Source of the DNA: Paracoccaceae bacterium
Lineage (GTDB): Bacteria; Pseudomonadota; Alphaproteobacteria; Rhodobacterales; Rhodobacteraceae
NCBI GenBank assembly: GCA_027489355.1
Contig: JAIXZY010000022.1
Coordinates: forward strand, 1 to 60,195
DNA: 60,195 bases
Direction: 5' to 3'
The notes under the pieces are model-generated. The model worked only from the letters and a program-made list of their open reading frames with translations. It did no database searches and was not told where the DNA came from. Numbering within the stretch: the first letter of the stretch is position 1; each line of letters starts with the position of its first letter. The position numbers were made by a program, and so were the translations under genes. Positions 1-60,195 of the stretch are shown piece by piece.

Positions 1-403
<403 letters not shown>

Positions 404-672
404 AGTTGACTTCTGACCTAAGCATGACGGTCCGAAGACCGTCTGGCATTAGTTCTACGTATTCTTGACGAGATCCCACGTTCGCCGATCCGAAGATCGG
501 CTACATGGTATGTCTTTTCAAAAAGACCGCAGTTGTCAGTGTCGAGACGGTTCCGAAGAACCATCGCTAGGACACCGCCGCCTGCGTTTCTCTTTCCAGA
601 TCAACGATTTCAAAGACCGTGCCGGAAGATTTCCGACCCACCGTACAATGCCCGGCGGCGGCGAGAGGCGGC
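404..672 (-). promoter_or_regulatory. rRNA operon leader with boxA-like element and UUCG hairpins
   Basis: This stretch lies between the nearer rrn promoter and the 16S 5' end. Three perfect hairpins, each with a UUCG loop on the minus strand, are visible at 426-443 (7-bp stem), 484-501 (7-bp stem) and 549-562 (5-bp stem). A boxA-like GGTCTTTGA sits at 610-618, as expected for Nus-factor antitermination of rRNA transcription. I see no protein gene here; the open frames crossing it look like chance frames in GC-rich DNA. Confidence 0.6.
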
Positions 673-701
673 GATTTAGTCGCCCCGGATTTTCGTGTCA
701 A
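673..701 (-). promoter_or_regulatory. rrn promoter, proximal
   Basis: On the minus strand TTGACA (696-701) is followed after exactly 17 bases by TAAATC (673-678), a strong housekeeping-sigma promoter pointing into the 16S gene. The -10 box matches the relaxed alphaproteobacterial form. Transcription would start about 265 bases upstream of mature 16S RNA. Confidence 0.7.
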
Positions 702-777
702 GCGTTCAGTTCCGAAGAGCCGAACTCTTTTGCCCTGCTCGACCGGCGGGCGAACCCGGGGGTCAGTGGGAGCGGCG

Positions 778-806
778 TCTCTAAGGAGGGCCGGTCCGGG
801 CGTCAA
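778..806 (-). promoter_or_regulatory. rrn promoter, distal
   Basis: A second candidate on the same strand: TTGACG (801-806), 17-base spacer, TAGAGA (778-783). Tandem promoters are usual for rRNA operons. The -10 box is weaker than at the proximal promoter. The remaining DNA up to the CBS gene (807-1086) shows nothing else I can name. Confidence 0.5.
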
Positions 807-1086
807 CCGAAACTTCAGATTTTGCGGTTCAGCTTCACCGTGGCGAAACAGGACCGCAAAAGGTCTCGGCGGGGGCAGTTACCCAACCCCGCAGGGACGA
901 TCTGACGATTCGATCGAAGGCGCGGAAACTAGTCGAAACCTGCGGAGGTGGCAAGCGCATAATCGGCGCTGCGTCGCTTCGCGTCCGGCCCGTCTCCGAG
1001 CGAGGCGCGGATATAGGCGGCGGCTCGGGCCGCTGCAAGCCGATTCCGCGCTGGTCGCGGACTTTCTCCGGAAGAGCCGTCGCCGA

Positions 1087-1515
1087 TCAGCCGGCGGCTA
1101 TATAGGTGCGCAGACTTTCGGCTTCTCGCGTCGCTTCATCGATCTGGCATTTCACCACGTCACCGATCGAGATCACGCCGGTCAGCCGCCCCTCGGCCAG
1201 GACAGGCAGGTGGCGGATTCGTCGATCCGTCATCCGTGCCATCAACTCGGCGACCGTGTCGGCCGGGCCGGCGAAGACGACATCTCCGCTCATATGCGCC
1301 GACACGGGCTGCGAAAGGGTGTCGCCGCCCCCTCGGGCGATGGCCCTCACGACATCACGTTCGGAGATGACGCCGACGACTTGGTCGCCCGCGCACACGA
1401 TCAGCGCGCCCACCCGATGCGCGTCGAGTTCGGCGCAGACCTCGGCCAAGGTCAACTCGGGCGCGATCGAAAAGACGTCGCCGCCCTTTTGTTTCAGAAT
1501 CTCGGCAACGAGCAT
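1087..1515 (-). CDS. CBS domain-pair protein
   Basis: A 142-residue protein made almost wholly of two CBS repeats (about residues 12-60 and 75-128), each ending in the typical G-V-I-S-x-x-D-V-V turn (GVISERDVVRA and GVISIGDVVKC). Such stand-alone Bateman modules bind adenosine nucleotides and act as regulatory or energy-sensing subunits; the partner cannot be read from the sequence. The ATG start is supported by GGGAG seven bases upstream. It follows the rhomboid gene on the same strand after about 60 bases, and the rrn leader follows it. Cytoplasmic, since no signal peptide is seen. Confidence 0.85.
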   Translation of the reverse strand: MLVAEILKQKGGDVFSIAPELTLAEVCAELDAHRVGALIVCAGDQVVGVISERDVVRAIARGGGDTLSQPVSAHMSGDVVFAGPADTVAELMARMTDRRIRHLPVLAEGRLTGVISIGDVVKCQIDEATREAESLRTYIAAG

Positions 1516-1574
1516 GTGAAGTCTCCCTTCAGGTCATGGCCGTGGGCCAGCGCCCGGCCGCGGTCGGGAGCCGC

Positions 1575-2249
1575 TCAGATAAGATTGTCGCTCAGACGCG
1601 TCTGCGGCGCAATGCGGGGCGGAAACAGCCTGCCGATCGGTCCGATGGCGAGAATGCCGACGAGGAAGCCGGCAGCGTGCGCCTCCCACGCTATGCGCGC
1701 GCCCAGACCTGCGGCGGACAGACCGATGACTCCGACCACCAGGTTCAAACCCATCCACACCGCCGCCATAGACAGGACGCGCCGGTCCAGCAGTCGCAGC
1801 ACCTGCCCTCGGCCCATCAGCCGGGTGGACGCGCCGATCAGGCCGAACACGGCACCCGACGCCCCGACCACGGGGTCCGCGCCGGAGGGATTCAGCAGGA
1901 CATAGCCCAGAGCCGACAGCGCGCCGCACGCCATATAGAAGGCAAGGTAGACGGCCGCGCCGCCCGTGCCGCGCATCAACCGCGCCACCGGCGTGCCGAA
2001 AGCCAGGGCGCCGACCGCATTCATGCCGGCATGGGTCCAGTCGGCATGGAGGAACATCGATGTAAACAGGCCGGTCCACTGCCCGTCCATCACCGCCCGT
2101 GGAAAAAGGGCAAGGCCGAAGCCCTGATCATGCAGGCGCTGCTGCAGGAAGAACAGGGCCGGTATGGACAACGCCACCAGCACAGCGATTCCCGGCGCCC
2201 GAAAGGCCGGCTCGCGACTGGCCCGGGCTGGGAGCGGGTCTTCGGTCAT
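1575..2249 (-). CDS. Rhomboid family intramembrane serine protease
   Basis: A 224-residue integral membrane protein with about six hydrophobic segments. The catalytic serine lies in G-A-S-G (Ser131) and the partner histidine in E-A-H-A-A-G-F (His191); the supporting H-x-x-x-N motif is at His73/Asn77. Rhomboids cleave transmembrane segments of other proteins; the substrate here is unknown. I chose ATG 2249 because GAGG lies five bases upstream; an in-frame GTG at 2264 would add five residues and has no such site. Divergent from hfaA, with which it shares a short intergenic region. Confidence 0.88.
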   Translation of the reverse strand: MTEDPLPARASREPAFRAPGIAVLVALSIPALFFLQQRLHDQGFGLALFPRAVMDGQWTGLFTSMFLHADWTHAGMNAVGALAFGTPVARLMRGTGGAAVYLAFYMACGALSALGYVLLNPSGADPVVGASGAVFGLIGASTRLMGRGQVLRLLDRRVLSMAAVWMGLNLVVGVIGLSAAGLGARIAWEAHAAGFLVGILAIGPIGRLFPPRIAPQTRLSDNLI

Positions 2250-2320
2250 CGATTCCTCAAACACGCGGCCGGTCGATCCGGATTCGCCATCAAGCCGTTA
2301 TTAATGTCCGCATCCCATTT

Positions 2321-2335
2321 TGGCACGTGAGTTGC
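2321..2335 (+). promoter_or_regulatory. Sigma-54 promoter of hfaABD
   Basis: TGGCAC (2321-2326), five bases, then TTGC (2332-2335) matches the RpoN -24/-12 consensus, with correct spacing between the GG and GC doublets. It points at hfaA, whose ATG is 42 bases downstream. A sigma-54 promoter needs an enhancer-binding activator, which would tie holdfast-anchor synthesis to the polar/flagellar programme (for example FlbD, encoded at 24.9-26.3 kb; inference). Confidence 0.75.
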
Positions 2336-2376
2336 TTGTCCCCTGTCGGGGCGAACGTCACGCGTGGAGCGTTGCG

Positions 2377-2802
2377 ATGAAGTGGACATTGGCTGCCGGG
2401 GCGACGTTCATTCTCCTGGCCCTTCCGGCCGCCGCCGAGGCGCAGTCGGTCGGCGCGTCGGGCACAGGACAGTTTCAGGCCGGCTACGGCGGGTCCCGCT
2501 ATACGACTTCGCGGGCCCAGACCGGCTCCACCCGCGACGCCAACCATAACCGCCTGGTGGTCAACGGGCTGATCCAGACCGGGGTCGGGTCCTATTCCCG
2601 TTCCACCGGAGCCTCGGCGGCCAGTGTCTTCGGCGAAGGGTCGGACGGCCGCTCCACGATCGGCGGCGCAACAGCCATCGGCAACAACCTGAACGTCGTC
2701 GTCCAGGGCAATAACAACACCGTGGTGGTCACCTCCACCCAGACGAACACCGGCAACGTCACAGCCAGAACGTCGCTGAACGGGACGCTGAACCTGCCAT
2801 GA
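2377..2802 (+). CDS. hfaA: Holdfast anchor protein HfaA
   Basis: A 141-residue exported protein with a signal peptide of about 22 residues ending A-E-A-Q. The mature part is rich in Gly, Ser, Thr, Asn and Gln, with short beta-type runs such as NNLNVVVQGNNNTVVVTSTQ, the composition of curli-like (CsgA-type) surface fibres. In Caulobacter HfaA, HfaB and HfaD fix the holdfast adhesin to the stalk-pole envelope. Identification rests on composition plus the conserved order with a CsgG-like lipoprotein next. The ATG at 2377 begins the signal peptide; upstream in-frame starts give a non-hydrophobic extension. Its stop overlaps the hfaB start (ATGA). Confidence 0.8.
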   Translation: MKWTLAAGATFILLALPAAAEAQSVGASGTGQFQAGYGGSRYTTSRAQTGSTRDANHNRLVVNGLIQTGVGSYSRSTGASAASVFGEGSDGRSTIGGATAIGNNLNVVVQGNNNTVVVTSTQTNTGNVTARTSLNGTLNLP

Positions 2803-3806
2803 CCCCCACCCTGCGCCGCCTGCGCGTGATCGGCTCGATCGGCGCCGCGACCGCCCTGCTGGGCGGCTGCATCGCGCCTGTGGCCGGCGGTGACGGCCGC
2901 TATGCCGACCCCATAGGCAATGCGCCGGTGACGGCCAATCCGACGCCCTATTCCGTCGCCCTGTACTGCCTCGCCGACTATGCCCGGCGCTACAACCTGC
3001 CGTCGCCACGCATGGCGATCGGCCGGATCAGCGACTACACCGGGACGGTCTCGGCAGATGGCGGACGCCAGATTACCGGCGGCGCGTCGCTCATGGCCTA
3101 TTCGGCCCTGGCCAAGTCCGGCGCCCAGATCGTGGAACGCTACGACACCTCGGTGTCGGAGCTGGAGCTGCGTTACGCCAACAACAAGCTGATCGGCGAT
3201 CCGGGGCGGGAGGGCGAGGACGTTGCCTATCGCCAGATCCTGGCCGGCCAGGTGCCGGGCTCCGACTTCTACATCATCGGCGGCATCACCGAGGTGAACT
3301 ACAACATCCGCTCGGCGGGATGGGACATATCGGGCGGCGAGGCGGACACCTCGACCCCGCTGTCGGGCACCTTTGCCGGCCGCTACTACGTGATGAACGT
3401 CGCCATCGACCTGAGAGTGGTCCAGACCACCACGCTGGAGATCGTCGACGTCGTTTCCTACCAGAAGCAGATCATCGGCCGCGAGATCTCGGCCGGCGTG
3501 TTCGACTTCCTGAACGGCAATGTCTTCGACATCTCGGCGGGCGAAGGCGGGTTCGAACCGGTCCAGCTCGCCGTCCGCGCCCTCGTGGAGCGCTCGATGG
3601 TTGAGATCATGGCCAATCTGTACGGCGCGCCGGGTCCGGAGATCTGCCTCGACACCAATAACGAGCTGCTGCGCGACACCTATGGGCCCACGGGGGGCTA
3701 CTACCCGGCCTACCCCAACACGGAAACCAACAATGGACAGACTCGCGCTGATCCGTCTCGCTGGCATGATCGCCGCGACGGCGACGTGCGCCGCAGCCGC
3801 TACTGA
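2799..3806 (+). CDS. hfaB: Holdfast anchor secretion lipoprotein HfaB (CsgG-like)
   Basis: A 335-residue lipoprotein with a clear lipobox, L-L-G-G-C (Cys24). The body resembles CsgG, the outer-membrane pore for curli subunits: an N-terminal region with RISDYTG, then YIIGGITEVNYN and a beta-rich part giving IDLRVVQTTTLEIVDVVSYQK. In Caulobacter HfaB is needed for stability and export of HfaA and HfaD. It overlaps hfaA by four bases (ATGA) and hfaD by 74 bases. The last 25 or so residues lie in that overlap and are basic and low in complexity. Confidence 0.85.
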   Translation: MTPTLRRLRVIGSIGAATALLGGCIAPVAGGDGRYADPIGNAPVTANPTPYSVALYCLADYARRYNLPSPRMAIGRISDYTGTVSADGGRQITGGASLMAYSALAKSGAQIVERYDTSVSELELRYANNKLIGDPGREGEDVAYRQILAGQVPGSDFYIIGGITEVNYNIRSAGWDISGGEADTSTPLSGTFAGRYYVMNVAIDLRVVQTTTLEIVDVVSYQKQIIGREISAGVFDFLNGNVFDISAGEGGFEPVQLAVRALVERSMVEIMANLYGAPGPEICLDTNNELLRDTYGPTGGYYPAYPNTETNNGQTRADPSRWHDRRDGDVRRSRY

Positions 3807-4983
3807 GGCCGCGGCGCAGGATCCGGGCGAAGGGATCGTCCTGAACGAACAGCTCCAGCTGGGCGACGTCTTCGCCGGCCAGACGCTGGACGTGGTTGAC
3901 GCCGACGACCAGGTGACCGTGTCCACCTCTGCCGTCGGCAACAGCCTGTCGGGCGCCGTGGAGACCGGCCATATCGAGGTCCGCTCCACCCAGACGCTGC
4001 AGGGCAATGTGCGGGCGACCACCGACCTGACCCTGGGCGGCGACACCGATGGCGTCGTCACCGCCACCACCCAGGCGAACGGCAACTACATCGCCGGCGG
4101 GGCCTATGGCGGCGACCTGACGATGGACTCGACCCAGAGCGTCGGCGACGTCCGCATCGAGGCGATCTCCAACCTGCCCGGCGGCACGGCGCGGCTGATC
4201 GGCGGCGCGGGCATAGAGACGGCGGCCGCGGCCAACGTCGCCGCCCTGGCCGCCCGCGACGGCCACATCGACGGCACGCTGCGGCAGGACTCGGCGGCCA
4301 TGGTCTTCTCGTCCAACTACGGCGCGGTGCAGTACGCGCCGGGCACGACCACTTTTTCCAGCCAGGCCCTGGGCAACGTCGTCTCCTATAACGGTACGGC
4401 CCCGGCCAGCCAGGACCTGCGCCTCGAACAGCGCAACACAGGCCCCCTCGTCCAGGCCGGCACCAGCGCCAACGCCGGCAACGGCTGGGATCTGGCCGGT
4501 CGCGCCCGCGCCGGCGGAAACCAGGGCGTGTTCGCCAACCAGGGCGGATCGTCCGTGGTTGAAGCGCAGCAGGACAACGCGGCCCGTGTCTGGGCCGAGT
4601 CCATCGTCACCAGCTACGACTTCGGCCGCGCCACCAGCCATGCCCAGGCGTCGGGCAACACCCTGTCGGTTGGCAATGAGGACATCTACGTCCGCATCGA
4701 CAATGCCCAGTTCAACTCCGGCGGAGTCCAGGCCGACGCCAGCTTCGCCGGCGCCTATGGCTATGACGCCTACGTCGGGGCCGACGCGGTCGGCAACAGC
4801 GTCACCGGCTTCGCCTGTGCGGAGTGCGGCGCGACGCTCGAGGCCGAAAACAGCCAAACCAACAGCGGCAACGTCTCGGCCACCGCCCGCACCACCGTCG
4901 GCGGGGACGGCCGTGCGGTGATCACCGGGGCGAACGCCACGGGCAATGCCGCCAGCTTCTATGTGACCCGGCCTTCCCATTAA
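3733..4983 (+). CDS. hfaD: Holdfast anchor surface protein HfaD
   Basis: A 416-residue exported protein with a signal peptide of about 28 residues (ends A-A-A-Q). The mature part is a string of beta-type repeats rich in Gly, Ala, Asn, Thr and Val, often with Q(T/S)-x(2-4)-G-N followed by alternating hydrophobics, like a fibrous adhesin. In Caulobacter HfaD is an outer-surface member of the holdfast anchor. One C-A-E-C motif near residue 360 could form a disulfide. ATG 3733 was chosen because it opens the signal peptide; the frame is open further upstream but only as an alternate frame of hfaB. Last gene of the operon. Confidence 0.82.
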   Translation: MDRLALIRLAGMIAATATCAAAATEAAAQDPGEGIVLNEQLQLGDVFAGQTLDVVDADDQVTVSTSAVGNSLSGAVETGHIEVRSTQTLQGNVRATTDLTLGGDTDGVVTATTQANGNYIAGGAYGGDLTMDSTQSVGDVRIEAISNLPGGTARLIGGAGIETAAAANVAALAARDGHIDGTLRQDSAAMVFSSNYGAVQYAPGTTTFSSQALGNVVSYNGTAPASQDLRLEQRNTGPLVQAGTSANAGNGWDLAGRARAGGNQGVFANQGGSSVVEAQQDNAARVWAESIVTSYDFGRATSHAQASGNTLSVGNEDIYVRIDNAQFNSGGVQADASFAGAYGYDAYVGADAVGNSVTGFACAECGATLEAENSQTNSGNVSATARTTVGGDGRAVITGANATGNAASFYVTRPSH

Positions 4984-5104
4984 ATAACGGTCATTTAACT
5001 TGTGGCGGAGGGCCGTGACAGGCAGCGTGCGGCGTCCTGCGCGCTTGCGTCAGGCCTGATCCTGGCCGACCGAAGGCCGCCGTCCCAGCCGGAGACCTCC
5101 TGTC

Positions 5105-7999
5105 ATGACCTCCCCCCGCCGATTGCTTCTGCTCGCCGTCTCGTCGATCGCGCTCGTCGCCGCCCTGCCCGCCCATGTGATGGCCCAGGACGCGGCCCCG
5201 GCCGTAGCCGCCGCGCCGGCCGGCGTCGCCCCTTCTGACCCCTGGCCCCAGGCCGCCAGCGACGTGCCGGCCGATCAGTCGGTCCGCTTCGGCCAGCTGC
5301 CGAACGGTCTGCGCTATGCGATCATGCGCAATGCCACGCCGCCGGGGCAGGCCTCGATCCGGGTTCGCATCGACGCCGGCTCCACCATGGAACGCGAGGA
5401 CCAGCTCGGGCTGGCCCACTTCATGGAGCACATGGCCTTCAACGGCTCGACCGAGGTGCCGGAGGGCGAGCTGACCCAGAGGCTGGAGCGTCTGGGCCTG
5501 GCCTTCGGCGCCGACACCAACGCCTACACGAGCTTTGACGAGACGGTCTATCAGCTGGACCTGCCGCGCACCGACGACGTCACGGTGGACGAGTCCCTCT
5601 TCATCATTCGCCAGATGGTCGGAGAGGCCCTGCTGGAGACGGCCGCCATCGATCGCGAGCGCGGCATCATCCTGTCGGAGGAGCGCACGCGCGCCAGCCC
5701 GGGCCTGCGGTCCCTGATGGCCCAGCTCGACTTCCTGATGCCCGGCCAGCTGGTGCCTGACCGGATGCCCATCGGCGACACCTCCGTCCTGGCCAATGCG
5801 CCGCGCGAACGGTTCGTGGAATTCTATGAAGCCTACTACCGGCCTGAGCGCGCGACCGTGATCGTGGTCGGCGACTTCGACGTCGACGCCATGGAAGCCA
5901 AGGTGGTCGAGACCTTCGGCGACTGGACCAATCCCGCTGCGAATGGCCCCGATCCCGACCTGGGGACGGTTCAGCCGCGCGGCCGGGAGGCGGGTCTCTA
6001 CGTCGAGGCCGGGCTTTCGCCCAGTATCCAGATCGCCTGGCTCTCGGCGCCCGACGAGCGGCCCGACACCCTGGCCAGACGCCGCGAGAATGTGGTGCGG
6101 GCCTTGGGCTTGCGGGTCCTGAACCGACGCCTGGGCATCATCGGGCGCGGCGCAGAGCCGCCCTTCATCGGTGCCTCCTCTGATCGGTCCAACGTGTTCG
6201 GCAGCGTGCTGGTGGCTGGCATTTCAGCCTCCTACCAGGGCGACGCCTGGCAGCCGGCGCTGGCCGCCATCGAGCAGGAGACCCGCCGCATCACCCGGTT
6301 CGGCGTCACCCAGGCCGAGCTGGACCGTGAGATCGTGGAGTGGCGCGCGGACCTGACCAACGCCGTTTCGGGCGCCGCCACGCGGCGGACCCCGGCACTT
6401 GCCGGGGGCATCGTCGCGGCCGTCAACGACGATCGGGTCTTCGTCTCGCCCCAGACGGACCAGGCCATCGCCGAGGCGGTCTTCGCCGACGTGACGGCCG
6501 AAGAGGTCAACGCGGCGCTCAAGACCACCTTCACCGGCGGCGGGCCCCTCGTCTTCCTGACGGGCCCCGAGGCTGTCGAGGGCGGCGAAGAGGCCCTGCT
6601 GGCCGCCTTGACGGCATCCGAGGCCGTGCCGGTCACGGCACCGGAGGCCGCCACGGTTCTGGCCTGGGACTATGACGACTTCGGTCCCCTGGGTCAGGTG
6701 GTCGAGCGGACCGTGGTCGAGGACATCGGCACGACCTTCGTCACCTTCGGGAACGGCGTGCGCCTGACCATCAAGCCCACCGAGTTCCGCGATGACCAGA
6801 TCCTTGTGTCGGCCCGCATCGGCCAGGGCCTTCTGGAACTGCCCACAGACCGCGCCCTGCCCATGCTCGCGCTGGGACCCGTCTTCTCCGAGGGCGGCCT
6901 GGGTCGTCTGACCGCCCAGCAGGTGGAAGAGGTCCTGTCCGGCAAGACCTACCGCGCCGGTCTGGCGGCCGGCGAGGACGCCTTCATCATGTCGGGTGCC
7001 ACCAAGCCTGACGACCTGCTCGTCCAGATGCAGGTCCTGACCGCCTATGTGGTCGATCCCGGCTGGCGTCCCGAGCCGTTCGAGCGCACGCGTGCCCAGT
7101 TCCGTCAGGTCCTGCCGACCCTCGACGCCACCACCCAGGGCAAGTTTGCGCTCGAGGCGACCGGGCGGCTGCGCTCCGGCGACCCGCGCTTCGGGATCCC
7201 CAGCGTCCAGGACCTCGACACCTGGACCATCGACGACCTGAGGTCGGCGGTCGGCCCGGCCCTCGCGTCCGGTCCGATCGAGATCATCATCGTGGGCGAT
7301 GTGGACGTGGATGCCGCCATCCAGTCGGTGGCCGCCACCTTTGGTGCCCTGCCGCCCCGCGCCTCAGCGACCCCGATCACCGGAGCCGCCACTGTCTCGC
7401 GCTTCCCGGCCGCAACGCCGGAGCCGCTGGACTTCAAGCATGGCGGTCGCCCGGACCAGGCCCTGGGCTTCGTCGCCTGGCCGACGGTCGACAACTTCTC
7501 GGACGTCCGCGAGGCCCGGGTGGTGCGTCTCGTGACCGAGATCCTGCGACTTCGCCTGATCGCTGAACTGCGTGAAGGCCAGGCCGTGACCTATTCCCCG
7601 CAGGTCGGCTCCCAGGCCTCCACGGTGTTCGAGGACTATGGCTTCGTCTCGGCCGCCATCGAGGCGCCGCCCGAGAAGCTGTCGGGCTTCTTCGCCGACG
7701 TGGACCGGATCGCCGCCTCGATCGGAGCGGAGCCGATCACCCCCGACGAGCTGGAACGGGCGCGTCTGCCCCGACTGGAGGCCCTGCGCCGCTCCCAGAC
7801 CACCAATGAGTTCTGGCTGAGCGAGCTGGCCGAGGCCCAGACCGACGCCAACCGCCTGCCGGCCCTGCGCTCGGCGGTGTCGGAACTGGAGTCGATCACG
7901 GTGGAAGAAGTCCAGGCCGCCGCTGCCCGCTATCTGCAGCCCGGCCGCGCCTACCGCATCACGGTAACCCCGCGCGCCGCGGCCCCCGCCGCGGAGTGA
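5105..7999 (+). CDS. Exported M16 family zinc metallopeptidase
   Basis: A 964-residue protein with signal peptide (about residues 1-28, ending V-M-A-Q). The inverted zinc motif H-F-M-E-H (His105-His109) in the first M16 domain is intact, with the downstream Glu-rich helix near RERGIILSEE as third ligand region. The chain holds two M16 halves; the C-terminal one lacks the motif, as is usual in pitrilysin/insulinase-type enzymes. A periplasmic role in degrading peptides or processing exported proteins is likely. It starts 121 bases after hfaD, a gap without an obvious gene, and may have its own promoter. It ends at a shared bidirectional terminator. Confidence 0.92.
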   Translation: MTSPRRLLLLAVSSIALVAALPAHVMAQDAAPAVAAAPAGVAPSDPWPQAASDVPADQSVRFGQLPNGLRYAIMRNATPPGQASIRVRIDAGSTMEREDQLGLAHFMEHMAFNGSTEVPEGELTQRLERLGLAFGADTNAYTSFDETVYQLDLPRTDDVTVDESLFIIRQMVGEALLETAAIDRERGIILSEERTRASPGLRSLMAQLDFLMPGQLVPDRMPIGDTSVLANAPRERFVEFYEAYYRPERATVIVVGDFDVDAMEAKVVETFGDWTNPAANGPDPDLGTVQPRGREAGLYVEAGLSPSIQIAWLSAPDERPDTLARRRENVVRALGLRVLNRRLGIIGRGAEPPFIGASSDRSNVFGSVLVAGISASYQGDAWQPALAAIEQETRRITRFGVTQAELDREIVEWRADLTNAVSGAATRRTPALAGGIVAAVNDDRVFVSPQTDQAIAEAVFADVTAEEVNAALKTTFTGGGPLVFLTGPEAVEGGEEALLAALTASEAVPVTAPEAATVLAWDYDDFGPLGQVVERTVVEDIGTTFVTFGNGVRLTIKPTEFRDDQILVSARIGQGLLELPTDRALPMLALGPVFSEGGLGRLTAQQVEEVLSGKTYRAGLAAGEDAFIMSGATKPDDLLVQMQVLTAYVVDPGWRPEPFERTRAQFRQVLPTLDATTQGKFALEATGRLRSGDPRFGIPSVQDLDTWTIDDLRSAVGPALASGPIEIIIVGDVDVDAAIQSVAATFGALPPRASATPITGAATVSRFPAATPEPLDFKHGGRPDQALGFVAWPTVDNFSDVREARVVRLVTEILRLRLIAELREGQAVTYSPQVGSQASTVFEDYGFVSAAIEAPPEKLSGFFADVDRIAASIGAEPITPDELERARLPRLEALRRSQTTNEFWLSELAEAQTDANRLPALRSAVSELESITVEEVQAAAARYLQPGRAYRITVTPRAAAPAAE

Positions 8000-8006
8000 C
8001 AAAAAA

Positions 8007-8032
8007 GGCCCCGGCACCTTCGTGCCGGGGCC
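8007..8032. terminator. Bidirectional intrinsic terminator
   Basis: A perfect 11-bp stem (8007-8017 with 8022-8032) and a four-base loop lie eight bases after the M16 stop codon. Six A residues at 8001-8006 form a U-tract when read on the minus strand, so it ends the leftward proline-rich gene best; on the plus strand the trailing T-content is poor, but the hairpin still follows the M16 gene closely. Confidence 0.8.
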
Positions 8033-8111
8033 AGTCTCTCTCAGGAGCGTCGACGGATCGACGAGCCCGCAATCTGCCCGGTCGCGCCTGACGCGCGGCT
8101 GAACGCCGTTG

Positions 8112-8993
8112 TCAGAACACCCGACCGCCGACGCCGCCGTCCAGGGTGATGGCGCCGCTGGAGATGGCCAGGCCTTCGACCTCGACGACCTCCTCGCGGT
8201 ACTCGGTGTAAACCTCCTCGGACCACATGGTCAGAACCTTCACACCCACGCCGTAGCGCCGCAGCAGTGACCGCTCATTGCAATCACGCTCGGGCTTCTG
8301 GGGGCGGCATTCCACAATCCCACCATGGCCGTGCCACAGGGAATCGCCCTTGCGACACAGGGTGGTCTCGCCGGTCTCGAACCGCTCGTGCCCTTCCCAG
8401 TCGGCGATGGTGATCTGCAGATAGGTGCCGGCCACGCAGCGGAACAGTTCGCCTTCATAGTCCTCCCAGACATCGCGGTCCGGGCGCACCTGGGCGGCCG
8501 GATGCGGCGATCCCCGATCGTCCAGGCAGAAGGCGCGGATCACGACCTTACGGCTGACGCGGCGACGCGACTCAAAAGGCACGCGGATCGTCTGGCGCAT
8601 CAGACCGCCACTGACGTTCAGGCCCTGGATCGTGGTCGGATAGGGCTGTTCGACGTTGATGTAGGCCCCCCCGCCGCCGGCCACGATGACTGTCGCGCCG
8701 CTGCGCGCTGAGGAACCGGCCGACGCGTTAGAGTTGGCATTGGCGTTGACGTTCACATTGACGTTGATGTTGCCATAGTCCCCGCCTCCCGGCGGATGGG
8801 GCGGCGGCGGCCGGTCGCAACAGGGCGTGGGCGGCGGCGGCGGGGGAGGCGGCGGCGGCGGCGGCTCGCAGCAGGGCGGCGGCGGCGGCGGCGGACAGAC
8901 CGGCCCGCACTGCGCCTGCGCCTCCTCGGCGAAGGCCGTCAGAACGAGGAAGCCCAATACGCCAGGCAGCCAGGTGATCGTGCGCAACCGCAT
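8112..8993 (-). CDS. Exported proline-rich protein of unknown function
   Basis: A 293-residue protein with signal peptide (to about A-Q-A-Q). The mature N-terminus has Cys-Pro clusters with three blocks of 7-12 consecutive prolines, each bounded by C-C or P-C-C, then a short Asn/Val then Asn/Ala alternation (about residues 75-90) and a Gly-rich link. The C-terminal 170 residues are an ordinary globular-looking domain with five or more cysteines (AFCLDDRG, LFRCVAG, TTLCRKGD, VECRP, RDCNE). I recognise no catalytic motif. The start is set by GGAGG at 9000-9004, six bases before ATG 8993; an upstream frame is open but lacks support. Possibly a cell-wall or surface protein; unsure. Confidence 0.7.
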   Translation of the reverse strand: MRLRTITWLPGVLGFLVLTAFAEEAQAQCGPVCPPPPPPPCCEPPPPPPPPPPPPTPCCDRPPPPHPPGGGDYGNINVNVNVNANANSNASAGSSARSGATVIVAGGGGAYINVEQPYPTTIQGLNVSGGLMRQTIRVPFESRRRVSRKVVIRAFCLDDRGSPHPAAQVRPDRDVWEDYEGELFRCVAGTYLQITIADWEGHERFETGETTLCRKGDSLWHGHGGIVECRPQKPERDCNERSLLRRYGVGVKVLTMWSEEVYTEYREEVVEVEGLAISSGAITLDGGVGGRVF

Positions 8994-9136
8994 GGGTCGC
9001 CTCCACTCAGTCGACATCGGCCCCGTGCCAGCAAGATTCGGGCCGCTTCAGCCCGCGATAGGGCCCCAACACCCCTTTCGATTCCGTTTCCAGCCCCGGC
9101 CCCGACCTTGCGGCGCAGGGCGTGGAGGCCGGGTTC

Positions 9137-9676
9137 ATGTTCCATCCTGACACGCACGCCCTGATCGACCTGTGGACCACGCTCAGCCGTGCTGCGGGTC
9201 CCCGCGCGACCCTGCCGGACCGCACGGCCCTTCGGCCCGATGCGTTGGGCGCGAGACTGACCCGCGTCTTCATGGCGGAGCGTCTGGGGGATGACGCCCG
9301 CATGCGCCTGGCCGGCGACTGGCTGGAGGCCTTTCATGATCAGCCGTTGACCGGAACCGGGCTGCTGTCCCTGTGGCGCTCGCCGTCGCAGGCCATGGTG
9401 GCCGCCGCGCTGCGTCAGACGGTGCGCGAGTCCCGCCCTGTGGTCATCGTCGCCGCAGTCGGCGTGGGCAATCCGCCGGTCGAGGTCACCCTTGCCCCCT
9501 TCCGCAAGGGTGCCGCCGGCGACGAGCATATCCTCGGCCTCTATGCGCCGACCGCGACATTGACGCTGGCCACGCACACGGCCCACCGGCTGACCGCGCG
9601 CGTCTCCATCGCGGTCGGGGATGCGCTGCGCCCGCCCCTCGTGCTCGCGGCCCTCGACGGGCGCCGCATCGCCTAG
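9137..9676 (+). CDS. PAS-domain protein (PAS_5-like)
   Basis: A 179-residue cytoplasmic protein. The pattern L-x-x-L-W-x-x-L at the start, then the RPDALGARLTRVFM region and LRQTVRESRPVVI, resembles the small alphaproteobacterial PAS_5 family, which includes Caulobacter motility/stress regulators. There is no output domain, so it would work by binding a partner. ATG 9137 is preceded by GGAGG at 9124-9128 with eight-base spacing, better than the GTG at 9122. The antiporter gene follows 32 bases later and may be co-transcribed. Family call is moderate. Confidence 0.6.
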   Translation: MFHPDTHALIDLWTTLSRAAGPRATLPDRTALRPDALGARLTRVFMAERLGDDARMRLAGDWLEAFHDQPLTGTGLLSLWRSPSQAMVAAALRQTVRESRPVVIVAAVGVGNPPVEVTLAPFRKGAAGDEHILGLYAPTATLTLATHTAHRLTARVSIAVGDALRPPLVLAALDGRRIA

Positions 9677-9708
9677 CTGCGCCGATTCCGTTGTGGCATG
9701 ACGCCGGA

Positions 9709-10929
9709 ATGGGCCACACCGTTACGACGACAGAACTCTATCTGATCGCATTGCTGATCATCTTCAGCGTGCCCTATCTGCTGTGGCGGCTGTTGAAGAC
9801 CGAGCATTGGGCCCCCCTGGCGGTGGTCCAGATCGTGGGCGGCATCCTGCTGGGTCCCGGCGTGCTCGGGGCCGTCTTCCCCGCCTACTACGACTTCGTC
9901 TTCACACCCCAGGTCGTGACGGCCCTCAACGGCGTCGCATGGTGGGCCGTCATGATTTTCGTCTGGATCGCGGGGCTGGAGCTGGACCTGCGCCAGGCCT
10001 GGGCCAATCGCGTCGAAACCGGCGTCACAGCGGGCCTTGCGCTGGGCGCACCCCTGGTGCTGGGCAGCCTGGCTGCCGTCGTCATGCTGACACAGCCCGG
10101 CTGGGCCGGACCCGAGGGCGAAACCTGGCAGGTCGTGCTGGGCATCGGCATGGCCTGCGCCGTGACCGCCCTGCCGATTCTGGTGCTCTTTCTCGAAAAG
10201 CTGGACGTGCTCCGCCGACCGCTGGGCCAGCGGGTTCTGCGCTATGCCAGCCTCGACGACATCGCCATCTGGGCCATTCTGGCCCTGATCCTGCTGGATT
10301 GGGAAAGGATCGGTCGTCAGGGGGCCTTCCTCGTCGGCTTTGCAGCCGCGACCCTCGCCGTGCGCGCCCTGATGCGCCGGATCCCCGAGCGGGATCGGTG
10401 GTATGTCTCGCTCATCTGGCTGGCGGCCTGCGGCGTCGCCGCCGACTGGGCGGGCCTGCATTTCATGGTCGGCGCCTTCCTGTCCGGCGCGGTGCTGGAT
10501 GCCGACTGGTTCGACCGTGAGCGCATGGACCGCTTTCGCGACCACGTGCTTCTGGCCTTCATGCCCGTCTTCTTCCTGTCGACGGGGCTGAGGACCCAGT
10601 GGGACATGGGCGGGCTGATGGTGTTCGGGGCCGCCGGGCTGCTGTTGGTCGCCTCCGTCGCCGGCAAGCTGGCGGGCGTTCACCTGGCCGGCCGGATCCT
10701 CGGCTGGGCGCGGGGCGAGGCCTCGGTCATCGGCTGGCTGCTGCAGACCAAGGCCCTGATCATGATCATCTTCGCCAACATCCTGCTGGACAAGGGCATC
10801 ATCACCAACGCCGCCTTCACGGCCCTGCTGCTGATGGCGGTGGGCTCGACCATGCTGACCATTCCGATCGTGACCCCGCGCCTGAAGCGCCTGCTCGGGG
10901 GCGTGGGAGCCGGTCCTAGATCGCCCTGA
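9709..10929 (+). CDS. Cation/proton antiporter (CPA2-type)
   Basis: A 406-residue membrane protein with about 12-13 hydrophobic helices. It has the layout of Na+/H+ exchanger proteins of the Kef/NapA group: paired half-repeats, [11 protein letters not shown] in an early helix, [12 protein letters not shown] with the paired acidic residues in the ion-binding helix, and [10 protein letters not shown] later. It would exchange Na+ or K+ for protons across the inner membrane. No RCK/TrkA-N regulatory domain is attached. The ATG at 9709 starts just before the first helix; the frame extends upstream only through the PAS gene. Its 3' end overlaps the convergent carbonic anhydrase gene by 14 bases. 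Confidence 0.88.
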
Positions 10930-11443
10930 GATCACGGGCGAAGCGCCGCCAGTTCTGGACATAGTGTTCGGCCGAGGCCTCCAGCGCGGCGATCTGGCCC
11001 GGCTCGAGCTGGCGCACGACACGCGCCGGACTGCCGACCACCAGAGAGCCATCGGGAATCTCCTTGCCCTCGGTCACAAGGGCCCCGGCGCCGATCAGGC
11101 AGTTTTTCCCGATCCGGGCGCGCCCCAGAACCACAGCTCCGATGCCGATCAGGCTGTGGTCACCCACCGTGCAGCCATGCAGCATCGCCATATGTCCGAC
11201 GGTGACGCCCCGGCCGAGGGTCAGCGGCTCCCCCATGTCGGTGTGCAGCACGGAATTTTCCTGGATGTTGGTGTCCTCGCCGACTGTGATCGGCTCATTG
11301 TCGCCGCGCAGAACCGCCCCGAACCAGACGCTGGCGCCCGGCTTCAGAATCACGTCTCCTAGGACCCACGCACCCGGCGCGATCCAGTATTCCCCCTTCG
11401 GCGGAAGCTGCGGCGACTTGTCTCCAAGTGCGTGAATATTCAT
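10916..11443 (-). CDS. Gamma-carbonic anhydrase family protein
   Basis: A 175-residue left-handed beta-helix protein built of hexapeptide repeats, for example [18 protein letters not shown] and [14 protein letters not shown]. Metal-binding histidines are in SVLHTDMG and [11 protein letters not shown], the spacing of the YrdA/CaiE/PaaY gamma-carbonic anhydrase family. These are trimers binding zinc or iron; many lack proven anhydrase activity, so activity is not certain. It is convergent with the antiporter gene, overlapping 14 bases. Confidence 0.9.
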
Positions 11444-11499
11444 CAGAACCCCGCCTTACCTCAAGAGAATCCGCTCTTTAAGCGTTTCTAAACCACGTT

Positions 11500-11724
11500 A
11501 GCATCAGACTGCAGTTGCGATTCGAGGTCGCCATTTCGGCCCCGGATCCGAAGCCGGATCAAGCCCGGTCCGGTCAAGCCACGGAGAGCGCGCGTGCGGC
11601 GTTCCGGTCGGCGGGTCATCCCGCTGGAGGTTGATCTCTCCTTCGACCCGGGCGGACGCGTCGTCGCTCCTCACTTCCTCCCCCACGTCCGTCGAGGCGA
11701 TGCTTTCGCAGCATCGCCTTTTTT
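11500..11724 (+). ncRNA. Candidate small RNA or phoH leader ending at an intrinsic terminator
   Basis: The 338-base gap between the carbonic anhydrase and phoH contains a strong rightward terminator (11696-11724) but no gene before it, so a short transcript probably ends here. Just before the terminator lies a C-rich, poorly structured stretch (about 11665-11685) containing CTCCTC and CTCCCCC, able to pair with Shine-Dalgarno sequences, as seen in several alphaproteobacterial trans-acting sRNAs. A local hairpin GATCC-GAAGCC-GGATC is at 11545-11560. The 5' end is a guess, and I found no convincing promoter. It could instead be an attenuated phoH 5' leader. Confidence 0.35.
11696..11724 (+). 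terminator. Intrinsic terminator upstream of phoH
   Basis: Perfect 9-bp stem (11696-11704 with 11710-11718), five-base loop TTCGC, followed by six T residues (11719-11724). It lies 57 bases before the phoH ATG on the coding strand, so it cannot belong to phoH itself. Confidence 0.85.
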
Positions 11725-11781
11725 CATGCCCTGCGGCGACCGGCACGTCCGGACGCCGTCTTCCATTGCCTGGAGGCGTCC

Positions 11782-12570
11782 ATGACCAAGCGTTCGGCCC
11801 TGAAGCGTCAGACCCGCGACATGACCCGGGAATTCGGCGTGCTCGATTCCAGCCAATTCATCGAGGACGCCAAGGTGCGCCGCCTGCCGCAGCACGCCGG
11901 CCACGGCGGCTGGTCGCCGACTCCCTCCAACGACGAGCGGGACCAGGCCTATCTGAAGACGCTCAAGCCCAAGTCCGACGGCCAGGCCGAGCTGATGACC
12001 ATGATCGACCATCACAACCTGGTGCTCGCCCTGGGCCCGGCCGGTACCGGCAAGACCTATCTGGCCGTGGCCAAGGCCGTCGAGGCGCTGGAAGCCGGCA
12101 GGGTCGGCCGCATCGTCCTCAGCCGACCAGCGGTCGAGGCCGGCGAGTCGATCGGCTTCCTGCCCGGCGACATGGAGGACAAGCTCGCTCCCTATCTGCG
12201 GCCCCTCTACGATGCCCTTTCGGACCGTCTGTCGATGAAGCGCGTGAAGGCCCTGATGGCCGAGGGGCTGATCGAGATCGCGCCCATCGGCTATATGCGC
12301 GGCCGCACGCTGAACAATGCCTTCATCGTCGTGGACGAGGCCCAGAACTGCACCTACGTCCAGCTCAAGATGCTGCTGACCCGGCTGGGCTGGCACTCGA
12401 CCATGGTCGTGACCGGCGATCCGCAGCAGTCCGACCTCCTGCCCGGAATCTCCGGCCTCAGCGACGTCGCCGCCCGCCTGGAAGCCGTCCCGGGCATCGG
12501 CGTGGTCCGCCTGGCCGAGCAGGACATCGTGCGCCATCCGCTGGTGGCCAGCATGATCGGGGTGCTCTGA
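11782..12570 (+). CDS. phoH: PhoH family ATPase
   Basis: A 262-residue P-loop protein. Walker A is G-P-A-G-T-G-K-T (about residues 88-95) and Walker B is FIVVDEAQN; TGDPQQSD follows, the helicase-like signature of PhoH. The family binds ATP and is associated with RNA metabolism and phosphate stress, with unsettled biochemistry. The start has GGAGG (CTGGAGGCGTCC) just upstream of ATG. It stands alone here, without the ybeZ/ybeY neighbours usual for the other PhoH group, and is bracketed by terminators on both sides. Confidence 0.92.
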   Translation: MTKRSALKRQTRDMTREFGVLDSSQFIEDAKVRRLPQHAGHGGWSPTPSNDERDQAYLKTLKPKSDGQAELMTMIDHHNLVLALGPAGTGKTYLAVAKAVEALEAGRVGRIVLSRPAVEAGESIGFLPGDMEDKLAPYLRPLYDALSDRLSMKRVKALMAEGLIEIAPIGYMRGRTLNNAFIVVDEAQNCTYVQLKMLLTRLGWHSTMVVTGDPQQSDLLPGISGLSDVAARLEAVPGIGVVRLAEQDIVRHPLVASMIGVL

Positions 12571-12591
12571 TCCAGGCGGGGTAAGCGATCA

Positions 12592-12623
12592 GGCCGTCGC
12601 CGGATTCACGGCGGCGGCCTTTT
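12592..12623 (+). terminator. Intrinsic terminator of phoH
   Basis: An 11-bp stem (12592-12602 with 12609-12619, one G-U pair), six-base loop, then TTTT, 21 bases after the phoH stop codon. Confidence 0.8.
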
Positions 12624-12692
12624 CGTTGGTACGCGTCCGGGCAGGTCCGATCGGGTGGGGCCCCCTCCGCGTCGGAAGGACCGGCTTCCGGA

Positions 12693-14603
12693 TCAGGCCC
12701 GCGCTGCGCCCCGGCCCTCGGTCACGCCAAGGGCCGCCAGGGCCGCGGCCGCGATGTGCTCGGCGTTCAGGCCAGCCTCGGCGTACTGGACCTCAGGCTT
12801 CTCGTGGTCCTGGAAGATGTCGGGCAGGTGAAGCGTCCGGATCTTCAGGCCGGCGTCCAGCGCGCCCTTCTCGGCCAGAAGTTGAAGCACAAAGGCGCCG
12901 AAGCCGCCCATGGCGCCCTCCTCGACCGTGATCACAGCCTCATGCTCCCGGGCAAGGCGCAGGATCATGTCGGCGTCGAGCGGCTTGGCGAAGCGGGCGT
13001 CGGCCACGGTCGCCGACACGCCGCGCGCAGCCAGCAGATCGGCCGCCTTCAGCGATTCCTGCAGTCGCGTGCCCAGCGACAGGATCGCCACGGCCGTCCC
13101 CTCGCGCACGATCCGGCCCCGGCCGATCTCCAGCGGCGCGGCCAGTTCGGGAATCTCGACCCCCACGCCGTCGCCCCGCGGATAGCGGAAGGCCGAGGGC
13201 CGGTCGTCGATCTCCAGACTGGTGGCGATCATGGCCGCCAGCTCTGCCTCATCGGCCGCCGCCATCAGCACCATGCCGGGCAGGGTGCCCATGAAGCCGA
13301 TGTCGAACGATCCCGCGTGCGTGCAGCCGTCCGCGCCCACCAGCCCGGCCCGGTCCATGGCGAACCGCACCGGCAGGGACTGGATCGCCACGTCATGGAC
13401 GACCTGGTCATAGCCGCGCTGCAGGAAGGTCGAATAGATGGCGCAGACCGGCTTCATCCCGTCGGCCGCGAGGCCGGCGGCGAAGGTCACGGCATGCTGC
13501 TCGGCGATGCCGACATCATAGGTCCGCTCGGGGAAGGCCTGGCCGAACAGGTCCAGCCCGGTGCCCGACGGCATGGCGGCGGTGATGGCCACGACCGTAG
13601 GGTCGATCTTCGCCCGCTTGATCAGCTCGGTGCCAAACACCTTGGTGTAGCTGGGCGCATTGGAGACGGCCTTGGACTGTTTGCCCGAGACGACGTCGAA
13701 CTTGACCACGCCGTGGTATTTGTCGGCGCTGCTCTCGGCGGGGCCATAGCCCTTGCCCTTCTGCGTCACGACGTGAACCACCACCGGCCGGTCATCGACC
13801 TCCGCAGCGTTCTTCAGCACGGAGACCAGGGCGTCCATGTCGTGGCCGTCGATCGGGCCGATGTAGTAGAAGCCCAACTCCTCGAAGAAGGTCCCGCCCG
13901 TGACCATGCCCCGGGCATATTCCTCAGCTTTGCGCGCGGCGTCCCGGAAGGGGCGCGGCATGTGCTCGGCCACCTTCTTGCCGAAGCGACGGAAATTCCG
14001 GTAGGCGCCGCCCGACACCAGATTGGCCAGATAGGCGCTCATGCCGCCCACCGGCGGGGCGATCGACATGTCGTTGTCGTTCAGCACGACGACCAGTTGC
14101 TTCGTCGTCTCCGCGGCATTGTTCATGGCCTCATAGGCCATGCCGGCCGACATGGAGCCGTCGCCGATCACGGCCACGACCTTGTTGGTCTCGCCCTTCT
14201 GGTCGCGCGCGGCGCAAAAGCCCAGCGCGGCGCTGATGGAGGTGGAGGCGTGGGCCGCGCCGAAGGGATCGTATTCACTCTCTGACCGCTTGGTGAAGCC
14301 GGAGAGACCGCCGCCCTGTCGCAGGGTGCGGATGCGATCGCGACGGCCCGTCACGATCTTGTGCGGATAGCACTGGTGACCGACGTCCCAGATCAGCACG
14401 TCGCGCGGTGTGTCGAACACGTGGTGCAGCGCCACCGTCAGTTCGACTACGCCCAGCGCGGAGCCCAGATGGCCACCCGTCACCGAAACGGCATCGATCA
14501 CCTCGGCACGCAGATCGTCGGCCAGGGCCTGCAGCCGGTCGACCGGCACCCGCCGGATGTCCGCGGGCGTCAGGACCGTGTCGAGCAGCGGGGTGTCAGG
14601 CAT
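12693..14603 (-). CDS. dxs: 1-Deoxy-D-xylulose-5-phosphate synthase
   Basis: A 636-residue thiamine-diphosphate enzyme making DXP from pyruvate and glyceraldehyde-3-phosphate, the first step of the MEP isoprenoid pathway. Visible landmarks are [17 protein letters not shown] near the N-terminus, the ThDP/Mg motif [16 protein letters not shown], the second-domain Glu region [15 protein letters not shown], and the transketolase C-terminal domain (EEGAMGGFG). Full length for the family. Last gene of xseB - tRNA-binding protein - ispA - dxs; 42 bases separate it from ispA. Cytoplasmic. Confidence 0.97.
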
Positions 14604-14645
14604 CCGTCTTCACCTTGAGGCGGGACCGGCCCGCGAATTTTCCCA

Positions 14646-15557
14646 TCAGGTCCGCCGCTTGAGCACGAAGTCAACCGACGCCTTGAGAATTTCCGCGTCC
14701 TCGCCATAGGGCTGCAGATGCCCGCGCGCCTGGTCGGCCAGATGCGCGACCCTCTGGCGTGCCGCGTCCACGCCCAGCAGGGTCACGAAATTGGTCTTGC
14801 CCCGGGCCGCGTCCTTTCCCCCCGCGGCCTTGCCCAGGGCCTCGGCGTCACCCTCGGCATCCAGCAGATCGTCGACGATCTGATAGGCCAGACCGATGTC
14901 GTGGGCGAAGCCCAGCAGGGCATGCCGATGCGCCTCGTCGGCGCGCGACAGGATCAGGGCGATCTCGAAGGCGTAGCTGAACAGGGCACCCGTCTTGAGC
15001 CGCTGCATCCGCGCGACACCGCCCAGGTCGTCGCGCACGCCCAGCAGGTCGATCATCTGACCGCCCGCCATACCCCGCGCACCCGACGCCAGCGACAGGC
15101 GCGCGGCCAGTTCGCAACGGATCTCGGCGTCGTCGTGGGTGTCTTCATGCAGCAGGATGTCGAACGCTGCGGTCTGCAGGGCGTCGCCCGCCAGCACGGC
15201 CGTCGCCTCGTCATAGGCCCGATGCACCGTGGGCCGTCCCCGCCGCACATCGTCATCGTCCATGCAGGGCAGGTCGTCGTGCACAAGGCTGTAGGCGTGC
15301 ACGCACTCCAGCGCGCAGGCCGCCCGCAGCACCGGCCGTTCCTCAATGTCGAACAACCGCGCCGCCTCAAGGGCGAAGAAGGGCCTCAGCCGCTTGCCGG
15401 GGCCCAGCGCCGCATATCGCATGGCCTCGGTCAGCCGTGACTCCGGGCCATCGGCACGGGGCAGCAATTCATCCAGCGCCACGGTCACCAGGTCGGCCAC
15501 TTCGGCGACCCGGTCCAGCACAGCCTGCTCGGGCGAATTGGCGGCCAGAACGGTCAA
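14646..15557 (-). CDS. ispA: Short-chain polyprenyl diphosphate synthase (farnesyl type)
   Basis: A 303-residue prenyltransferase that would extend DMAPP with IPP to geranyl/farnesyl diphosphate. The first aspartate-rich motif is [16 protein letters not shown] and the second is D-D-L-L-D with [20 protein letters not shown] and the KTGALF motif are also present. The start is a TTG at 15557 overlapping the stop of the upstream gene (TTGA), with GGGGAG nine bases upstream. The next gene, dxs, makes its pathway precursor. Product length is inferred from the family and the neighbourhood. Confidence 0.92.
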
Positions 15558-15904
15558 AACAGTCGGCTCCCCAGGGGCACGTCTCGTTCCGGCTGGACCA
15601 GCACCACCTCCCCGTCCGCGTCCGGGAAACCCAGCGTCAGAACCTGGGACATGAAGGGCCCGATCTGCCGGGGTGGAAAATTGACCACGGCGGCCACCAG
15701 CCGGCCGACAAGCCCTTCCACCTCATAGTGGCGGGTGATCTGGGCCGACGACCGCTTCACCCCGACGTCGGGGCCGAAGTCGATGGTCAGTTTGAATGCG
15801 GGCTTCCGCGCCTCGGGAAACGGCTCCGCGGCGACCACGCGGCCGACGCGCACATCGACCTTCATGAAGTCGTCGAAGGCGATCGGGTCGGCGACGACGG
15901 TCAT
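15554..15904 (-). CDS. CsaA-like tRNA-binding domain protein
   Basis: A 116-residue OB-fold protein: [30 protein letters not shown] is typical of the EMAP/Arc1p/CsaA tRNA-binding fold (residue span about 8-37), and the chain ends [11 protein letters not shown] as in CsaA. CsaA has been called a chaperone associated with protein export; the family binds tRNA or unfolded protein. ATG 15904 overlaps the xseB stop by one base (TGATG), and its stop overlaps the ispA start by four, so it is fully embedded in the operon. Upstream codons in frame are only alternate frames of xseB. Confidence 0.87.
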
Positions 15905-16149
15905 CAGCCGAACTCGGCCGGCTCGACGCCGACCGCCTGGCCGTCCGCGCCCAGAACCACCTTCTCGACCCGAAGCTGGGCGGCCTTGAGCCGCGCCTCG
16001 CACAGAGCCTTCAGCCTGGCGCCCTCCTCATAGAGGGTCACCGCCTCCTCCAGCGGGGCCTGACCCGACTCCAGCCGCTGCACGAGCGACTCGAGGCGTT
16101 GCAGGGCGGCTTCGAACGACAGGTCGGATTCGGCGGAGGGTTCGGTCAT
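15904..16149 (-). CDS. xseB: Exodeoxyribonuclease VII small subunit
   Basis: An 81-residue protein with the XseB helical core: SFEAALQRLESLVQRLESGQ followed by PLEEAVTLYEEGARLKALCEARL. Exonuclease VII degrades single-stranded DNA with large subunit XseA, which is not encoded in this window. Start of a tight operon leading into isoprenoid genes, an arrangement common in proteobacteria (xseB-ispA-dxs). Confidence 0.95.
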   Translation of the reverse strand: MTEPSAESDLSFEAALQRLESLVQRLESGQAPLEEAVTLYEEGARLKALCEARLKAAQLRVEKVVLGADGQAVGVEPAEFG

Positions 16150-16200
16150 GGGAGCGGAACCCTAGAGGCGGCGCGTCGCCGCTTCAACGGCGAAGCGCCG

Positions 16201-16860
16201 TCAGGCCCGCTGGTAGCGGCGCTGGCTCCAGTATTTGAAGCCCTGATCGTGCACCAGTCGCCAGCCGTCGGCCTTCAGCCGGCGCCCGACCATATGGTTG
16301 AAGTAGCCGTGGGCGAAGACCAGCACGTCCTGGCCCGAGGCCGCCCGCTCGATGAGCACCTGGGCCGCCTGCTCCGCCCGCACCTCGGCCTCGGCGCGGG
16401 TCTCCTGCTGGTGATGGCGGTCCGACCAGTGCCACCAGATCCGCGCCACAACCCCCCACCATTTGGGCGACAGCTTGATGAAGTCCGGCAGGCTCGGCGG
16501 CGGCAGGGGGGCCTCAATGAACAGGGCGTCGACCCGCACGTCGCGCGCGCCGGAAGCGGCCGTCGCTGTCTCCATCGCCCGCGGCCGGGTGGAGGCATAG
16601 ATGGCCCCCGCGCCCTCGACGGCGGCCAGCAGTTCGGGTGGCGGCGTCTGGCCGGCGCGCAGACCCCCGACCTCATACTTCGCCCACCAGTCGCCATACT
16701 GGCGCGCGGTGATCAGGCATTTGCGCGACAGGGCGGGCTCGCCATGGCGCACGAGCGTAATCGCACCCGTCCGGATGGCCCCGGCGGCGTCAGGGATCGC
16801 CGGCGGGACCGGAACGGGCGCCTCTGCGGCAGGTCGGGTCGGGGGGTCCTGCACGGTCAT
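16201..16860 (-). CDS. Histidine phosphatase family protein
   Basis: A 219-residue protein with the phosphoglycerate-mutase-like signature L-V-R-H-G-E-P (catalytic His about residue 41), STRPRAMETA for the second Arg region, and F-A-H-G-Y-F-N-H carrying the second histidine. The substrate is unknown. ATG 16860 gives a short Pro/Ala-rich N-terminus; the open frame runs farther upstream but overlaps the next gene's 3' region and looks non-coding. The xseB operon starts 50 bases further left on the same strand. Confidence 0.8.
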   Translation of the reverse strand: MTVQDPPTRPAAEAPVPVPPAIPDAAGAIRTGAITLVRHGEPALSRKCLITARQYGDWWAKYEVGGLRAGQTPPPELLAAVEGAGAIYASTRPRAMETATAASGARDVRVDALFIEAPLPPPSLPDFIKLSPKWWGVVARIWWHWSDRHHQQETRAEAEVRAEQAAQVLIERAASGQDVLVFAHGYFNHMVGRRLKADGWRLVHDQGFKYWSQRRYQRA

Positions 16861-16909
16861 GATCCGCGGACGGCACCGGGACCCCGGCCTTGCGGGGCGG
16901 CGTGCGTCC

Positions 16910-17830
16910 TCATTCCTCCCCCAGGGCCTGGACGTGGGCGACGGCGGACCGTCCCAGACCTTCAAGGTCGTAACCGCCCTCGAGCGAGGACACAACCTTG
17001 CCGCCACAGCGGGCCCGCGCGATCTCCAGCACTGCCCGCGTGGCCCAGGCGAAGTCCTCTGCCTCCAGGCTCTGATGGGCGAGGGGATCGCGGCGATGGG
17101 CGTCGAACCCCGCCGAAATCAGGACCAGGTCCGGCGCGAATGCGTCCAGAGCCGGCATAAGCCCTCCCTGAAACGAGGCCCGCCAGGCCTCTCGCGCCGC
17201 ATGGGGAGGCACGGGCACATTGACGACATTGCCCACCCCCGTCTCCGACGCGTCGCCGGATCCGGGATAGAGCGGCATCTGATGGATGGACCCGAGGAAC
17301 AACGTCGGATCTTGCTCGACCGCCGCCTGGGTGCCGTTGCCATGATGGACGTCGAAGTCGATGACGGCCACCCGCGCCAGCCCTGCCGCCTGCGCCGCCC
17401 GCGCCGCCACGGCCACGTTCGAGAACAGGCAGAAGCCCATGACCTCCTGCGGCGTGGCGTGATGCCCGGGCGGCCGCACGGCGCAGAAGGCGCGGCTCAG
17501 GTCTCCGGCCGCGACGGCGCGCACGGCGTCGACGACCGCCCCCGCCGCCAGCCGCGCGGCCCGGACGCTGCCCGGCGACAGCGCGGTGTCGGGGTCCAGC
17601 TGGCGCAGGCCCTCCGCCGGCGAGGCGGCCAGGATCGCCTCCACATGCGCGGTCGGATGGACCCGCTCCAGATCGGCGACATCGGCCTCGCGCGCCTCGC
17701 GCCGGTCCCGTCCCAGCGCCGCGGCCTCCAGCGCTGCCAGCACCGCCGCCAGCCGTTCCGGCCGCTCGGGATGGCCGGCGCCGGGGCTGTGGGCGATCAT
17801 GTCCGTATGGGTGAACAGCGTGGCGGCCAT
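16910..17830 (-). CDS. Histone-deacetylase family amidohydrolase
   Basis: A 306-residue arginase/deacetylase-fold protein. Zinc and charge-relay residues are in RPPGHHA (paired His), [13 protein letters not shown] (Asp and His ligands) and [13 protein letters not shown] (second Asp ligand), with EGGYD near the C-terminus. Bacterial members hydrolyse acetyl groups from polyamines or other small acetylated amines, or from proteins; the substrate is not readable here. Cytoplasmic. Divergent from the GNAT gene, 65 bases away. Confidence 0.93.
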
Positions 17831-17895
17831 GGCGCGATGATAGGCGCCGACTCACCCCCCTGTCGCGTGCCGCGTGAAGGGCGTATGCGGCCGCC

Positions 17896-18423
17896 ATGTC
17901 CGAGATTCTGATCCGCACTGCCCGCCCCGAAGACGCGCCGCGTCTGGCCGATCTGGGCCGTCGCACCTTCATCGACACCTTCGTGACGGGCTTCGGTATT
18001 GCCTATCCCCCGGCGGACCTTGCCGCGCATCTGGAGAAGGCCTTCGGCGTCGACGCCACCCTTGCCGGCCTGACCGAGCCCGGTGCCGCCTGGTGGGTGG
18101 CGGAGCGTGGTGACGAGTTGCTGGCCTTCGCCAATGCCGGCCCCAACGGCCTGCCCCACCCGGAGGCCCGCCTCAGCCACGCCGAACTGCGTCGCCTCTA
18201 CGTCGACCGGGCCGCCCAGGGTCTGGGTCTCGGCACGGCCCTGCTGGGGCAGGCGCTGACGTGGATGGCGCTGAACTCCGACGGCCCCCTCTGGATCGGG
18301 GTCTGGAGCGGCAATCTGAAGGCGCAGAAGCTGTACGCCGCCCATGGCTTCGAAAAGGCCGGCGAGTACCAGTATCCCGTGGGCACCTGGCTGGACGACG
18401 AGTTCATCTTGCGGCGCGGCTGA
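17896..18423 (+). CDS. GNAT family N-acetyltransferase
   Basis: A 175-residue protein with the GNAT fold: IRTARPEDAPRLADL at the start, ELRRLYVDRAAQGLGLGTALL forming beta-4 and the acetyl-CoA pyrophosphate loop (Q-G-L-G-L-G-T), and NLKAQKLYAAHGFEKAGEY at the C-terminal helix. Substrate unknown. It faces a deacetylase-family gene across a 65-base divergent promoter region; a functional pair is possible but unproven. The VWA gene follows 20 bases downstream. Confidence 0.92.
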   Translation: MSEILIRTARPEDAPRLADLGRRTFIDTFVTGFGIAYPPADLAAHLEKAFGVDATLAGLTEPGAAWWVAERGDELLAFANAGPNGLPHPEARLSHAELRRLYVDRAAQGLGLGTALLGQALTWMALNSDGPLWIGVWSGNLKAQKLYAAHGFEKAGEYQYPVGTWLDDEFILRRG

Positions 18424-18443
18424 GCCTGGCTCAGGTTGGGCGA

Positions 18444-19622
18444 ATGCTCCTGCCCTTCTTCACCGCCCTGCGCGACGCCAAGGTCCCGGTGTCGCTGAAG
18501 GAATGGCTGCATCTGATGCAGGCCATGGACCGCGGGGTCGCCTCTGACGGCGTGGATGACTTCTACCACCTGTCGCGGGCCGTGCTGGTCAAGGACGAGA
18601 AGCATTACGACCGCTTCGACCAGGTTTTCGGATCGGTGTTCAAGGGTCTGGAGTCGGTCGGACCCGGCGAGGCGCCGTCGGTCGACGTCCCCGAGGACTG
18701 GCTGAAACTGCTGAACGAGAAATACCTCACCGATGAGGAGAAGGCGCAGATCGAGGCCTTGGGCGGTTTCGAGGCCCTGATGGAGACCCTGCAGAAGCGG
18801 CTTGAGGAGCAGCAGGGCCGGCATGAAGGCGGCAACAGGTGGATCGGGACCGGCGGGACCAGCCCCTTCGGTCATGGCGGCTACAATCCCGAGGGTGTGC
18901 GCATCGGCGGCCCGGGTCGCCAGGGCCGGGCGGCCAAGGTCTGGGAGAAGCGCGAGTATCGCAATCTGGACGACCAGGTCGAACTGGGCACGCGCAACAT
19001 CAAGGTCGCGCTGCGCCGCCTGCGCCGGTTCGCGCGTCAGGGCGCGCCGGATCAGCTGGACATGGGCGCCACCATCGACGGCACGGCGCGGCAGGGCTGG
19101 CTGGACATCCATATGCGGCCCGAGCGACGCAACACGATCAAGGTCCTGTTGTTCCTCGACATCGGCGGGTCGATGGATGCCCATGTGAAGATGTGCGAGG
19201 AACTGTTCTCGGCCGCCAGGACAGAGTTCAAACACCTCGAATTCTTCTACTTCCACAACTGCCTCTACGAGGGTGTGTGGAAGGACAATCGCCGCCGCCA
19301 CGCCGAAAGGACCCCGACGTGGGAGGTGCTGAACAAATACCCCGCCGACTGGCGCGCCATCTTCGTCGGTGACGCCACCATGAGCCCCTATGAGGTCACC
19401 ATGCCCGGCGGTTCGGTCGAGCACTGGAACGAGGAGGCCGGGGCCGTCTGGATGCGGCGGGCGACGCAGCAGTGGGACCGCGTCGCCTGGCTGAACCCCT
19501 CGCCCGAGCGGTACTGGAGCTATTCGGCCTCGGTGGGCCTGATCCGGGAACTGGTGGACGAGCGGATGTATCCGCTGACACTCGATGGGCTGGATCAGGC
19601 GATGCGGGCGCTGTCGCGCTGA
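18444..19622 (+). CDS. VWA domain protein, CoxE-like
   Basis: A 392-residue protein with an N-terminal helical region starting LLPFFTALRDAKVPVSLKEW and a C-terminal von Willebrand A domain containing LLFLDIGGSMDAH. The metal-site motif is D-I-G-G-S rather than the classical D-x-S-x-S. CoxE-like proteins work with MoxR AAA+ ATPases in metal insertion or maturation; no MoxR gene is next to it here. ATG 18444 was chosen because homologous-looking sequence begins there; the frame is open further upstream only as an alternate frame of the GNAT gene. Confidence 0.82.
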   Translation: MLLPFFTALRDAKVPVSLKEWLHLMQAMDRGVASDGVDDFYHLSRAVLVKDEKHYDRFDQVFGSVFKGLESVGPGEAPSVDVPEDWLKLLNEKYLTDEEKAQIEALGGFEALMETLQKRLEEQQGRHEGGNRWIGTGGTSPFGHGGYNPEGVRIGGPGRQGRAAKVWEKREYRNLDDQVELGTRNIKVALRRLRRFARQGAPDQLDMGATIDGTARQGWLDIHMRPERRNTIKVLLFLDIGGSMDAHVKMCEELFSAARTEFKHLEFFYFHNCLYEGVWKDNRRRHAERTPTWEVLNKYPADWRAIFVGDATMSPYEVTMPGGSVEHWNEEAGAVWMRRATQQWDRVAWLNPSPERYWSYSASVGLIRELVDERMYPLTLDGLDQAMRALSR

Positions 19623-19690
19623 GCGTCAGATCGCGTCAGTGGCGGTCGCCCGGAGCGCGGGCAAAGTGGGAAAGCAGGGGAGGCTGATCC

Positions 19691-20281
19691 ATGTCCAATA
19701 CGTCCATCTTCATTGCTGCGGCGCTTGCCCTCGTCGTGCAGGATCCGCCGCCGGGCGCGGTGCTCTCAACTGCCCCGCGTCCCGCCTCGGCCGGCACCCC
19801 GACAGACGTCCCGCCGCCGGCGGCGTCCGGGGGCATCGTGTGGTCTCACACGCCCGTCGCGCCCGAGCCCCGACGCTATGGGCGACTCGGCGAGGCCGCG
19901 ACGGCGGAACTGGAACGCCGGGACGCGGCGGGCGAGGACGAGTTCGATACCGCGTTCGATGCATCCCGGTCCGCGTCGGCGGTGGCAGCCGCCCCCTCGA
20001 CGCCCCTGCCCCCCGAAGCCCTGGCCGACCCCGTCCGCTACGCGGCCGACCAGTGCCGCCCCCAGGTCCGTCCGGCGAGCGAGGGCGTGGCTGACTGCTT
20101 CGACCGGATCGATCGGGCGGTGCGGGCTGAACAGAATGCCCGCGCCGCTGCCCGCCGACCCCAGGTCCGCTGCAGCAGCACCGCGACCCGGGACGACGAC
20201 CGCCGGACGTCGTCCACGTCCGGCGGCTGCAGCATCGGCACGGGTGATCCCACGCTTCTGAACCGCGCTCTGGGCTGGTGA
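19691..20281 (+). CDS. Hypothetical exported protein
   Basis: A 196-residue protein with a short hydrophobic N-terminus (SIFIAAALALVV) that may be a signal peptide or anchor, followed by a Pro/Ala-rich region and a C-terminal part with four cysteines (DQCRPQV, DCFDR, RCSST, GCSIG). I recognise no family. GGGGAGG lies eight bases upstream of the ATG, which supports the start and that the gene is real. It is convergent with csbD, four bases apart. Confidence 0.6.
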   Translation: MSNTSIFIAAALALVVQDPPPGAVLSTAPRPASAGTPTDVPPPAASGGIVWSHTPVAPEPRRYGRLGEAATAELERRDAAGEDEFDTAFDASRSASAVAAAPSTPLPPEALADPVRYAADQCRPQVRPASEGVADCFDRIDRAVRAEQNARAAARRPQVRCSSTATRDDDRRTSSTSGGCSIGTGDPTLLNRALGW

Positions 20282-20284
20282 GCC

Positions 20285-20464
20285 TCAGTCCTTGCCGCGC
20301 AGGGCGTCCTTGACGCCGCCCACGGTATTCTGGACCTTGCCTTCGACCTGATCGGCCTTGCCTTCGGCCTGCAGCTTCTCGTCGCCGGTCACCTTGCCGA
20401 CAGCTTCCTTGATGTTGCCGCCGGCCTGTTTGGCGGCGCCTTCGATGCGATCATGGTCGGGCAT
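20285..20464 (-). CDS. CsbD family stress protein
   Basis: A 59-residue hydrophilic protein: MPDHDRIEGAAKQAGGNIKE followed by AVGKVTGDEKLQAEGKADQ and an amphipathic end with KVQNTVGGVKDALRGKD. This is the standard CsbD/YjbJ pattern, small abundant general-stress proteins of unknown biochemistry. Start at ATG 20464; no hydrophobic segment. Confidence 0.88.
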   Translation of the reverse strand: MPDHDRIEGAAKQAGGNIKEAVGKVTGDEKLQAEGKADQVEGKVQNTVGGVKDALRGKD

Positions 20465-20522
20465 GAATGCCTCCCGGATGACGCCACCACAGCGGCGGCG
20501 CTTCAGGGAGAAAGCGGCTGCA

Positions 20523-21002
20523 TCAGGCGATCGTTCCGTACGGCACCGCTTCGCTCCCCCCTCTCATCCAGACCGTCACCGCCCAGGCGTGGGCGTCATG
20601 GCGCAGGGACGTCACGGCGCGCTGCGGGGGCAGCCAGACCAGCTCGTGGTCGGCCTCAACCTTGGCGGCCGGATCCAGCTGCAGTTGCGCCGCGGTCCAG
20701 AAGCCGCCGACATTGTTGATCGGCGCGCCGTCAGTCTTCCGAAAGAACTGGCCGGCCTCGGCGATGCGGGCGAGCGGGCGAACCGTCATGCCCGCTTCCT
20801 CCACGAATTCGCGGACCAGGGCCTCGACCTCGGTTTCGTCGCCGTCTACCGCCCCGCCGGGCAGGTCGAAATAGCTGGCCGGACCCCGCTCGACTCGCAC
20901 GCAGGCCAGCAGGCCGTCGTGGATCACAAGACCGAAGGCCGTGCGCCGCAATCTGTGCGACACGCCGGGCTCGGCCGATCCGAACTGCAGGTGCGGCGTC
21001 AC
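20523..21002 (-). CDS. Nudix hydrolase
   Basis: A 159-residue protein with a full Nudix box starting at GGAVDGDETEVEALVREF and continuing VEEAG, matching G-x5-E-x7-R-E-x-x-E-E-x-G. Nudix enzymes hydrolyse nucleoside diphosphates linked to another group; the substrate is not evident. The gap to the next rightward gene (21003-21205) holds no gene I can see; it contains TTAA-N7-GTAA at 21161-21175, a one-mismatch CtrA-type pattern 31 bases before the next start. Confidence 0.9.
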   Translation of the reverse strand: MTPHLQFGSAEPGVSHRLRRTAFGLVIHDGLLACVRVERGPASYFDLPGGAVDGDETEVEALVREFVEEAGMTVRPLARIAEAGQFFRKTDGAPINNVGGFWTAAQLQLDPAAKVEADHELVWLPPQRAVTSLRHDAHAWAVTVWMRGGSEAVPYGTIA

Positions 21003-21205
21003 AGGTCGACGGCCGGCCGCACGCCCTGGCTCCGGTTGCGCGGAACCCTGCCGGAGATGGAGAGGATGCGGCGCGGAGACGGGCTCATGGCCGTGCAGGA
21101 TCGTCGCGCCGCGCGGGCAAGTAAAGCTTGGCCGAACGAAACCTTCGCCGGGTCATGGGATTAAGGTATAGGTAACCCTAAAGTCGCTTTCGGGGGATCG
21201 ACGCG

Positions 21206-21913
21206 ATGGTGTGGTGGTGGTGGATTCTGCCGACGGCAGTCGGCGTTATCGGCAGTGTGTTTCTGCTCAGTGGGCTGGCGTCGATTTTTCGCGGCCGGTT
21301 CATGTCGGGGGGTCTCGGAGCGGTCGGCGGCGGGGGCCTTGTGGCAGCCGCGGTGATCGCCACCCTGCTGGCCCTGAACGTCCAGACCTGGTCCCGCCTG
21401 ACCTATGAGCGGCCGGTCGCCACGATCCGCACCAAACAGCTGGGCCCGCAGTATTTCGAGGCCACCCTGACCCAGCCCGCCGCGACGGAGGACGGCCAGC
21501 CCGTCGTTGGCGTCTATCCGATGCACGGCGACGAATGGCGTCTGGAGGCGCAGGTCCTGCGCTGGAAGCCCTGGGCCAACGTCCTGGGCCTCGACACCCA
21601 GTACCGCCTCGACCGGCTGTCGGGACGGTATCAGAGCATCGAGCAGGAGCGGACCGCGATCCGCAGCGTGCATGAGGTCAAGGGTGGCGATCCCGGTCCC
21701 GACCTGCCCTGGTCGATCAGCGCCTGGGACATGGCCCGCAAATACCGCCGCTGGGTCGACGCGGTCGACACCCTGTACGGCGGCGGGGCCTATATGCCGA
21801 TGGGCGACGGGGCCGAGTATGAGGTCTGGATCACCCAGTCCGGCCTGGTGGCCCGCCCCGTGAACGCCCAGGCCCGCGACGCCTCCGCCGGCGGCTGGAC
21901 CGAGGCGGAGTAG
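21206..21913 (+). CDS. Hypothetical membrane protein
   Basis: A 235-residue protein with two N-terminal hydrophobic segments (about residues 5-25 and 38-57) after a W-rich start (MVWWWWILP), then a soluble domain of about 175 residues with many Trp, Arg and Asp residues (DEWRLEAQVLRWKPWANVLG). I do not recognise a characterised family; similar proteins in Caulobacterales are listed without function. It is convergent with flhA, 12 bases away. A possible one-mismatch CtrA box is at 21161-21175. Confidence 0.65.
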   Translation: MVWWWWILPTAVGVIGSVFLLSGLASIFRGRFMSGGLGAVGGGGLVAAAVIATLLALNVQTWSRLTYERPVATIRTKQLGPQYFEATLTQPAATEDGQPVVGVYPMHGDEWRLEAQVLRWKPWANVLGLDTQYRLDRLSGRYQSIEQERTAIRSVHEVKGGDPGPDLPWSISAWDMARKYRRWVDAVDTLYGGGAYMPMGDGAEYEVWITQSGLVARPVNAQARDASAGGWTEAE

Positions 21914-21925
21914 CCACCTGGGGCG

Positions 21926-24037
21926 CTACAGACTCCCCACCGTCCGCAGCCGCGCGCGCGGGTGGACCTCGTTCTGGCTCATGACGACGGTCTGGCCGCG
22001 GAAGCGCTCGATGATCGACCGGACATAGGGCCGGATCTGCGGCCCGGTCAGCAGGACCGCGGTCTCGCCCGCCATGGCGGCGCGTTCGAACACGTCGCGC
22101 ACCACGCGGATGAAGTCCTGCAGGCGCGACGGGGCCATGGCCAGTTGCCGGTCGTCGCCCTGACCCACCAGGCTTTCGGCGAAGGCCTGCTCCCACTCCG
22201 GCGACAGGGTCACGATCGGCAGGGCGCCGTCCTCGCCGCGATGTTGCCAGCACAGCTGACGCGCCAGCCGGGTGCGGACATGTTCGACCAGACCGGTCAC
22301 CGAGGTGGTGTGCGGCGCCGCCTCTGCCAGCCCTTCCAGGATCGAGGCCAGGTCCCGGATCGACACCCGCTCGCGCAACAGGGCCTGCAGCACGCGCTGA
22401 AGGGTCGTGACCGTCACGGCCGAGGGGATCAGTTCGTCGACCAGCTGTTTCTCCTCGCCCTCCAGCCCGTTGAGCAGCTTCTGCACCTCCGCATAGGACA
22501 GCAGATCGGCCATGTTTTCCTTGAGGATCTCGGTCAGATGGGTGGTCAGCACCGTCGAGGGATCGACAATGGTGTAACCGCGGAAGGTCGCTTCTTCCCT
22601 CAGGCTCTCGTCGATCCAGGTGGCGGGCAGGCCGAAGGCCGGTTCGCGCGTATGCTCGCCCGGCAGTTCGACCTGACGACCGGCCGGATCCATGGCCAGC
22701 AGCTGGCCCAGCCGAACCTCGCCGGCTCCGGCCTCCATCTCCTTGATCCGGATGGCATAGCCCTGGGTACCGAGCCGCATGTTGTCGAGGATGCGCACTG
22801 CCGGCATGACGAAGCCATACTCCTGCGCCAGCGACCGGCGCAGCGCCCGGACCTGGTCCGTCAGCCGCCGTCCCTCCAGTTCATTGATCAGCGACAGCAG
22901 GGAATAGCCCAGCTCGATCTTGACCTCGTCGATGTTCAGCGCGGTGGAGATCGGTTCCTCGACGTCCGGCCGGGGTCCGGCCGCGGCGGCCGCCACCTCT
23001 GCGTCGGTCGGCTTGGGCCGGAGCTTCTCCCGACCAAGCTTCCACGCCATGAAGCCCGCGCCCAGCGACAGCGCCGCGAAGGGCAGCAAGGGCATGCCCG
23101 GGATGAGGCCGATCAGGCCGGAGGCAGCCGAGACCACGCCCAGCGACACCGGATTGGTCGCCAGCTGCGCCACCAGCGCCTTGTCCGCCGAGCCTTCGAC
23201 GCCGGCCTTGGAGACCAGAAAGCCCGCGGCGATGGACACGATCAGGGCCGGCACCTGGGTGACGAGGCCATCGCCGACCGTCAGCAGGACGTAGGTGTTG
23301 GTCGCGTCGCCGGCCGTCATCTTGTGCTGCAACACCCCGATCAGGATGCCGCCAATGGCGTTGATCGCGGTGATGATCAGACCTGCGACGGCGTCGCCGC
23401 GCACGAATTTCGACGCACCGTCCATAGCCCCGAAGAAGGTCGATTCCTGCTCCAGCTCCTTGCGGCGCAGCTTGGCCTGATCCTCGGTGATCAACCCGGA
23501 CGACAGATCGGCGTCGATCGCCATCTGCTTGCCAGGCATGGAATCGAGGGTGAAGCGCGCGCTGACCTCGGCGATCCGGGTCGAACCCTTGGTGATGACG
23601 ACGAAATTCACCACCAGCAGGATGATGAAGATGATGATCCCGATGATGAAGCTGCCGCTCATCATCAGGCTTCCGAAGGCCTGGATGACCTGACCGGCGC
23701 CGTCCGGGCCTTCGTGGCCGTGGCTCAGCACCAGCCGGGTGGAGGCCAGGTTCAAGCCCAGCCGGAACAGGGTCGAGACCAGCAGGACAGTCGGAAAGAT
23801 GGCGAAGTCCAGCGGCCGCTTCATCAACAGGGCCGTCATCAGGATCAGCACGCTGGACACCAGGGAGATGGCCAGCAGCAGGTCCAGAAGCATGCTGGGG
23901 ATCGGCAGGATCAGCAGCATGACGATGCCGATCACGCCGGCCGCCATGAAGACCTCGCCGCGCGCGAACCATCCGCGCACCTCGCGCCCCGTCGGCCGCG
24001 CCATGCCGTCGCGCATCAGGGCGGGAGCATCGGTCAT
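21926..24037 (-). CDS. flhA: Flagellar export apparatus protein FlhA
   Basis: A 703-residue protein: eight hydrophobic helices in the first half, with the conserved cytoplasmic FHIPEP-type loop (ARFTLDSMPGKQMAIDADL) and GLITEDQAKLRRKELEQESTF, followed by the large cytoplasmic domain. FlhA is part of the flagellar type III export gate in the inner membrane. The start overlaps the stop of the beta-lactamase gene by four bases (ATGA), so the two are translationally coupled. End of the fliF-led operon. Confidence 0.97.
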   Translation of the reverse strand: MTDAPALMRDGMARPTGREVRGWFARGEVFMAAGVIGIVMLLILPIPSMLLDLLLAISLVSSVLILMTALLMKRPLDFAIFPTVLLVSTLFRLGLNLASTRLVLSHGHEGPDGAGQVIQAFGSLMMSGSFIIGIIIFIILLVVNFVVITKGSTRIAEVSARFTLDSMPGKQMAIDADLSSGLITEDQAKLRRKELEQESTFFGAMDGASKFVRGDAVAGLIITAINAIGGILIGVLQHKMTAGDATNTYVLLTVGDGLVTQVPALIVSIAAGFLVSKAGVEGSADKALVAQLATNPVSLGVVSAASGLIGLIPGMPLLPFAALSLGAGFMAWKLGREKLRPKPTDAEVAAAAAGPRPDVEEPISTALNIDEVKIELGYSLLSLINELEGRRLTDQVRALRRSLAQEYGFVMPAVRILDNMRLGTQGYAIRIKEMEAGAGEVRLGQLLAMDPAGRQVELPGEHTREPAFGLPATWIDESLREEATFRGYTIVDPSTVLTTHLTEILKENMADLLSYAEVQKLLNGLEGEEKQLVDELIPSAVTVTTLQRVLQALLRERVSIRDLASILEGLAEAAPHTTSVTGLVEHVRTRLARQLCWQHRGEDGALPIVTLSPEWEQAFAESLVGQGDDRQLAMAPSRLQDFIRVVRDVFERAAMAGETAVLLTGPQIRPYVRSIIERFRGQTVVMSQNEVHPRARLRTVGSL

Positions 24038-24924
24038 GCGCCGTGGCCGAGAGCGGCAAGGGTCAGACGCGTCGCCTCGGCGATCACGGCCTCATTCTCG
24101 GCGTCCGAAGAGGCCCGCACGCCGTGGTAGTAGATGGCGAGCGTGATCGGCGCGCCGGCGGGCGGATAGAGCAGACCGATGTCGTTGGTCGGTCCATAGC
24201 CGCCGGTGCCGGTCTTGTGCGCGACCCGCCAGCCGGCGGGGACGCCGGCCTTGATCCGGCCCAGGCCGGTCGGCGAGTCAAACATCCATCCGAGCAGCTT
24301 GTCCCGGAACGCCGGCGAGAGCGGCGTGCCGGGATCCAGGAACAGCCGCTGCATGTTCAGCCGCGAGCGGGCCGGCTCGATAGTGTCCTTGTCCCCGTCA
24401 AGCCGGTTCATCTCCGGCTCGAAGCGGTCGACGCGGGTGCTGTCGTCGCCGATCGACCGGTAGAAGTCCCGCATCGCGTCCAGTCCACCCAGCGCCTTCA
24501 GCAGCAGATTCGCCGCCGGATTGTCGCTGACTTCGACTGTCCCCTTCATCAGCGCCTCGACGCTCAGGGAACGCCCCACCGCGGGCTCCGTGATCGGGGC
24601 GTGGTTGATCATGTCGGCGGCGGTGATCGGGACCTCGCGATCGAGGCGCTCCTGACCGGCCTGGACCCGCAGCAGGGTCGCCGCGGCGAGATACATCTTG
24701 AACGTCGAGCAGTAGACGAACCGCTCGCTTTCCCGCCAGTTCACCGCACCCTTCTCGCTGAAGGCGCTGAGACCCAACCGCCCGCCGTGCCTGGCCTCCA
24801 GCGCGCTGAAGTCGACCCGGACGTTCGGCACGATCATGACGGGCGACGCCTGCGGAGCATCCTGCCGCTCGCACGCGGTCAGTCCAACGGCTCCCAGCCC
24901 GGTCAGGACGCGTCTGCGGTCCAT
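24034..24924 (-). CDS. Class A beta-lactamase, predicted lipoprotein
   Basis: A 296-residue serine beta-lactamase. Active-site motifs are S-T-F-K (Ser73, Lys76), S-D-N (133-135), the omega-loop E-P-E-M-N (Glu169-Asn173) and K-T-G (237-239), all intact and correctly spaced. The N-terminus DRRRVLTGLG looks Tat-like and is followed by L-T-A-C (Cys18), so it may be a Tat-exported lipoprotein. It hydrolyses beta-lactams or recognises cell-wall-type substrates. Its position is odd: 13 bases after flbD and overlapping flhA by four bases, inside a flagellar operon. Confidence 0.93.
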   Translation of the reverse strand: MDRRRVLTGLGAVGLTACERQDAPQASPVMIVPNVRVDFSALEARHGGRLGLSAFSEKGAVNWRESERFVYCSTFKMYLAAATLLRVQAGQERLDREVPITAADMINHAPITEPAVGRSLSVEALMKGTVEVSDNPAANLLLKALGGLDAMRDFYRSIGDDSTRVDRFEPEMNRLDGDKDTIEPARSRLNMQRLFLDPGTPLSPAFRDKLLGWMFDSPTGLGRIKAGVPAGWRVAHKTGTGGYGPTNDIGLLYPPAGAPITLAIYYHGVRASSDAENEAVIAEATRLTLAALGHGA

Positions 24925-24937
24925 TCTCCTGCTTCCC

Positions 24938-26314
24938 TCAGGCCGCGTAGCCGGCGGCCACGCCCGACTGGGGCGCAGGGATCGCCGTACCCTCGTCGGC
25001 GTATTCGTTCAGCTTGTTGCGCAGGGTGCGGATGGAGATGCCCAGGATGGTCGCCGCATGGGTGCGGTTGCCCAGGCAATGGCTCAGGGTATCGAGGATC
25101 AGTGCCTTCTCCATCTGGGCCACGGTCTGGCCGACCGCGGCGCGGCTGATGGCGTCAGCCGTCTGCGCCGCGCGCCCGGCGGGGCCGGCGTCATAGGTGG
25201 AGCCCGTCAGCGGCCGGCCGTCGGGCAGGCGGATGGCGTCGACGTCGATCTCCGGGCCCGTGGCCAGCAACACCGCCCGGTGCATGGCGTTTTCCAGCTC
25301 GCGCACATTGCCGGTCCAGCGGTGTCCGGCCAGGGCCCGACGGGCCGCCTCCCCGATCGGGCGTACCGGCACGCCGTTGGCGGCGGCGTATTTGCGCACG
25401 AAATGCTCCGACAGCACGGCGATGTCGCCCGGCCGCTCGCGCAGGGCCGGCAGGCGCAGGTTCACGACGTTCAACCGGTAGAGCAGGTCCTCGCGGAACG
25501 TACCCTCGGCCACTGACTTGGCGAGGTCGCGGTTGGAGGTGGCGATGATGCGGATGTTGACCGGCACGGGCTTGCCGCCGCCGACGCGGTCGATCACCCG
25601 CTCCTGGATGGCGCGCAGCAGCTTGGCCTGCAGCCGCGTGTCCATCTCCGAGATTTCATCCAGCAGGAGCGTGCCGCCGTCCGCCTCCTCGAACTTGCCG
25701 ATGCGGCGCGCCACGGCCCCGGTGAAGGCCCCCTTTTCATGGCCGAACAGTTCGGATTCCAGCAGATTGTCGGGGATGGCGGCGCAGTTGACGCTGATGA
25801 ACGGCCGCTCCGCCCGCCTGGACTTCTGGTGCAGATACCGCGCCATCACCTCCTTGCCGACGCCGCTCTCGCCGGTGATCAGGATACTGGCCTCCGACCG
25901 CGCCACCTGGTCGGCCAGGGCCAGCACCGCCTTCATCGCCGGATCGGCCGAGATCAGGGGGCGGTCGTCGTCGGCCACAGCCGACAGGACGGCGGCGATC
26001 AGATCGGCCTCGGGCGGCAGGGGAATGAACTCCTTGGCCCCCGCCCGGATCGAGGCGGCCGCATCCGACGGGCTGGCGTCCACACCGCAGGCCACCACCG
26101 GCACATGGATGCGCTCCGCCTCGTTCGCCGCGATCAGGGCGGCGATGTCGATGCGCCAGTCGACCATCAGCAGGTCGGCGCCCTGCCCGCGTCGCAGTTG
26201 CTCCGTCGCATGATCACCGCGCTCGACGTGGCTGACCTTGGCGCCGTGCGCCATGGCCATCTTCACCGCCGACGCCAGCTGTCCACTCAGTCTGCCGACC
26301 ACCAGAAGCCGCAT
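24938..26314 (-). CDS. flbD: Sigma-54 flagellar regulator FlbD
   Basis: A 458-residue enhancer-binding protein. The N-terminal receiver-like domain (1-120) lacks a clear phosphoacceptor (LLMVDWRID in place of D-x-x-x-P), as known for Caulobacter FlbD. The AAA+ domain has Walker A GESGVGKE, the sigma-54 contact loop GAFTGA, and LLLDEIS. The C-terminus is a Fis-type HTH (THAATILGISIRTLRNKLNE). FlbD activates late flagellar sigma-54 promoters and represses fliF in Caulobacter. Placement after fliN in the fliF operon, 38 bases apart, matches. Confidence 0.94.
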   Translation of the reverse strand: MRLLVVGRLSGQLASAVKMAMAHGAKVSHVERGDHATEQLRRGQGADLLMVDWRIDIAALIAANEAERIHVPVVACGVDASPSDAAASIRAGAKEFIPLPPEADLIAAVLSAVADDDRPLISADPAMKAVLALADQVARSEASILITGESGVGKEVMARYLHQKSRRAERPFISVNCAAIPDNLLESELFGHEKGAFTGAVARRIGKFEEADGGTLLLDEISEMDTRLQAKLLRAIQERVIDRVGGGKPVPVNIRIIATSNRDLAKSVAEGTFREDLLYRLNVVNLRLPALRERPGDIAVLSEHFVRKYAAANGVPVRPIGEAARRALAGHRWTGNVRELENAMHRAVLLATGPEIDVDAIRLPDGRPLTGSTYDAGPAGRAAQTADAISRAAVGQTVAQMEKALILDTLSHCLGNRTHAATILGISIRTLRNKLNEYADEGTAIPAPQSGVAAGYAA

Positions 26315-26352
26315 GGGTCGTCCTCCCTAATCTCTCACTTGCCGGCAGCCAT

Positions 26353-26691
26353 TCAGGCGCCCGCATCCTCGGTCTTGATGATTTCCGTCATGGTCACGCC
26401 CAGTCGGTCCTCGACCACCACCACCTCGCCTCGCGCGACGAGACGGTTGTTGACGAAGATGTCGATCGCCTCGCCGACCTTGCGGTCCAGCTCCAGCACG
26501 GACCCGCGCCCCAGCTTCAGCAGCTGGGCCACAGACATGTTCGACTTGCCCAGCACCGCGGCGATGTTGACCGGCACGTCGAACACAGGCGCGAGGTCGG
26601 CCGCGGACTTGTCGTCCGAGTCATCGACCGTGGCGAGGGCGGTGGAGTCCGCGAACTCTTCGAGAGGCAGGTCTTGGGCCATGTCGGTCAA
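26353..26691 (-). CDS. fliN: Flagellar motor switch protein FliN
   Basis: A 112-residue protein. The SpoA domain occupies the C-terminal 75 residues: VFDVPVNIAAVLGKSNMSVA, then LLKLGRGSVLELDRKVGEAI and VARGEVVVVEDRLGVTMTEI. FliN forms the lower C-ring and binds CheY-P and export components. Start ATG 26691 overlaps the flbE stop by four bases. Confidence 0.95.
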   Translation of the reverse strand: MTDMAQDLPLEEFADSTALATVDDSDDKSAADLAPVFDVPVNIAAVLGKSNMSVAQLLKLGRGSVLELDRKVGEAIDIFVNNRLVARGEVVVVEDRLGVTMTEIIKTEDAGA

Positions 26692-27341
26692 CTTCCCAGA
26701 TCGAGGGGTTCGGCGTGCCCGGCCTCGGCGGCCAAGGCGGAATGCAGCGCGTCAGACAGACGCGCGGCGGCGGCGTCGAGATCGAACTCGGCCCGACCGT
26801 CGGCCCAGGCCAGCTCAAAGGCCGCGGGGGGCAGGCTCGGGTCGTCGCGGAACGTCAGGCCCCCCGCATGGCCGGCCTGGGCGCAGGCTTCGGCGATCGC
26901 CGCCCGCCCGGTCTCGTCCAGCCCCGACGCGCGGACGGTCAGCCGGCCCTGCGCCTCGATCTCACGGCCGAGCGCCTCGATGGCGGCGGTCACCGCTCCG
27001 GCCGGAAACCGGGCAAGGGCGGCCGAAGCCAGTACCCGCCCGGCGGTCAGGGCCAGATCGGCGGCGTCCTCGCGATGGCGTCTGGCGACCTCCGACAGGA
27101 CCGGCAGGGCCCGCCCCACCGCGTCGGCGATCACCGCCAGGGCGGCGGACCTCTGGCCCTCGATCTCGGACAGGGCCGCCTCGCGCGCTTCCAGCGCCGC
27201 CTGGGCGACGAGCGCCTCGACCTCGGCCGGCAGATAGGCGCGCCGCGCCGGACGCCAGTCCGACGCGCGCAGGATCGTGCCGTTCTCGGCGAACTCCTGA
27301 TCGAAGGCGAAGGGGCGGGACGGGGCGGGGATGGCGGTCAT
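26688..27341 (-). CDS. flbE: FlbE / FliH-like export regulator
   Basis: A 217-residue protein in the FliH position of the operon. An N-terminal stretch with FAENGTILRASDWRPARRAY is followed by a long Ala/Glu/Arg-rich helix (about 45-130), as in FliH, which binds the FliI ATPase at the export gate. In Caulobacter the gene here is flbE. Identification is mainly by position and helix pattern; sequence conservation in this family is low. It begins one base after the fliG stop. Confidence 0.8.
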   Translation of the reverse strand: MTAIPAPSRPFAFDQEFAENGTILRASDWRPARRAYLPAEVEALVAQAALEAREAALSEIEGQRSAALAVIADAVGRALPVLSEVARRHREDAADLALTAGRVLASAALARFPAGAVTAAIEALGREIEAQGRLTVRASGLDETGRAAIAEACAQAGHAGGLTFRDDPSLPPAAFELAWADGRAEFDLDAAAARLSDALHSALAAEAGHAEPLDLGS

Positions 27342-27342
27342 G

Positions 27343-28377
27343 TCAGTAGATCAGCTCGTCGTCGCTGCCCTGGCCGACCAGCATGATCTCGCCCTTGGCG
27401 GCCAGGTCCTTGGCCACCTGAACCATCGACATCTGGGCCTGATCGACGTCCTTCAGACGCACCGGCCCCATGGAGTTCATGTCCTCGCGCATGATCTTGG
27501 CGGCGCGCTCGCTCATGTTGGAGAAGAACAGCTCGCGCAGGCTCTCCGACGACCCCTTCAGCGCCAGTCCCAACTGGTCCTTGTCCACCGCGCGCAGCAA
27601 CGTCTGGATGCCGCCGGGGTCCAGCTTGGACAGATCCTCGAACACGAACATCAGGGCACGAATACGCTCCGCCGCCTCGCGGTTGCGCTCTTCGAGGGCC
27701 CCGATGAACCGGGCCTCGGTCTGCCGGTCGAAGCTGTTGAAGATGTCGGCCATCATCTCGTGGCTGTCGCGCTTTGAGGTGCGGGCGAGGTTCGACATGA
27801 ACTCGTTGCGCAGGGTCTGCTCGATCTTGTCCAGGATCTCGCGCTGCACCGGCTCCATGCGCAGCATCCGCTGCACGCACTCGAGGGCGAAGTCCTCGGG
27901 CAGGCTGGTCAGCACGCGGGCGGCATGGTCCGGCTTGATCTTGGACAGCACCACGGCGACCGTCTGGGGGTATTCGTTCTTCAGATAGTTGGCGAGGACC
28001 CCCTCGTTCACATTGCCCAGCTTGTCCCACATGGTGCGACCGGCGGGCCCGCGGATCTCCTCCATCATGGCGTCGACGCGGTCCGCCGGCATGAAGGCCT
28101 GCAGCAGCTTCTGGGTCTGCTCGAAGCTTCCCATCACGGCGCCCGAGCCGCTCATGCCGGAGACGAACTCCAGCAAAAGCTCCTCGACCACCTGGGAGCT
28201 GACCGTGCCGAGGGTGGCCATCGCCTGCGAGATCTCCTTGATCTCGTCCTCGTCCAACCCTTGCCAGAGCTGGACATGGTCCGCGCCGAGAGACAGCAGG
28301 ATGACGGCAGCCTTCTCCGGCCCCGTCAGCTTGCGGATGTCGTCGACCGCGGCCTTCTTGGTCAGCAGCCGCGCCAT
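27343..28377 (-). CDS. fliG: Flagellar motor switch protein FliG
   Basis: A 344-residue protein with FliG hallmarks: [19 protein letters not shown] at the N-terminus, the middle-domain motif E-(H/Y)-P-Q ([14 protein letters not shown]), and the charged C-terminal torque region containing [11 protein letters not shown] and [19 protein letters not shown]. It links the FliF ring to the stator. Start overlaps the fliF stop by one base (TGATG). Confidence 0.97.
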
Positions 28378-30020
28378 CAGCTCTCATGCACCCAGCTGCG
28401 CAGGATCGCCGTCGATTCCTCGGGATGTTTGTCGACGAACTCGGCGACCTTGCGCACGGAAGACGCCTTCACCTGTCCCTCGATGCGGGCGATGTCGAGC
28501 CGCTGTTCCATCTCGGTCGGTGCGGCCAGCTGGCCTGCGATTCCGCCCCCCGCTGCTGTGGTCTGCAGCTGGGTCACGCCCGGACCGCCGACCATGGCGG
28601 GCATGCCGCCCCCGCCACCTGCAGCTCCCCCCCCGCCGCCCGTCGCCGCCTTCAGCAGGGGGCGCAGCACGAAGAAGATCAGCAACAGGCCGGTGATCAG
28701 CAGGATCAACAGTTCGACGCCGCGCATGATGTCGTTCTTGCCGAAGTCGAACATGCCGCCGCCGCCCTCGGTCCCGCCTTCCGGCAGGGCCGCGCGGTCA
28801 AAGCGGACATTGGTCACTTCCAGCTTGTCGCCGCGCGCCTCGTCGATGCCCACGGCGGCGGCGACCAGGGCCTTGATCTGGGCGATCTCGGCGGGCGTGC
28901 GCGCGGCCCAGGTGGCCTCCCCCTCGCCGTTCGCCGCCGGGGTCCACTTGCCGTCCACCGCCACCGCCACGGCCAGTCGCCGGACCTCGCCGGGCTCCTT
29001 CACCGTCGTGGTGGTGGTGTTGGAGATTTCATAATTGGTCGTTTCAGTGGTCTCGGTCGAGGTCGAGCCCAGCGGCGTCTGGGCCGGTGGCTCAGCGCCC
29101 GGAATGTTGTTGGCGGCTGTGGCGGCGCCGTCGGCCAGGCCGCTGGTCTCCTGGTTCTCGGCGCCGTTGGTCGCGACCGAGCGCACCACCTGGCCGTCCG
29201 GATCGAAGCGCTGCTCCTGGGTGGTCTGGCGGCTCAGGTCGATGTCGGCGGTCACCTGCACGCGCGCCGCGCCCGGCCCGACCACGCCCTCGACGATGTC
29301 GAGAATGCGGGCCTGCAGCTGGCGCTCGGTGCCGGCCTTGGCCTCCTCGGCGCCGGCCCCGAACGCCTCATCCTCGCCCCCGGCAGCCAGGGTGCGGTTC
29401 ATGTCGTCCACAACGGTGACGCGGCCGGGCTTCAGGTTCGGCACCGCCGAGGCGATCAGATTTCGGATGGCGCGGACGTTCTCGGCCGTCATCTCCCGAC
29501 CGCCCAGACCCACCACGACCGAGGCGGTGGGCTCGGCGGCCTCGGACTGGAACAGCGCCCGCTCCGGCAGGGCGATGCGCACCCGCGCCATCGACACCCC
29601 GCGCAAGGACATGATGTCCCGCGCCAGCTCGCCTTCCAGCGCGCGCTTGGCGTTCAGGTTCTGCTGAAACTCGGTCTGGCCCAGCACCGACTGATTGTCG
29701 AAGAGCTCGTAGCCGACAGAGCCCTGGGTCACGAGGCCCTTACCGGCCAGCAGCATGCGGGCGGTGCCGACCTCGTCGCGGCTCACGAAGATGGTCGAGC
29801 CGTCACCCCTGGAGGAATACTTCACGCCGGCGGCATCCAGCGCCGTGGTGATCTCCGACGCCTCGCGCAGATCGAGATTGGAATACAGCAGGGCGTCCGG
29901 GGCCTGGCCCACGCGCAGCATCACGGCCACCAGCACGGCGGCCACGCCCGCGGCCACGCCGAGGACGGCCGCAAGGCGCCCGATCCCGAATCTCTGCACC
30001 GCCGCCGTGAAGCCGCCCAC
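28377..30020 (-). CDS. fliF: Flagellar MS-ring protein FliF
   Basis: A 547-residue membrane protein with two transmembrane helices (about residues 12-35 and 448-472) and the periplasmic PrgK/YscJ-like ring domain ([17 protein letters not shown] near residue 42). The cytoplasmic tail ends at the FliG-binding segment [20 protein letters not shown]. First gene of the operon. The start is GTG at 30020; no better in-frame start with a strong ribosome site is seen. A CtrA-type site lies 68 bases upstream. Confidence 0.96.
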
Positions 30021-30087
30021 GCGCCCCGCCCTGAACTCTGGCGGGACACCAAACTCGCCCGCTAGGCAGAAACTGCCGGGAGCGTGG

Positions 30088-30102
30088 TAAATGCCGCGTT
30101 AA
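30088..30102 (-). promoter_or_regulatory. CtrA-type binding site of the fliF operon
   Basis: On the minus strand TTAA (30099-30102), seven bases, then TTTA (30088-30091): one mismatch from TTAA-N7-TTAA. CtrA controls fliF in Caulobacter, so a box at this place and distance is expected. It lies in the 128-base gap before the amino-acid dehydrogenase gene, which has no other gene. Confidence 0.6.
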
Positions 30103-30148
30103 GGGGCTCGCTCGTTTCCCTCCCTTGAAGGGGAGGAAGAAGAAGGCC

Positions 30149-31228
30149 CTACGCCGCCAGCTTCAATTCGGCCGCCGCCTTGATGCGGGCCTCGGCGATG
30201 GCGTCGGCGATCTCATGGGTGGGGCGGCCCTCGGCGGCGGAGCGATCCAGCACCTCCGCAAGGGTCTCCATCAGCCGCGACAGCTTGGCCTCGACCCAGT
30301 CGGGGTCATAGACGCCGCCGGTCTGGCGGGCCTTCAGCTCGGACGCCACATTGATGATGCCGCCGCCGTTGGCGACATAGTCGGGGGCGTACAGCACGCC
30401 TCGCTCGAACAGGATGCGGCCGATTTCCGGCGTCGCCAGCTGGTTGTTCGCCGCCCCGACCACCGCCTTGACCGTCAGCCGGTCCAGCGTCTGGGGGTTC
30501 AGCGTCGCGCCGAGGGCGCATGGGGCATAGATGTCGGCCTTGACGTCATAGATGGCGTCGGGGGCCACGATCTCCGCCCCGGTCCGGGCCGCGACCTCGG
30601 CCAGCAGGGCGGTGTTGACGTCGGTCATGATCAGCCTGGCGCCCGCCGCATGCAGCTTGTCGGCCAGATAACCGCCCACATGGCCGATGCCCTGAAGCGA
30701 GACGGTCAGCCCCGTCAGGTCGTCCTGGTTCCACAGGCGTTTCGCGGCCAGCAGGGTGGCGCGGTAGACGCCCTCGGCGGTGACCGGGCTGGGGTCGCCG
30801 GAGCCGGCCTTGCCGCCGGACAGGCCCACCACGAACTCGGTCTCCTTGCGGGCCTCGGCGATGTCCTCGACCGACACGCCCACATCCTCGGCCGCATAGT
30901 AGTTGCCGCCCAGCTGGTTGACGGCCCGGCCAAAGGCACGGAACAGCTCGGGGGTCTTCTGGGTCCGGCTGTCGCCGATGATGACCGACTTGCCGCCGCC
31001 CATCTCCAGATCCGCCACTGCGTTCTTGTAGCTCATCCCCCTGGACAGACGCAGAACGTCCTCGAGCGCCTCGGCGGCCGAGCCATAGGCCCACATGCGC
31101 GTGCCGCCCACGGCGGGGCCGCGCGCGGTGGAGTGCACCGCAACAATTGCCTTGAGGCCGGTCCGTTCGTCCATGAAGGCGTGCACGCCTTCGTGGTTCG
31201 CGAACGACGGGGAATCGAACAGCGTCAT
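30149..31228 (-). CDS. Leucine/phenylalanine-type amino acid dehydrogenase
   Basis: A 359-residue Glu/Leu/Phe/Val dehydrogenase. The catalytic lysine region is MSYKNAVADLEMGGGKSVI (two conserved Lys), and the NAD-binding motif is GIGHVGGYLADKL. The pattern and length (about 350-360) fit leucine dehydrogenase better than glutamate dehydrogenase. It would oxidatively deaminate branched-chain or aromatic amino acids to 2-oxo acids. Stands alone between fliF and the hydrolase gene. Substrate preference is not certain. Confidence 0.88.
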   Translation of the reverse strand: MTLFDSPSFANHEGVHAFMDERTGLKAIVAVHSTARGPAVGGTRMWAYGSAAEALEDVLRLSRGMSYKNAVADLEMGGGKSVIIGDSRTQKTPELFRAFGRAVNQLGGNYYAAEDVGVSVEDIAEARKETEFVVGLSGGKAGSGDPSPVTAEGVYRATLLAAKRLWNQDDLTGLTVSLQGIGHVGGYLADKLHAAGARLIMTDVNTALLAEVAARTGAEIVAPDAIYDVKADIYAPCALGATLNPQTLDRLTVKAVVGAANNQLATPEIGRILFERGVLYAPDYVANGGGIINVASELKARQTGGVYDPDWVEAKLSRLMETLAEVLDRSAAEGRPTHEIADAIAEARIKAAAELKLAA

Positions 31229-31311
31229 GCCCTGTGCGAGCCTTTCCTGGGTATTTTTGTTGCCGCGCCATACGCGCCCCGCCCGGCGGGGGCAAGCGGC
31301 ATGACCTCACG

Positions 31312-32307
31312 TCACTGCGAGCGGAGCCGGGGCAGGACGAGCGGCGCCCCGGACGGCAAGGGCGTCGCGGGATCGCGCGCAAAGGCCAGAACGTCAGCGA
31401 AGACCACCGTCGCCTGCAGGTCGCGGTTCAGGATGTGGCGGCCGTCGGCATACCATCCGGTGCGCAAGCCCGGCCCGTCGCCGGCGCGCTCCAGCGCCCG
31501 TCGCATCGGAGCCTGGCCGATGATGTCGTCGTCTGCACCATACAGCAGAAGCGTCGGCACGCCGGTCGCCCCAAGGTCCCGCGAGGCGCGCTCCATCAGA
31601 TCGACCAGGCCATGAAGGGCATCGAACCGCGTCGAGACGGAAAAGCCCGGATCCCGGCCATTGCGGATCAGTTCGATAAGATTGTCGGTGGCCATGACGG
31701 CGCTGTGCGTCCAGCGCGGCGGCTCCACAGCCTGGTCCCCGGCCAGCCGCGCGGCGGCCCACAAGGCGCCGCGGTTCAGCGGGCCCTGACTCGACCAGCC
31801 CCACACTGCCGGCGCCAGCAACACCAGCCGCGCGGCCGCAGGCGGCCGTTCGGAGGCGAAGGCCGAGATCGCCACGGCCCCGCCCATACTCTCTCCGATC
31901 ACCACCACCGGCAGGCCGGGATGGCGCGCCCGGACCAGATCGACGACGTCGCGCAGGTCGTCGAGCATCAGCTCACCGCCCCAGACGCCGCGGCCCGGCG
32001 ACCGGCCAAAGCCGCGCTGGTCATAGGCATAGGTGACCACGCCCTGCTCGGCCCACCATGGCCCCGCGAGACGCCACGCCGCCGAACTGTCATTCATGCC
32101 GTGCAGCGCCACGAAGACCATGTCGGGCACCCGGTCGACCGGGGCCCAGACCCGCATCGCCAGCCGCGCCCCGTCCCGCACCACCAGGGCGTCCGCCGCC
32201 ACCTCGGGACCCGCGAACCCGGCCGGCGGCGTCAGCGGGGACTGCACCTGCGGCGTCGCGCAGGCGGAAAGGGCGAGGATAGCGAAAAGGGCCGCGCCTG
32301 CCCTCAC
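31312..32307 (-). CDS. Alpha/beta hydrolase lipoprotein
   Basis: A 331-residue protein with signal and lipobox: VRAGAALFAILALSAC (L-S-A-C). The hydrolase core has FVALHGMND, the nucleophile elbow G-E-S-M-G, the acid in LYGADDDIIG and the histidine in DGRHILN, as in monoglyceride-lipase/lysophospholipase-like enzymes. Likely membrane-anchored in the periplasm, acting on lipid esters. Start GTG 32307 overlaps the upstream gene's stop (GTGA); the longer frame upstream is an alternate reading of that gene. Confidence 0.85.
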   Translation of the reverse strand: MRAGAALFAILALSACATPQVQSPLTPPAGFAGPEVAADALVVRDGARLAMRVWAPVDRVPDMVFVALHGMNDSSAAWRLAGPWWAEQGVVTYAYDQRGFGRSPGRGVWGGELMLDDLRDVVDLVRARHPGLPVVVIGESMGGAVAISAFASERPPAAARLVLLAPAVWGWSSQGPLNRGALWAAARLAGDQAVEPPRWTHSAVMATDNLIELIRNGRDPGFSVSTRFDALHGLVDLMERASRDLGATGVPTLLLYGADDDIIGQAPMRRALERAGDGPGLRTGWYADGRHILNRDLQATVVFADVLAFARDPATPLPSGAPLVLPRLRSQ

Positions 32308-32558
32308 TCTGGCGGACCCTCCGGCAGCTTCAGCCGGATCACGCCCTTGAAGGCGTCGGGGTTCACCGGCTTGCCCTTCTTGGTGATCACCAGCCGGCCT
32401 TGCCGCGCCAGGCCGACGGCGGTGGCGCGTACCTTGCCCATCTGCCGCTGCCACTGCTCGGGTGACAGGACCTTGGCCACTTCGGAGGGGCAGATGCTCT
32501 TGCCCGGCTCGCGGCGGGACAGCAGGTCGAAAATCTCGGCTTCGATCGGATCGCTCAT
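32304..32558 (-). CDS. DUF3253 protein
   Basis: An 84-residue protein matching the DUF3253 pattern: IEAEIFDLLSRREPGKSICP and VAKVLSPEQWQRQMGKVRAT followed by GRLVITKKGKPVNP, consistent with a small winged-helix-like fold. Function unknown. I chose ATG 32558 (MSDPIEAEIF); an upstream ATG at 32585 would add nine residues. Translationally coupled to the downstream hydrolase. Confidence 0.8.
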   Translation of the reverse strand: MSDPIEAEIFDLLSRREPGKSICPSEVAKVLSPEQWQRQMGKVRATAVGLARQGRLVITKKGKPVNPDAFKGVIRLKLPEGPPE

Positions 32559-32664
32559 GGCGTCTCTATCCCGCATCGCCGCCAAAGAAAAAAGCGCGCT
32601 CGGCCCGGCGCCGCCCGCAACCGCACCTATAATGGTGGTTCAACCGTCGACCCGGCGACCAGAT

Positions 32665-32744
32665 GTGCACGACGTGCACCCAATTTTTGCTCGGTGAGAC
32701 CCTCACCGTTTTGGACTCGATCGACTCGATCGACTCGCTTTTTT
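32665..32744 (+). repeat. Dispersed triple-GANTC element with hairpin and palindrome (copy 1)
   Basis: The core has GACTC at 32714, 32723 and 32732, a strict 9-base period, followed by six T residues (32739-32744). A 7-bp hairpin (32692-32698 with 32702-32708) ending in TTTT directly precedes it, and GTGCAC-GAC-GTGCAC (32665-32679) lies further upstream. A related core occurs in the opposite orientation at 59046-59080. GACTC fits GANTC, the CcrM methylation target. It lies in the gap between the DUF3253 and thioesterase genes (32559-32781), which holds no gene I can support. Confidence 0.6.
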
Positions 32745-32781
32745 CCGTCGGCCCGCCCCGGCCTCAGCAGAAGGGACCGCT

Positions 32782-33216
32782 ATGGTCGCCAAGATCACCG
32801 TCACCGAGGGCGAGTTCGCCGGCTGGCAGACCTATGACCTGCACGGCACCTTCGATCAGGTGGTCGGGCCCTTCTATTTCCGGCCCGATCCCGACGGCCG
32901 CATGCGCTGCGCCTTCCGCGCCGAGCCCAAGCATATGAACGCCGGCAACCGTATGCACGGCGGCTGTCTGATGACCTTCGCCGACATCGCCCTGTTCCAG
33001 ACCGCCTATCAGGAGATGGAGGGCGCCTCGGGCGTGACTGTGCAGCTGGACTCCACCTTCATCGACGGCGCCTACGTCGGCGACCTGGTCGAGGCCACCG
33101 GCGAGGTGGTGCGCGCCGGCCGCAGCCTGATCTTCGTCCGCGGCCAGATCCAGACCGGCGAGCGCGTGCTGATGACCTACTCGGGCGTCATCCGGAAGTT
33201 CGAAAAGCGGCGGTGA
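32782..33216 (+). CDS. PaaI-type hotdog thioesterase
   Basis: A 144-residue single hotdog domain: MNAGNRMHGGCLMTFADIAL holds the typical N-x-x-x-x-H-G-G-x-x-x-x-x-x-D-x-A signature, followed by TVQLDSTFIDGAYVGDLVEA and a basic C-terminus. Such enzymes hydrolyse acyl-CoA thioesters; the acyl group is unknown. Preceded by the repeat element, with a 37-base gap. Confidence 0.9.
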   Translation: MVAKITVTEGEFAGWQTYDLHGTFDQVVGPFYFRPDPDGRMRCAFRAEPKHMNAGNRMHGGCLMTFADIALFQTAYQEMEGASGVTVQLDSTFIDGAYVGDLVEATGEVVRAGRSLIFVRGQIQTGERVLMTYSGVIRKFEKRR

Positions 33217-33249
33217 CCCGCCCGGATCACCGCCGCCTCGCGTGGATCG

Positions 33250-33882
33250 TCACCGTTGCCGGAAGACGAGAAAACCGATGCCGGCGCTGATCACGCCGAG
33301 GATCAGGCTCCAGACCGACTCGATCGCCCAGCTCATCACAGCATCCAGCCCCCCGCCGCTGATCGGGGGCGCCGAGGGTCCGGAAACGTCCACGTCAGGC
33401 ATGTCCGGCAGGCTCGGCAGATCGGGAAAGCGGAAGTCGCCGCCGCCGAGGGCGTCGATCAGGGCCACAAAGAACCCGGCCACATAGCTGAAGACGACGC
33501 CGATGATACCGAGGGACCAGTCGATCGAGGCCTGCTCGAAACCCAACACCCAGGCTGTGAACCCGTCCAGTTCCACACCCCAGGCCCCGGCGAGATGGAG
33601 CATCAGGCCATTGTACATCCACAGGACGATGTAGAGCGCAGCGCACATGACGAACATCCACGGCTCGCTGCTGCGGAAGTCGGACGAAACCAGCCAGGCG
33701 CCCGCGGCAAGAAGCACGCAGCCCACATAGAGCGCTTCCGCAACGGCCAGCAGGCGCAGCCCCCACGGGAAGATAGGGTAGAGATAGACCAGAAAGGCCG
33801 CCGCGACGCCGACCGCGAGCAGCATCCCCAACACGAACAGCGCGCCGAACACGAACCCGACCGCGTTCTCCACCTGTGACAT
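33250..33882 (-). CDS. Hypothetical membrane protein
   Basis: A 210-residue protein with about five hydrophobic helices (approximately residues 8-33, 43-63, 74-98, 122-142 and 185-207). A Pro/Asp/Ser/Gly-rich segment between the last two helices (PDLPSLPDMPDVDVSGPS) resembles an exposed linker. I recognise no family. It stands between the thioesterase and GST genes. Confidence 0.6.
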   Translation of the reverse strand: MSQVENAVGFVFGALFVLGMLLAVGVAAAFLVYLYPIFPWGLRLLAVAEALYVGCVLLAAGAWLVSSDFRSSEPWMFVMCAALYIVLWMYNGLMLHLAGAWGVELDGFTAWVLGFEQASIDWSLGIIGVVFSYVAGFFVALIDALGGGDFRFPDLPSLPDMPDVDVSGPSAPPISGGGLDAVMSWAIESVWSLILGVISAGIGFLVFRQR

Positions 33883-33950
33883 GCCATCCCCCGACGGTCG
33901 CCTGACCGACAGAGAAGCCCGCTATTCCCGATGGATCAACCTCAATCCCG

Positions 33951-34571
33951 TCACACGCCCGCCTGGGCCGCGGGGCGTGCCTTGCAGGCCTCAAGCCAGC
34001 GGGCCAGGTGCTCGAACTCGGCCGGGGGGCGGTATTTGATCAGACGGGCGAAATCCAGCCCGACCACGCTGACCACGTCGGCGATCGTGAAACGGTCCAG
34101 GGCGATGAACTCATGCTCGGCCAGACGCCGGTCGAGGGTCTTCATGAATTTCTCGGCCGCAGCCCGGTTGTACTCCGCCAGCTGGGGCAGCTGCACGGCC
34201 TCCAGCGCCGCCAGCGCCGGATGGGTGTGGCGCACGTTCAGCATGATCGGATTGGCCAGATAGAACTCGCAACGCCGGGTCCACATCTCCACCACCGCCT
34301 GTTCGCGCGCGTCGCGGCCGAACAGGTTGGGCTCCGGATAGAGGGCCTCCAGATAGCGGCAGATGGCCACCGATTCCGAGATCGTCGTGCCGTCGTCCAG
34401 CTCCAGCGCCGGGACATGGGGCACGCCGACGCGGGCGCGGTATTCGGCCGTCTTGTGCTCGCCGGTCAGGATGTCGACCGGCACGATCTCGACGTCCTCG
34501 ATGCCCTTCTCCGCCATGACCCAACGAACTCGCCGCGGATTGGGCGCGCGATGGCTGTCATAGAGTTTCAT
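33951..34571 (-). CDS. Glutathione S-transferase family protein
   Basis: A 206-residue protein with thioredoxin-like N-domain (MKLYDSHRAPNPRRVRWVMA; glutathione-binding VPHVPALELDDGTTISESVA with the S-E-S loop) and an all-helical C-domain with FTIADVVSVVGLDF. It would conjugate glutathione to electrophiles or act as a peroxidase. A cysteine or serine at the N-terminal catalytic position is not obvious (Ser6 is a candidate). Same strand as nupC, 31 bases apart. Confidence 0.9.
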   Translation of the reverse strand: MKLYDSHRAPNPRRVRWVMAEKGIEDVEIVPVDILTGEHKTAEYRARVGVPHVPALELDDGTTISESVAICRYLEALYPEPNLFGRDAREQAVVEMWTRRCEFYLANPIMLNVRHTHPALAALEAVQLPQLAEYNRAAAEKFMKTLDRRLAEHEFIALDRFTIADVVSVVGLDFARLIKYRPPAEFEHLARWLEACKARPAAQAGV

Positions 34572-34602
34572 GGCCGGTCTCCGAGCGTTTCGTTTGGAAA
34601 CC

Positions 34603-35877
34603 CTACTGGCCGAACACCGACATCGGCAAGGCCCCGACCACGGCGGCGGTCATGACGGTGGCCAGGAAGCCGGCAGCCAGGGCCTTCCAGACCATGCCCA
34701 GCACCTCCTGGCGGCGCTCGGGGATCAGCACGGACAGGCCCGTGACCGTGATGCCGACCGATCCGATGTTGGCGAAGCCGCACAGGGCATAGGTCATCAG
34801 CATGCGCGTGCGCTCGCTCATGGCCTCGGGCGGGACCTGGCCCAGCTGGATGAAGGCCACGAACTCCGTCAGCGTCAGCTTGACCCCGAGCAGGCGTCCG
34901 GCGACCCCCGCCTCCGACCACTCCACCCCGGTCAGCCAGGCCACCGGCATGAAGGCCCAGCCCAGCACCCGCTCCACCGAGACGGGCCCGTCAAACAACC
35001 AAAGCCCGCCGACCATGATGTTGACCAGGGCCACCAGGGCCACGAACACGATCAGGACCGCCGAGATGTTCAGCACCACCATCAGGCCGTCCGACGTGCC
35101 CTTCACGATCGCGTCGATCGCCGAGTCGTACTTCAGGGCCGAGCGGTAGTCGGCCACCTCGCCGCCCTCGCCGGGCTTCTCGGGGATCATGACCCGGGCC
35201 AGCAGCACGCCCGCCGGAGCCGACACGATCGAGGCCACCAGCACATGCCCCGCCGCGTTCGGCAGGACAGGCGCGAGGATGGCGGCATAGGCGACCATGG
35301 TCGATCCCGCGACCGTGGCCAGGCCAACCACCATCATCAGGAAGATCTCGGACCGGGTCAGCTTGTCCAGATAGGCACGGATCACGATCGGGCTCTCGAT
35401 CATGCCGAGGAAGACGTTGGCCGCCACCGCCAGGGCCGAGGCACCGCCAAGGCCCAGCGTCCGCTGGAACAACAGGCCGAAGCCATAGGTGATCCACTTC
35501 AGGATCTTCCAGTGCCAGAGCAGGGCCGACAGGGCCGAGATCACGAGGATCAGCGGCAGGACCTGGAAGGCGAAGGTGAACATCGCGCCCTGGTTCGCCA
35601 CCGAAAAGGGCTGATCGCCGCCGGCCAGATAGCCGAACACGAACTTCGCCCCTTCATTGGTGGCCCGCGCCAGACCATCGACCGCGCCCGTGATGGCCGC
35701 CAGCACGGCCTGCGAACCGGGAATGGCGAACAGAGCCAGCACCAACGCCGCCTGCACAGCCACGGCCCCGATCGCCAGTCGCCAGGGGAACCGGCGCTTG
35801 TTCTCGGACAGCAGCCAGCAGATGGCGATCACGGCCACAATGCCCGCCAGGGCCTGGGCGTTGAGCGTGGTGAACAT
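34603..35877 (-). CDS. Concentrative nucleoside transporter (NupC type)
   Basis: A 424-residue inner-membrane protein of the CNT family with about eight to ten helices plus the re-entrant loops. Characteristic segments are GAMFTFAFQVLPLILVISAL, NVFLGMIESPIVIRAYL, TVAGSTMVAYAAILAP and CGFANIGSVGITVTGLSVLI. It imports nucleosides with H+ or Na+. Start ATG 35877. The neighbouring gene to the right is 379 bases away. Confidence 0.93.
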   Translation of the reverse strand: MFTTLNAQALAGIVAVIAICWLLSENKRRFPWRLAIGAVAVQAALVLALFAIPGSQAVLAAITGAVDGLARATNEGAKFVFGYLAGGDQPFSVANQGAMFTFAFQVLPLILVISALSALLWHWKILKWITYGFGLLFQRTLGLGGASALAVAANVFLGMIESPIVIRAYLDKLTRSEIFLMMVVGLATVAGSTMVAYAAILAPVLPNAAGHVLVASIVSAPAGVLLARVMIPEKPGEGGEVADYRSALKYDSAIDAIVKGTSDGLMVVLNISAVLIVFVALVALVNIMVGGLWLFDGPVSVERVLGWAFMPVAWLTGVEWSEAGVAGRLLGVKLTLTEFVAFIQLGQVPPEAMSERTRMLMTYALCGFANIGSVGITVTGLSVLIPERRQEVLGMVWKALAAGFLATVMTAAVVGALPMSVFGQ

Positions 35878-36256
35878 TCGGCGTCGGCTCCCCTATAGCC
35901 GCGGCACCGAGTCCTGCTGCGACGAAACTCCTCGCGTCATGGCTTGGCTATTCGAATTGGCCAGACAGTCAACCCTAGGACCGAGGACGTCGCGCCGATA
36001 AGACTATCGCTTCCGATAGAAGCGGGCCGATGGCCAGTTTCTACCTCTGAGAAAACCCAAACCATCGAGGCTTGATGCCGGACCATCCCATCAGGCCCGC
36101 TCACAAGCATCTGCAGCAAACGACGACCACGGAGAGTGCCTGGAGGCCTAACATGGCTGCTTGAACTCCTCTCCTATCCAGCTCCGTGGTTAAGGAGGGC
36201 CGGACTGGAGAGGAACCCTTGCCATTCGACCAGTTGTCTCAAGGTGACTTGAGACC
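35878..36256. other. Gene-free gap at the edge of the lower-GC block
   Basis: No frame here codes for a recognisable protein. Two hairpins are seen: CTATCG-CTTC-CGATAG near 36006-36021, and a perfect 7-bp stem at 36237-36243/36248-36254, three bases after the stop of the leftward spermidine-synthase-like gene. The second may act as a weak terminator, although no T-run follows it on the minus strand. Base composition changes in this stretch toward the less GC-rich block on the right. Confidence 0.4.
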
Positions 36257-38494
36257 CTAGAGGTCAAGGTTCTCGAACAGCTGCGCCAACATCGGCCCAA
36301 CCATGTTGCTGTAATCATCGGTCCATGGACGCGCTCCCGATGAGTCGCCGGCGACCCATCGGGGATCACCGCTGAACGAGGCCAGATCCTCGCGCGACTT
36401 CGCTACAAGGACGACGTCAGAGGCGGACTCCCATAGAAGACTGTCCTCCTCCGTCGGCGAGTGGCGTTGCAGCAGGGTGACGCCACCTGCGGCTTCGGCT
36501 GAAGCGATGGCGACGTCGCGGAGTTGGAGATTCCTATTGGAAAGATGAAGGACAACGACGCCTCCCGGTCGCAGCTTGCTCAGGTACATGCCTATCGCTT
36601 CGCGCGTCAGCAGGTGTGTCGGCACAGCGTCGGAGGAGAAAGCATCAAACAGCACGAGGTCGTAACCGCCGGCCGGCGTGCGCGCCAAAGTGAGTCGGGC
36701 ATCTCCGGTCACATAGTCAACGGCCCCGCGCGCACATGTCGTCGTATAGCTGAAGTAGAACGGATCAGAAGCGAGCTCGACGATCAGCGGATCGATCTCG
36801 AAAAACGTCATCCGGTCACCCGGTCTTACAAAAGCCGCGACCGACCCGGCTCCGAGGCCCGTTACAGCCACCGAGAGTGCGGGCTTTCGTGATTGCAGAT
36901 TGGCGAAAACCTGACCGATGGGGGTTGCCGGTGCGTAATAGACGAGGGGACGGCACTCGATCTCCGGATTTCGCGCCTGCGCTCCATGCAAAGTGGTTCC
37001 GTGTGTCATCGACCGGACATCTCCGGAGAGTGCGTCATCCTCGACGTCGGAGATCGTTACGACACCAAAGAAGTTCCGCCAGACGGCTCCGCCCTGCGCA
37101 TAGTCGCTGATGCTGAAGGCCGAAATCGCCAGCGCGGCCACCAGTGAAACAAGCAAAAGGCGGGCGCGACGCACGAGGAAGGCCAGGGGGACACAGGCCA
37201 GAAGGCATAGCCTCATGCCCAAAACGGCCGCCTCGTCATACCCCCGCAACGCGGCGATGAGCGGAGCGCCCGCGGCGGCGACAATGCCGATGGCCCAAAG
37301 GGCCAGCAGACGGCGATCCTTCAGGTTTCCGGCCGCGGCCAGAGCAAAGCAAGCCAATACAAGGGCGGCAGGGTATTCTATGACTGTGGTGAAGAGCACC
37401 GGGGCCAAGAATGCGTTAAAGCCACCCCCGAGGACTCCCCCAACGGACAGCCAAAGGTAAAAGTCCGTCAGATGCGCCGGATCCGGTCTGAGGCTGTACA
37501 ACCGCATGTGGCATGCCAGAGCACAAGCCGTGAATGCCGCAAGATGAATCAACAACTGCAGGACAAAGTTATCCTCGGAGAAATACATCCCGGAAAGACA
37601 GAGCGCGACAAGGACGACCTGAATTGACAGCAGACGATCGTCCGAGATCCGGTTGTCGCCGAATGCGATGATGAATGTGCCCAGATAAAGGGCGAGCGGG
37701 AGCACCCAGAACAGGGGCGCAGAAGCCACGTCGGTCGTAATGTGGCTCGTTACGCCCAGCATCAGGCTGGAAGGGACTGCCGCGAGCGCAGTCCACAAAG
37801 CGCGCCGCCGCCAGGTCGCCGCCGGGGCCACTGTTGAGGCAGTCGGCACTTGCGCAACTGCGCGAGCCCTTACGGTCAGGAACAAGCCGACCAGCACAAC
37901 AACGAAGACAGCATAACCAGCGGACCATAGCCAACGCTGCCCCGTCAACGTCATGATGGGCTCAAGGAGCAGCGGATATCCGAGGAGCGCGGCCAGACTC
38001 CCGAGGTTGCTGGCCGCATAGAGCCGATAGGTCCGATCGGCAGCTTCGCCTCGCCGCGTCCGCGCATACCACGCCTGCACCAGCGGTGCTGTCGCCGATA
38101 GGGCTGCGAACGGAGCTCCAACTGAGATCAGGAGGGTTATCAGCAACCAAAGGGCAGGCCGCTCAACGTTCGGGTCGCCGAGGACAGTGCTGACCTGGAG
38201 CGGCAAAGCGGTGGCCGCCACGATCAGGACAGCGAGGTGCGAGAGAATCTGCAAGCGGATCGAACCAATCCTCTGCAGCTGGTTCGCATAGGCATATCCG
38301 ACCAGCAGCCCTCCTTGGAAGAAGGCCATGCTCGTGGTCCAGACGGCGGGGCTTCCGCCGAGGGATGGCAGGAGAAGGCGTCCCACAATAGGCTGTAACG
38401 AAAAGACTAGAAACGCGCTCAAAAGAATCGCCGAGGGGAAAACTATTGACTCGTCAAACACCGGTGAAGTTTTCGCTGCAGTCACGTCGGTCAT
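36257..38494 (-). CDS. Membrane-anchored spermidine-synthase-like protein
   Basis: A 745-residue protein in two parts. Residues about 20-480 contain some 12-14 hydrophobic helices resembling a transporter-like membrane domain; residues about 500-745 form a methyltransferase/aminopropyltransferase-like domain with AVTGLGAGSVAAFVRPGDRM, the acidic FFEIDP loop, DYVTGDARLTL and DLVLFDAFSSDAVPTHLLT. Similar fusions are annotated as spermidine synthases, but a polyamine product is unproven. It is divergent from the pilus operon (188 bases). Its codon use is less GC-biased than genes to the left. Confidence 0.75.
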   Translation of the reverse strand: MTDVTAAKTSPVFDESIVFPSAILLSAFLVFSLQPIVGRLLLPSLGGSPAVWTTSMAFFQGGLLVGYAYANQLQRIGSIRLQILSHLAVLIVAATALPLQVSTVLGDPNVERPALWLLITLLISVGAPFAALSATAPLVQAWYARTRRGEAADRTYRLYAASNLGSLAALLGYPLLLEPIMTLTGQRWLWSAGYAVFVVVLVGLFLTVRARAVAQVPTASTVAPAATWRRRALWTALAAVPSSLMLGVTSHITTDVASAPLFWVLPLALYLGTFIIAFGDNRISDDRLLSIQVVLVALCLSGMYFSEDNFVLQLLIHLAAFTACALACHMRLYSLRPDPAHLTDFYLWLSVGGVLGGGFNAFLAPVLFTTVIEYPAALVLACFALAAAGNLKDRRLLALWAIGIVAAAGAPLIAALRGYDEAAVLGMRLCLLACVPLAFLVRRARLLLVSLVAALAISAFSISDYAQGGAVWRNFFGVVTISDVEDDALSGDVRSMTHGTTLHGAQARNPEIECRPLVYYAPATPIGQVFANLQSRKPALSVAVTGLGAGSVAAFVRPGDRMTFFEIDPLIVELASDPFYFSYTTTCARGAVDYVTGDARLTLARTPAGGYDLVLFDAFSSDAVPTHLLTREAIGMYLSKLRPGGVVVLHLSNRNLQLRDVAIASAEAAGGVTLLQRHSPTEEDSLLWESASDVVLVAKSREDLASFSGDPRWVAGDSSGARPWTDDYSNMVGPMLAQLFENLDL

Positions 38495-38601
38495 GAAAAG
38501 TCCCCTCGACGGACGAAGAAGCGCGCCCGTTCATGTTGGGATACTGCGCGGACCACAATGCCTTAGCCAAGTGCCAGCGCCCATAATGAGCACGCATCGG
38601 T

Positions 38602-38656
38602 TTGACGCGCCAATGCCCCTGAGCGCATGAAATAGGAAGCGGAGCAGTTCCGCTTC
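38602..38656 (+). promoter_or_regulatory. Candidate promoter and inverted repeat before the pilin gene
   Basis: TTGACG (38602-38607), 17 bases, then GCATGA (38625-38630) is a plausible but weak housekeeping promoter. It is followed at once by a perfect 8-bp inverted repeat GAAGCGGA-N5-TCCGCTTC (38636-38656), which could be an operator or a 5' leader hairpin. The ribosome site AGGGGGGCGGG precedes ATG 38683. Confidence 0.4.
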
Positions 38657-38682
38657 GATATCTCAAACAAGGGGGGCGGGTT

Positions 38683-38883
38683 ATGCTGCGCCAGTTCATC
38701 GATCAAGTGGCCGTGGTCCTCAAGGACGAGAGCGGCCTGACTTCTACCGAGTACTCCACCATGGGTGGGGCCATGGCCGGCGGTGTGTTCACCATGGCTG
38801 ATGCGCTGACCCAGGCTTCGGGGACGGCCTTCGACAACGTCATCAACGCCGTTGCTGGCGACTCCGAAACGCCCGCGGCCTAA
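38683..38883 (+). CDS. Flp-type pilin
   Basis: A 66-residue protein with the Flp prepilin signature: basic/hydrophilic leader, then E-S-G cut site followed by LTSTEYSTM (Gly at -1 and Glu at +5). The following segment GGAMAGGVFTMADALTQA is much less hydrophobic than canonical Flp pilins, so assembly may differ. It begins a row of Flp/Tad genes with overlapping starts. It is the likely major pilin; a second pilin-like protein is at 44610-44897. Confidence 0.78.
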   Translation: MLRQFIDQVAVVLKDESGLTSTEYSTMGGAMAGGVFTMADALTQASGTAFDNVINAVAGDSETPAA

Positions 38884-38891
38884 ACTCTGGC

Positions 38892-39374
38892 ATGACGGCT
38901 GCGGCTGTTGCCCACTGGGTGGCCTTGGCAGCCTTATGTGTACTCTTCGGATGCGCATACAGTGACGTTCGGGATCGAACGATCCCGAACGTCGCTGTTT
39001 TTTTGCTGGCTGTTTTGGGCCTGATTGAGGCGGCTGCGCTTCAGCGCGCTGACATCGCTCGCACTGTTCTGGTGGCCGGTCTTCTTTTCGTCGGCCTCAT
39101 GCCGCTTCATCGGAAGGGGGTGCTGGGTGGAGGCGACCTGAAGCTGATTACAGCCTTGATGTTATGGCTTGCGCCGTTGCAAGCTGGCCTGTTTTTGCTT
39201 CTGGTTCTCGCGTCGGGGGGCGTCGTGGGTCTGATTTTCCTGGTCTTTGGACGACTGCGCGCTTGGGTCGTTCCTCACGCATCGCCCGCTGTCAGCGTTC
39301 CCTACGCTTTGGCCATTGCGGGCGGCTTTCTGGCGATCCGTCCTGACCTGTTGCAGAGAGTGCTAGGCCAGTGA
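38892..39374 (+). CDS. cpaA: Prepilin peptidase CpaA/TadV-like
   Basis: A 160-residue membrane protein of the A24 family, with aspartates in CAYSDVRDRTIPN and G-G-G-D-L-K, the two catalytic aspartates of type IV prepilin peptidases. About five helices. It would cut the Flp pilin leader after glycine. It starts eight bases after the pilin stop and overlaps the next gene by four bases. Confidence 0.9.
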   Translation: MTAAAVAHWVALAALCVLFGCAYSDVRDRTIPNVAVFLLAVLGLIEAAALQRADIARTVLVAGLLFVGLMPLHRKGVLGGGDLKLITALMLWLAPLQAGLFLLLVLASGGVVGLIFLVFGRLRAWVVPHASPAVSVPYALAIAGGFLAIRPDLLQRVLGQ

Positions 39375-39586
39375 ATCAGGACCCGCACAATACCCACGAC
39401 AAGTCTTCCGGGTCCGCGGAGCCTGATGCGAAATCCGCGGTGACGGCGCCACCTCCGGCCAAGCCAGGTCTCGGGCGAAACGTCCTGCATTTTGTCGGTG
39501 CCGTTGTGGCCGCCTACGTGATCCTGACAACTTTGCGCCTTGTGGTGATTCCGTGGCTCGCTGGCCTCGGCCTTTGGCCGTTCTGA
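39371..39586 (+). CDS. Small membrane protein of the pilus operon
   Basis: A 71-residue protein: hydrophilic N-terminal half rich in Ser, Pro and Ala, then one hydrophobic helix (VLHFVGAVVAAYVILTTLRL) and a short Trp-ending tail. Start GTG 39371 overlaps the cpaA stop (GTGA). Not a recognised family; position suggests a pilus accessory protein. Confidence 0.6.
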   Translation: MNQDPHNTHDKSSGSAEPDAKSAVTAPPPAKPGLGRNVLHFVGAVVAAYVILTTLRLVVIPWLAGLGLWPF

Positions 39587-39599
39587 CAGGAGGACCCCG

Positions 39600-40499
39600 G
39601 TGGCTGAACCGTTTCGCCTTGGACTTGGGGGATCGAACGCCGGAGGCGGACGTCTCGCTCTGATCGCCAAGAACGTGGGCATGTTCCTGTTTGCCTTGGC
39701 CGTCGCAGTCGGGCTTGGGACGGCCTTGAAGTCCATGGTGGGTAACGGCTCAACCGAAGGCCGGTTCTACGCTGAAGCACGCGTTCCGCTTCGTGCGGGC
39801 GAGTTGGTAACTATGGACAAAATCGCATGGCGATCGGCCCAGGGCCGCAGACTTGAAGGTGCATTCACGTCTTCGGATCGTACGGGCAGCAACCTGATCG
39901 GTCGCCGCCTTACCCGCCCTGTGCAGGCCGGAAGGCCGGTCCCGCTTGCAGCACTGGCCTCCCAATCCGATGCCCAGGCGCTCTCCCTCGCACAGGGCGA
40001 GGTCGCCTTCGTGCTGTCTGGAGCTGAAACCTTGGCCGTGGCAGGCTTTGTGAAACCAGGCGATTTCGTGAACGTGATCGCAGTTCTGGGCGCAGGGCGT
40101 CAAGGCGGCCCGGTCGACCCGTCTGTGGGTACGGTAGTCCAGGCTGCCCGCGTTCTGGCGGTGCAGCCCGTGCCGGGCCGACGTGACAACGGAATTTCCA
40201 TAGCTCTGTCGATGAGTTCGCAGGAAGCAGAAGATCTTGCAGCATGGCGCTATGCGGGACGCCTCGTGGTGGCACTCGCCGGCACGCCGGATGAGTTGAG
40301 CGAATATGTTGAGTGGCGCCCCCTGTATGAGGATACCGCCGAGAGCGATCCCGGTCTGAGCGCCGACGAGAGCTACGTGGATCCCGTTTGGGAGGGCGGT
40401 GAGGACGAGGCTGCCGGCGAAGAAGAGATCATGATCTACGAAGAGCCCGAGATCGAGGTTGTTGGTCCTTCCGGGATCCAGACAAGGCCGACACCATGA
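39600..40499 (+). CDS. cpaB: Flp pilus assembly protein CpaB
   Basis: A 299-residue protein with one N-terminal transmembrane helix (about 22-42) and a periplasmic domain with RVPLRAGELVTMDKIAWRS and VAGFVKPGDFVNVIAVLG, as in CpaB/RcpC, which stabilises the secretin channel. The C-terminal 60 residues are very acidic (E-rich). GTG 39600 follows AGGAGG (39588-39593) by six bases, which supports it. It overlaps cpaC by four bases. Confidence 0.85.
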   Translation: MAEPFRLGLGGSNAGGGRLALIAKNVGMFLFALAVAVGLGTALKSMVGNGSTEGRFYAEARVPLRAGELVTMDKIAWRSAQGRRLEGAFTSSDRTGSNLIGRRLTRPVQAGRPVPLAALASQSDAQALSLAQGEVAFVLSGAETLAVAGFVKPGDFVNVIAVLGAGRQGGPVDPSVGTVVQAARVLAVQPVPGRRDNGISIALSMSSQEAEDLAAWRYAGRLVVALAGTPDELSEYVEWRPLYEDTAESDPGLSADESYVDPVWEGGEDEAAGEEEIMIYEEPEIEVVGPSGIQTRPTP

Positions 40500-41764
40500 A
40501 GATCCTCACCAACTGGCTGCGCCTCCTCGCATTCGCAGCCATTCTCGGCCAGGCGTTTCCCGCGATGGCCCAGACGACGCTGGGATTGAACGAGGGCGGC
40601 ATGATCGTTCTCGGCGCGGATCGCGATATTGCCTCAGTCGTGGTATCGAACGAGGGCGTGGTCACCGTTGAACCTCGCGGTCGGCGCAGCCTCGTTGTTT
40701 TCGGCCGGAAGGCGGGGTTCGTCGAAATCCTTCTGCTCGACGCGGATAACCGACTGATCGAACAGAACAGCCTGGAAGTGCGCCACGACCTGACCGCCCT
40801 GAACCGTCTGATTACTGAAGCTGCTCCGGGCTCGAACGTGGTCGTCTCTCGAGCGGGTGACGTGATCGTGCTGAGTGGAGTGACTGTCGACTCCGCCCAG
40901 TCTGCCTTGATCCAGAACATCGTTCAGGGAGCTTCACCGAACGTCCGGCTGATCAACATGCTGGTGACTGACGTGGACGACCAGGTCGCCGTTTCCGTCC
41001 GGGTCATGGAGGTGCGTACCAACCGGTTGAGCGAAGTCGGTCTCAGGTGGTCCGCCCAGAACCGTTTCAATGACGGCAACGTGGTGATCGGTTCATCGCT
41101 CGCAGACGCGGTTGCACAGATCGTAACCGGCGGGCTTTTCGGCACAGCGCGCTTCACCGTTGATCGCTTTACTCTCGACTCCTACATCGATTTCCTACGC
41201 AATGAAGGCGTTGCCACACTTCTGGCGCAGCCGGTCATTCTTACGACTGATGGAGAACGGGCACGGTTTCTTGCCGGAGGCGAGTTACCTGTTCCGGTGC
41301 CTTATCTCAACACGACGGGTGGTACTTCTACGCTTGGTTACACTTACAAGCCATATGGGGTAACCTTGGAGTTTACGTCGAGAATCCTCGATGGTGATCG
41401 TGTACGGCTCCAGCTCTCGGCCGAAGTCAGTTCGGTCGATCGCAGCCAGGCTGTCGAGTTTGCGGGTGCCCGTGTCCCGGCCCTTACGACACGGCGCGCC
41501 GAGACCACTGTGGTGCTGGCCTTCGGTGAGAGCGTCGCGATCGCCGGCCTTCGATCCGCAGAGACTACCGCCAACCGGCGCCGACTACCGTTTGACACCC
41601 CTTTCGGTATTGGAGACATTCTCGCAGGCAATCGGGCCGAACAAGGCTCAGAGACGGAACTGGTCCTCATTGTGACGCCGATCAGGGCGAGCGAGGTCGG
41701 GCCCGTCATGCCATCCCCGACCGTCCCCGGCACCGAGGCTCCTCCCGCCGTCTCACGACCATGA
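40496..41764 (+). CDS. cpaC: Flp pilus secretin CpaC/RcpA
   Basis: A 422-residue exported protein with signal peptide (ends A-M-A-Q, about residue 25), a pilus-type BON-like N-region (VVVSRAGDVIVLSGVTVDS) and a secretin domain with the usual VRVMEVRTNRLSEVGLRW and LLAQPVILTTDGERARFLAG, then LVLIVTPI near the C-terminus. It forms the outer-membrane channel. No CpaD lipoprotein gene follows; cpaF starts at once (ATGA overlap). Confidence 0.92.
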   Translation: MKILTNWLRLLAFAAILGQAFPAMAQTTLGLNEGGMIVLGADRDIASVVVSNEGVVTVEPRGRRSLVVFGRKAGFVEILLLDADNRLIEQNSLEVRHDLTALNRLITEAAPGSNVVVSRAGDVIVLSGVTVDSAQSALIQNIVQGASPNVRLINMLVTDVDDQVAVSVRVMEVRTNRLSEVGLRWSAQNRFNDGNVVIGSSLADAVAQIVTGGLFGTARFTVDRFTLDSYIDFLRNEGVATLLAQPVILTTDGERARFLAGGELPVPVPYLNTTGGTSTLGYTYKPYGVTLEFTSRILDGDRVRLQLSAEVSSVDRSQAVEFAGARVPALTTRRAETTVVLAFGESVAIAGLRSAETTANRRRLPFDTPFGIGDILAGNRAEQGSETELVLIVTPIRASEVGPVMPSPTVPGTEAPPAVSRP

Positions 41765-42867
41765 TCGGCATGGACCACCGCGCCCTGATCGACGCCCTGA
41801 TCGACGCCGCAGCTGCGCGGTTTCCCGGGCGCGCATCCGGCGATCTCGAAGTGGAGCCGGAGGATCTCCGTCAGTTCTGCGCCCAGACACTGGAGGGGCT
41901 GGCCAGCGAGTACGACGGGGCCGACCGTGAGGAGCTTATCGACACGGTGATCGCAGAGCTCCTTGGCTTCGGCCCCCTGGATGCACTCATGCGCGACGTC
42001 ACCGTCACCGACGTCCTCGTCAATGGGCCGCACTCTGTCTTCGTCGAACGCTCGGGCCGCCTTGAGGTGTCGGACCGGACCTTCATCGATGACGAGCATC
42101 TGGCAGCCTTCGTACAGCGGCACGTCGCGCGCGCCGGACGATCGATCAGCCGGGCCAGCCCCTGGACAGACGTGGAACTGCGGGACGGCTCGCGCATGCA
42201 TGTCGTGGCGAGCCCGATTACCCCGCTCGGTCATGTCGTATCGATCAGACGCTTTCGGGAACAGCCGTTCACACTTGAACAGTTGGTGGAGCTGGGGAGT
42301 CTGAGTGCAGAGGCGGCAGACTGGTTGCGCGGTGCCGTTGAGAAGCGGCTTAATCTTGTGCTTGCTGGGGCCCCGGGCGTCGGAAAGTCCACGCTGCTCG
42401 CTGCGATACTCGGAGCCGTCGCAGCGAACGAACGTATAATCCTGATTGAGGATGTAAGCGAACTACGGGTGGACCATCCGCATTGCCTCAAGCTTCAGAC
42501 CCGGTCGGTCATCCACGGCACAGCGGAAACAGCATCCATCCGCGAACTGGTACGACAGACGCTGCGGATGCGGCCAGATCGCCTCGTTGTCGGCGAGGTC
42601 CGCGGTGCAGAGGCCTACGACATGATCAACAGCTTGTCGGCCGGTCTGAGAGGATGCCTGACGACGGTCCACGCTGGCTCGGTCCAGGAAGCTCTGAAAC
42701 GCCTTGCCGTTCTCCATGCAGAAGCTGGGGGGGGGCGCCCTCTTGAGGAATCACGCGATGCCGTGAACTCGGCAGTCCATGCCGTGATCCACCTGGAGAA
42801 GGACACTGACGGACGGCGTCGCGTGGCCCAGATCCTCGAGTTGGAGCGGTCTGGTGCGTCGAATTGA
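41761..42867 (+). CDS. cpaF: Flp pilus assembly ATPase CpaF/TadA
   Basis: A 368-residue VirB11-like secretion ATPase. Walker A GAPGVGKST, Asp box IILIEDVSELRV, Walker B MRPDRLVVGEVRG and a His box TTVHAGS are all present. It powers pilin assembly at the inner membrane. Shorter than CpaF with long N-termini but complete in its motifs. Overlaps cpaC by four bases and the TadB-like gene by 14. No TadZ/CpaE gene is next to it. Confidence 0.93.
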   Translation: MIGMDHRALIDALIDAAAARFPGRASGDLEVEPEDLRQFCAQTLEGLASEYDGADREELIDTVIAELLGFGPLDALMRDVTVTDVLVNGPHSVFVERSGRLEVSDRTFIDDEHLAAFVQRHVARAGRSISRASPWTDVELRDGSRMHVVASPITPLGHVVSIRRFREQPFTLEQLVELGSLSAEAADWLRGAVEKRLNLVLAGAPGVGKSTLLAAILGAVAANERIILIEDVSELRVDHPHCLKLQTRSVIHGTAETASIRELVRQTLRMRPDRLVVGEVRGAEAYDMINSLSAGLRGCLTTVHAGSVQEALKRLAVLHAEAGGGRPLEESRDAVNSAVHAVIHLEKDTDGRRRVAQILELERSGASN

Positions 42868-43555
42868 AGTCAGCCGGACCGAGTTCTTCATCCTCATCGG
42901 CACGCTGGCGTTGGTGTCCTCGGCAGCATGGCTCTGGTCGCAGAATTTTGCGCTCGCCGCCGCCCTCGGCATCGGGGCGGCCGTCGCCACATTGCAGACG
43001 ATGCGCGGCATGCGGGCGAGACAGCTGTCCGGAGAGCGTCGCCAGGTCATTGACCTGCTCCAGGAGGTCGGGCCGCTCGTCGCCGCAGGAGAGGCCCTGC
43101 ACCCCGCGGTGATTTCTGTCGCCGGGAAATTTCGCGATGGTCCGGTGCGCGCCATCGGGCTGGCACTGGAGCGTATGCAGACGGGCATGAGCGTGACCGC
43201 TGCATCTTCCCGGCTGAAAGGTAACCCCCTGTCTGTCTTGCTGTTCAAGCTGGTTCTGTTCCAGCGGCGTAACGGCGGCGACCCGCGCTGGCTGGTGGAC
43301 ACCCTGCGCAAACGACTCGAACTTTCGGCCGAGCTCGAACAGCGGCGTGAACTCGCCCTTGTTCAGATCCAGTGGCAGGCAACAGCCATCACCGTCATAT
43401 TCGGATTGGTCCTCGTCGCAGCGTTCCTTCGTGCCGGGCCGCTGATAGCTGCCCTGTTCGAAACCGGAGAAGGTCGCAGCATCGTCGCGACGGCGGCTGC
43501 CATGATCCTGTGGGGACGTGTCGCCCTGACGGCGCTGGAAGAGAGCATCCAATGA
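42854..43555 (+). CDS. TadB-like inner-membrane platform protein
   Basis: A 233-residue protein: two N-terminal helices (about 9-50), a T2SSF-type cytoplasmic domain (LQEVGPLVAAGEALHPAVIS, LVLFQRRNGGDPRWLVDTL) and two more helices near the C-terminus. It would form the pilus assembly platform with the next gene product. Start GTG 42854 overlaps cpaF by 14 bases; its stop overlaps the next start (ATGA). Confidence 0.82.
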   Translation: MRRIEVSRTEFFILIGTLALVSSAAWLWSQNFALAAALGIGAAVATLQTMRGMRARQLSGERRQVIDLLQEVGPLVAAGEALHPAVISVAGKFRDGPVRAIGLALERMQTGMSVTAASSRLKGNPLSVLLFKLVLFQRRNGGDPRWLVDTLRKRLELSAELEQRRELALVQIQWQATAITVIFGLVLVAAFLRAGPLIAALFETGEGRSIVATAAAMILWGRVALTALEESIQ

Positions 43556-44025
43556 CCGGGCCAGGATCAGCAGATCAGCAGGCAATGGATGAGCTCGCCG
43601 CCATTGCGGCGGCGGCGGCGGCCGACGCCGGAGCGGCTCCGGCCGAGGCTCTGGACTTCTCGATCGAAGTGATGCGTGAGACAGCGCCGTCGCCCCAACT
43701 CGCCGCCTTTGCCGAGGACGCACGGCGCTTGCGATATCTGAGGCATATCCCGGAATCGGGATTTGTCCCAAGAACAACGAGCGCCCTGTTCAAGATTCTT
43801 CGATTTGTTGTCGAAAGTGAGCGTAACGGCGACGATTTGCGGCTGAAGCTCGATATGTACCTAAAGTCTCAGGCAGACACCCGAGAGATTGAACTGCGGA
43901 AACGTATTGAGTCCGTACCAGTCTACATGATTGTAGTTCTTGTTTTGTTCTTCGTTCCTGCGATTCTTTTGGTCCTCATTGGCCCAGCCTTTCTGTCACT
44001 ACTCCGCTCTTTGTACGAAGTTTGA
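43552..44025 (+). CDS. TadC-like inner-membrane platform protein
   Basis: A 157-residue protein with a cytoplasmic T2SSF-type half (PQLAAFAEDARRLRYLRHIP; SERNGDDLRLKLDMYLKSQA) and a C-terminal hydrophobic helix (VYMIVVLVLFFVPAILLVLI). Much shorter than usual TadC (about 300 residues), apparently lacking the N-terminal membrane part. ATG 43552 overlaps the TadB-like stop by four bases. Identification is by order and helix pattern, so moderate. Confidence 0.7.
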   Translation: MTGPGSADQQAMDELAAIAAAAAADAGAAPAEALDFSIEVMRETAPSPQLAAFAEDARRLRYLRHIPESGFVPRTTSALFKILRFVVESERNGDDLRLKLDMYLKSQADTREIELRKRIESVPVYMIVVLVLFFVPAILLVLIGPAFLSLLRSLYEV

Positions 44026-44112
44026 ACTGCTCAGATTGAGCGTGATGCGCATGGCACTATCGTCGGCAACGGCCTAGCTTGGTTAGAGATGTTTGAATGG
44101 GGGGTCGGCGTC

Positions 44113-44604
44113 GTGAAGAATTTCATTAGGGCTTTTGCTTTTTCACTCGCGTTGGCGTTTGCCTTCGTGACCGTTTCGCCGGTCCTGACGCCGCAGCAAG
44201 CTTCGGCCCAGGCGCCGAAGACGCCGACGAAGGTCGTGAAGAAGACGTCCAAGAAGGCTGCCAACAAGCCCCAAAAGAAGGCCCCCAAGAAGACAAAAAA
44301 GTCGCCTAGCAAGAAGGCGGCCAAGAAGAATGCGAAGAAGGCGGTAAAGAAGAGCTCCAAGAAGGCGACCTCCAAAAAGGCCAAGAAGGCCCCCAAGAAG
44401 TCGACCAAGAAGGTCGCCTCCAAGGGCGCCAAGAAGTCTGCCAAGAAGGTCAACTCGAAGGCCCCCAAGAAGTCGACCAAGAAGGTCAACTCGAAGGCCC
44501 CCAAGAAGTCGACCAAAAAGGTTCAGTCCAAGACCTCCAAGAAAACCACAACTTCGGCCAAGGCCGGTGGCGAGTGGGTCTGGGTTCCTGCGCCCAAGAA
44601 GTAA
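44113..44604 (+). CDS. Exported lysine-rich (histone H1-like) protein
   Basis: A 163-residue protein from GTG 44113, preceded by GGGGGG. An alternative ATG at 44089 adds eight residues. A signal peptide (KNFIRAFAFSLALAFAFVTV, cut after A-S-A-Q-A) is followed by about 105 residues made of Lys, Ala, Ser, Thr, Pro and Val in imperfect repeats of the type K-K-S-T-K-K-V-N-S-K-A-P. The C-terminus returns to an ordinary GGEWVWVPAPKK. So a strong polycation is sent across the inner membrane. No family function is known to me; DNA, polysaccharide or cell-wall binding is conceivable. Within the pilus gene row, before the second pilin-like gene. Confidence 0.7.
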   Translation: MKNFIRAFAFSLALAFAFVTVSPVLTPQQASAQAPKTPTKVVKKTSKKAANKPQKKAPKKTKKSPSKKAAKKNAKKAVKKSSKKATSKKAKKAPKKSTKKVASKGAKKSAKKVNSKAPKKSTKKVNSKAPKKSTKKVQSKTSKKTTTSAKAGGEWVWVPAPKK

Positions 44605-44609
44605 AGGCA

Positions 44610-44897
44610 ATGGCGCTGGGCAAAATGAGTTCTTGGCTGAGGGAAGTGGTCGACCGGGCTCGGTCGACCTTTCCTATTTTGTCCGCCGTGCTGGATGACC
44701 GTCGCGGAGTAGCCGCAGTCGAGATGACCATTCTGCTCAGCACTATCGGCATCGGGTTCGCGAGCATCGGCTATTCGATTGGCCCTGCTGTCAAAGACTA
44801 TGCTGATCGCCTATCGGCGGTCGTGGCTGAAGCACGCTGCCTAGCAGCTGTACCGCCGGCAGATCCGATGCCGGTTTGCCCACCACCAGCACCCTGA
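44610..44897 (+). CDS. Second pilin-like protein
   Basis: A 95-residue protein. A leader of about 30 residues ends D-D-R-R-G and is followed by VAAVEMTILLSTIGIGFASI (Glu +5 after Gly), the layout of a Flp/type IVb pilin or TadE-like pseudopilin with a good hydrophobic helix. The C-terminus has two cysteines and many prolines. ATG 44610 lies five bases after the lysine-rich gene stop; a second ATG is at 44625. Its TGA overlaps the next ATG by one base. Confidence 0.6.
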   Translation: MALGKMSSWLREVVDRARSTFPILSAVLDDRRGVAAVEMTILLSTIGIGFASIGYSIGPAVKDYADRLSAVVAEARCLAAVPPADPMPVCPPPAP

Positions 44898-45076
44898 TGC
44901 TGGGCCTGCAAGCGAGCATTTTGGCAATCCTCCTGCTGCTTGCGGGCGCAGAGAGCGCTGCTCCGGGCTGTGCGAAATCTGTGGTCCGCGCTGCCGCACT
45001 GGTGACGGTGTCCGCCAAGGAAGGGACCTATCAGCGTCTCTGCGATCGCGTGCGGCTACATGGCGGAACATGCTGA
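44897..45076 (+). CDS. Small exported cysteine-containing protein
   Basis: A 59-residue protein with a hydrophobic signal segment (LGLQASILAILLLLAGAESA), then GCAKSVV, RLCDRV and a terminal Cys, giving three cysteines in the last 32 residues. Start ATG overlaps the pilin-like stop (TGATG), which argues for translation. Function unknown. Confidence 0.45.
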   Translation: MLGLQASILAILLLLAGAESAAPGCAKSVVRAAALVTVSAKEGTYQRLCDRVRLHGGTC

Positions 45077-45176
45077 GAAATCTCCTATAACGCGTGAGCG
45101 ATTGTCCCCGTGCCCGCTTCCCGCTCCTGTCCAGTTAACTTTTTCTACCCCACGCCAGAGTGCAGGCGCCCCATAC

Positions 45177-45569
45177 ATGAGTCTTGCTGTTGACGCAGAA
45201 CCTGCGAACCTGATGTTTTCTCAACGGAAAACGCAGCTGCAAGTTATCGGCAGGCTGCTCCAGCTGCTATCAGACATGCGGTTGAAGTGGGGCCTGGATG
45301 CAGACAACCTCCATATAGTCTGCGGCCTCTGTCTCAGCGATCTGGCTGACTCCTGCTCTAATGAATTCGGCGAGGCGCGAGCTGGCGTTTCTGCTTCAAC
45401 ACTTTCGGACATGACCGGGATACCGAGGCAAACAGTCCGCCGCCGGCTTTCGGCACTAACCAGCCAGGGTTTCGCCTCGAAATTGGACGGTGGCATGTTC
45501 TGTGTGGGCCCTCTTTGCACAGAGGCCAATCTGGCAGTGAAGATTGCCGCACTGGCACCGCGCGCCTGA
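45177..45569 (+). CDS. Winged-helix DNA-binding protein
   Basis: A 130-residue protein from ATG 45177; an ATG at 45060 would add 39 Pro-rich residues and overlap the preceding gene. The C-terminal part has an HTH: VSASTLSDMTGIPRQTVRRR followed by LSALTSQGF and a wing-like KLDGGMFCV, as in MarR/Crp-type regulators. Two Cys pairs (CGLCLSD, DSC) lie before the HTH. It could regulate the pilus operon or the caspase gene downstream; target unknown. Confidence 0.6.
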   Translation: MSLAVDAEPANLMFSQRKTQLQVIGRLLQLLSDMRLKWGLDADNLHIVCGLCLSDLADSCSNEFGEARAGVSASTLSDMTGIPRQTVRRRLSALTSQGFASKLDGGMFCVGPLCTEANLAVKIAALAPRA

Positions 45570-45696
45570 CCGAGGCTGGCGATCAGGGCCCTGGTCGCCC
45601 CCGCCTTCCACACCCACCGTCTCCATCAGGTTCAGTCGGGTTCTCAGGCGCAGAGACTTGTGAGTACAGTCGCCGAAGAACGACGAGGGTGGGCAG

Positions 45697-47973
45697 ATGA
45701 TGGGACAGGGCTGTGGGCGTGTTTGGGTCACCTTGGCGTTCGCGCTGGTGACATTGGCCCTCACGGGTATCGGGTCCGCCTCGGCCCAATCGCAGCTGGT
45801 GATCGGTGGAGAGGCCGCTGGCACCCTGCAGGACGGCGATCAAGTCCTGAACTCCGGGGAGTATGTCGACGTCTGGACTTTGCAGGGTCGCGCCGGTCAG
45901 CAGGTCACCTTGAGCATGAGTTCGACCGAGATCGACGCCTATCTGATGATACGTGGCCCGTCGGGCTTTGCAGAATGGAACGATGATCGAGCCTCGGGCG
46001 AGTCCAACGCCCGCATCACAGTGCGTTTGCCCGCCGATGGCTTGTACCGCATCAGTGCCACGACCTTCAGGCCGGGTGAAAGCGGAGCCTATCTGATCAG
46101 TGTGATCGAGGGGGGTACCACCTCTGCCGGCCAGGAGGGCGGCGGGGCCATTGCCCTCGGCCAGACCGCGGCGGGCCGACTGGCGCTTGGGGATGATCGG
46201 CTGGAAGCAGGAGAATTCGTCGATCGCTGGACCTTCGCGGGCACACCCGGGCAGGCGTATCAAGTTCGACTGAACTCAGGCGCTTTCGATCCTTACCTTT
46301 TCGTCCGCGGCACGGAACTACGCGCTGACAACGACGACGATGCGTCCGGTCGCGGCGCCGTCAACAGCCGGCTGGAGTTCGTCATGCCTGCCGACGGCGA
46401 GGTGCGCATCTTTGCCACCAGCTACAGGCCCGATGAGATCGGAGACTACGTCCTCGTGCTCGCCGAGGCCGGGGCGGAGCAGGCCGCGCCGGTCGCCGTG
46501 GCCACGACGTCGACCTTGACCCTCGGCCAGACAGTCCGCGGTCGCCTCGATGACGGCGCGCCGACCCTGCGATCCGGCGAGTTCGTGACCTCCTATGCGC
46601 TGCGCGGGCGCGCCGGCGAGCAGATCGAACTGCGCATGCGCTCCGCAGACTTCGACTCCTATCTCTTCATGACCGGCCCCGGCGAGTTCAGCGCCACCAA
46701 CGACGACGACGACAGCGGGGAGGACGGGGTCAACAGCCGGCTCATCGTGACCCTGCCCGCCGACGGCGAATATCAGGTCTATGCCACCAGCTTCGAGCCC
46801 GGCGAGCGCGGCGACTATGCACTGTCAGCGGCCCGGCCGTCTGACGCCGCCATCACGGCCCGGGCCGACGCCGCAATGGCCGCCTTCGATGACGGCGTGC
46901 TGCGCGACGGGGTCCTGGCGCCCGGCGACCGCTCCCAGGACGGTGCCTACGCCGACCGGTTCCAGTTCTCGGGACGCCGGGGCGCCCGCATCGCCCTGAC
47001 GGCCGAGAGCGACGCCTTCGACACGACCCTGTTCCTGCGCGGTCCCGGCGGGGCCGAGGCTGACAACGACGACGGGCCGGACGGCACCAACAGCCGCATC
47101 GACTTCGTCCTGCCCGCCGACGGCGTCTATGACGTCACCGTCAGCTCGTTCGAGGGCGGCCAGACCGGCCCCTATCGCCTGACGGCCGGACTCAGCCTCG
47201 GGACGCCGCGTCAGGCGAGCGTGCCCGGCGGACCCCGCGTCTTTGCCGTCATGGTCGGAATCTCGGACTACGGCGGCTATGCCTCCAACCTTGCCTACAC
47301 GGCCGACGACGCCATCAAACTGGCCGAGGACCTGCGACGCGACGGGCTGCTGAACCCCGCCAGCGTGGTGCTGACCGATGCCGGGGCCACCGTGGCCGGC
47401 GTTCGGGCCGCCTTCGCCCAGGTGGCGGCACAGGCCGGGCCGAACGACATCTTCCTGTTCTTCTACTCCGGACACGGCTCCCAGGTCCGGGGCGCGGCCA
47501 GCGCCTTGGAACTGGACGGGATGACCGAGACCATCGTCATGGTCGATGGCCAGATCAGCGACGCCGAAATGGCCCAGATGTTCGCCTCGGTGAACACGCG
47601 CATGTCCATGATCGTGCTGGACAGCTGCTTCTCCGGCGGGTTCGCGCGCAATGTGGTCAGCCGCGCCGGCATCATCGGACTGTTCAGCTCCGAAGAGGAC
47701 CTGACCAGCCAGGTGGCGGTCAAATTCCAGGCCGGGGGCTATCTGTCCCACTTCGTCCGCACCGGTCTGGGCGGAGAGGCCAACGCCGACGGGGACGACA
47801 TGATCACCGCCGGCGAGCTGACCCAGTACGTCCGCCGCAAATATGCGACCGAGGTCACGGCCTATGATGTCGGCGGCCAGACCATCGACGGCCAGCGCAG
47901 CTATCAGAACCTCGTGGTCGAGCGCGGCGGGGTGCAGGTGGACGATGTGGTGGTCCGGGTGGGACGAGGCTGA
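45697..47973 (+). CDS. Secreted caspase-family protein with four PPC-like repeats and an EF-hand
   Basis: A 758-residue protein. Signal peptide to about residue 31. Four tandem beta-rich units of about 110 residues follow, each with L-x-x-G-(E/D)-(F/Y)-x-D/T-x-(W/Y/F)-x-L/F-x-G, then DD-x-x-S/G-x-NS/NAR and LPADG, the pattern of bacterial pre-peptidase C-terminal domains. From about residue 510 a peptidase C14 domain begins (VFAVMVGISDYGG) with the His in YSGHGSQ (His593) and the Cys in LDSCFSGG (Cys644). NADGDDMITAGEL near residue 695 looks like an EF-hand loop. Extracytoplasmic orthocaspase; substrate unknown. Convergent with bufD nine bases away. Confidence 0.88.
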   Translation: MMGQGCGRVWVTLAFALVTLALTGIGSASAQSQLVIGGEAAGTLQDGDQVLNSGEYVDVWTLQGRAGQQVTLSMSSTEIDAYLMIRGPSGFAEWNDDRASGESNARITVRLPADGLYRISATTFRPGESGAYLISVIEGGTTSAGQEGGGAIALGQTAAGRLALGDDRLEAGEFVDRWTFAGTPGQAYQVRLNSGAFDPYLFVRGTELRADNDDDASGRGAVNSRLEFVMPADGEVRIFATSYRPDEIGDYVLVLAEAGAEQAAPVAVATTSTLTLGQTVRGRLDDGAPTLRSGEFVTSYALRGRAGEQIELRMRSADFDSYLFMTGPGEFSATNDDDDSGEDGVNSRLIVTLPADGEYQVYATSFEPGERGDYALSAARPSDAAITARADAAMAAFDDGVLRDGVLAPGDRSQDGAYADRFQFSGRRGARIALTAESDAFDTTLFLRGPGGAEADNDDGPDGTNSRIDFVLPADGVYDVTVSSFEGGQTGPYRLTAGLSLGTPRQASVPGGPRVFAVMVGISDYGGYASNLAYTADDAIKLAEDLRRDGLLNPASVVLTDAGATVAGVRAAFAQVAAQAGPNDIFLFFYSGHGSQVRGAASALELDGMTETIVMVDGQISDAEMAQMFASVNTRMSMIVLDSCFSGGFARNVVSRAGIIGLFSSEEDLTSQVAVKFQAGGYLSHFVRTGLGGEANADGDDMITAGELTQYVRRKYATEVTAYDVGGQTIDGQRSYQNLVVERGGVQVDDVVVRVGRG

Positions 47974-47982
47974 CGGCTGCCG

Positions 47983-48411
47983 TCAGTCAATCCTCAGCGC
48001 CCGGTCAACGCTCCAGGCGCCCGGACCCCGGGCGATCAGATAGGCCAGCGGACCGGCCCACAGCAGATGGGTCGGCCAGCCGCTTGGCACGACGAACAGC
48101 TGGATCACCAGGGTCATGATCAGCAGGGCCGCGGCCGACAGCCGTGTGGCCAGTCCCAGAATGATAAGGATCGGGAACAGATGCTCCGCATAGGTGGCCA
48201 GATAGGCCGCCGGTATGGGGGCCAGGAAGGGCAGCCGGTACTCCTCCTGGAACAGGTAGAAGGTGGTGTCGGTCAGGGTCAGCAGTCCCTCCACCTTGGT
48301 CCGTGCCGAGAACAGGAAGGGCGCGGCGATGCCGAGCCTGAGCAGCAGGGCCAGGGCGGCCTCGGGCACGGCATGGGTCAGGCTGCCGTGAAGGGTGCGG
48401 ATGGCGTTCAT
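47983..48411 (-). CDS. bufD: BufD, DoxX-family membrane protein
   Basis: A 142-residue inner-membrane protein with about four helices, with LLRLGIAAPFLFSARTKVEG and YAEHLFPILIILGLATRLSA typical of DoxX. Fourth gene of a bufferin operon as described for Caulobacter. Its role in bufferin maturation or metal handling is not settled. ATG 48411 overlaps the bufC stop by four bases. Confidence 0.85.
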   Translation of the reverse strand: MNAIRTLHGSLTHAVPEAALALLLRLGIAAPFLFSARTKVEGLLTLTDTTFYLFQEEYRLPFLAPIPAAYLATYAEHLFPILIILGLATRLSAAALLIMTLVIQLFVVPSGWPTHLLWAGPLAYLIARGPGAWSVDRALRID

Positions 48412-49133
48412 GCGCGGGTGATCTCCGGTTCGAAGGGGGTGAAGAAGCCGGCCTGAACCAGGCCGGTGATCATCTCGACAGCAGAGGCGGCCGGCGCGCG
48501 GCCCTGAGCCGCCGCCATGGCGACGCCGAGAGCCCGTCCCTGGGCGCAGTCGGCCAGGAAGGTCCGCTCCGTCGGAGTCAGGCGCCGCCAGACGACGGCG
48601 TCGCCGGGACGCAGAATGGCGAAGGCCTCGAGCCTCGGCTCCCAGGTCAGGTCGCCCCCGCCGGGCTCCCGATGGGTCAGCCACAGCGATGGCACGCTCC
48701 AGTCGAACTGGAACGGCCGCACCGACGGATGCAGCCGCAGCGGCGAGGCCATCTGCGCCGGTCCGAGGTCGCGGAGATCCGCTGGCGTCAGAACCGGCGC
48801 ATCGACGGTGAGATGCGCCTCGGTCCAGGCCCGGTCGAGGCGCGCCACCGGCCCCAGCCATGGCCATTCCGCGAGCGGGGCGAACTGCTGGAGCCACGCC
48901 GGAAAGGCGTCGCCGTAGATGACCAGGACAGGGTCGGTGGGCGGGTGGAGCCGCGCGAACTCGGCCGCCACTGTGGCAAAGACGTCCTCGCCCAGCATGG
49001 TCTCGATGGTCGGGAAGTTGTCAGCCAGGGCCCGCACCGCGGCCAGAGCCACGCCATTGCGATACACGTCCATGGGACCGCCCGTTCCCGGCGTTTGCAG
49101 GTCCTGCAGGAAGGCGGTGTGAAAGGCGGTCAT
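48408..49133 (-). CDS. bufC: BufC, DUF2063 (HvfC-type) partner protein
   Basis: A 241-residue protein. The DUF2063 domain is at the N-terminus (FHTAFLQDLQTP, DVYRNGVALAAVRALADNFP, PVLVIYGDAFPAWLQQF), followed by a domain resembling those in BufC/HvfC. In known systems this protein partners the MNIO enzyme BufB to modify the precursor's cysteines. Start ATG overlaps the bufB stop by four bases. Confidence 0.9.
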   Translation of the reverse strand: MTAFHTAFLQDLQTPGTGGPMDVYRNGVALAAVRALADNFPTIETMLGEDVFATVAAEFARLHPPTDPVLVIYGDAFPAWLQQFAPLAEWPWLGPVARLDRAWTEAHLTVDAPVLTPADLRDLGPAQMASPLRLHPSVRPFQFDWSVPSLWLTHREPGGGDLTWEPRLEAFAILRPGDAVVWRRLTPTERTFLADCAQGRALGVAMAAAQGRAPAASAVEMITGLVQAGFFTPFEPEITRA

Positions 49134-50002
49134 GCGGCCAGCGCCCGATCCGGATGCGACAGGAGGGCGGCGGCGCGACGACGCTCCGCCAGCAGCGCCT
49201 CAAAGGCCGGAACCGCGCCGTCGCGCTCGATCAGGGTAGGCCGCGGGCCAATCCGGTCGATCAGACGCGCGAACAGCGCCCAGACGGCATCATCCACCGG
49301 CGCGTCATGGGAATCGATCAGCAGGGTCTCGCCGAGGACCGGGTCCGGCCGATGTCCGGCCAGATGGATCTCGCCCACCAGGTCGCCGGGTACGCGGTCG
49401 ATCCAGTCGGCCGCGTCCTGTCCCAGATTGGCCGCGCCGACGAAGACATTGTTGACGTCGACCAGCAGGCCACAGCCGGTCCGGTGCGCCAGTTCGGTGA
49501 GGAAGCCGACCTCGTCCCACTCATGGTCCAGCGCCAGATAGGCGCTCGGGTTCTCGATCAGCAGGGGCCGCCCCAGGGCGTCCTGCGCCTCGGTCACATG
49601 GGCGCACATCAGGGCCAGGGTCTCGTCCGTCCGGGCAACAGGCAGGAGATCGGGCATGTAGACTCCGCCTGCCCGCGACCAGGCCAGATGTTCCGACACC
49701 CGGACCGGCGCGAACCGGTCGATCAGGGCGCGAAACCGGGCCAGATGCGCCGCGTCCGGCCGCTCGGGGCCGGCCAGCGACAGGCCGACTCCATGCAGGG
49801 ACAGGGGCGTCTCGGCACCGATCGCAGCGAGCCAGGTCAGACGCGGCCCGCCGTCGACCATATAGTTTTCCGGGTGAACCTCGAACCAGAGGCCCGCCTC
49901 GTGACCGGCCGCCGCACAGGCGAGGGCATCCGCATAGTGCTGCGGTTTCAGCCCCAGCCCTGCCGAGGGGAAGAGCGGTGCGACGGCCGATCGGGGGGTC
50001 AT
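49130..50002 (-). CDS. bufB: BufB, MNIO-family (DUF692) peptide-modifying oxidase
   Basis: A 290-residue TIM-barrel protein. Iron-ligand regions are visible: FEVHPENY, SLHGVGLSL, SEHLAWSR, LIENPSAYL, DVNNVFVGA, EIHLAGHRPDP and LLIDSHDAPV. MNIO enzymes use two or three irons to oxidise cysteines of a small precursor; for bufferins the cysteines become thiooxazoles that bind copper. Start lies seven bases after the bufA stop. Confidence 0.93.
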   Translation of the reverse strand: MTPRSAVAPLFPSAGLGLKPQHYADALACAAAGHEAGLWFEVHPENYMVDGGPRLTWLAAIGAETPLSLHGVGLSLAGPERPDAAHLARFRALIDRFAPVRVSEHLAWSRAGGVYMPDLLPVARTDETLALMCAHVTEAQDALGRPLLIENPSAYLALDHEWDEVGFLTELAHRTGCGLLVDVNNVFVGAANLGQDAADWIDRVPGDLVGEIHLAGHRPDPVLGETLLIDSHDAPVDDAVWALFARLIDRIGPRPTLIERDGAVPAFEALLAERRRAAALLSHPDRALAA

Positions 50003-50009
50003 CGCCGGA

Positions 50010-50309
50010 TCAGCGGTTGGCGATGGGCGTCAGCGAGCCGTTGCCGCGCGGCGTCTCGATGCGCGTGCAGGTGCCCTTGGGAACCAGCTTCCAGGCATTG
50101 CCCTGCCAGTCGCGGGTCGAGGTTCCTGCGCAGGAGGTCCCGGGGCCGGCGGCGCAATCGTTCTGCCCGGCGCGCGACACGCCATAGCACTTTTCCTTTT
50201 CCGCATCCTGGGCATCGAAGGCCGGGGCGGACGGGGCGGCGAAGGCCGCGGCACCGGCGGTCAGGGTGGCCAGGGCGGCGCCGGCGGCGGTCAGGGCGAG
50301 GGTCTTCAT
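50010..50309 (-). CDS. bufA: BufA, bufferin precursor (DUF2282)
   Basis: A 99-residue exported peptide: signal peptide of about 24 residues (ends A-A-F-A), then [20 protein letters not shown] and [20 protein letters not shown] followed by KGTC. Four cysteines at 41, 52, 60 and 81 match the DUF2282 core. The modified peptide would sequester copper in the periplasm. The promoter upstream is SigF-type. First gene of bufA-bufB-bufC-bufD. Confidence 0.93.
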
Positions 50310-50356
50310 GGGTGTCTCCTGTGGGGGTGCCCGCTCATCGGCGGGTCGAGACTGAG

Positions 50357-50382
50357 TTCGCCGGGCACCCCCCGCCGGTTAC
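50357..50382 (-). promoter_or_regulatory. SigF-type promoter of bufABCD
   Basis: On the minus strand GTAACC (50377-50382), 16 bases, CGAA (50357-50360): an exact match to the -35/-10 pattern reported for Caulobacter SigF. Transcription would start about 40 bases upstream of the bufA ATG. Confidence 0.85.
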
Positions 50383-50428
50383 GCCCGGCGCCCGGAAAAA
50401 TCGGCTGGCGGCTCTCACGAACGACCCT

Positions 50429-50454
50429 GTAACCTCCGACCGCATGGCGGCGTA
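50429..50454 (+). promoter_or_regulatory. SigF-type promoter of sigF-nrsF
   Basis: GTAACC (50429-50434), 16 bases, CGTA (50451-50454): one mismatch in the -10. It suggests autoregulation of sigF. The expected start is only some bases before the GTG 50467, so the leader would be very short. Confidence 0.7.
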
Positions 50455-50466
50455 GTCGGGGGCGAC

Positions 50467-51006
50467 GTGGTCGAACGGGAAGCCCATCTCAAGCGTCTGA
50501 TGATCGGCGGCCTGAACGGCGACGCCGCGGCCTGGCGCGCGCTGCTGACGGAGCTGAGAGGACCGCTGACGGTCTTCTTCCGCCAACGGATGGGTGGGCG
50601 CGAGGCCGACGTCGAGGATTTGATTCAGGAGACCTTGATCGCCGTGCATGCCAAGCGCGCCACCTACGACCCCGCCCTGCCCTTCACCGCCTGGGCCTAT
50701 GCCGTCGCGCGCCACAAGATGATCGACGCGATGCGCCGCCAGGCGCGTCGCCCGACCTCTCCGCTGGAGGACGCGGGCGAGCCTGCCGCCGACCATACGG
50801 TCGAGGACGGGGCGATGCGCCGTGACCTTGCCAGGGTCCTGTCCCTGCTGCCCGCCCGCCAGAGGCGGCTGATCGAGGACGTCCGCATCGGCGGATTCAG
50901 CATGGCCGAGGCCGCGGCCCGCAATGGCCTCACCGAAGGTGCCGCCAAGGTCAGTGTCCATCGCGGCCTGAAGGCCCTGATGGCCAGAATGGGGGCTGGT
51001 TCATGA
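50467..51006 (+). CDS. sigF: ECF sigma factor SigF
   Basis: A 179-residue ECF sigma factor. Region 2 has DVEDLIQETLIAVHAKRATY and FTAWAYAVARHKMIDAMRRQ; region 4 has LLPARQRRLIEDVRIGGFSM and EGAAKVSVHRGLKALMARMG. In Caulobacter SigF controls the bufferin-type operons in response to metal/oxidative stress and is held by NrsF. Here it is divergent from bufA and overlaps nrsF by four bases (ATGA). GTG 50467 is the farthest upstream start; ATG 50500 is an alternative. Confidence 0.92.
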   Translation: MVEREAHLKRLMIGGLNGDAAAWRALLTELRGPLTVFFRQRMGGREADVEDLIQETLIAVHAKRATYDPALPFTAWAYAVARHKMIDAMRRQARRPTSPLEDAGEPAADHTVEDGAMRRDLARVLSLLPARQRRLIEDVRIGGFSMAEAAARNGLTEGAAKVSVHRGLKALMARMGAGS

Positions 51007-51635
51007 AGACGGACGATCTCATCGAGGCCCTGGCCCTCGGCCTGGAGCCCGCCCGCCCGGCGCGGCCCGCGCCCCTGTGGCTGGCCCTCGCCTTTCTGGT
51101 CGCCGCCGCCGCCGTGCTGGCGACGCTCGGTCCCCGCGGCGACCTGGGCGAAGCCGTGACCGGCGCGAACTTCTGGCTGAAGGCGACCTATACGGCGGCG
51201 CTGTCGGCCGCCGCCCTGTGGTGGCTGGCCCGGCTCGGCCGGCCCGGGGCCTCCGCCCGGCGCCCGGCCCTTGCCCTTGCCGCCGTCGTCATGGTGGCCG
51301 CCGCTGCGGGCGCGGTCGAACTGCTCCGCCTGCCGGCCGAGCTTCGCCTCGACGACCTGCTCGGCTGGAGCTGGCGCGAATGCTCTCTGAACATCCTCGG
51401 CAGCGCCCTGATCGCCGCGCCCATGGTCTGGCTGTCGGCAAGACGCCTTGCTCCGACCCGGCCGGCTATGTCCGGCGCCGCCTTGGGCGCGGTCTCCGGC
51501 GGACTGGCAGCCACCGCCTACGGCCTGCACTGCCCGGAAGCCACCGCCGCCTTCGTGGCCGTCTGGTACACCCTCGGCGTGGCTGCCGCGGCGGCCCTCG
51601 GTGCCGCAGTGGGGCGGGTGGCCTTGCGCTGGTGA
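51003..51635 (+). CDS. nrsF: Anti-sigma factor NrsF (DUF1109)
   Basis: A 210-residue protein with six hydrophobic helices and little else, as DUF1109/NrsF. Two cysteines in otherwise Cys-poor sequence (RECSLN, Cys127; GLHCPEA, Cys177) correspond in placement to the two Cys that make Caulobacter NrsF responsive. It would bind SigF at the inner membrane and release it under stress. Convergent with ilvE, five bases apart. Confidence 0.92.
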   Translation: MKTDDLIEALALGLEPARPARPAPLWLALAFLVAAAAVLATLGPRGDLGEAVTGANFWLKATYTAALSAAALWWLARLGRPGASARRPALALAAVVMVAAAAGAVELLRLPAELRLDDLLGWSWRECSLNILGSALIAAPMVWLSARRLAPTRPAMSGAALGAVSGGLAATAYGLHCPEATAAFVAVWYTLGVAAAAALGAAVGRVALRW

Positions 51636-51639
51636 GCGA

Positions 51640-52518
51640 TTACGCCGCTCGTCGCACCAACCGCGAATAGTCCTCCATCAGCCCCAGGCTGAGGTCGCCC
51701 GGGGTGAACCGGTACTCGCCGATCTCCGACACCGGCGTGACCTCGGCCGCTGTGCCGGTCAGCCAGCATTCGGTGAAGCCCGCGAGTTCCTCGGGCCGGA
51801 TGTGGCGGACCACCACCTCGATGCCCTTCGCCTGGGCCAGGGCGATCACCGTCTGGCGCGTGATGCCGTCCAGGATGGCGTCGACAGGGGGCGTGTGGAT
51901 CACGCCGTCCTGCACGAAGAAGACGTTGGCCCCGGTCGCCTCGGCCACATAGCCGCGCCAGTCGAGCATCATGGCGTCTGAAAAACCGCGCTTCTCGGCC
52001 GCTGTCTTGGACAGGGTGCAGATCATGTACAGACCTGCAGCCTTGGCCGCGGAGGGTGCGGTCAACGGGTCGGGGCGGCGCCATTTGGCCCACTCCAGCC
52101 GGATGCCCTTCGCCTTGGTCTCCGCGTCGAAATAGCTGGGCCAGTCCCAGGCGGCGATGGCGACATGGATCTTTGTCGCTCCGGCGGTGACGCTGACCTG
52201 TTCGGGGCCGCGATAGGCTACCGGACGCACATAGCAGTCCGAAAACCCCATCTTCTCGCAGGTTTCCTTGCAGGCCCGGTCGATCTCGGCCACGCTGTAC
52301 GGCAGGTCGAAGTCCAGCAAGTTCGCCGACCGCGCGAGGCGCTCGGAATGCTCGGTCAGCTTGAAGATTTCGCCGGCGTACATACGCTCCCCCTCGAACA
52401 CCGACGAACCGTAGTGAAGGGCATGGGTCAGAACGTGCGTTTTCGCGTCTCTCCAGGACACGAAATCGCCATCCATCCAGATCCAGCCGTCACGATCGTC
52501 GAAAGGAACGAAGGCCAT
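51640..52518 (-). CDS. ilvE: Branched-chain amino acid aminotransferase
   Basis: A 292-residue fold-type IV PLP enzyme. HALHYGSSVFEGER at the N-terminus, the PLP-lysine region SAAKAAGLYMICTLSKTAAE, and the EATGANVFFVQDGVIHTPP and TGTAAEVTPV segments are the IlvE pattern. It makes Leu, Ile and Val from their oxo acids. Stand-alone, divergent from the response-regulator gene. Confidence 0.95.
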   Translation of the reverse strand: MAFVPFDDRDGWIWMDGDFVSWRDAKTHVLTHALHYGSSVFEGERMYAGEIFKLTEHSERLARSANLLDFDLPYSVAEIDRACKETCEKMGFSDCYVRPVAYRGPEQVSVTAGATKIHVAIAAWDWPSYFDAETKAKGIRLEWAKWRRPDPLTAPSAAKAAGLYMICTLSKTAAEKRGFSDAMMLDWRGYVAEATGANVFFVQDGVIHTPPVDAILDGITRQTVIALAQAKGIEVVVRHIRPEELAGFTECWLTGTAAEVTPVSEIGEYRFTPGDLSLGLMEDYSRLVRRAA

Positions 52519-52591
52519 TGAACGTCGTCTCCCGCAAAACTCACTGGGTTAGACCGCTCCAGGTCGAGCCCGTCAACGCCACAGGCCGCAG

Positions 52592-53329
52592 ATGGGGCTG
52601 AGCGACGCGCGCGCGAGCAGCCGCTCGGGGCCCGTGGCCGGCCCCGGCGTGGGCCGCCATCTGCTGATCGTCGACGACGACGACCGCATCCGCGAACTGA
52701 TCAAGGAGTTCCTTGGCCGCGAGGGATATCGCGTCACCGGCGCCGCCCACGCCGCTGCCGCGCGCCGCCTGATGGAGCTGATCGAGTTCGATCTGGTGGT
52801 GCTGGACGTCATGATGCCCGGCGAGAGCGGTCTGGACCTGACCACCTGGGTCCGCGGCAAGGCCGAGACGTCGAAGACGCCGGTCCTGCTTCTGACCGCG
52901 CGGGGCGAGCCCAACGACCGGATCGAAGGCCTGTCACGGGGGGCCGACGACTACATGTCCAAGCCCTTTGAGCCGCGTGAGCTGGCGCTGAGGGTCGAGG
53001 CCATCCTGCGCCGGACCGGGGGCAAGCCCCTGACTCCGCGCGAGATCCGCATGGGGGACGCGGTGTTCGACATGGAGCGGCTGGAGCTGTCGCGCGGCGG
53101 TGCCCTGCAACGGCTCACCGAGGCCGAGGCCCAGCTGCTCAAGACCCTGGCCATTCACGCCCATGCGCCGGTGGAACGCATCAGCCTGTCGCCCGACACG
53201 GCCGACATCACGGGCCGGGCCGTGGACGTCCAGGTCACCCGTCTGCGCCGCAAGCTGGAGGCCGACCCCAAGAACCCGCGCTATCTGCAGACCGTGCGGG
53301 GCGTCGGCTACATGCTGGCCCCGGACTGA
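52592..53329 (+). CDS. OmpR-family response regulator
   Basis: A 245-residue regulator: receiver domain with acidic pair VDDDDR, phosphoacceptor in LVVLDVMMPGESGLD and KPFEPRE Lys region, then a winged-helix DNA-binding domain (TEAEAQLLKTLAIHAHAPVE; DVQVTRLRRKLEADPKNPRY). An N-terminal extension of about 20 residues precedes the receiver, so the start could be internal. Followed four bases later by its histidine kinase. Similar ilvE-linked regulators are called PetR in related species; signal unknown. Confidence 0.92.
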   Translation: MGLSDARASSRSGPVAGPGVGRHLLIVDDDDRIRELIKEFLGREGYRVTGAAHAAAARRLMELIEFDLVVLDVMMPGESGLDLTTWVRGKAETSKTPVLLLTARGEPNDRIEGLSRGADDYMSKPFEPRELALRVEAILRRTGGKPLTPREIRMGDAVFDMERLELSRGGALQRLTEAEAQLLKTLAIHAHAPVERISLSPDTADITGRAVDVQVTRLRRKLEADPKNPRYLQTVRGVGYMLAPD

Positions 53330-53333
53330 CCCG

Positions 53334-54677
53334 ATGAAGCTGGTGCCGCCCGCCCTGTGGAAGCGGTTGCTGAAGCGCAGGCTGCCCACCAGCCTGTGGG
53401 GGCGGTCGCTGCTGATCATCGTCCTGCCGGTCACCATCATGCAGGTGGCAGTCACCTGGGGCTTCTTCGACGCCCACTGGCAGACGGTGAACGCCCGCCT
53501 GTCCGAAGGCCTGGCCGGCGATGTGGCCTGGGCGTCGGAGACCTGGCGCGGCAACCCCACGCCCGAGGGTCTGGAGGACCTGGCGGAGCGGGCCGAGCGG
53601 AACATGTCCCTGTCGGTTGCCTTTCAGGAAGACCGCGTCCTCCCCGCGGAGCGCCGCCGCGGACCGATAGGCGTCGTCGATCGCTCACTGGAGGGGGCCC
53701 TGGCGGCCAAGCTGGACCAGCCCTTCTGGTTCGACACCACCCGCTACCCCGCCTACGTCGACATCCAGGTCCAGCAGGCGGGCGGCGTCCTGCGGATCAT
53801 CGCGCCGCGTGAGCGGGCGGTGGCCACCCAGGCGCACATCTTCGTGGTCTGGTTGCTGGCCGCGACAGCCCTGCTGATGACCATCGCCATCCTGTTCATC
53901 CGCAACCAGGTGCGCGCCATCGAACGTCTCGCCGACGCCGCCGAGGCCTTCGGTCGCGGCGAGAGCCAGGAACGGTTCAAGCCGCACGGCGCGCGCGAGG
54001 TGCGGGCGGCAGCCCAGGCCTTTATGGCGATGCGCGAACGGATCCAGCGCCATATCGAACAACGCACGGCCTTGCTGGCCTCGGTCAGCCACGACCTGCG
54101 AACGCCCCTGACCCGTCTCCGGCTCGAACTGGCGCTGGCCCCGCCGTTCAAACGGGCCGCCGCCATGAAGGGCGACCTCGACGAGATGGAGCATATGATC
54201 GACGAGTATCTGGCCTTCGCCCGCGGCGAGGCCGGAGAGGGGGCGCAGTCCCTGTCCGTCGCCGCCCTTCTGGCCCAGGCCGGCGAGGACGTCCGCCGTT
54301 CGGGCGCGACGGTTCAGGTCGAGGCGCCCGACGGTCTGACCGCCGTCGTGCGGCCCCTGGCCTTTCGCCGCGCCCTGTCAAACCTCGCCGACAACGCCGC
54401 CGCCCATGGCGAGACCGTGCGACTGAGCGCCCGCCTTCTGCCCTCCGGAGGGTTGGAGATCGCCGTGGAAGATGACGGCCCGGGCATTCCCGAGGACCTC
54501 CATGAGGAAGCCTTCCGGCCCTTCTCGCGGCTCGACCCCTCGCGCAATCAGAACCGCAAGGGCGTGGGCCTCGGTCTCGCCATCGCCCGCGACGTGGCGC
54601 GCGGGCACGGCGGCGACATCACCCTGGACCGCAGCCCCCTGGGCGGCCTGAAGGCCTCGCTGCGCCTGCCCGGCTGA
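53334..54677 (+). CDS. Sensor histidine kinase
   Basis: A 447-residue EnvZ-like kinase: two helices (about 21-43 and 165-190) flanking a periplasmic domain, a HAMP linker, the phosphorylated His in LLASVSHDLRTPLTRLRLEL, and an ATPase domain with NLADNAAAHG, VEDDGPGIPEDL and GVGLGLAIARDVARGHGGD. Partner of the preceding response regulator. ATG 53334 is at the start of the basic N-terminus; upstream codons are an alternate frame of the regulator gene. Confidence 0.93.
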   Translation: MKLVPPALWKRLLKRRLPTSLWGRSLLIIVLPVTIMQVAVTWGFFDAHWQTVNARLSEGLAGDVAWASETWRGNPTPEGLEDLAERAERNMSLSVAFQEDRVLPAERRRGPIGVVDRSLEGALAAKLDQPFWFDTTRYPAYVDIQVQQAGGVLRIIAPRERAVATQAHIFVVWLLAATALLMTIAILFIRNQVRAIERLADAAEAFGRGESQERFKPHGAREVRAAAQAFMAMRERIQRHIEQRTALLASVSHDLRTPLTRLRLELALAPPFKRAAAMKGDLDEMEHMIDEYLAFARGEAGEGAQSLSVAALLAQAGEDVRRSGATVQVEAPDGLTAVVRPLAFRRALSNLADNAAAHGETVRLSARLLPSGGLEIAVEDDGPGIPEDLHEEAFRPFSRLDPSRNQNRKGVGLGLAIARDVARGHGGDITLDRSPLGGLKASLRLPG

Positions 54678-54739
54678 CCCCCTTCAAATTCCCGCCAGAA
54701 GAGAGCATGTTTGGCGTCCTGACCGCAAAGGATGCCGCC

Positions 54740-55222
54740 ATGCGCCGTACAGCCTTTCTCGCGTCCCTCGCCGCCGTCGCCGCCCTCGCCGGCGCTGCCC
54801 AGGCACAGACCGTCACTGTGGAACTCGGCGGCGAGCTCCGTCGCAATGCCCTCGACTACGGCGTCCAGGACGTGGAGCGCCAGGCCGATCGCCTCGGCGA
54901 GGTCGTGGAGCGCGCCCTGAGCCGCGACGCCCGTTTCGCGGGCGCGACCGTCAAACTGGTGCTGCTGGATGTCCGCCCGAACCGCCCCACCTTCAAACAG
55001 CTGACCGACAGGCCCGGGCTGGACTTCCACCGCAGCGTCTCCATCGGCGGGGCGGAGATCGAAGGCGAGGTCATCCTGGCTGATGGCACGGTCCAGCCGA
55101 TCCGACGCTATGACTGGTACAGCCACTCGATCTCGGAAGTCATGGGCTTCGGTACCTGGCAGGACGCCGAGCGCGCCTATTCGCGGTTCGCGACAGGCCT
55201 GACCTCGGGTCGGCTGCTCTAA
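54740..55222 (+). CDS. Hypothetical exported protein
   Basis: A 160-residue protein with signal peptide (to A-Q-A-Q, about 23 residues) and a soluble domain: VTVELGGELRRNALDYGVQD, FAGATVKLVLLDVRPNRPTF and SISEVMGFGTWQDAERAYSR. No family recognised. AAAGGA seven bases before ATG 54740 supports that start over one at 54707. It follows the kinase by 62 bases. Its stop overlaps the convergent proC stop by four bases. Confidence 0.65.
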   Translation: MRRTAFLASLAAVAALAGAAQAQTVTVELGGELRRNALDYGVQDVERQADRLGEVVERALSRDARFAGATVKLVLLDVRPNRPTFKQLTDRPGLDFHRSVSIGGAEIEGEVILADGTVQPIRRYDWYSHSISEVMGFGTWQDAERAYSRFATGLTSGRLL

Positions 55223-56007
55223 CCGAGTTCACCGGCCCGTCTGATCGCCGCGCCGATCGCCGCCTGCGCGGCCGCGTCCATATGGGCGGCCGAGGCGTCC
55301 AGTCCCGCCCGGGTCGTGCCGCCGGGCGAGGCGACACGGTCGATCAACTGTTCCAGCGTATCCTCGCCCGCAATCCCCGAAGCGGCAGAGCGAAGGGCAC
55401 CCCGCGCCAGGGCCGTCGCTGCCGCCTCGGACAACCCGTGAGCGGTGCCCGCCCGGGCCAGGGCCTGAACCAGGGTCAGAATGAAGGCCGGGGCCGATCC
55501 CGCCGTGGCGGTCGCGGCATCCATCAGGGCCTCGTCATCCAGATCCACGAGCTGGGCCAGCCGGGCGAACAGGGCATGTCCCATGGCCCGACCGGCATGG
55601 GTCGCGGCCCAGATGGCGGCCACGCCCTCGCCGCGGGCGACGCCCGTGGTGGGCATCACCCGGGCCACGGGCCGGTCCAGCGCGTCCGCCAGGTCGACGG
55701 CACGCACGCCGGCCATCAGGGACACGAGGACAGCGTCATCCGCGAGTCGGCCTGCCAGCGGCGCGACGGCGGTCCTCCATCCGCCAGGCTTGACCGCCAG
55801 AACCACGGAGCCGGCCGCGTCCAGGGTGCCCATTTCCGGATTGACCCGGGCCCCCGCCGCGCGCGCAGCCTGGGCCCCGGGCGTGTCGGACCGGGTCAGG
55901 ATGATCAGATCTGCGGCGGTCACGGGGCCGCACCGCAGCCAGCCCTCGACCAGGGCAGAGCCCAGTCGCCCGCAGCCGACGAGGACCACGGGTCGGGCGA
56001 CGGCCAT
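55219..56007 (-). CDS. proC: Pyrroline-5-carboxylate reductase
   Basis: A 262-residue protein with Rossmann motif VGCGRLGSALVEG, VVLAVKPGGW, LMAGVRAVDLADAL and RVMPTTGVARGEGVAAIWA, then the C-terminal dimer domain (LSEAAATALARGALRSAA; VASPGGTTRAGLDA). It performs the last step of proline synthesis. ATG 56007 overlaps the ybjN stop by one base (TGATG). Confidence 0.93.
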   Translation of the reverse strand: MAVARPVVLVGCGRLGSALVEGWLRCGPVTAADLIILTRSDTPGAQAARAAGARVNPEMGTLDAAGSVVLAVKPGGWRTAVAPLAGRLADDAVLVSLMAGVRAVDLADALDRPVARVMPTTGVARGEGVAAIWAATHAGRAMGHALFARLAQLVDLDDEALMDAATATAGSAPAFILTLVQALARAGTAHGLSEAAATALARGALRSAASGIAGEDTLEQLIDRVASPGGTTRAGLDASAAHMDAAAQAAIGAAIRRAGELG

Positions 56008-56510
56008 CAGGCCGTGCCGACGGTCTCGAACAGGCAGGCGTCGATCGCCTCCTGCGGCTTCTTCATGCCGCCGATCAGGAATTTGAACGCCGGGAAGAAC
56101 CGGTCCGAGGCCTCGACGGCGGCGTCGATCATGGACGCCGCCTGCGCCAGGGTCGGCCGCTCGCCATGCGGCAGGGACAGGGCGTGGCGGAAGACGATCT
56201 CGCCGTCCTCGGCCCACAGTTCGAAATGGCCGATCCAGGTGCGCTGGTTGATCAGGCCGATCAGCTCATGGGTGGCGTTGCGCCGGCTCTTGGCCGCCCG
56301 GATGTCCAGCGCGCAGCATAGTTGCAGGCAGTCGCCCTCGGGCCGCCAGGCAAACCAGAGCTCGTAATCCTTCCAGTCCCCGGCCAGGGCGAAGGCCAGA
56401 TCGCCCTCGTCCGTGCGGTCGAACGGCAGATTTTCGGCGTTCAGCACATGCTCCACGACGTCCAGGGGATCGAAGGGAACATCGACCTCGTCGGGTCTGG
56501 CAGCGTCCAT
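56007..56510 (-). CDS. YbjN domain protein
   Basis: A 167-residue protein with YbjN-type features: helical N-region FDPLDVVEHVLNAENLPFDR, beta stretch DYELWFAWRPEGDCLQLCCA, and IGHFELWAEDGEIVFRHALS. Related proteins assist other proteins as chaperone-like or type III-chaperone-like folds; function unclear. Coupled to proC. Confidence 0.85.
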   Translation of the reverse strand: MDAARPDEVDVPFDPLDVVEHVLNAENLPFDRTDEGDLAFALAGDWKDYELWFAWRPEGDCLQLCCALDIRAAKSRRNATHELIGLINQRTWIGHFELWAEDGEIVFRHALSLPHGERPTLAQAASMIDAAVEASDRFFPAFKFLIGGMKKPQEAIDACLFETVGTA

Positions 56511-56589
56511 CAGGCGTTCCCGATCGTGAGGGGCGACGGGCGCGGATCGCGACCATCGGCAGGACCGTAGGCGTGTGCAGGGATTCGGC

Positions 56590-56901
56590 TCAACCGGCTG
56601 CGTCCCCAGGGGGAACCGTGCCTGTGGACCTTCCCGTTTCAGGCTTCTTTCGTCCGGCAGCGGACGGAGCGGTGGAGCCGGCCCCGGTGCCCTTCAGCGC
56701 CGCGAGTTCCGCTCGCAGTGCAGCGATCTCGGCCTTCAGCGCGTCGAACTCGTCGCGCCGCACCAGATCCAGCTCCGCGACCATACGGTCGGTCTGGGAC
56801 CGCATGGCGGCCTTTGCCTCCTCACCCGCGGCCTGGGCCAGGCCCATGGCGCCGGTGGTCAGCTTGGCGAACTCGTCAAGAAGGGGATTTCGGGTCTGCA
56901 T
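56590..56901 (-). CDS. ubiK: UbiK/BMFP-type accessory factor
   Basis: A 103-residue protein: helix MQTRNPLLDEFAKLTTGAMG with a downstream LDLVRRDEFDALKAEIAALR coiled coil, the BMFP pattern. UbiK assists ubiquinone synthesis and may bind membranes. The C-terminal 35 residues are a flexible Gly/Pro/Ser/Thr tail. Divergent from lgt, about 170 bases apart. Confidence 0.88.
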   Translation of the reverse strand: MQTRNPLLDEFAKLTTGAMGLAQAAGEEAKAAMRSQTDRMVAELDLVRRDEFDALKAEIAALRAELAALKGTGAGSTAPSAAGRKKPETGRSTGTVPPGDAAG

Positions 56902-57073
56902 GATGGCTCTCTCACGGACAGGCTCGGCCGCATCGGTTGCGATAGGGTAAACGAATTCTTGCGGCCATGCGGTGCATCGACCGCAATCGTGACCGGGGGA
57001 AGGCGAAACGGCAGGCGACGCGGGCAGCGTCGCTTGCTAAACGCCGGAAAACGCCGCCCGCGGAGACAGCGCC

Positions 57074-57967
57074 TTGGTCTTTCCCGAGTTCGATCCCGTC
57101 CTGATCAACATCGGTCCCCTGTTCGGGATCGGCCCCCTGCCCATCCGCTGGTATGCTCTGGCCTATGTGGCGGGGCTGGGCCTCGGGTGGTGGTATGCGG
57201 CGCGGCTCATCAAGGCCCCGGCCGCCTGGGCACCGAACCGGCCGCCGCTGAACGCGCTGCAGCTGGACGACCTGATCATGTGGGTGGCGCTGGGCGTCAT
57301 CGGCGGCGGGCGGCTGGGTTACGCCCTGTTCTACAAGCCGGAGCTCTATGCCCAGCTGTTCACCGGGCCGGACAACCTGGCCCTGTTGAAGCTCTGGGAC
57401 GGGGGCATGTCCTTCCATGGCGGCCTGATCGGGGTCTGCCTGGCCATCTTCCTGCATTCGCGATCGATCAAGGCCCCGCTGCTGAGCGTGGGAGACCTGG
57501 TCGCGCCGGCGGTGCCGATCGGCCTGTTCTTCGGCCGCATGGCCAATTTCATCAACGGCGAGCTGTGGGGCCGCACCACGGACGTGCCGTGGGGCGTGCG
57601 CTTCTGCAACCAGACGATCATGGACGCCTATGGCTTCTGCCCCGCAGGCGATGTGCCGCGCCATCCCAGCCAGCTTTATGAGGCGGCCCTGGAGGGTCTG
57701 CTCCTTTTCGCCATCCTGTGGTTCGCGGTGTGGAAATGGCGACTGCTGTCCAAACCGGGCTATGCGACCGGCATCTTCCTGCTGGGCTACGGACTCAGCC
57801 GGGCGATTCTCGAGACGGTGCGCGAGCCCGATGCGCACATGCCCGAAGCCCTGCAGGGCACAGTGACCATGGGCATGCTGCTGTCCATTCCCATGATCCT
57901 GATCGGCGCCTGGCTGATTCATCGCGCGCGCAGCCGCCCGCCCGTGGTCGCTCCGGCCGAGGCCTGA
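57074..57967 (+). CDS. lgt: Prolipoprotein diacylglyceryl transferase
   Basis: A 297-residue inner-membrane enzyme with about seven helices. Signature segments are PIRWYALAYVAGL, GGGRLGYALFY, MSFHGGLIGV and RMANFINGELWGR, the latter the Lgt family signature. It attaches diacylglycerol to the lipobox Cys of lipoproteins such as HfaB and the beta-lactamase here. Start TTG 57074 is preceded by GGAGAC six bases upstream. The next gene overlaps by one base. Confidence 0.96.
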   Translation: MVFPEFDPVLINIGPLFGIGPLPIRWYALAYVAGLGLGWWYAARLIKAPAAWAPNRPPLNALQLDDLIMWVALGVIGGGRLGYALFYKPELYAQLFTGPDNLALLKLWDGGMSFHGGLIGVCLAIFLHSRSIKAPLLSVGDLVAPAVPIGLFFGRMANFINGELWGRTTDVPWGVRFCNQTIMDAYGFCPAGDVPRHPSQLYEAALEGLLLFAILWFAVWKWRLLSKPGYATGIFLLGYGLSRAILETVREPDAHMPEALQGTVTMGMLLSIPMILIGAWLIHRARSRPPVVAPAEA

Positions 57968-59046
57968 TGCCCGAGACGCTGAAGTCCCGGCTGGCGCGCG
58001 AGATCGCCCTGACCGGCCCGATGACAGTGGCGGAGTTTGTGACCCGCTGCCTGCACGACCCTCGGGGCGGCTACTATGCGACACGCCCGGCACTGGGCGA
58101 GGGCGGTGACTTCATCACCGCGCCCCTCGTCAGCCAGATGTTCGGCGAGCTGATCGGTTTGTGGGCGGTGGAGACCTGGCGACGGCTGGGCGCGCCCGAG
58201 CGTCTTCGGCTCGTCGAGGTTGGACCGGGCGACGGCACACTGATGGCCGATGCGCTCCGCGCCGCCCGTGTCGATCCGGGCTTTCTGGAAGCCGTCGATC
58301 TGATCCTGATCGAGCCCAGCGGCCCCCTGAGACAGGTTCAGGCCCGCACCCTGGCCGAGGCCGACGTTCCGCCGCGCTGGGTGGCCGACCTTGGGAGGGT
58401 TGAGACCGACGCACCGATCGTCCTGATCGCCAACGAAGTCCTGGACTGCCTGCCCGCCCGCCAGTTCGTGCGCACGGCCGAGGCGTGGACCGAGCGCTGC
58501 GTCACGGTCGATACGGCGGGCGACCTGATCTGGGCCCTGTCGCCGATCACCGGCGGTTTCCGCCGTCCCGACTTCGCGGTGGCCGAGGGTCAGACCGTCG
58601 AGATCTCGGCGGCCCAGGCCGGGTTCGGTCATGCCTTGGGCGTGCTGATGGCCCGGGCCTCGGGCGCCGCCCTGCTGATCGACTACGGGCGCGAGCGACC
58701 CGGTCCGGGCGATACGCTGCAGGCCCTGTCGCGCCATGCCAGGGTCGACCCCCTGGCCGAGCCGGGGGCCGCTGACGTGACCCAGTGGGCCGACTTTCCT
58801 GCCGTCCTGGAGGCCGCCCTTCATGCCGGAGCCGACGTCACGGGCTGCCTCGGTCAGGGTGAATTCCTGCGCCGTCTCGGCATAGAGTCGCGCGCTGAGC
58901 GCCTGACCGCCGGCCGGCCCGAGGCCGCGCCCGTCGTCGCCCGCCAACTGGCCCGGCTGACCGCGCCCGACCAGATGGGCGAGCTGTTCAAGGCCTGCGC
59001 CGTCTTCGCCCCGCGCAGCCTCGCCGTGCCGGGATTCGAGGCCTGA
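57967..59046 (+). CDS. MidA/NDUFAF7-like SAM methyltransferase
   Basis: A 359-residue methyltransferase of the COG1565/MidA type: MTVAEFVTRCLHDPRGGYYA, FITAPLVSQMFGELIGLWAV and the SAM-binding LVEVGPGDGTLMADALRA are family hallmarks; IANEVLDCLPARQFV and ALLIDYGRERPGPGDTLQAL follow. The mitochondrial member methylates a complex I subunit; the bacterial target is likely similar but unproven. ATG 57967 overlaps the lgt stop (TGATG). Confidence 0.92.
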   Translation: MPETLKSRLAREIALTGPMTVAEFVTRCLHDPRGGYYATRPALGEGGDFITAPLVSQMFGELIGLWAVETWRRLGAPERLRLVEVGPGDGTLMADALRAARVDPGFLEAVDLILIEPSGPLRQVQARTLAEADVPPRWVADLGRVETDAPIVLIANEVLDCLPARQFVRTAEAWTERCVTVDTAGDLIWALSPITGGFRRPDFAVAEGQTVEISAAQAGFGHALGVLMARASGAALLIDYGRERPGPGDTLQALSRHARVDPLAEPGAADVTQWADFPAVLEAALHAGADVTGCLGQGEFLRRLGIESRAERLTAGRPEAAPVVARQLARLTAPDQMGELFKACAVFAPRSLAVPGFEA

Positions 59047-59127
59047 AAAAACCGAGTCCATCGAGTCCACCGAGTCCAATTGGGGAGACCTAACCGATTG
59101 AATTCGCTGATTCCGCAATTCGGACTC
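59046..59127 (-). repeat. Dispersed triple-GANTC element (copy 2)
   Basis: Reading on the minus strand, GACTC occurs three times with a 9-base period (GAGTC on the plus strand at 59054, 59063, 59072), ending in six T residues (the A-run 59046-59051). The core resembles copy 1 at 32714-32744. Two further GANTC sites, GATTC 59109-59113 and GACTC 59123-59127, follow on the plus strand, giving five in about 75 bases. The element begins at the stop codon of the methyltransferase gene. The rest of the gap before pgeF holds nothing I can identify. Confidence 0.6.
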
Positions 59128-59235
59128 TCCCGACCCCGCGTCGACCCGCCACCCGAACCCCCGCAGTCTGCCCCACGCCGACGTCAGATGCGGTCACAGG
59201 TGACCCGCGGGCGCCGGCGCGGGTAAGGTGCGGCC

Positions 59236-60009
59236 ATGACCGTAGCCGTGCCCCTCACCCATCCCCTGCTGGACCTGGCCGGGGTCCGCCACGGCTTCTT
59301 CACGCGCCAGGGCGGCGTCTCGACCGGCCTGTATGAAGGGCTGAACGTCGGCCTCGGCTCGGCCGACGACCCGGCGGCGGTCGTCGAGAACCGGGCGCGC
59401 GTGGCCCGCGCCATGGGCGGAGAGCCCGCCGATCTGGCGACCGCCTACCAGACCCATTCGGCCGACGCCCTGCTGGCCGGAGCCGGCTGGGACGCGGACC
59501 GGCCTGAAGGCGATGCGGTCGTCGCCACCACGCCCGGCGTGATCTGCGGCGTCCTGACTGCCGACTGCGCCCCCATCCTGCTCGCGGACGCCACGGCCGG
59601 GGTCGTCGCCGCCGCCCATGCCGGCTGGAAGGGCGCGCTGGGCGGCATCATTCAGGCCACCGTTGATCTGATGAAGACGGCCGACGCCGACCCCGCCCGC
59701 ATCGTCGCCGTGGTCGGACCTTGCATCGCCCAGGCCAGCTATGAAGTGGACGAGGCTTTTGAGCGCCGCTTTCTGGACGAGGCGCCCGGCAGCGGCCGGT
59801 TCTTCATCCTCGGCGACCGCCCGGAACGCCGTCAGTTCGACCTGCCCGGCTTCGTGCTGTGGCGACTGGAGCAGGCCGGTGTGTGCCAGGCCGAATGGAC
59901 CGGCCATGACACGCGCGCGGACGCGACGCGGTTCTACTCCAACCGCCGCGCCTTCCTGAACGGGGAGCCCGACTTCGGCCGGATGATGAGCGTGATCCGG
60001 CTGGGGTGA
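59236..60009 (+). CDS. pgeF: PgeF/YfiH laccase-like purine nucleosidase or peptidoglycan editing factor
   Basis: A 257-residue protein of the YfiH/DUF152 family: TRQGGVSTGLYEGLNVGLGS near the start, TADCAPILLAD and AAAHAGWKGALGG in the middle, and FYSNRR toward the end; zinc ligands are the His residues of QTHSADALL and AHAGWKG with the Cys in TADC. Family members have been given purine nucleoside and peptidoglycan-editing roles. Confidence 0.93.
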   Translation: MTVAVPLTHPLLDLAGVRHGFFTRQGGVSTGLYEGLNVGLGSADDPAAVVENRARVARAMGGEPADLATAYQTHSADALLAGAGWDADRPEGDAVVATTPGVICGVLTADCAPILLADATAGVVAAAHAGWKGALGGIIQATVDLMKTADADPARIVAVVGPCIAQASYEVDEAFERRFLDEAPGSGRFFILGDRPERRQFDLPGFVLWRLEQAGVCQAEWTGHDTRADATRFYSNRRAFLNGEPDFGRMMSVIRLG

Positions 60010-60010
60010 C

Positions 60011-60195
60011 TCAGCCCGCCATGGCCAGTTGCGGCACGCGCTCGACCTCGCGCCAGGCCTGGGGGGCGGCCAGAAGGGCGCGGACCAGTTTGTTGTTGAT
60101 GGCGTGGCCCGCCTTGACGCCCTCATAGCGGCCCAGCAGGGGCGCACCGAGGACGTAGAGGTCGCCGATGGCGTCCAGCGCCTTGTGGCGCACGA
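60011..60195 (-). CDS. lpxC: UDP-3-O-acyl-N-acetylglucosamine deacetylase, C-terminal part
   Basis: The last 60 or so residues of LpxC, ending at the stop 60011-60013; the 5' part lies to the right of the window. Visible segments are [20 protein letters not shown] (with the conserved His and Asp) and [14 protein letters not shown], the LpxC signature at its C-terminus. It commits the cell to lipid A synthesis. Convergent with pgeF, one base apart. Confidence 0.95.

Follow-up and report, generated by a model that had tools for sequence, protein, structure and literature searches.

An intact SigF/NrsF-bufferin-1 locus on an apparently misbinned contig, and a recurrent palindrome at related promoters

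Introduction

A contig filed under Paracoccaceae bacterium (GCA_027489355.1, JAIXZY010000022.1) was proposed in a preliminary description to carry a complete bufferin operon facing sigF-nrsF, which raises the question of whether the locus is such a system, how it would work and what is new about it. We analysed positions 1 to 60,195 of this contig (60,195 nt, hereafter the window). In Caulobacter, CC3252-CC3257 comprise these genes in the same divergent arrangement and with the same promoter sequence, backed by 5'RACE and lacZ fusions in a 2012 report (PMC3511200). Moreover, the Caulobacter SigF regulon is induced by copper and the sigF mutant is copper-sensitive (PMC8224329). The whole arrangement is thus already known, and the locus is one more orthologue, intact but not new.

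Results

The locus occupies positions 47983-51635, as had been reported, with bufA-bufB-bufC-bufD on the minus strand divergent from sigF-nrsF on the plus strand across a 157-nt intergenic region between bufA and sigF. The buf genes are overlapping or nearly so, also as described (a gap of 7 nt between bufA and bufB, overlaps of 4 nt each at bufB/bufC and bufC/bufD), and sigF and nrsF overlap by 4 nt. The proposed identity of all six genes holds, every Pfam match lying above its curated cut-off. On the minus strand, bufA (50010..50309) codes for a bufferin-1 precursor of 99 aa (DUF2282, PF10048, 89 bits), bufB (49130..50002) for an MNIO maturase of 290 aa (PF05114, 304 bits), bufC (48408..49133) for a DUF2063 partner protein of 241 aa (PF09836, 57 bits) and bufD (47983..48411) for a DoxX-family membrane protein of 142 aa (PF07681, 54.6 bits). 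On the plus strand, sigF (50467..51006, GTG start) codes for an ECF sigma factor of 179 aa (Sigma70_r2, PF04542, 56 bits; PF08281) and nrsF (51003..51635) for an anti-sigma factor of 210 aa (PF06532, 174.5 bits). The bufD open reading frame as listed begins at an upstream GTG; the ATG at 48411 (142 aa), which overlaps the bufC stop, suits that overlap better.

The precursor has the four cysteines previously noted (41, 52, 60 and 81), which are invariant in all 81 sequences of an alignment of this BufA with 80 relatives, and a Sec-type signal peptide was recognised by eye. Together with a BufB-type MNIO enzyme (NF050167, MNIO_BufB, 337.7 bits against a cut-off of 310), this DUF2282 precursor corresponds to Buf1. 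It is not a Bufferin-2 (Buf2), with four cysteines against a 6/12-Cys precursor and 24.6 bits in the BufA2 model (cut-off 60). A sequence search matched BufB to the 3bww and MbnB structures, and it retains every one of the 18 H/D/E/N/C positions that at least 97% of 78 BufB sequences share. BufC, whose counterparts in Buf1 clusters are expected to have an RRE-type domain, gave 30.7 bits in the HvfC model, below the cut-off of 142, and matched no PDB sequence at E values up to 1; BufD gave 48.4 bits in the HvfX model, below the cut-off of 80.

Both promoters that had been claimed are exact to the base: GTAACC-N16-CGAA before bufABCD (50357..50382, minus strand) and GTAACC-N16-CGTA before sigF-nrsF (50429..50454, plus strand). 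These are the only matches on either strand of the 60,195 bases, where the chance expectation was 0.07 matches (mean of 100 dinucleotide shuffles) and no shuffle gave two. NrsF indeed keeps the two key cysteines and contains exactly two (127 and 177), invariant in 50/50 sequences; it scored 164.8 bits against the NCBIfam equivalog NF042994, below the cut-off of 300. With a DUF1109/NrsF partner bearing two conserved cysteines and GTAACC-N16-CGAA-like promoters before its own and target operons, SigF is probably of the ECF16 type, as assigned via partner and promoter, and it clusters with Caulobacteraceae SigF on a SigF tree. The -10 elements of the two promoters are unlike each other, and the CGTA variant of the sigF promoter also occurs in the nearest relatives, L003 and L007.

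Around the bufA -10 element, two 11-bp arms (50323-50333 / 50362-50372) form a perfect inverted repeat. An RNA hairpin was rejected as unlikely because the right arm lies inside the promoter spacer and L003 and L007, inspected by eye, are without the repeat. Between the two -35 elements of the window there is an A/T-rich tract with a run of 6 (shuffle fraction 0.01); across the 35 pairs of -35 elements compared, the stretch between them was richer in A/T than its flanks in only 23.

The comparison set comprised 80 related bufferin loci, 61 with a sigF hit and 19 with none nearby. sigF is directly divergent from bufA in 42 of the 80. The exact GTAACC-N16-CG(A/T)A box precedes bufA in 28 of the 80, and it precedes sigF in 16 of the 61 loci where sigF was detected. 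In 33 loci sigF is present but the exact bufA box is not, and 25 of these have GTAACG or GTAACA, a GTAAC(g,a) variant already published for Bradyrhizobium EcfF (PMC3420878). The SigF proteins fall into two clades, one with K161 and mostly GTAACC, to which the window's SigF belongs, and one with R161 and GTAACG/A; two K161 loci (L014 and L057) have GTAACG. On the SigF tree, which was built without the recognition helix from the 61 sigF loci less L035 and L071 (short or weak matches), and with L020 having no position 161, residue 161 changes once and the sixth -35 base three times, giving one independent pair. We therefore rejected K161/R161 as a specificity code for the sixth -35 base, as the covariation is a single event.

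A palindrome, TCACG-N4-CGTGA, lies near the -35 element in 20 of 25 R161 bufferin promoters and 0 of 29 K161 promoters, a count made on the same data in which it was first spotted by eye; the palindrome is missing from the R161 loci L022, L039, L049, L053 and L060. A separate set of 12 loci was fetched from the 60 plasmid matches listed (306 records matched), and 11 of these belong to Rhodobacterales or Hyphomicrobiales. With at most one mismatch in 610 nt around and upstream of bufA, the palindrome was found in 6 of these 11, and three control palindromes in 0, 1 and 0. At this threshold it was absent from L183, L185, L186 and L188, of which L183 and L185 represent one species; two-mismatch versions lie near the -35 element in L182 and away from it in L183 and L186. 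The palindrome lies 4-6 nt from the -35 element in 18 of 20 cases of the first set, and the five cases of the second set in which the distance could be read give 11-15 nt. No SigF box is recognisable with the palindrome of L184 or L191. In the window, the sole match with at most one mismatch is at 48378 inside bufD, with none upstream of bufA. The literature searched does not mention this palindrome.

The contig itself appears to be misbinned and filed under the wrong organism, judging from gene similarities. Matches of up to 93-95% to Caulobacteraceae-type genomes were obtained for its ilvE and FlhA, and the bin (G000) has other copies of ilvE and dxs that resemble those of its genus, the dxs comparison covering genus-mates. 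No second FlhA was found in the bin, which is not decisive, as FlhA was compared only with the bin and Caulobacteraceae-type genomes. The G+C content of the window (0.675) is inside the range of the other contigs of the bin, and its tetranucleotide profile gave 0.938 with those contigs against 0.901 with the short loci L003 and L007.

The bin was also scanned for a wider SigF regulon, using the exact pattern, patterns with one mismatch and the region of msrP. Two further exact matches are inside long open frames, and one-mismatch CGAA-form matches, part of which were listed, numbered 62 + 101 against 72 + 67 for the reversed pattern. No site with two or fewer mismatches was present in the 600 nt upstream of msrP; one two-mismatch site lies inside the gene, and at least one arose in 18% of shuffled-sequence trials. 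These searches lost their meaning because the bin is doubtful. Eight genomes of Caulobacteraceae and their relatives, taken via L003, L006, L007, L009, L012, L013, L020 and L023, together contain 22 occurrences of GTAACC-N16-CGAA. The bufferin locus accounts for 14, and the remaining 8 do not exceed the 13 obtained with the reversed pattern as a control. Of these 8, three precede genes for a VTT-domain protein (by 11 nt), a cytochrome b561 (22 nt) and a thioredoxin-like protein (57 nt), each seen in a single genome, and another (L166) stands 100 nt upstream of a 134-aa open reading frame.

Discussion

We consider it highly probable, from the sequence and by analogy, that the locus is orthologous to the SigF/NrsF-bufferin-1 locus of Caulobacter and works as follows. 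NrsF would hold SigF inactive at the membrane until metal stress, acting via the two conserved NrsF cysteines as shown for chromate in Caulobacter, releases it to fire both divergent promoters. BufA would be made with its Sec signal, BufB and its partner BufC would oxidise C52 and C60 to 5-thiooxazoles, C41 and C81 would be joined by a disulfide, and the exported peptide would bind copper in the periplasm, with an accessory role for BufD. Weighing against this reading are the scores of NrsF, BufC and BufD below the cut-offs of their respective models, the 19 relatives with no sigF hit nearby, and CGTA in place of CGAA at the sigF promoter. The preliminary description had expected thiooxazoles from the cysteines at a loss of about 4 Da per modified residue. 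This mass agrees with the 5-thiooxazoles carried by Bufferin-1 (PMC13097082), but a scope of all four cysteines is too strong: Buf1 has its modifications on the two central cysteines and a disulfide between the outermost ones (PMC12452194, Fig. 3 legend), and by analogy C52 and C60 alone should be modified in this BufA.

The proposed link to copper stands by orthology with Caulobacter (PMC8224329), but copper as the signal at this locus is an analogy, because the inducer varies among orthologous systems: neither H2O2 nor Cd nor chromate induced Sinorhizobium RpoE7 (PMC6180224), and Bradyrhizobium EcfF/OsrA responds to H2O2 (PMC3420878). The same module may instead have another metal or an oxidant (chromate, cadmium, gold or peroxide) as its natural signal, with copper secondary. 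The response of EcfF/OsrA fits this, as do the answer of Caulobacter SigF to Cr and Cd (PMC3511200) and the induction of gig operons by gold (PMC12452194); we still think it unlikely, as the Caulobacter sigF mutant showed a clear effect for Cu and not for Cr or Cd (PMC8224329). That the GTAACC-N16 boxes are chance and a housekeeping promoter drives the operon could draw on the bin-wide counts, where 4 exact and 163 one-mismatch matches face barely fewer (3 and 139) for the reversed pattern. It is nevertheless scarcely credible, with one box per strand at promoter distance inside the 157-nt intergenic region, in a position and sequence that recur in Caulobacterales, Sphingomonadales and some Beta-/Gammaproteobacteria. 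A degenerate or silent locus (MAG artefact, frameshift or lost promoter) might be suspected on a contig that seems foreign to its bin. This is very improbable, since none of the six frames is interrupted or shortened, key residues are conserved, both promoters are exact, and L003 and L007 share the genes of the locus and also its caspase and ilvE neighbours. Calling the orthologous module self-contained, as was done before, is too strong; Caulobacter SigF also governs a second bufferin-like operon and msrPQ (PMC8224329), targets that are not demonstrable for the window's host because the bin appears chimeric.

The Caulobacter vibrioides SigF/NrsF and CC3254-CC3257 (bufferin-1) system agrees with the window, by its published description (PMC3511200), in gene content, order, divergence, GTAACC-N16-CGAA and the two NrsF cysteines; the window differs in CGTA as the sigF -10 element. 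The gig/dax operon of Cupriavidus metallidurans (Buf1 type) is a similar bufferin gene cluster by description, but known mainly for gold/copper induction (PMC12452194, PMC8224329). Captophorins (HvfA/oxazolin, fontiphorin and gonophorin) likewise involve an MNIO enzyme making 5-thiooxazole from cysteine and a link to copper (PMC13097082), whereas their precursors belong to families other than DUF2282. RpoE7-EcfR7 and SMb20530-SMb20527 of Sinorhizobium share the ECF16 sigma, the anti-sigma and a DUF692/DUF2063 operon (PMC6180224), and L187 (S. meliloti) has these genes too; the -35 element of this system is GTAACA, and L187 has a TCACG-N4-CGTGA-like palindrome upstream.

The window contributes a further intact case of a copper-protection system that is widespread, and its SigF promoter pair is confirmed; the caution that the contig seems foreign to its genome bin and the palindrome at sister promoters are more useful than the locus itself. 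A sequence pattern of two versions is well supported among bufferin-1 operons: K161 SigF with GTAACC and no further operator seen, as in the window, and R161 SigF with GTAACG/A and the palindrome. The latter appears to be that of many Rhodobacterales and part of Hyphomicrobiales, with 4-6 nt in most cases between the end of the palindrome and the bufA -35 element downstream of it. We infer a second, dimeric regulator acting with SigF at the palindrome, and hold the full proposal of two regulatory versions, this regulator included, to be evenly balanced. A simple activator model is weakened by the differing spacing and by the palindromes of L184 and L191 without a SigF box. Such a recurrent operator-like palindrome could reveal a co-regulator of copper-buffering peptides.

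A bufferin operon facing sigF-nrsF

The minus strand of the window carries, from 50309 to 47983, bufA for a DUF2282 precursor (99 aa), bufB for an MNIO enzyme (290 aa), bufC for a DUF2063 protein (241 aa) and bufD for a DoxX protein (142 aa), divergent from sigF, which starts with GTG and encodes a 179-aa ECF sigma factor, and nrsF for its anti-sigma factor (210 aa), both on the plus strand (50467-51635). This confirms the arrangement given in the preliminary description, including its tight packing: bufA and bufB are 7 nt apart, and 4-nt overlaps join bufB/bufC, bufC/bufD and sigF/nrsF. The SigF-type boxes proposed for both directions were also found, GTAACC-N16-CGAA at 50382-50357 (minus strand) and GTAACC-N16-CGTA at 50429-50454 (plus strand). 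These pattern matches are the only two in the window, against a shuffled expectation of 0.07, and two were found in none of 100 shuffles. An 11-bp perfect inverted repeat (50323-50333 / 50362-50372) flanks the -10 element of bufA; this repeat is not conserved in the nearest relatives. A convergent gene (45697-47973), whose product combines PPC repeats with a caspase (Peptidase_C14) domain, stops 9 nt short of bufD. Two related bufferin loci, L003 and L007, each have a homologue with 74% identity.

The four Cys noted in the precursor are invariant in all 81 aligned BufA sequences, and the two key Cys of NrsF, its only ones, are invariant in 50/50. BufB scored 337.7 against the cut-off of 310 of the NCBIfam equivalog for bufferin maturase and keeps 18/18 of the acidic, His, Asn and Cys positions that are at least 97% conserved among 78 BufB. 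NrsF scored far over the Pfam NrsF cut-off but below that of the NCBIfam equivalog (164.8 vs 300). BufC matched DUF2063, with a score below the HvfC model cut-off, and had no sequence match in PDB.

Caulobacter has the same divergent locus, CC3254-CC3257 facing sigF-CC3252 (Kohler et al., 2012; PMC3511200). Both promoters there read GTAACC-N16-CGAA; reporter fusions support the two of them, and 5'RACE the one of CC3254. The NrsF cysteines in Caulobacter are C131/C181 (PMC3511200). The copper transcriptome revealed that the whole SigF regulon is copper-induced, and the sigF mutant is copper-sensitive (PMC8224329). The Buf1 family, associated with sigma/NrsF, carries its modification on the central two Cys and a disulfide between the outer two (Antoine et al., 2025; PMC12452194). 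The modification was described as 5-thiooxazole, with a mass shift of -4 Da for each Cys in fontiphorin and with light absorption near 305 nm, which holds for bufferin-1 too (Gadgil et al., 2026; PMC13097082). The outline of a copper-peptide operon under SigF/NrsF was right, with a self-contained module as a possibility, but this arrangement had been published (PMC3511200, PMC8224329), and since both the locus and the chemistry are known, the window holds a new orthologue and not a new system. For the window itself, the sequence establishes the anatomy of the locus, its conservation and the promoter match. Control of SigF by NrsF, SigF-dependent transcription, metal induction, copper sensitivity of the sigF mutant and thiooxazole formation, which others have shown in Caulobacter, would all hold here too. 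C52 and C60 of BufA would be the modification targets, copper is probably the main signal, and BufD may be an accessory membrane protein.

Two SigF clades and an operator-like palindrome

We compared the window with 80 related loci, the best 80 of at least 471 confirmed stretches. Of the 80, 61 have a sigF-like match close by and 49 an NrsF match; in 42, sigF and bufA are direct divergent neighbours no more than 500 nt apart. The exact GTAACC-N16-CG(A/T)A box was found 5' of bufA in 28/80 and 5' of sigF in 16/61. Among the 33 sigF-bearing loci without an exact bufA box, 25 have GTAACG or GTAACA instead, chiefly in Rhodobacterales and Hyphomicrobiales.

This sixth -35 base goes together with position 161 in the region-4 recognition helix of SigF, which is Lys in 30, Arg in 29 and a gap in one of the 60 aligned proteins (the window plus 59 loci). 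For readable GTAAC-type boxes at bufA, the base is C in 27/29 K161 rows (exceptions, L014 and L057) and G or A in 23/23 R161 rows; the two promoters of one locus agree in 31/35. The K161/R161 split is one event on the SigF tree, so it marks two clades and is no proof of cause.

In R161 loci, an operator-like palindrome, TCACG-N4-CGTGA, was seen in the stretch that separates the -35 elements of both promoters. Allowing no more than two mismatches, it was found in 20/25 R161 loci, ending 4-6 nt 5' of the -35 in 18 of these 20, and in 0/29 K161 rows, window included. With up to one mismatch within 300 nt 5' of bufA, it was found in 14/29 R161 loci and in 0/29 K161 loci other than the window, and each of three control palindromes gave 0 in both groups; the remaining 277,875 nt of the R161 loci hold 6 occurrences. 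It lies 5' of bufA in L019, L024, L026-L029, L031, L037, L038, L045, L051, L052, L054, L055, L059, L061-L063, L075 and L079. A further 12 plasmid loci formed a separate set: 6 of the 11 from Rhodobacterales/Hyphomicrobiales carry it with up to one mismatch (L184, L187, L189-L192; controls 0, 1 and 0), and the Sphingobium locus has none with up to two. The plasmid loci L182, L183, L184, L185, L189 and L191 are bufferin operons without a sigF-nrsF match in the 4-kb stretch covered. We found no mention of the palindrome in the portions of literature searched, including Sinorhizobium and Bradyrhizobium papers (PMC6180224, PMC3420878).

Other layouts were also seen. In L010, L014, L015, L017, L018, L025, L030, L042, L056 and L057, chiefly Sphingomonadales (L056 is Luteimonas), bufB is on the strand opposite bufA and bufD follows bufA, with sigF downstream in 9/10. 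Five Marinomonas loci (L064, L067, L070, L071, L072) have GTAAGA-N16-CGTC 5' of bufA and, apart from a 39-bit match in L071, no sigF nearby; a different ECF sigma factor may act there. In three Caulobacteraceae or related genomes, exact SigF-type boxes lie 11-57 nt 5' of genes for VTT-domain, cytochrome b561 and thioredoxin-like proteins (L174, L175, L176; position 1501).

Origin of the contig

The window is the entire contig C5 of an 81-contig, 4.2-Mb genome bin (G000), and this contig seems to be misbinned. Its ilvE product shares 95% identity with that of L003, 93% with that of L007 and 88-71% with those of four further loci, Brevundimonas included. On the other hand, it is only 57% identical to the second ilvE product of the bin (contig C7) and 56-60% to those of 11/12 genus-mates examined; the twelfth, a 59% complete genome, gave no match. 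Similarly, other dxs copies of the bin match at 66% (C7) and 61% (C19), and 9/10 genus-mates reach 61-67%. The window FlhA, with no other FlhA in the bin, is 94% identical to that of the L003 and L007 genomes, where the FlhA gene and the bufferin promoter share a contig. By tetranucleotide composition, the window resembles Brevundimonas-type loci (0.963) more than the other contigs of the bin (0.938), though the value drops to 0.901 when just the two loci L003/L007 are taken. The real host is most likely a member of Caulobacteraceae close to Brevundimonas. The contig begins inside a cut 16S rRNA gene, a usual site of assembly breaks.

Because of this apparent misbinning, the single bufferin operon and single NrsF of the bin tell little of the real host. 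NrsF was found in 14/32 genomes of the genus, the bin counted, and three genus-mate loci have sigF-nrsF with no bufA or bufB match within 5-6 kb. On this contig (1-60195), ilvE and FlhA are Caulobacteraceae-like, while the bin is of a different genus and its other ilvE and dxs copies resemble those of genus-mates.
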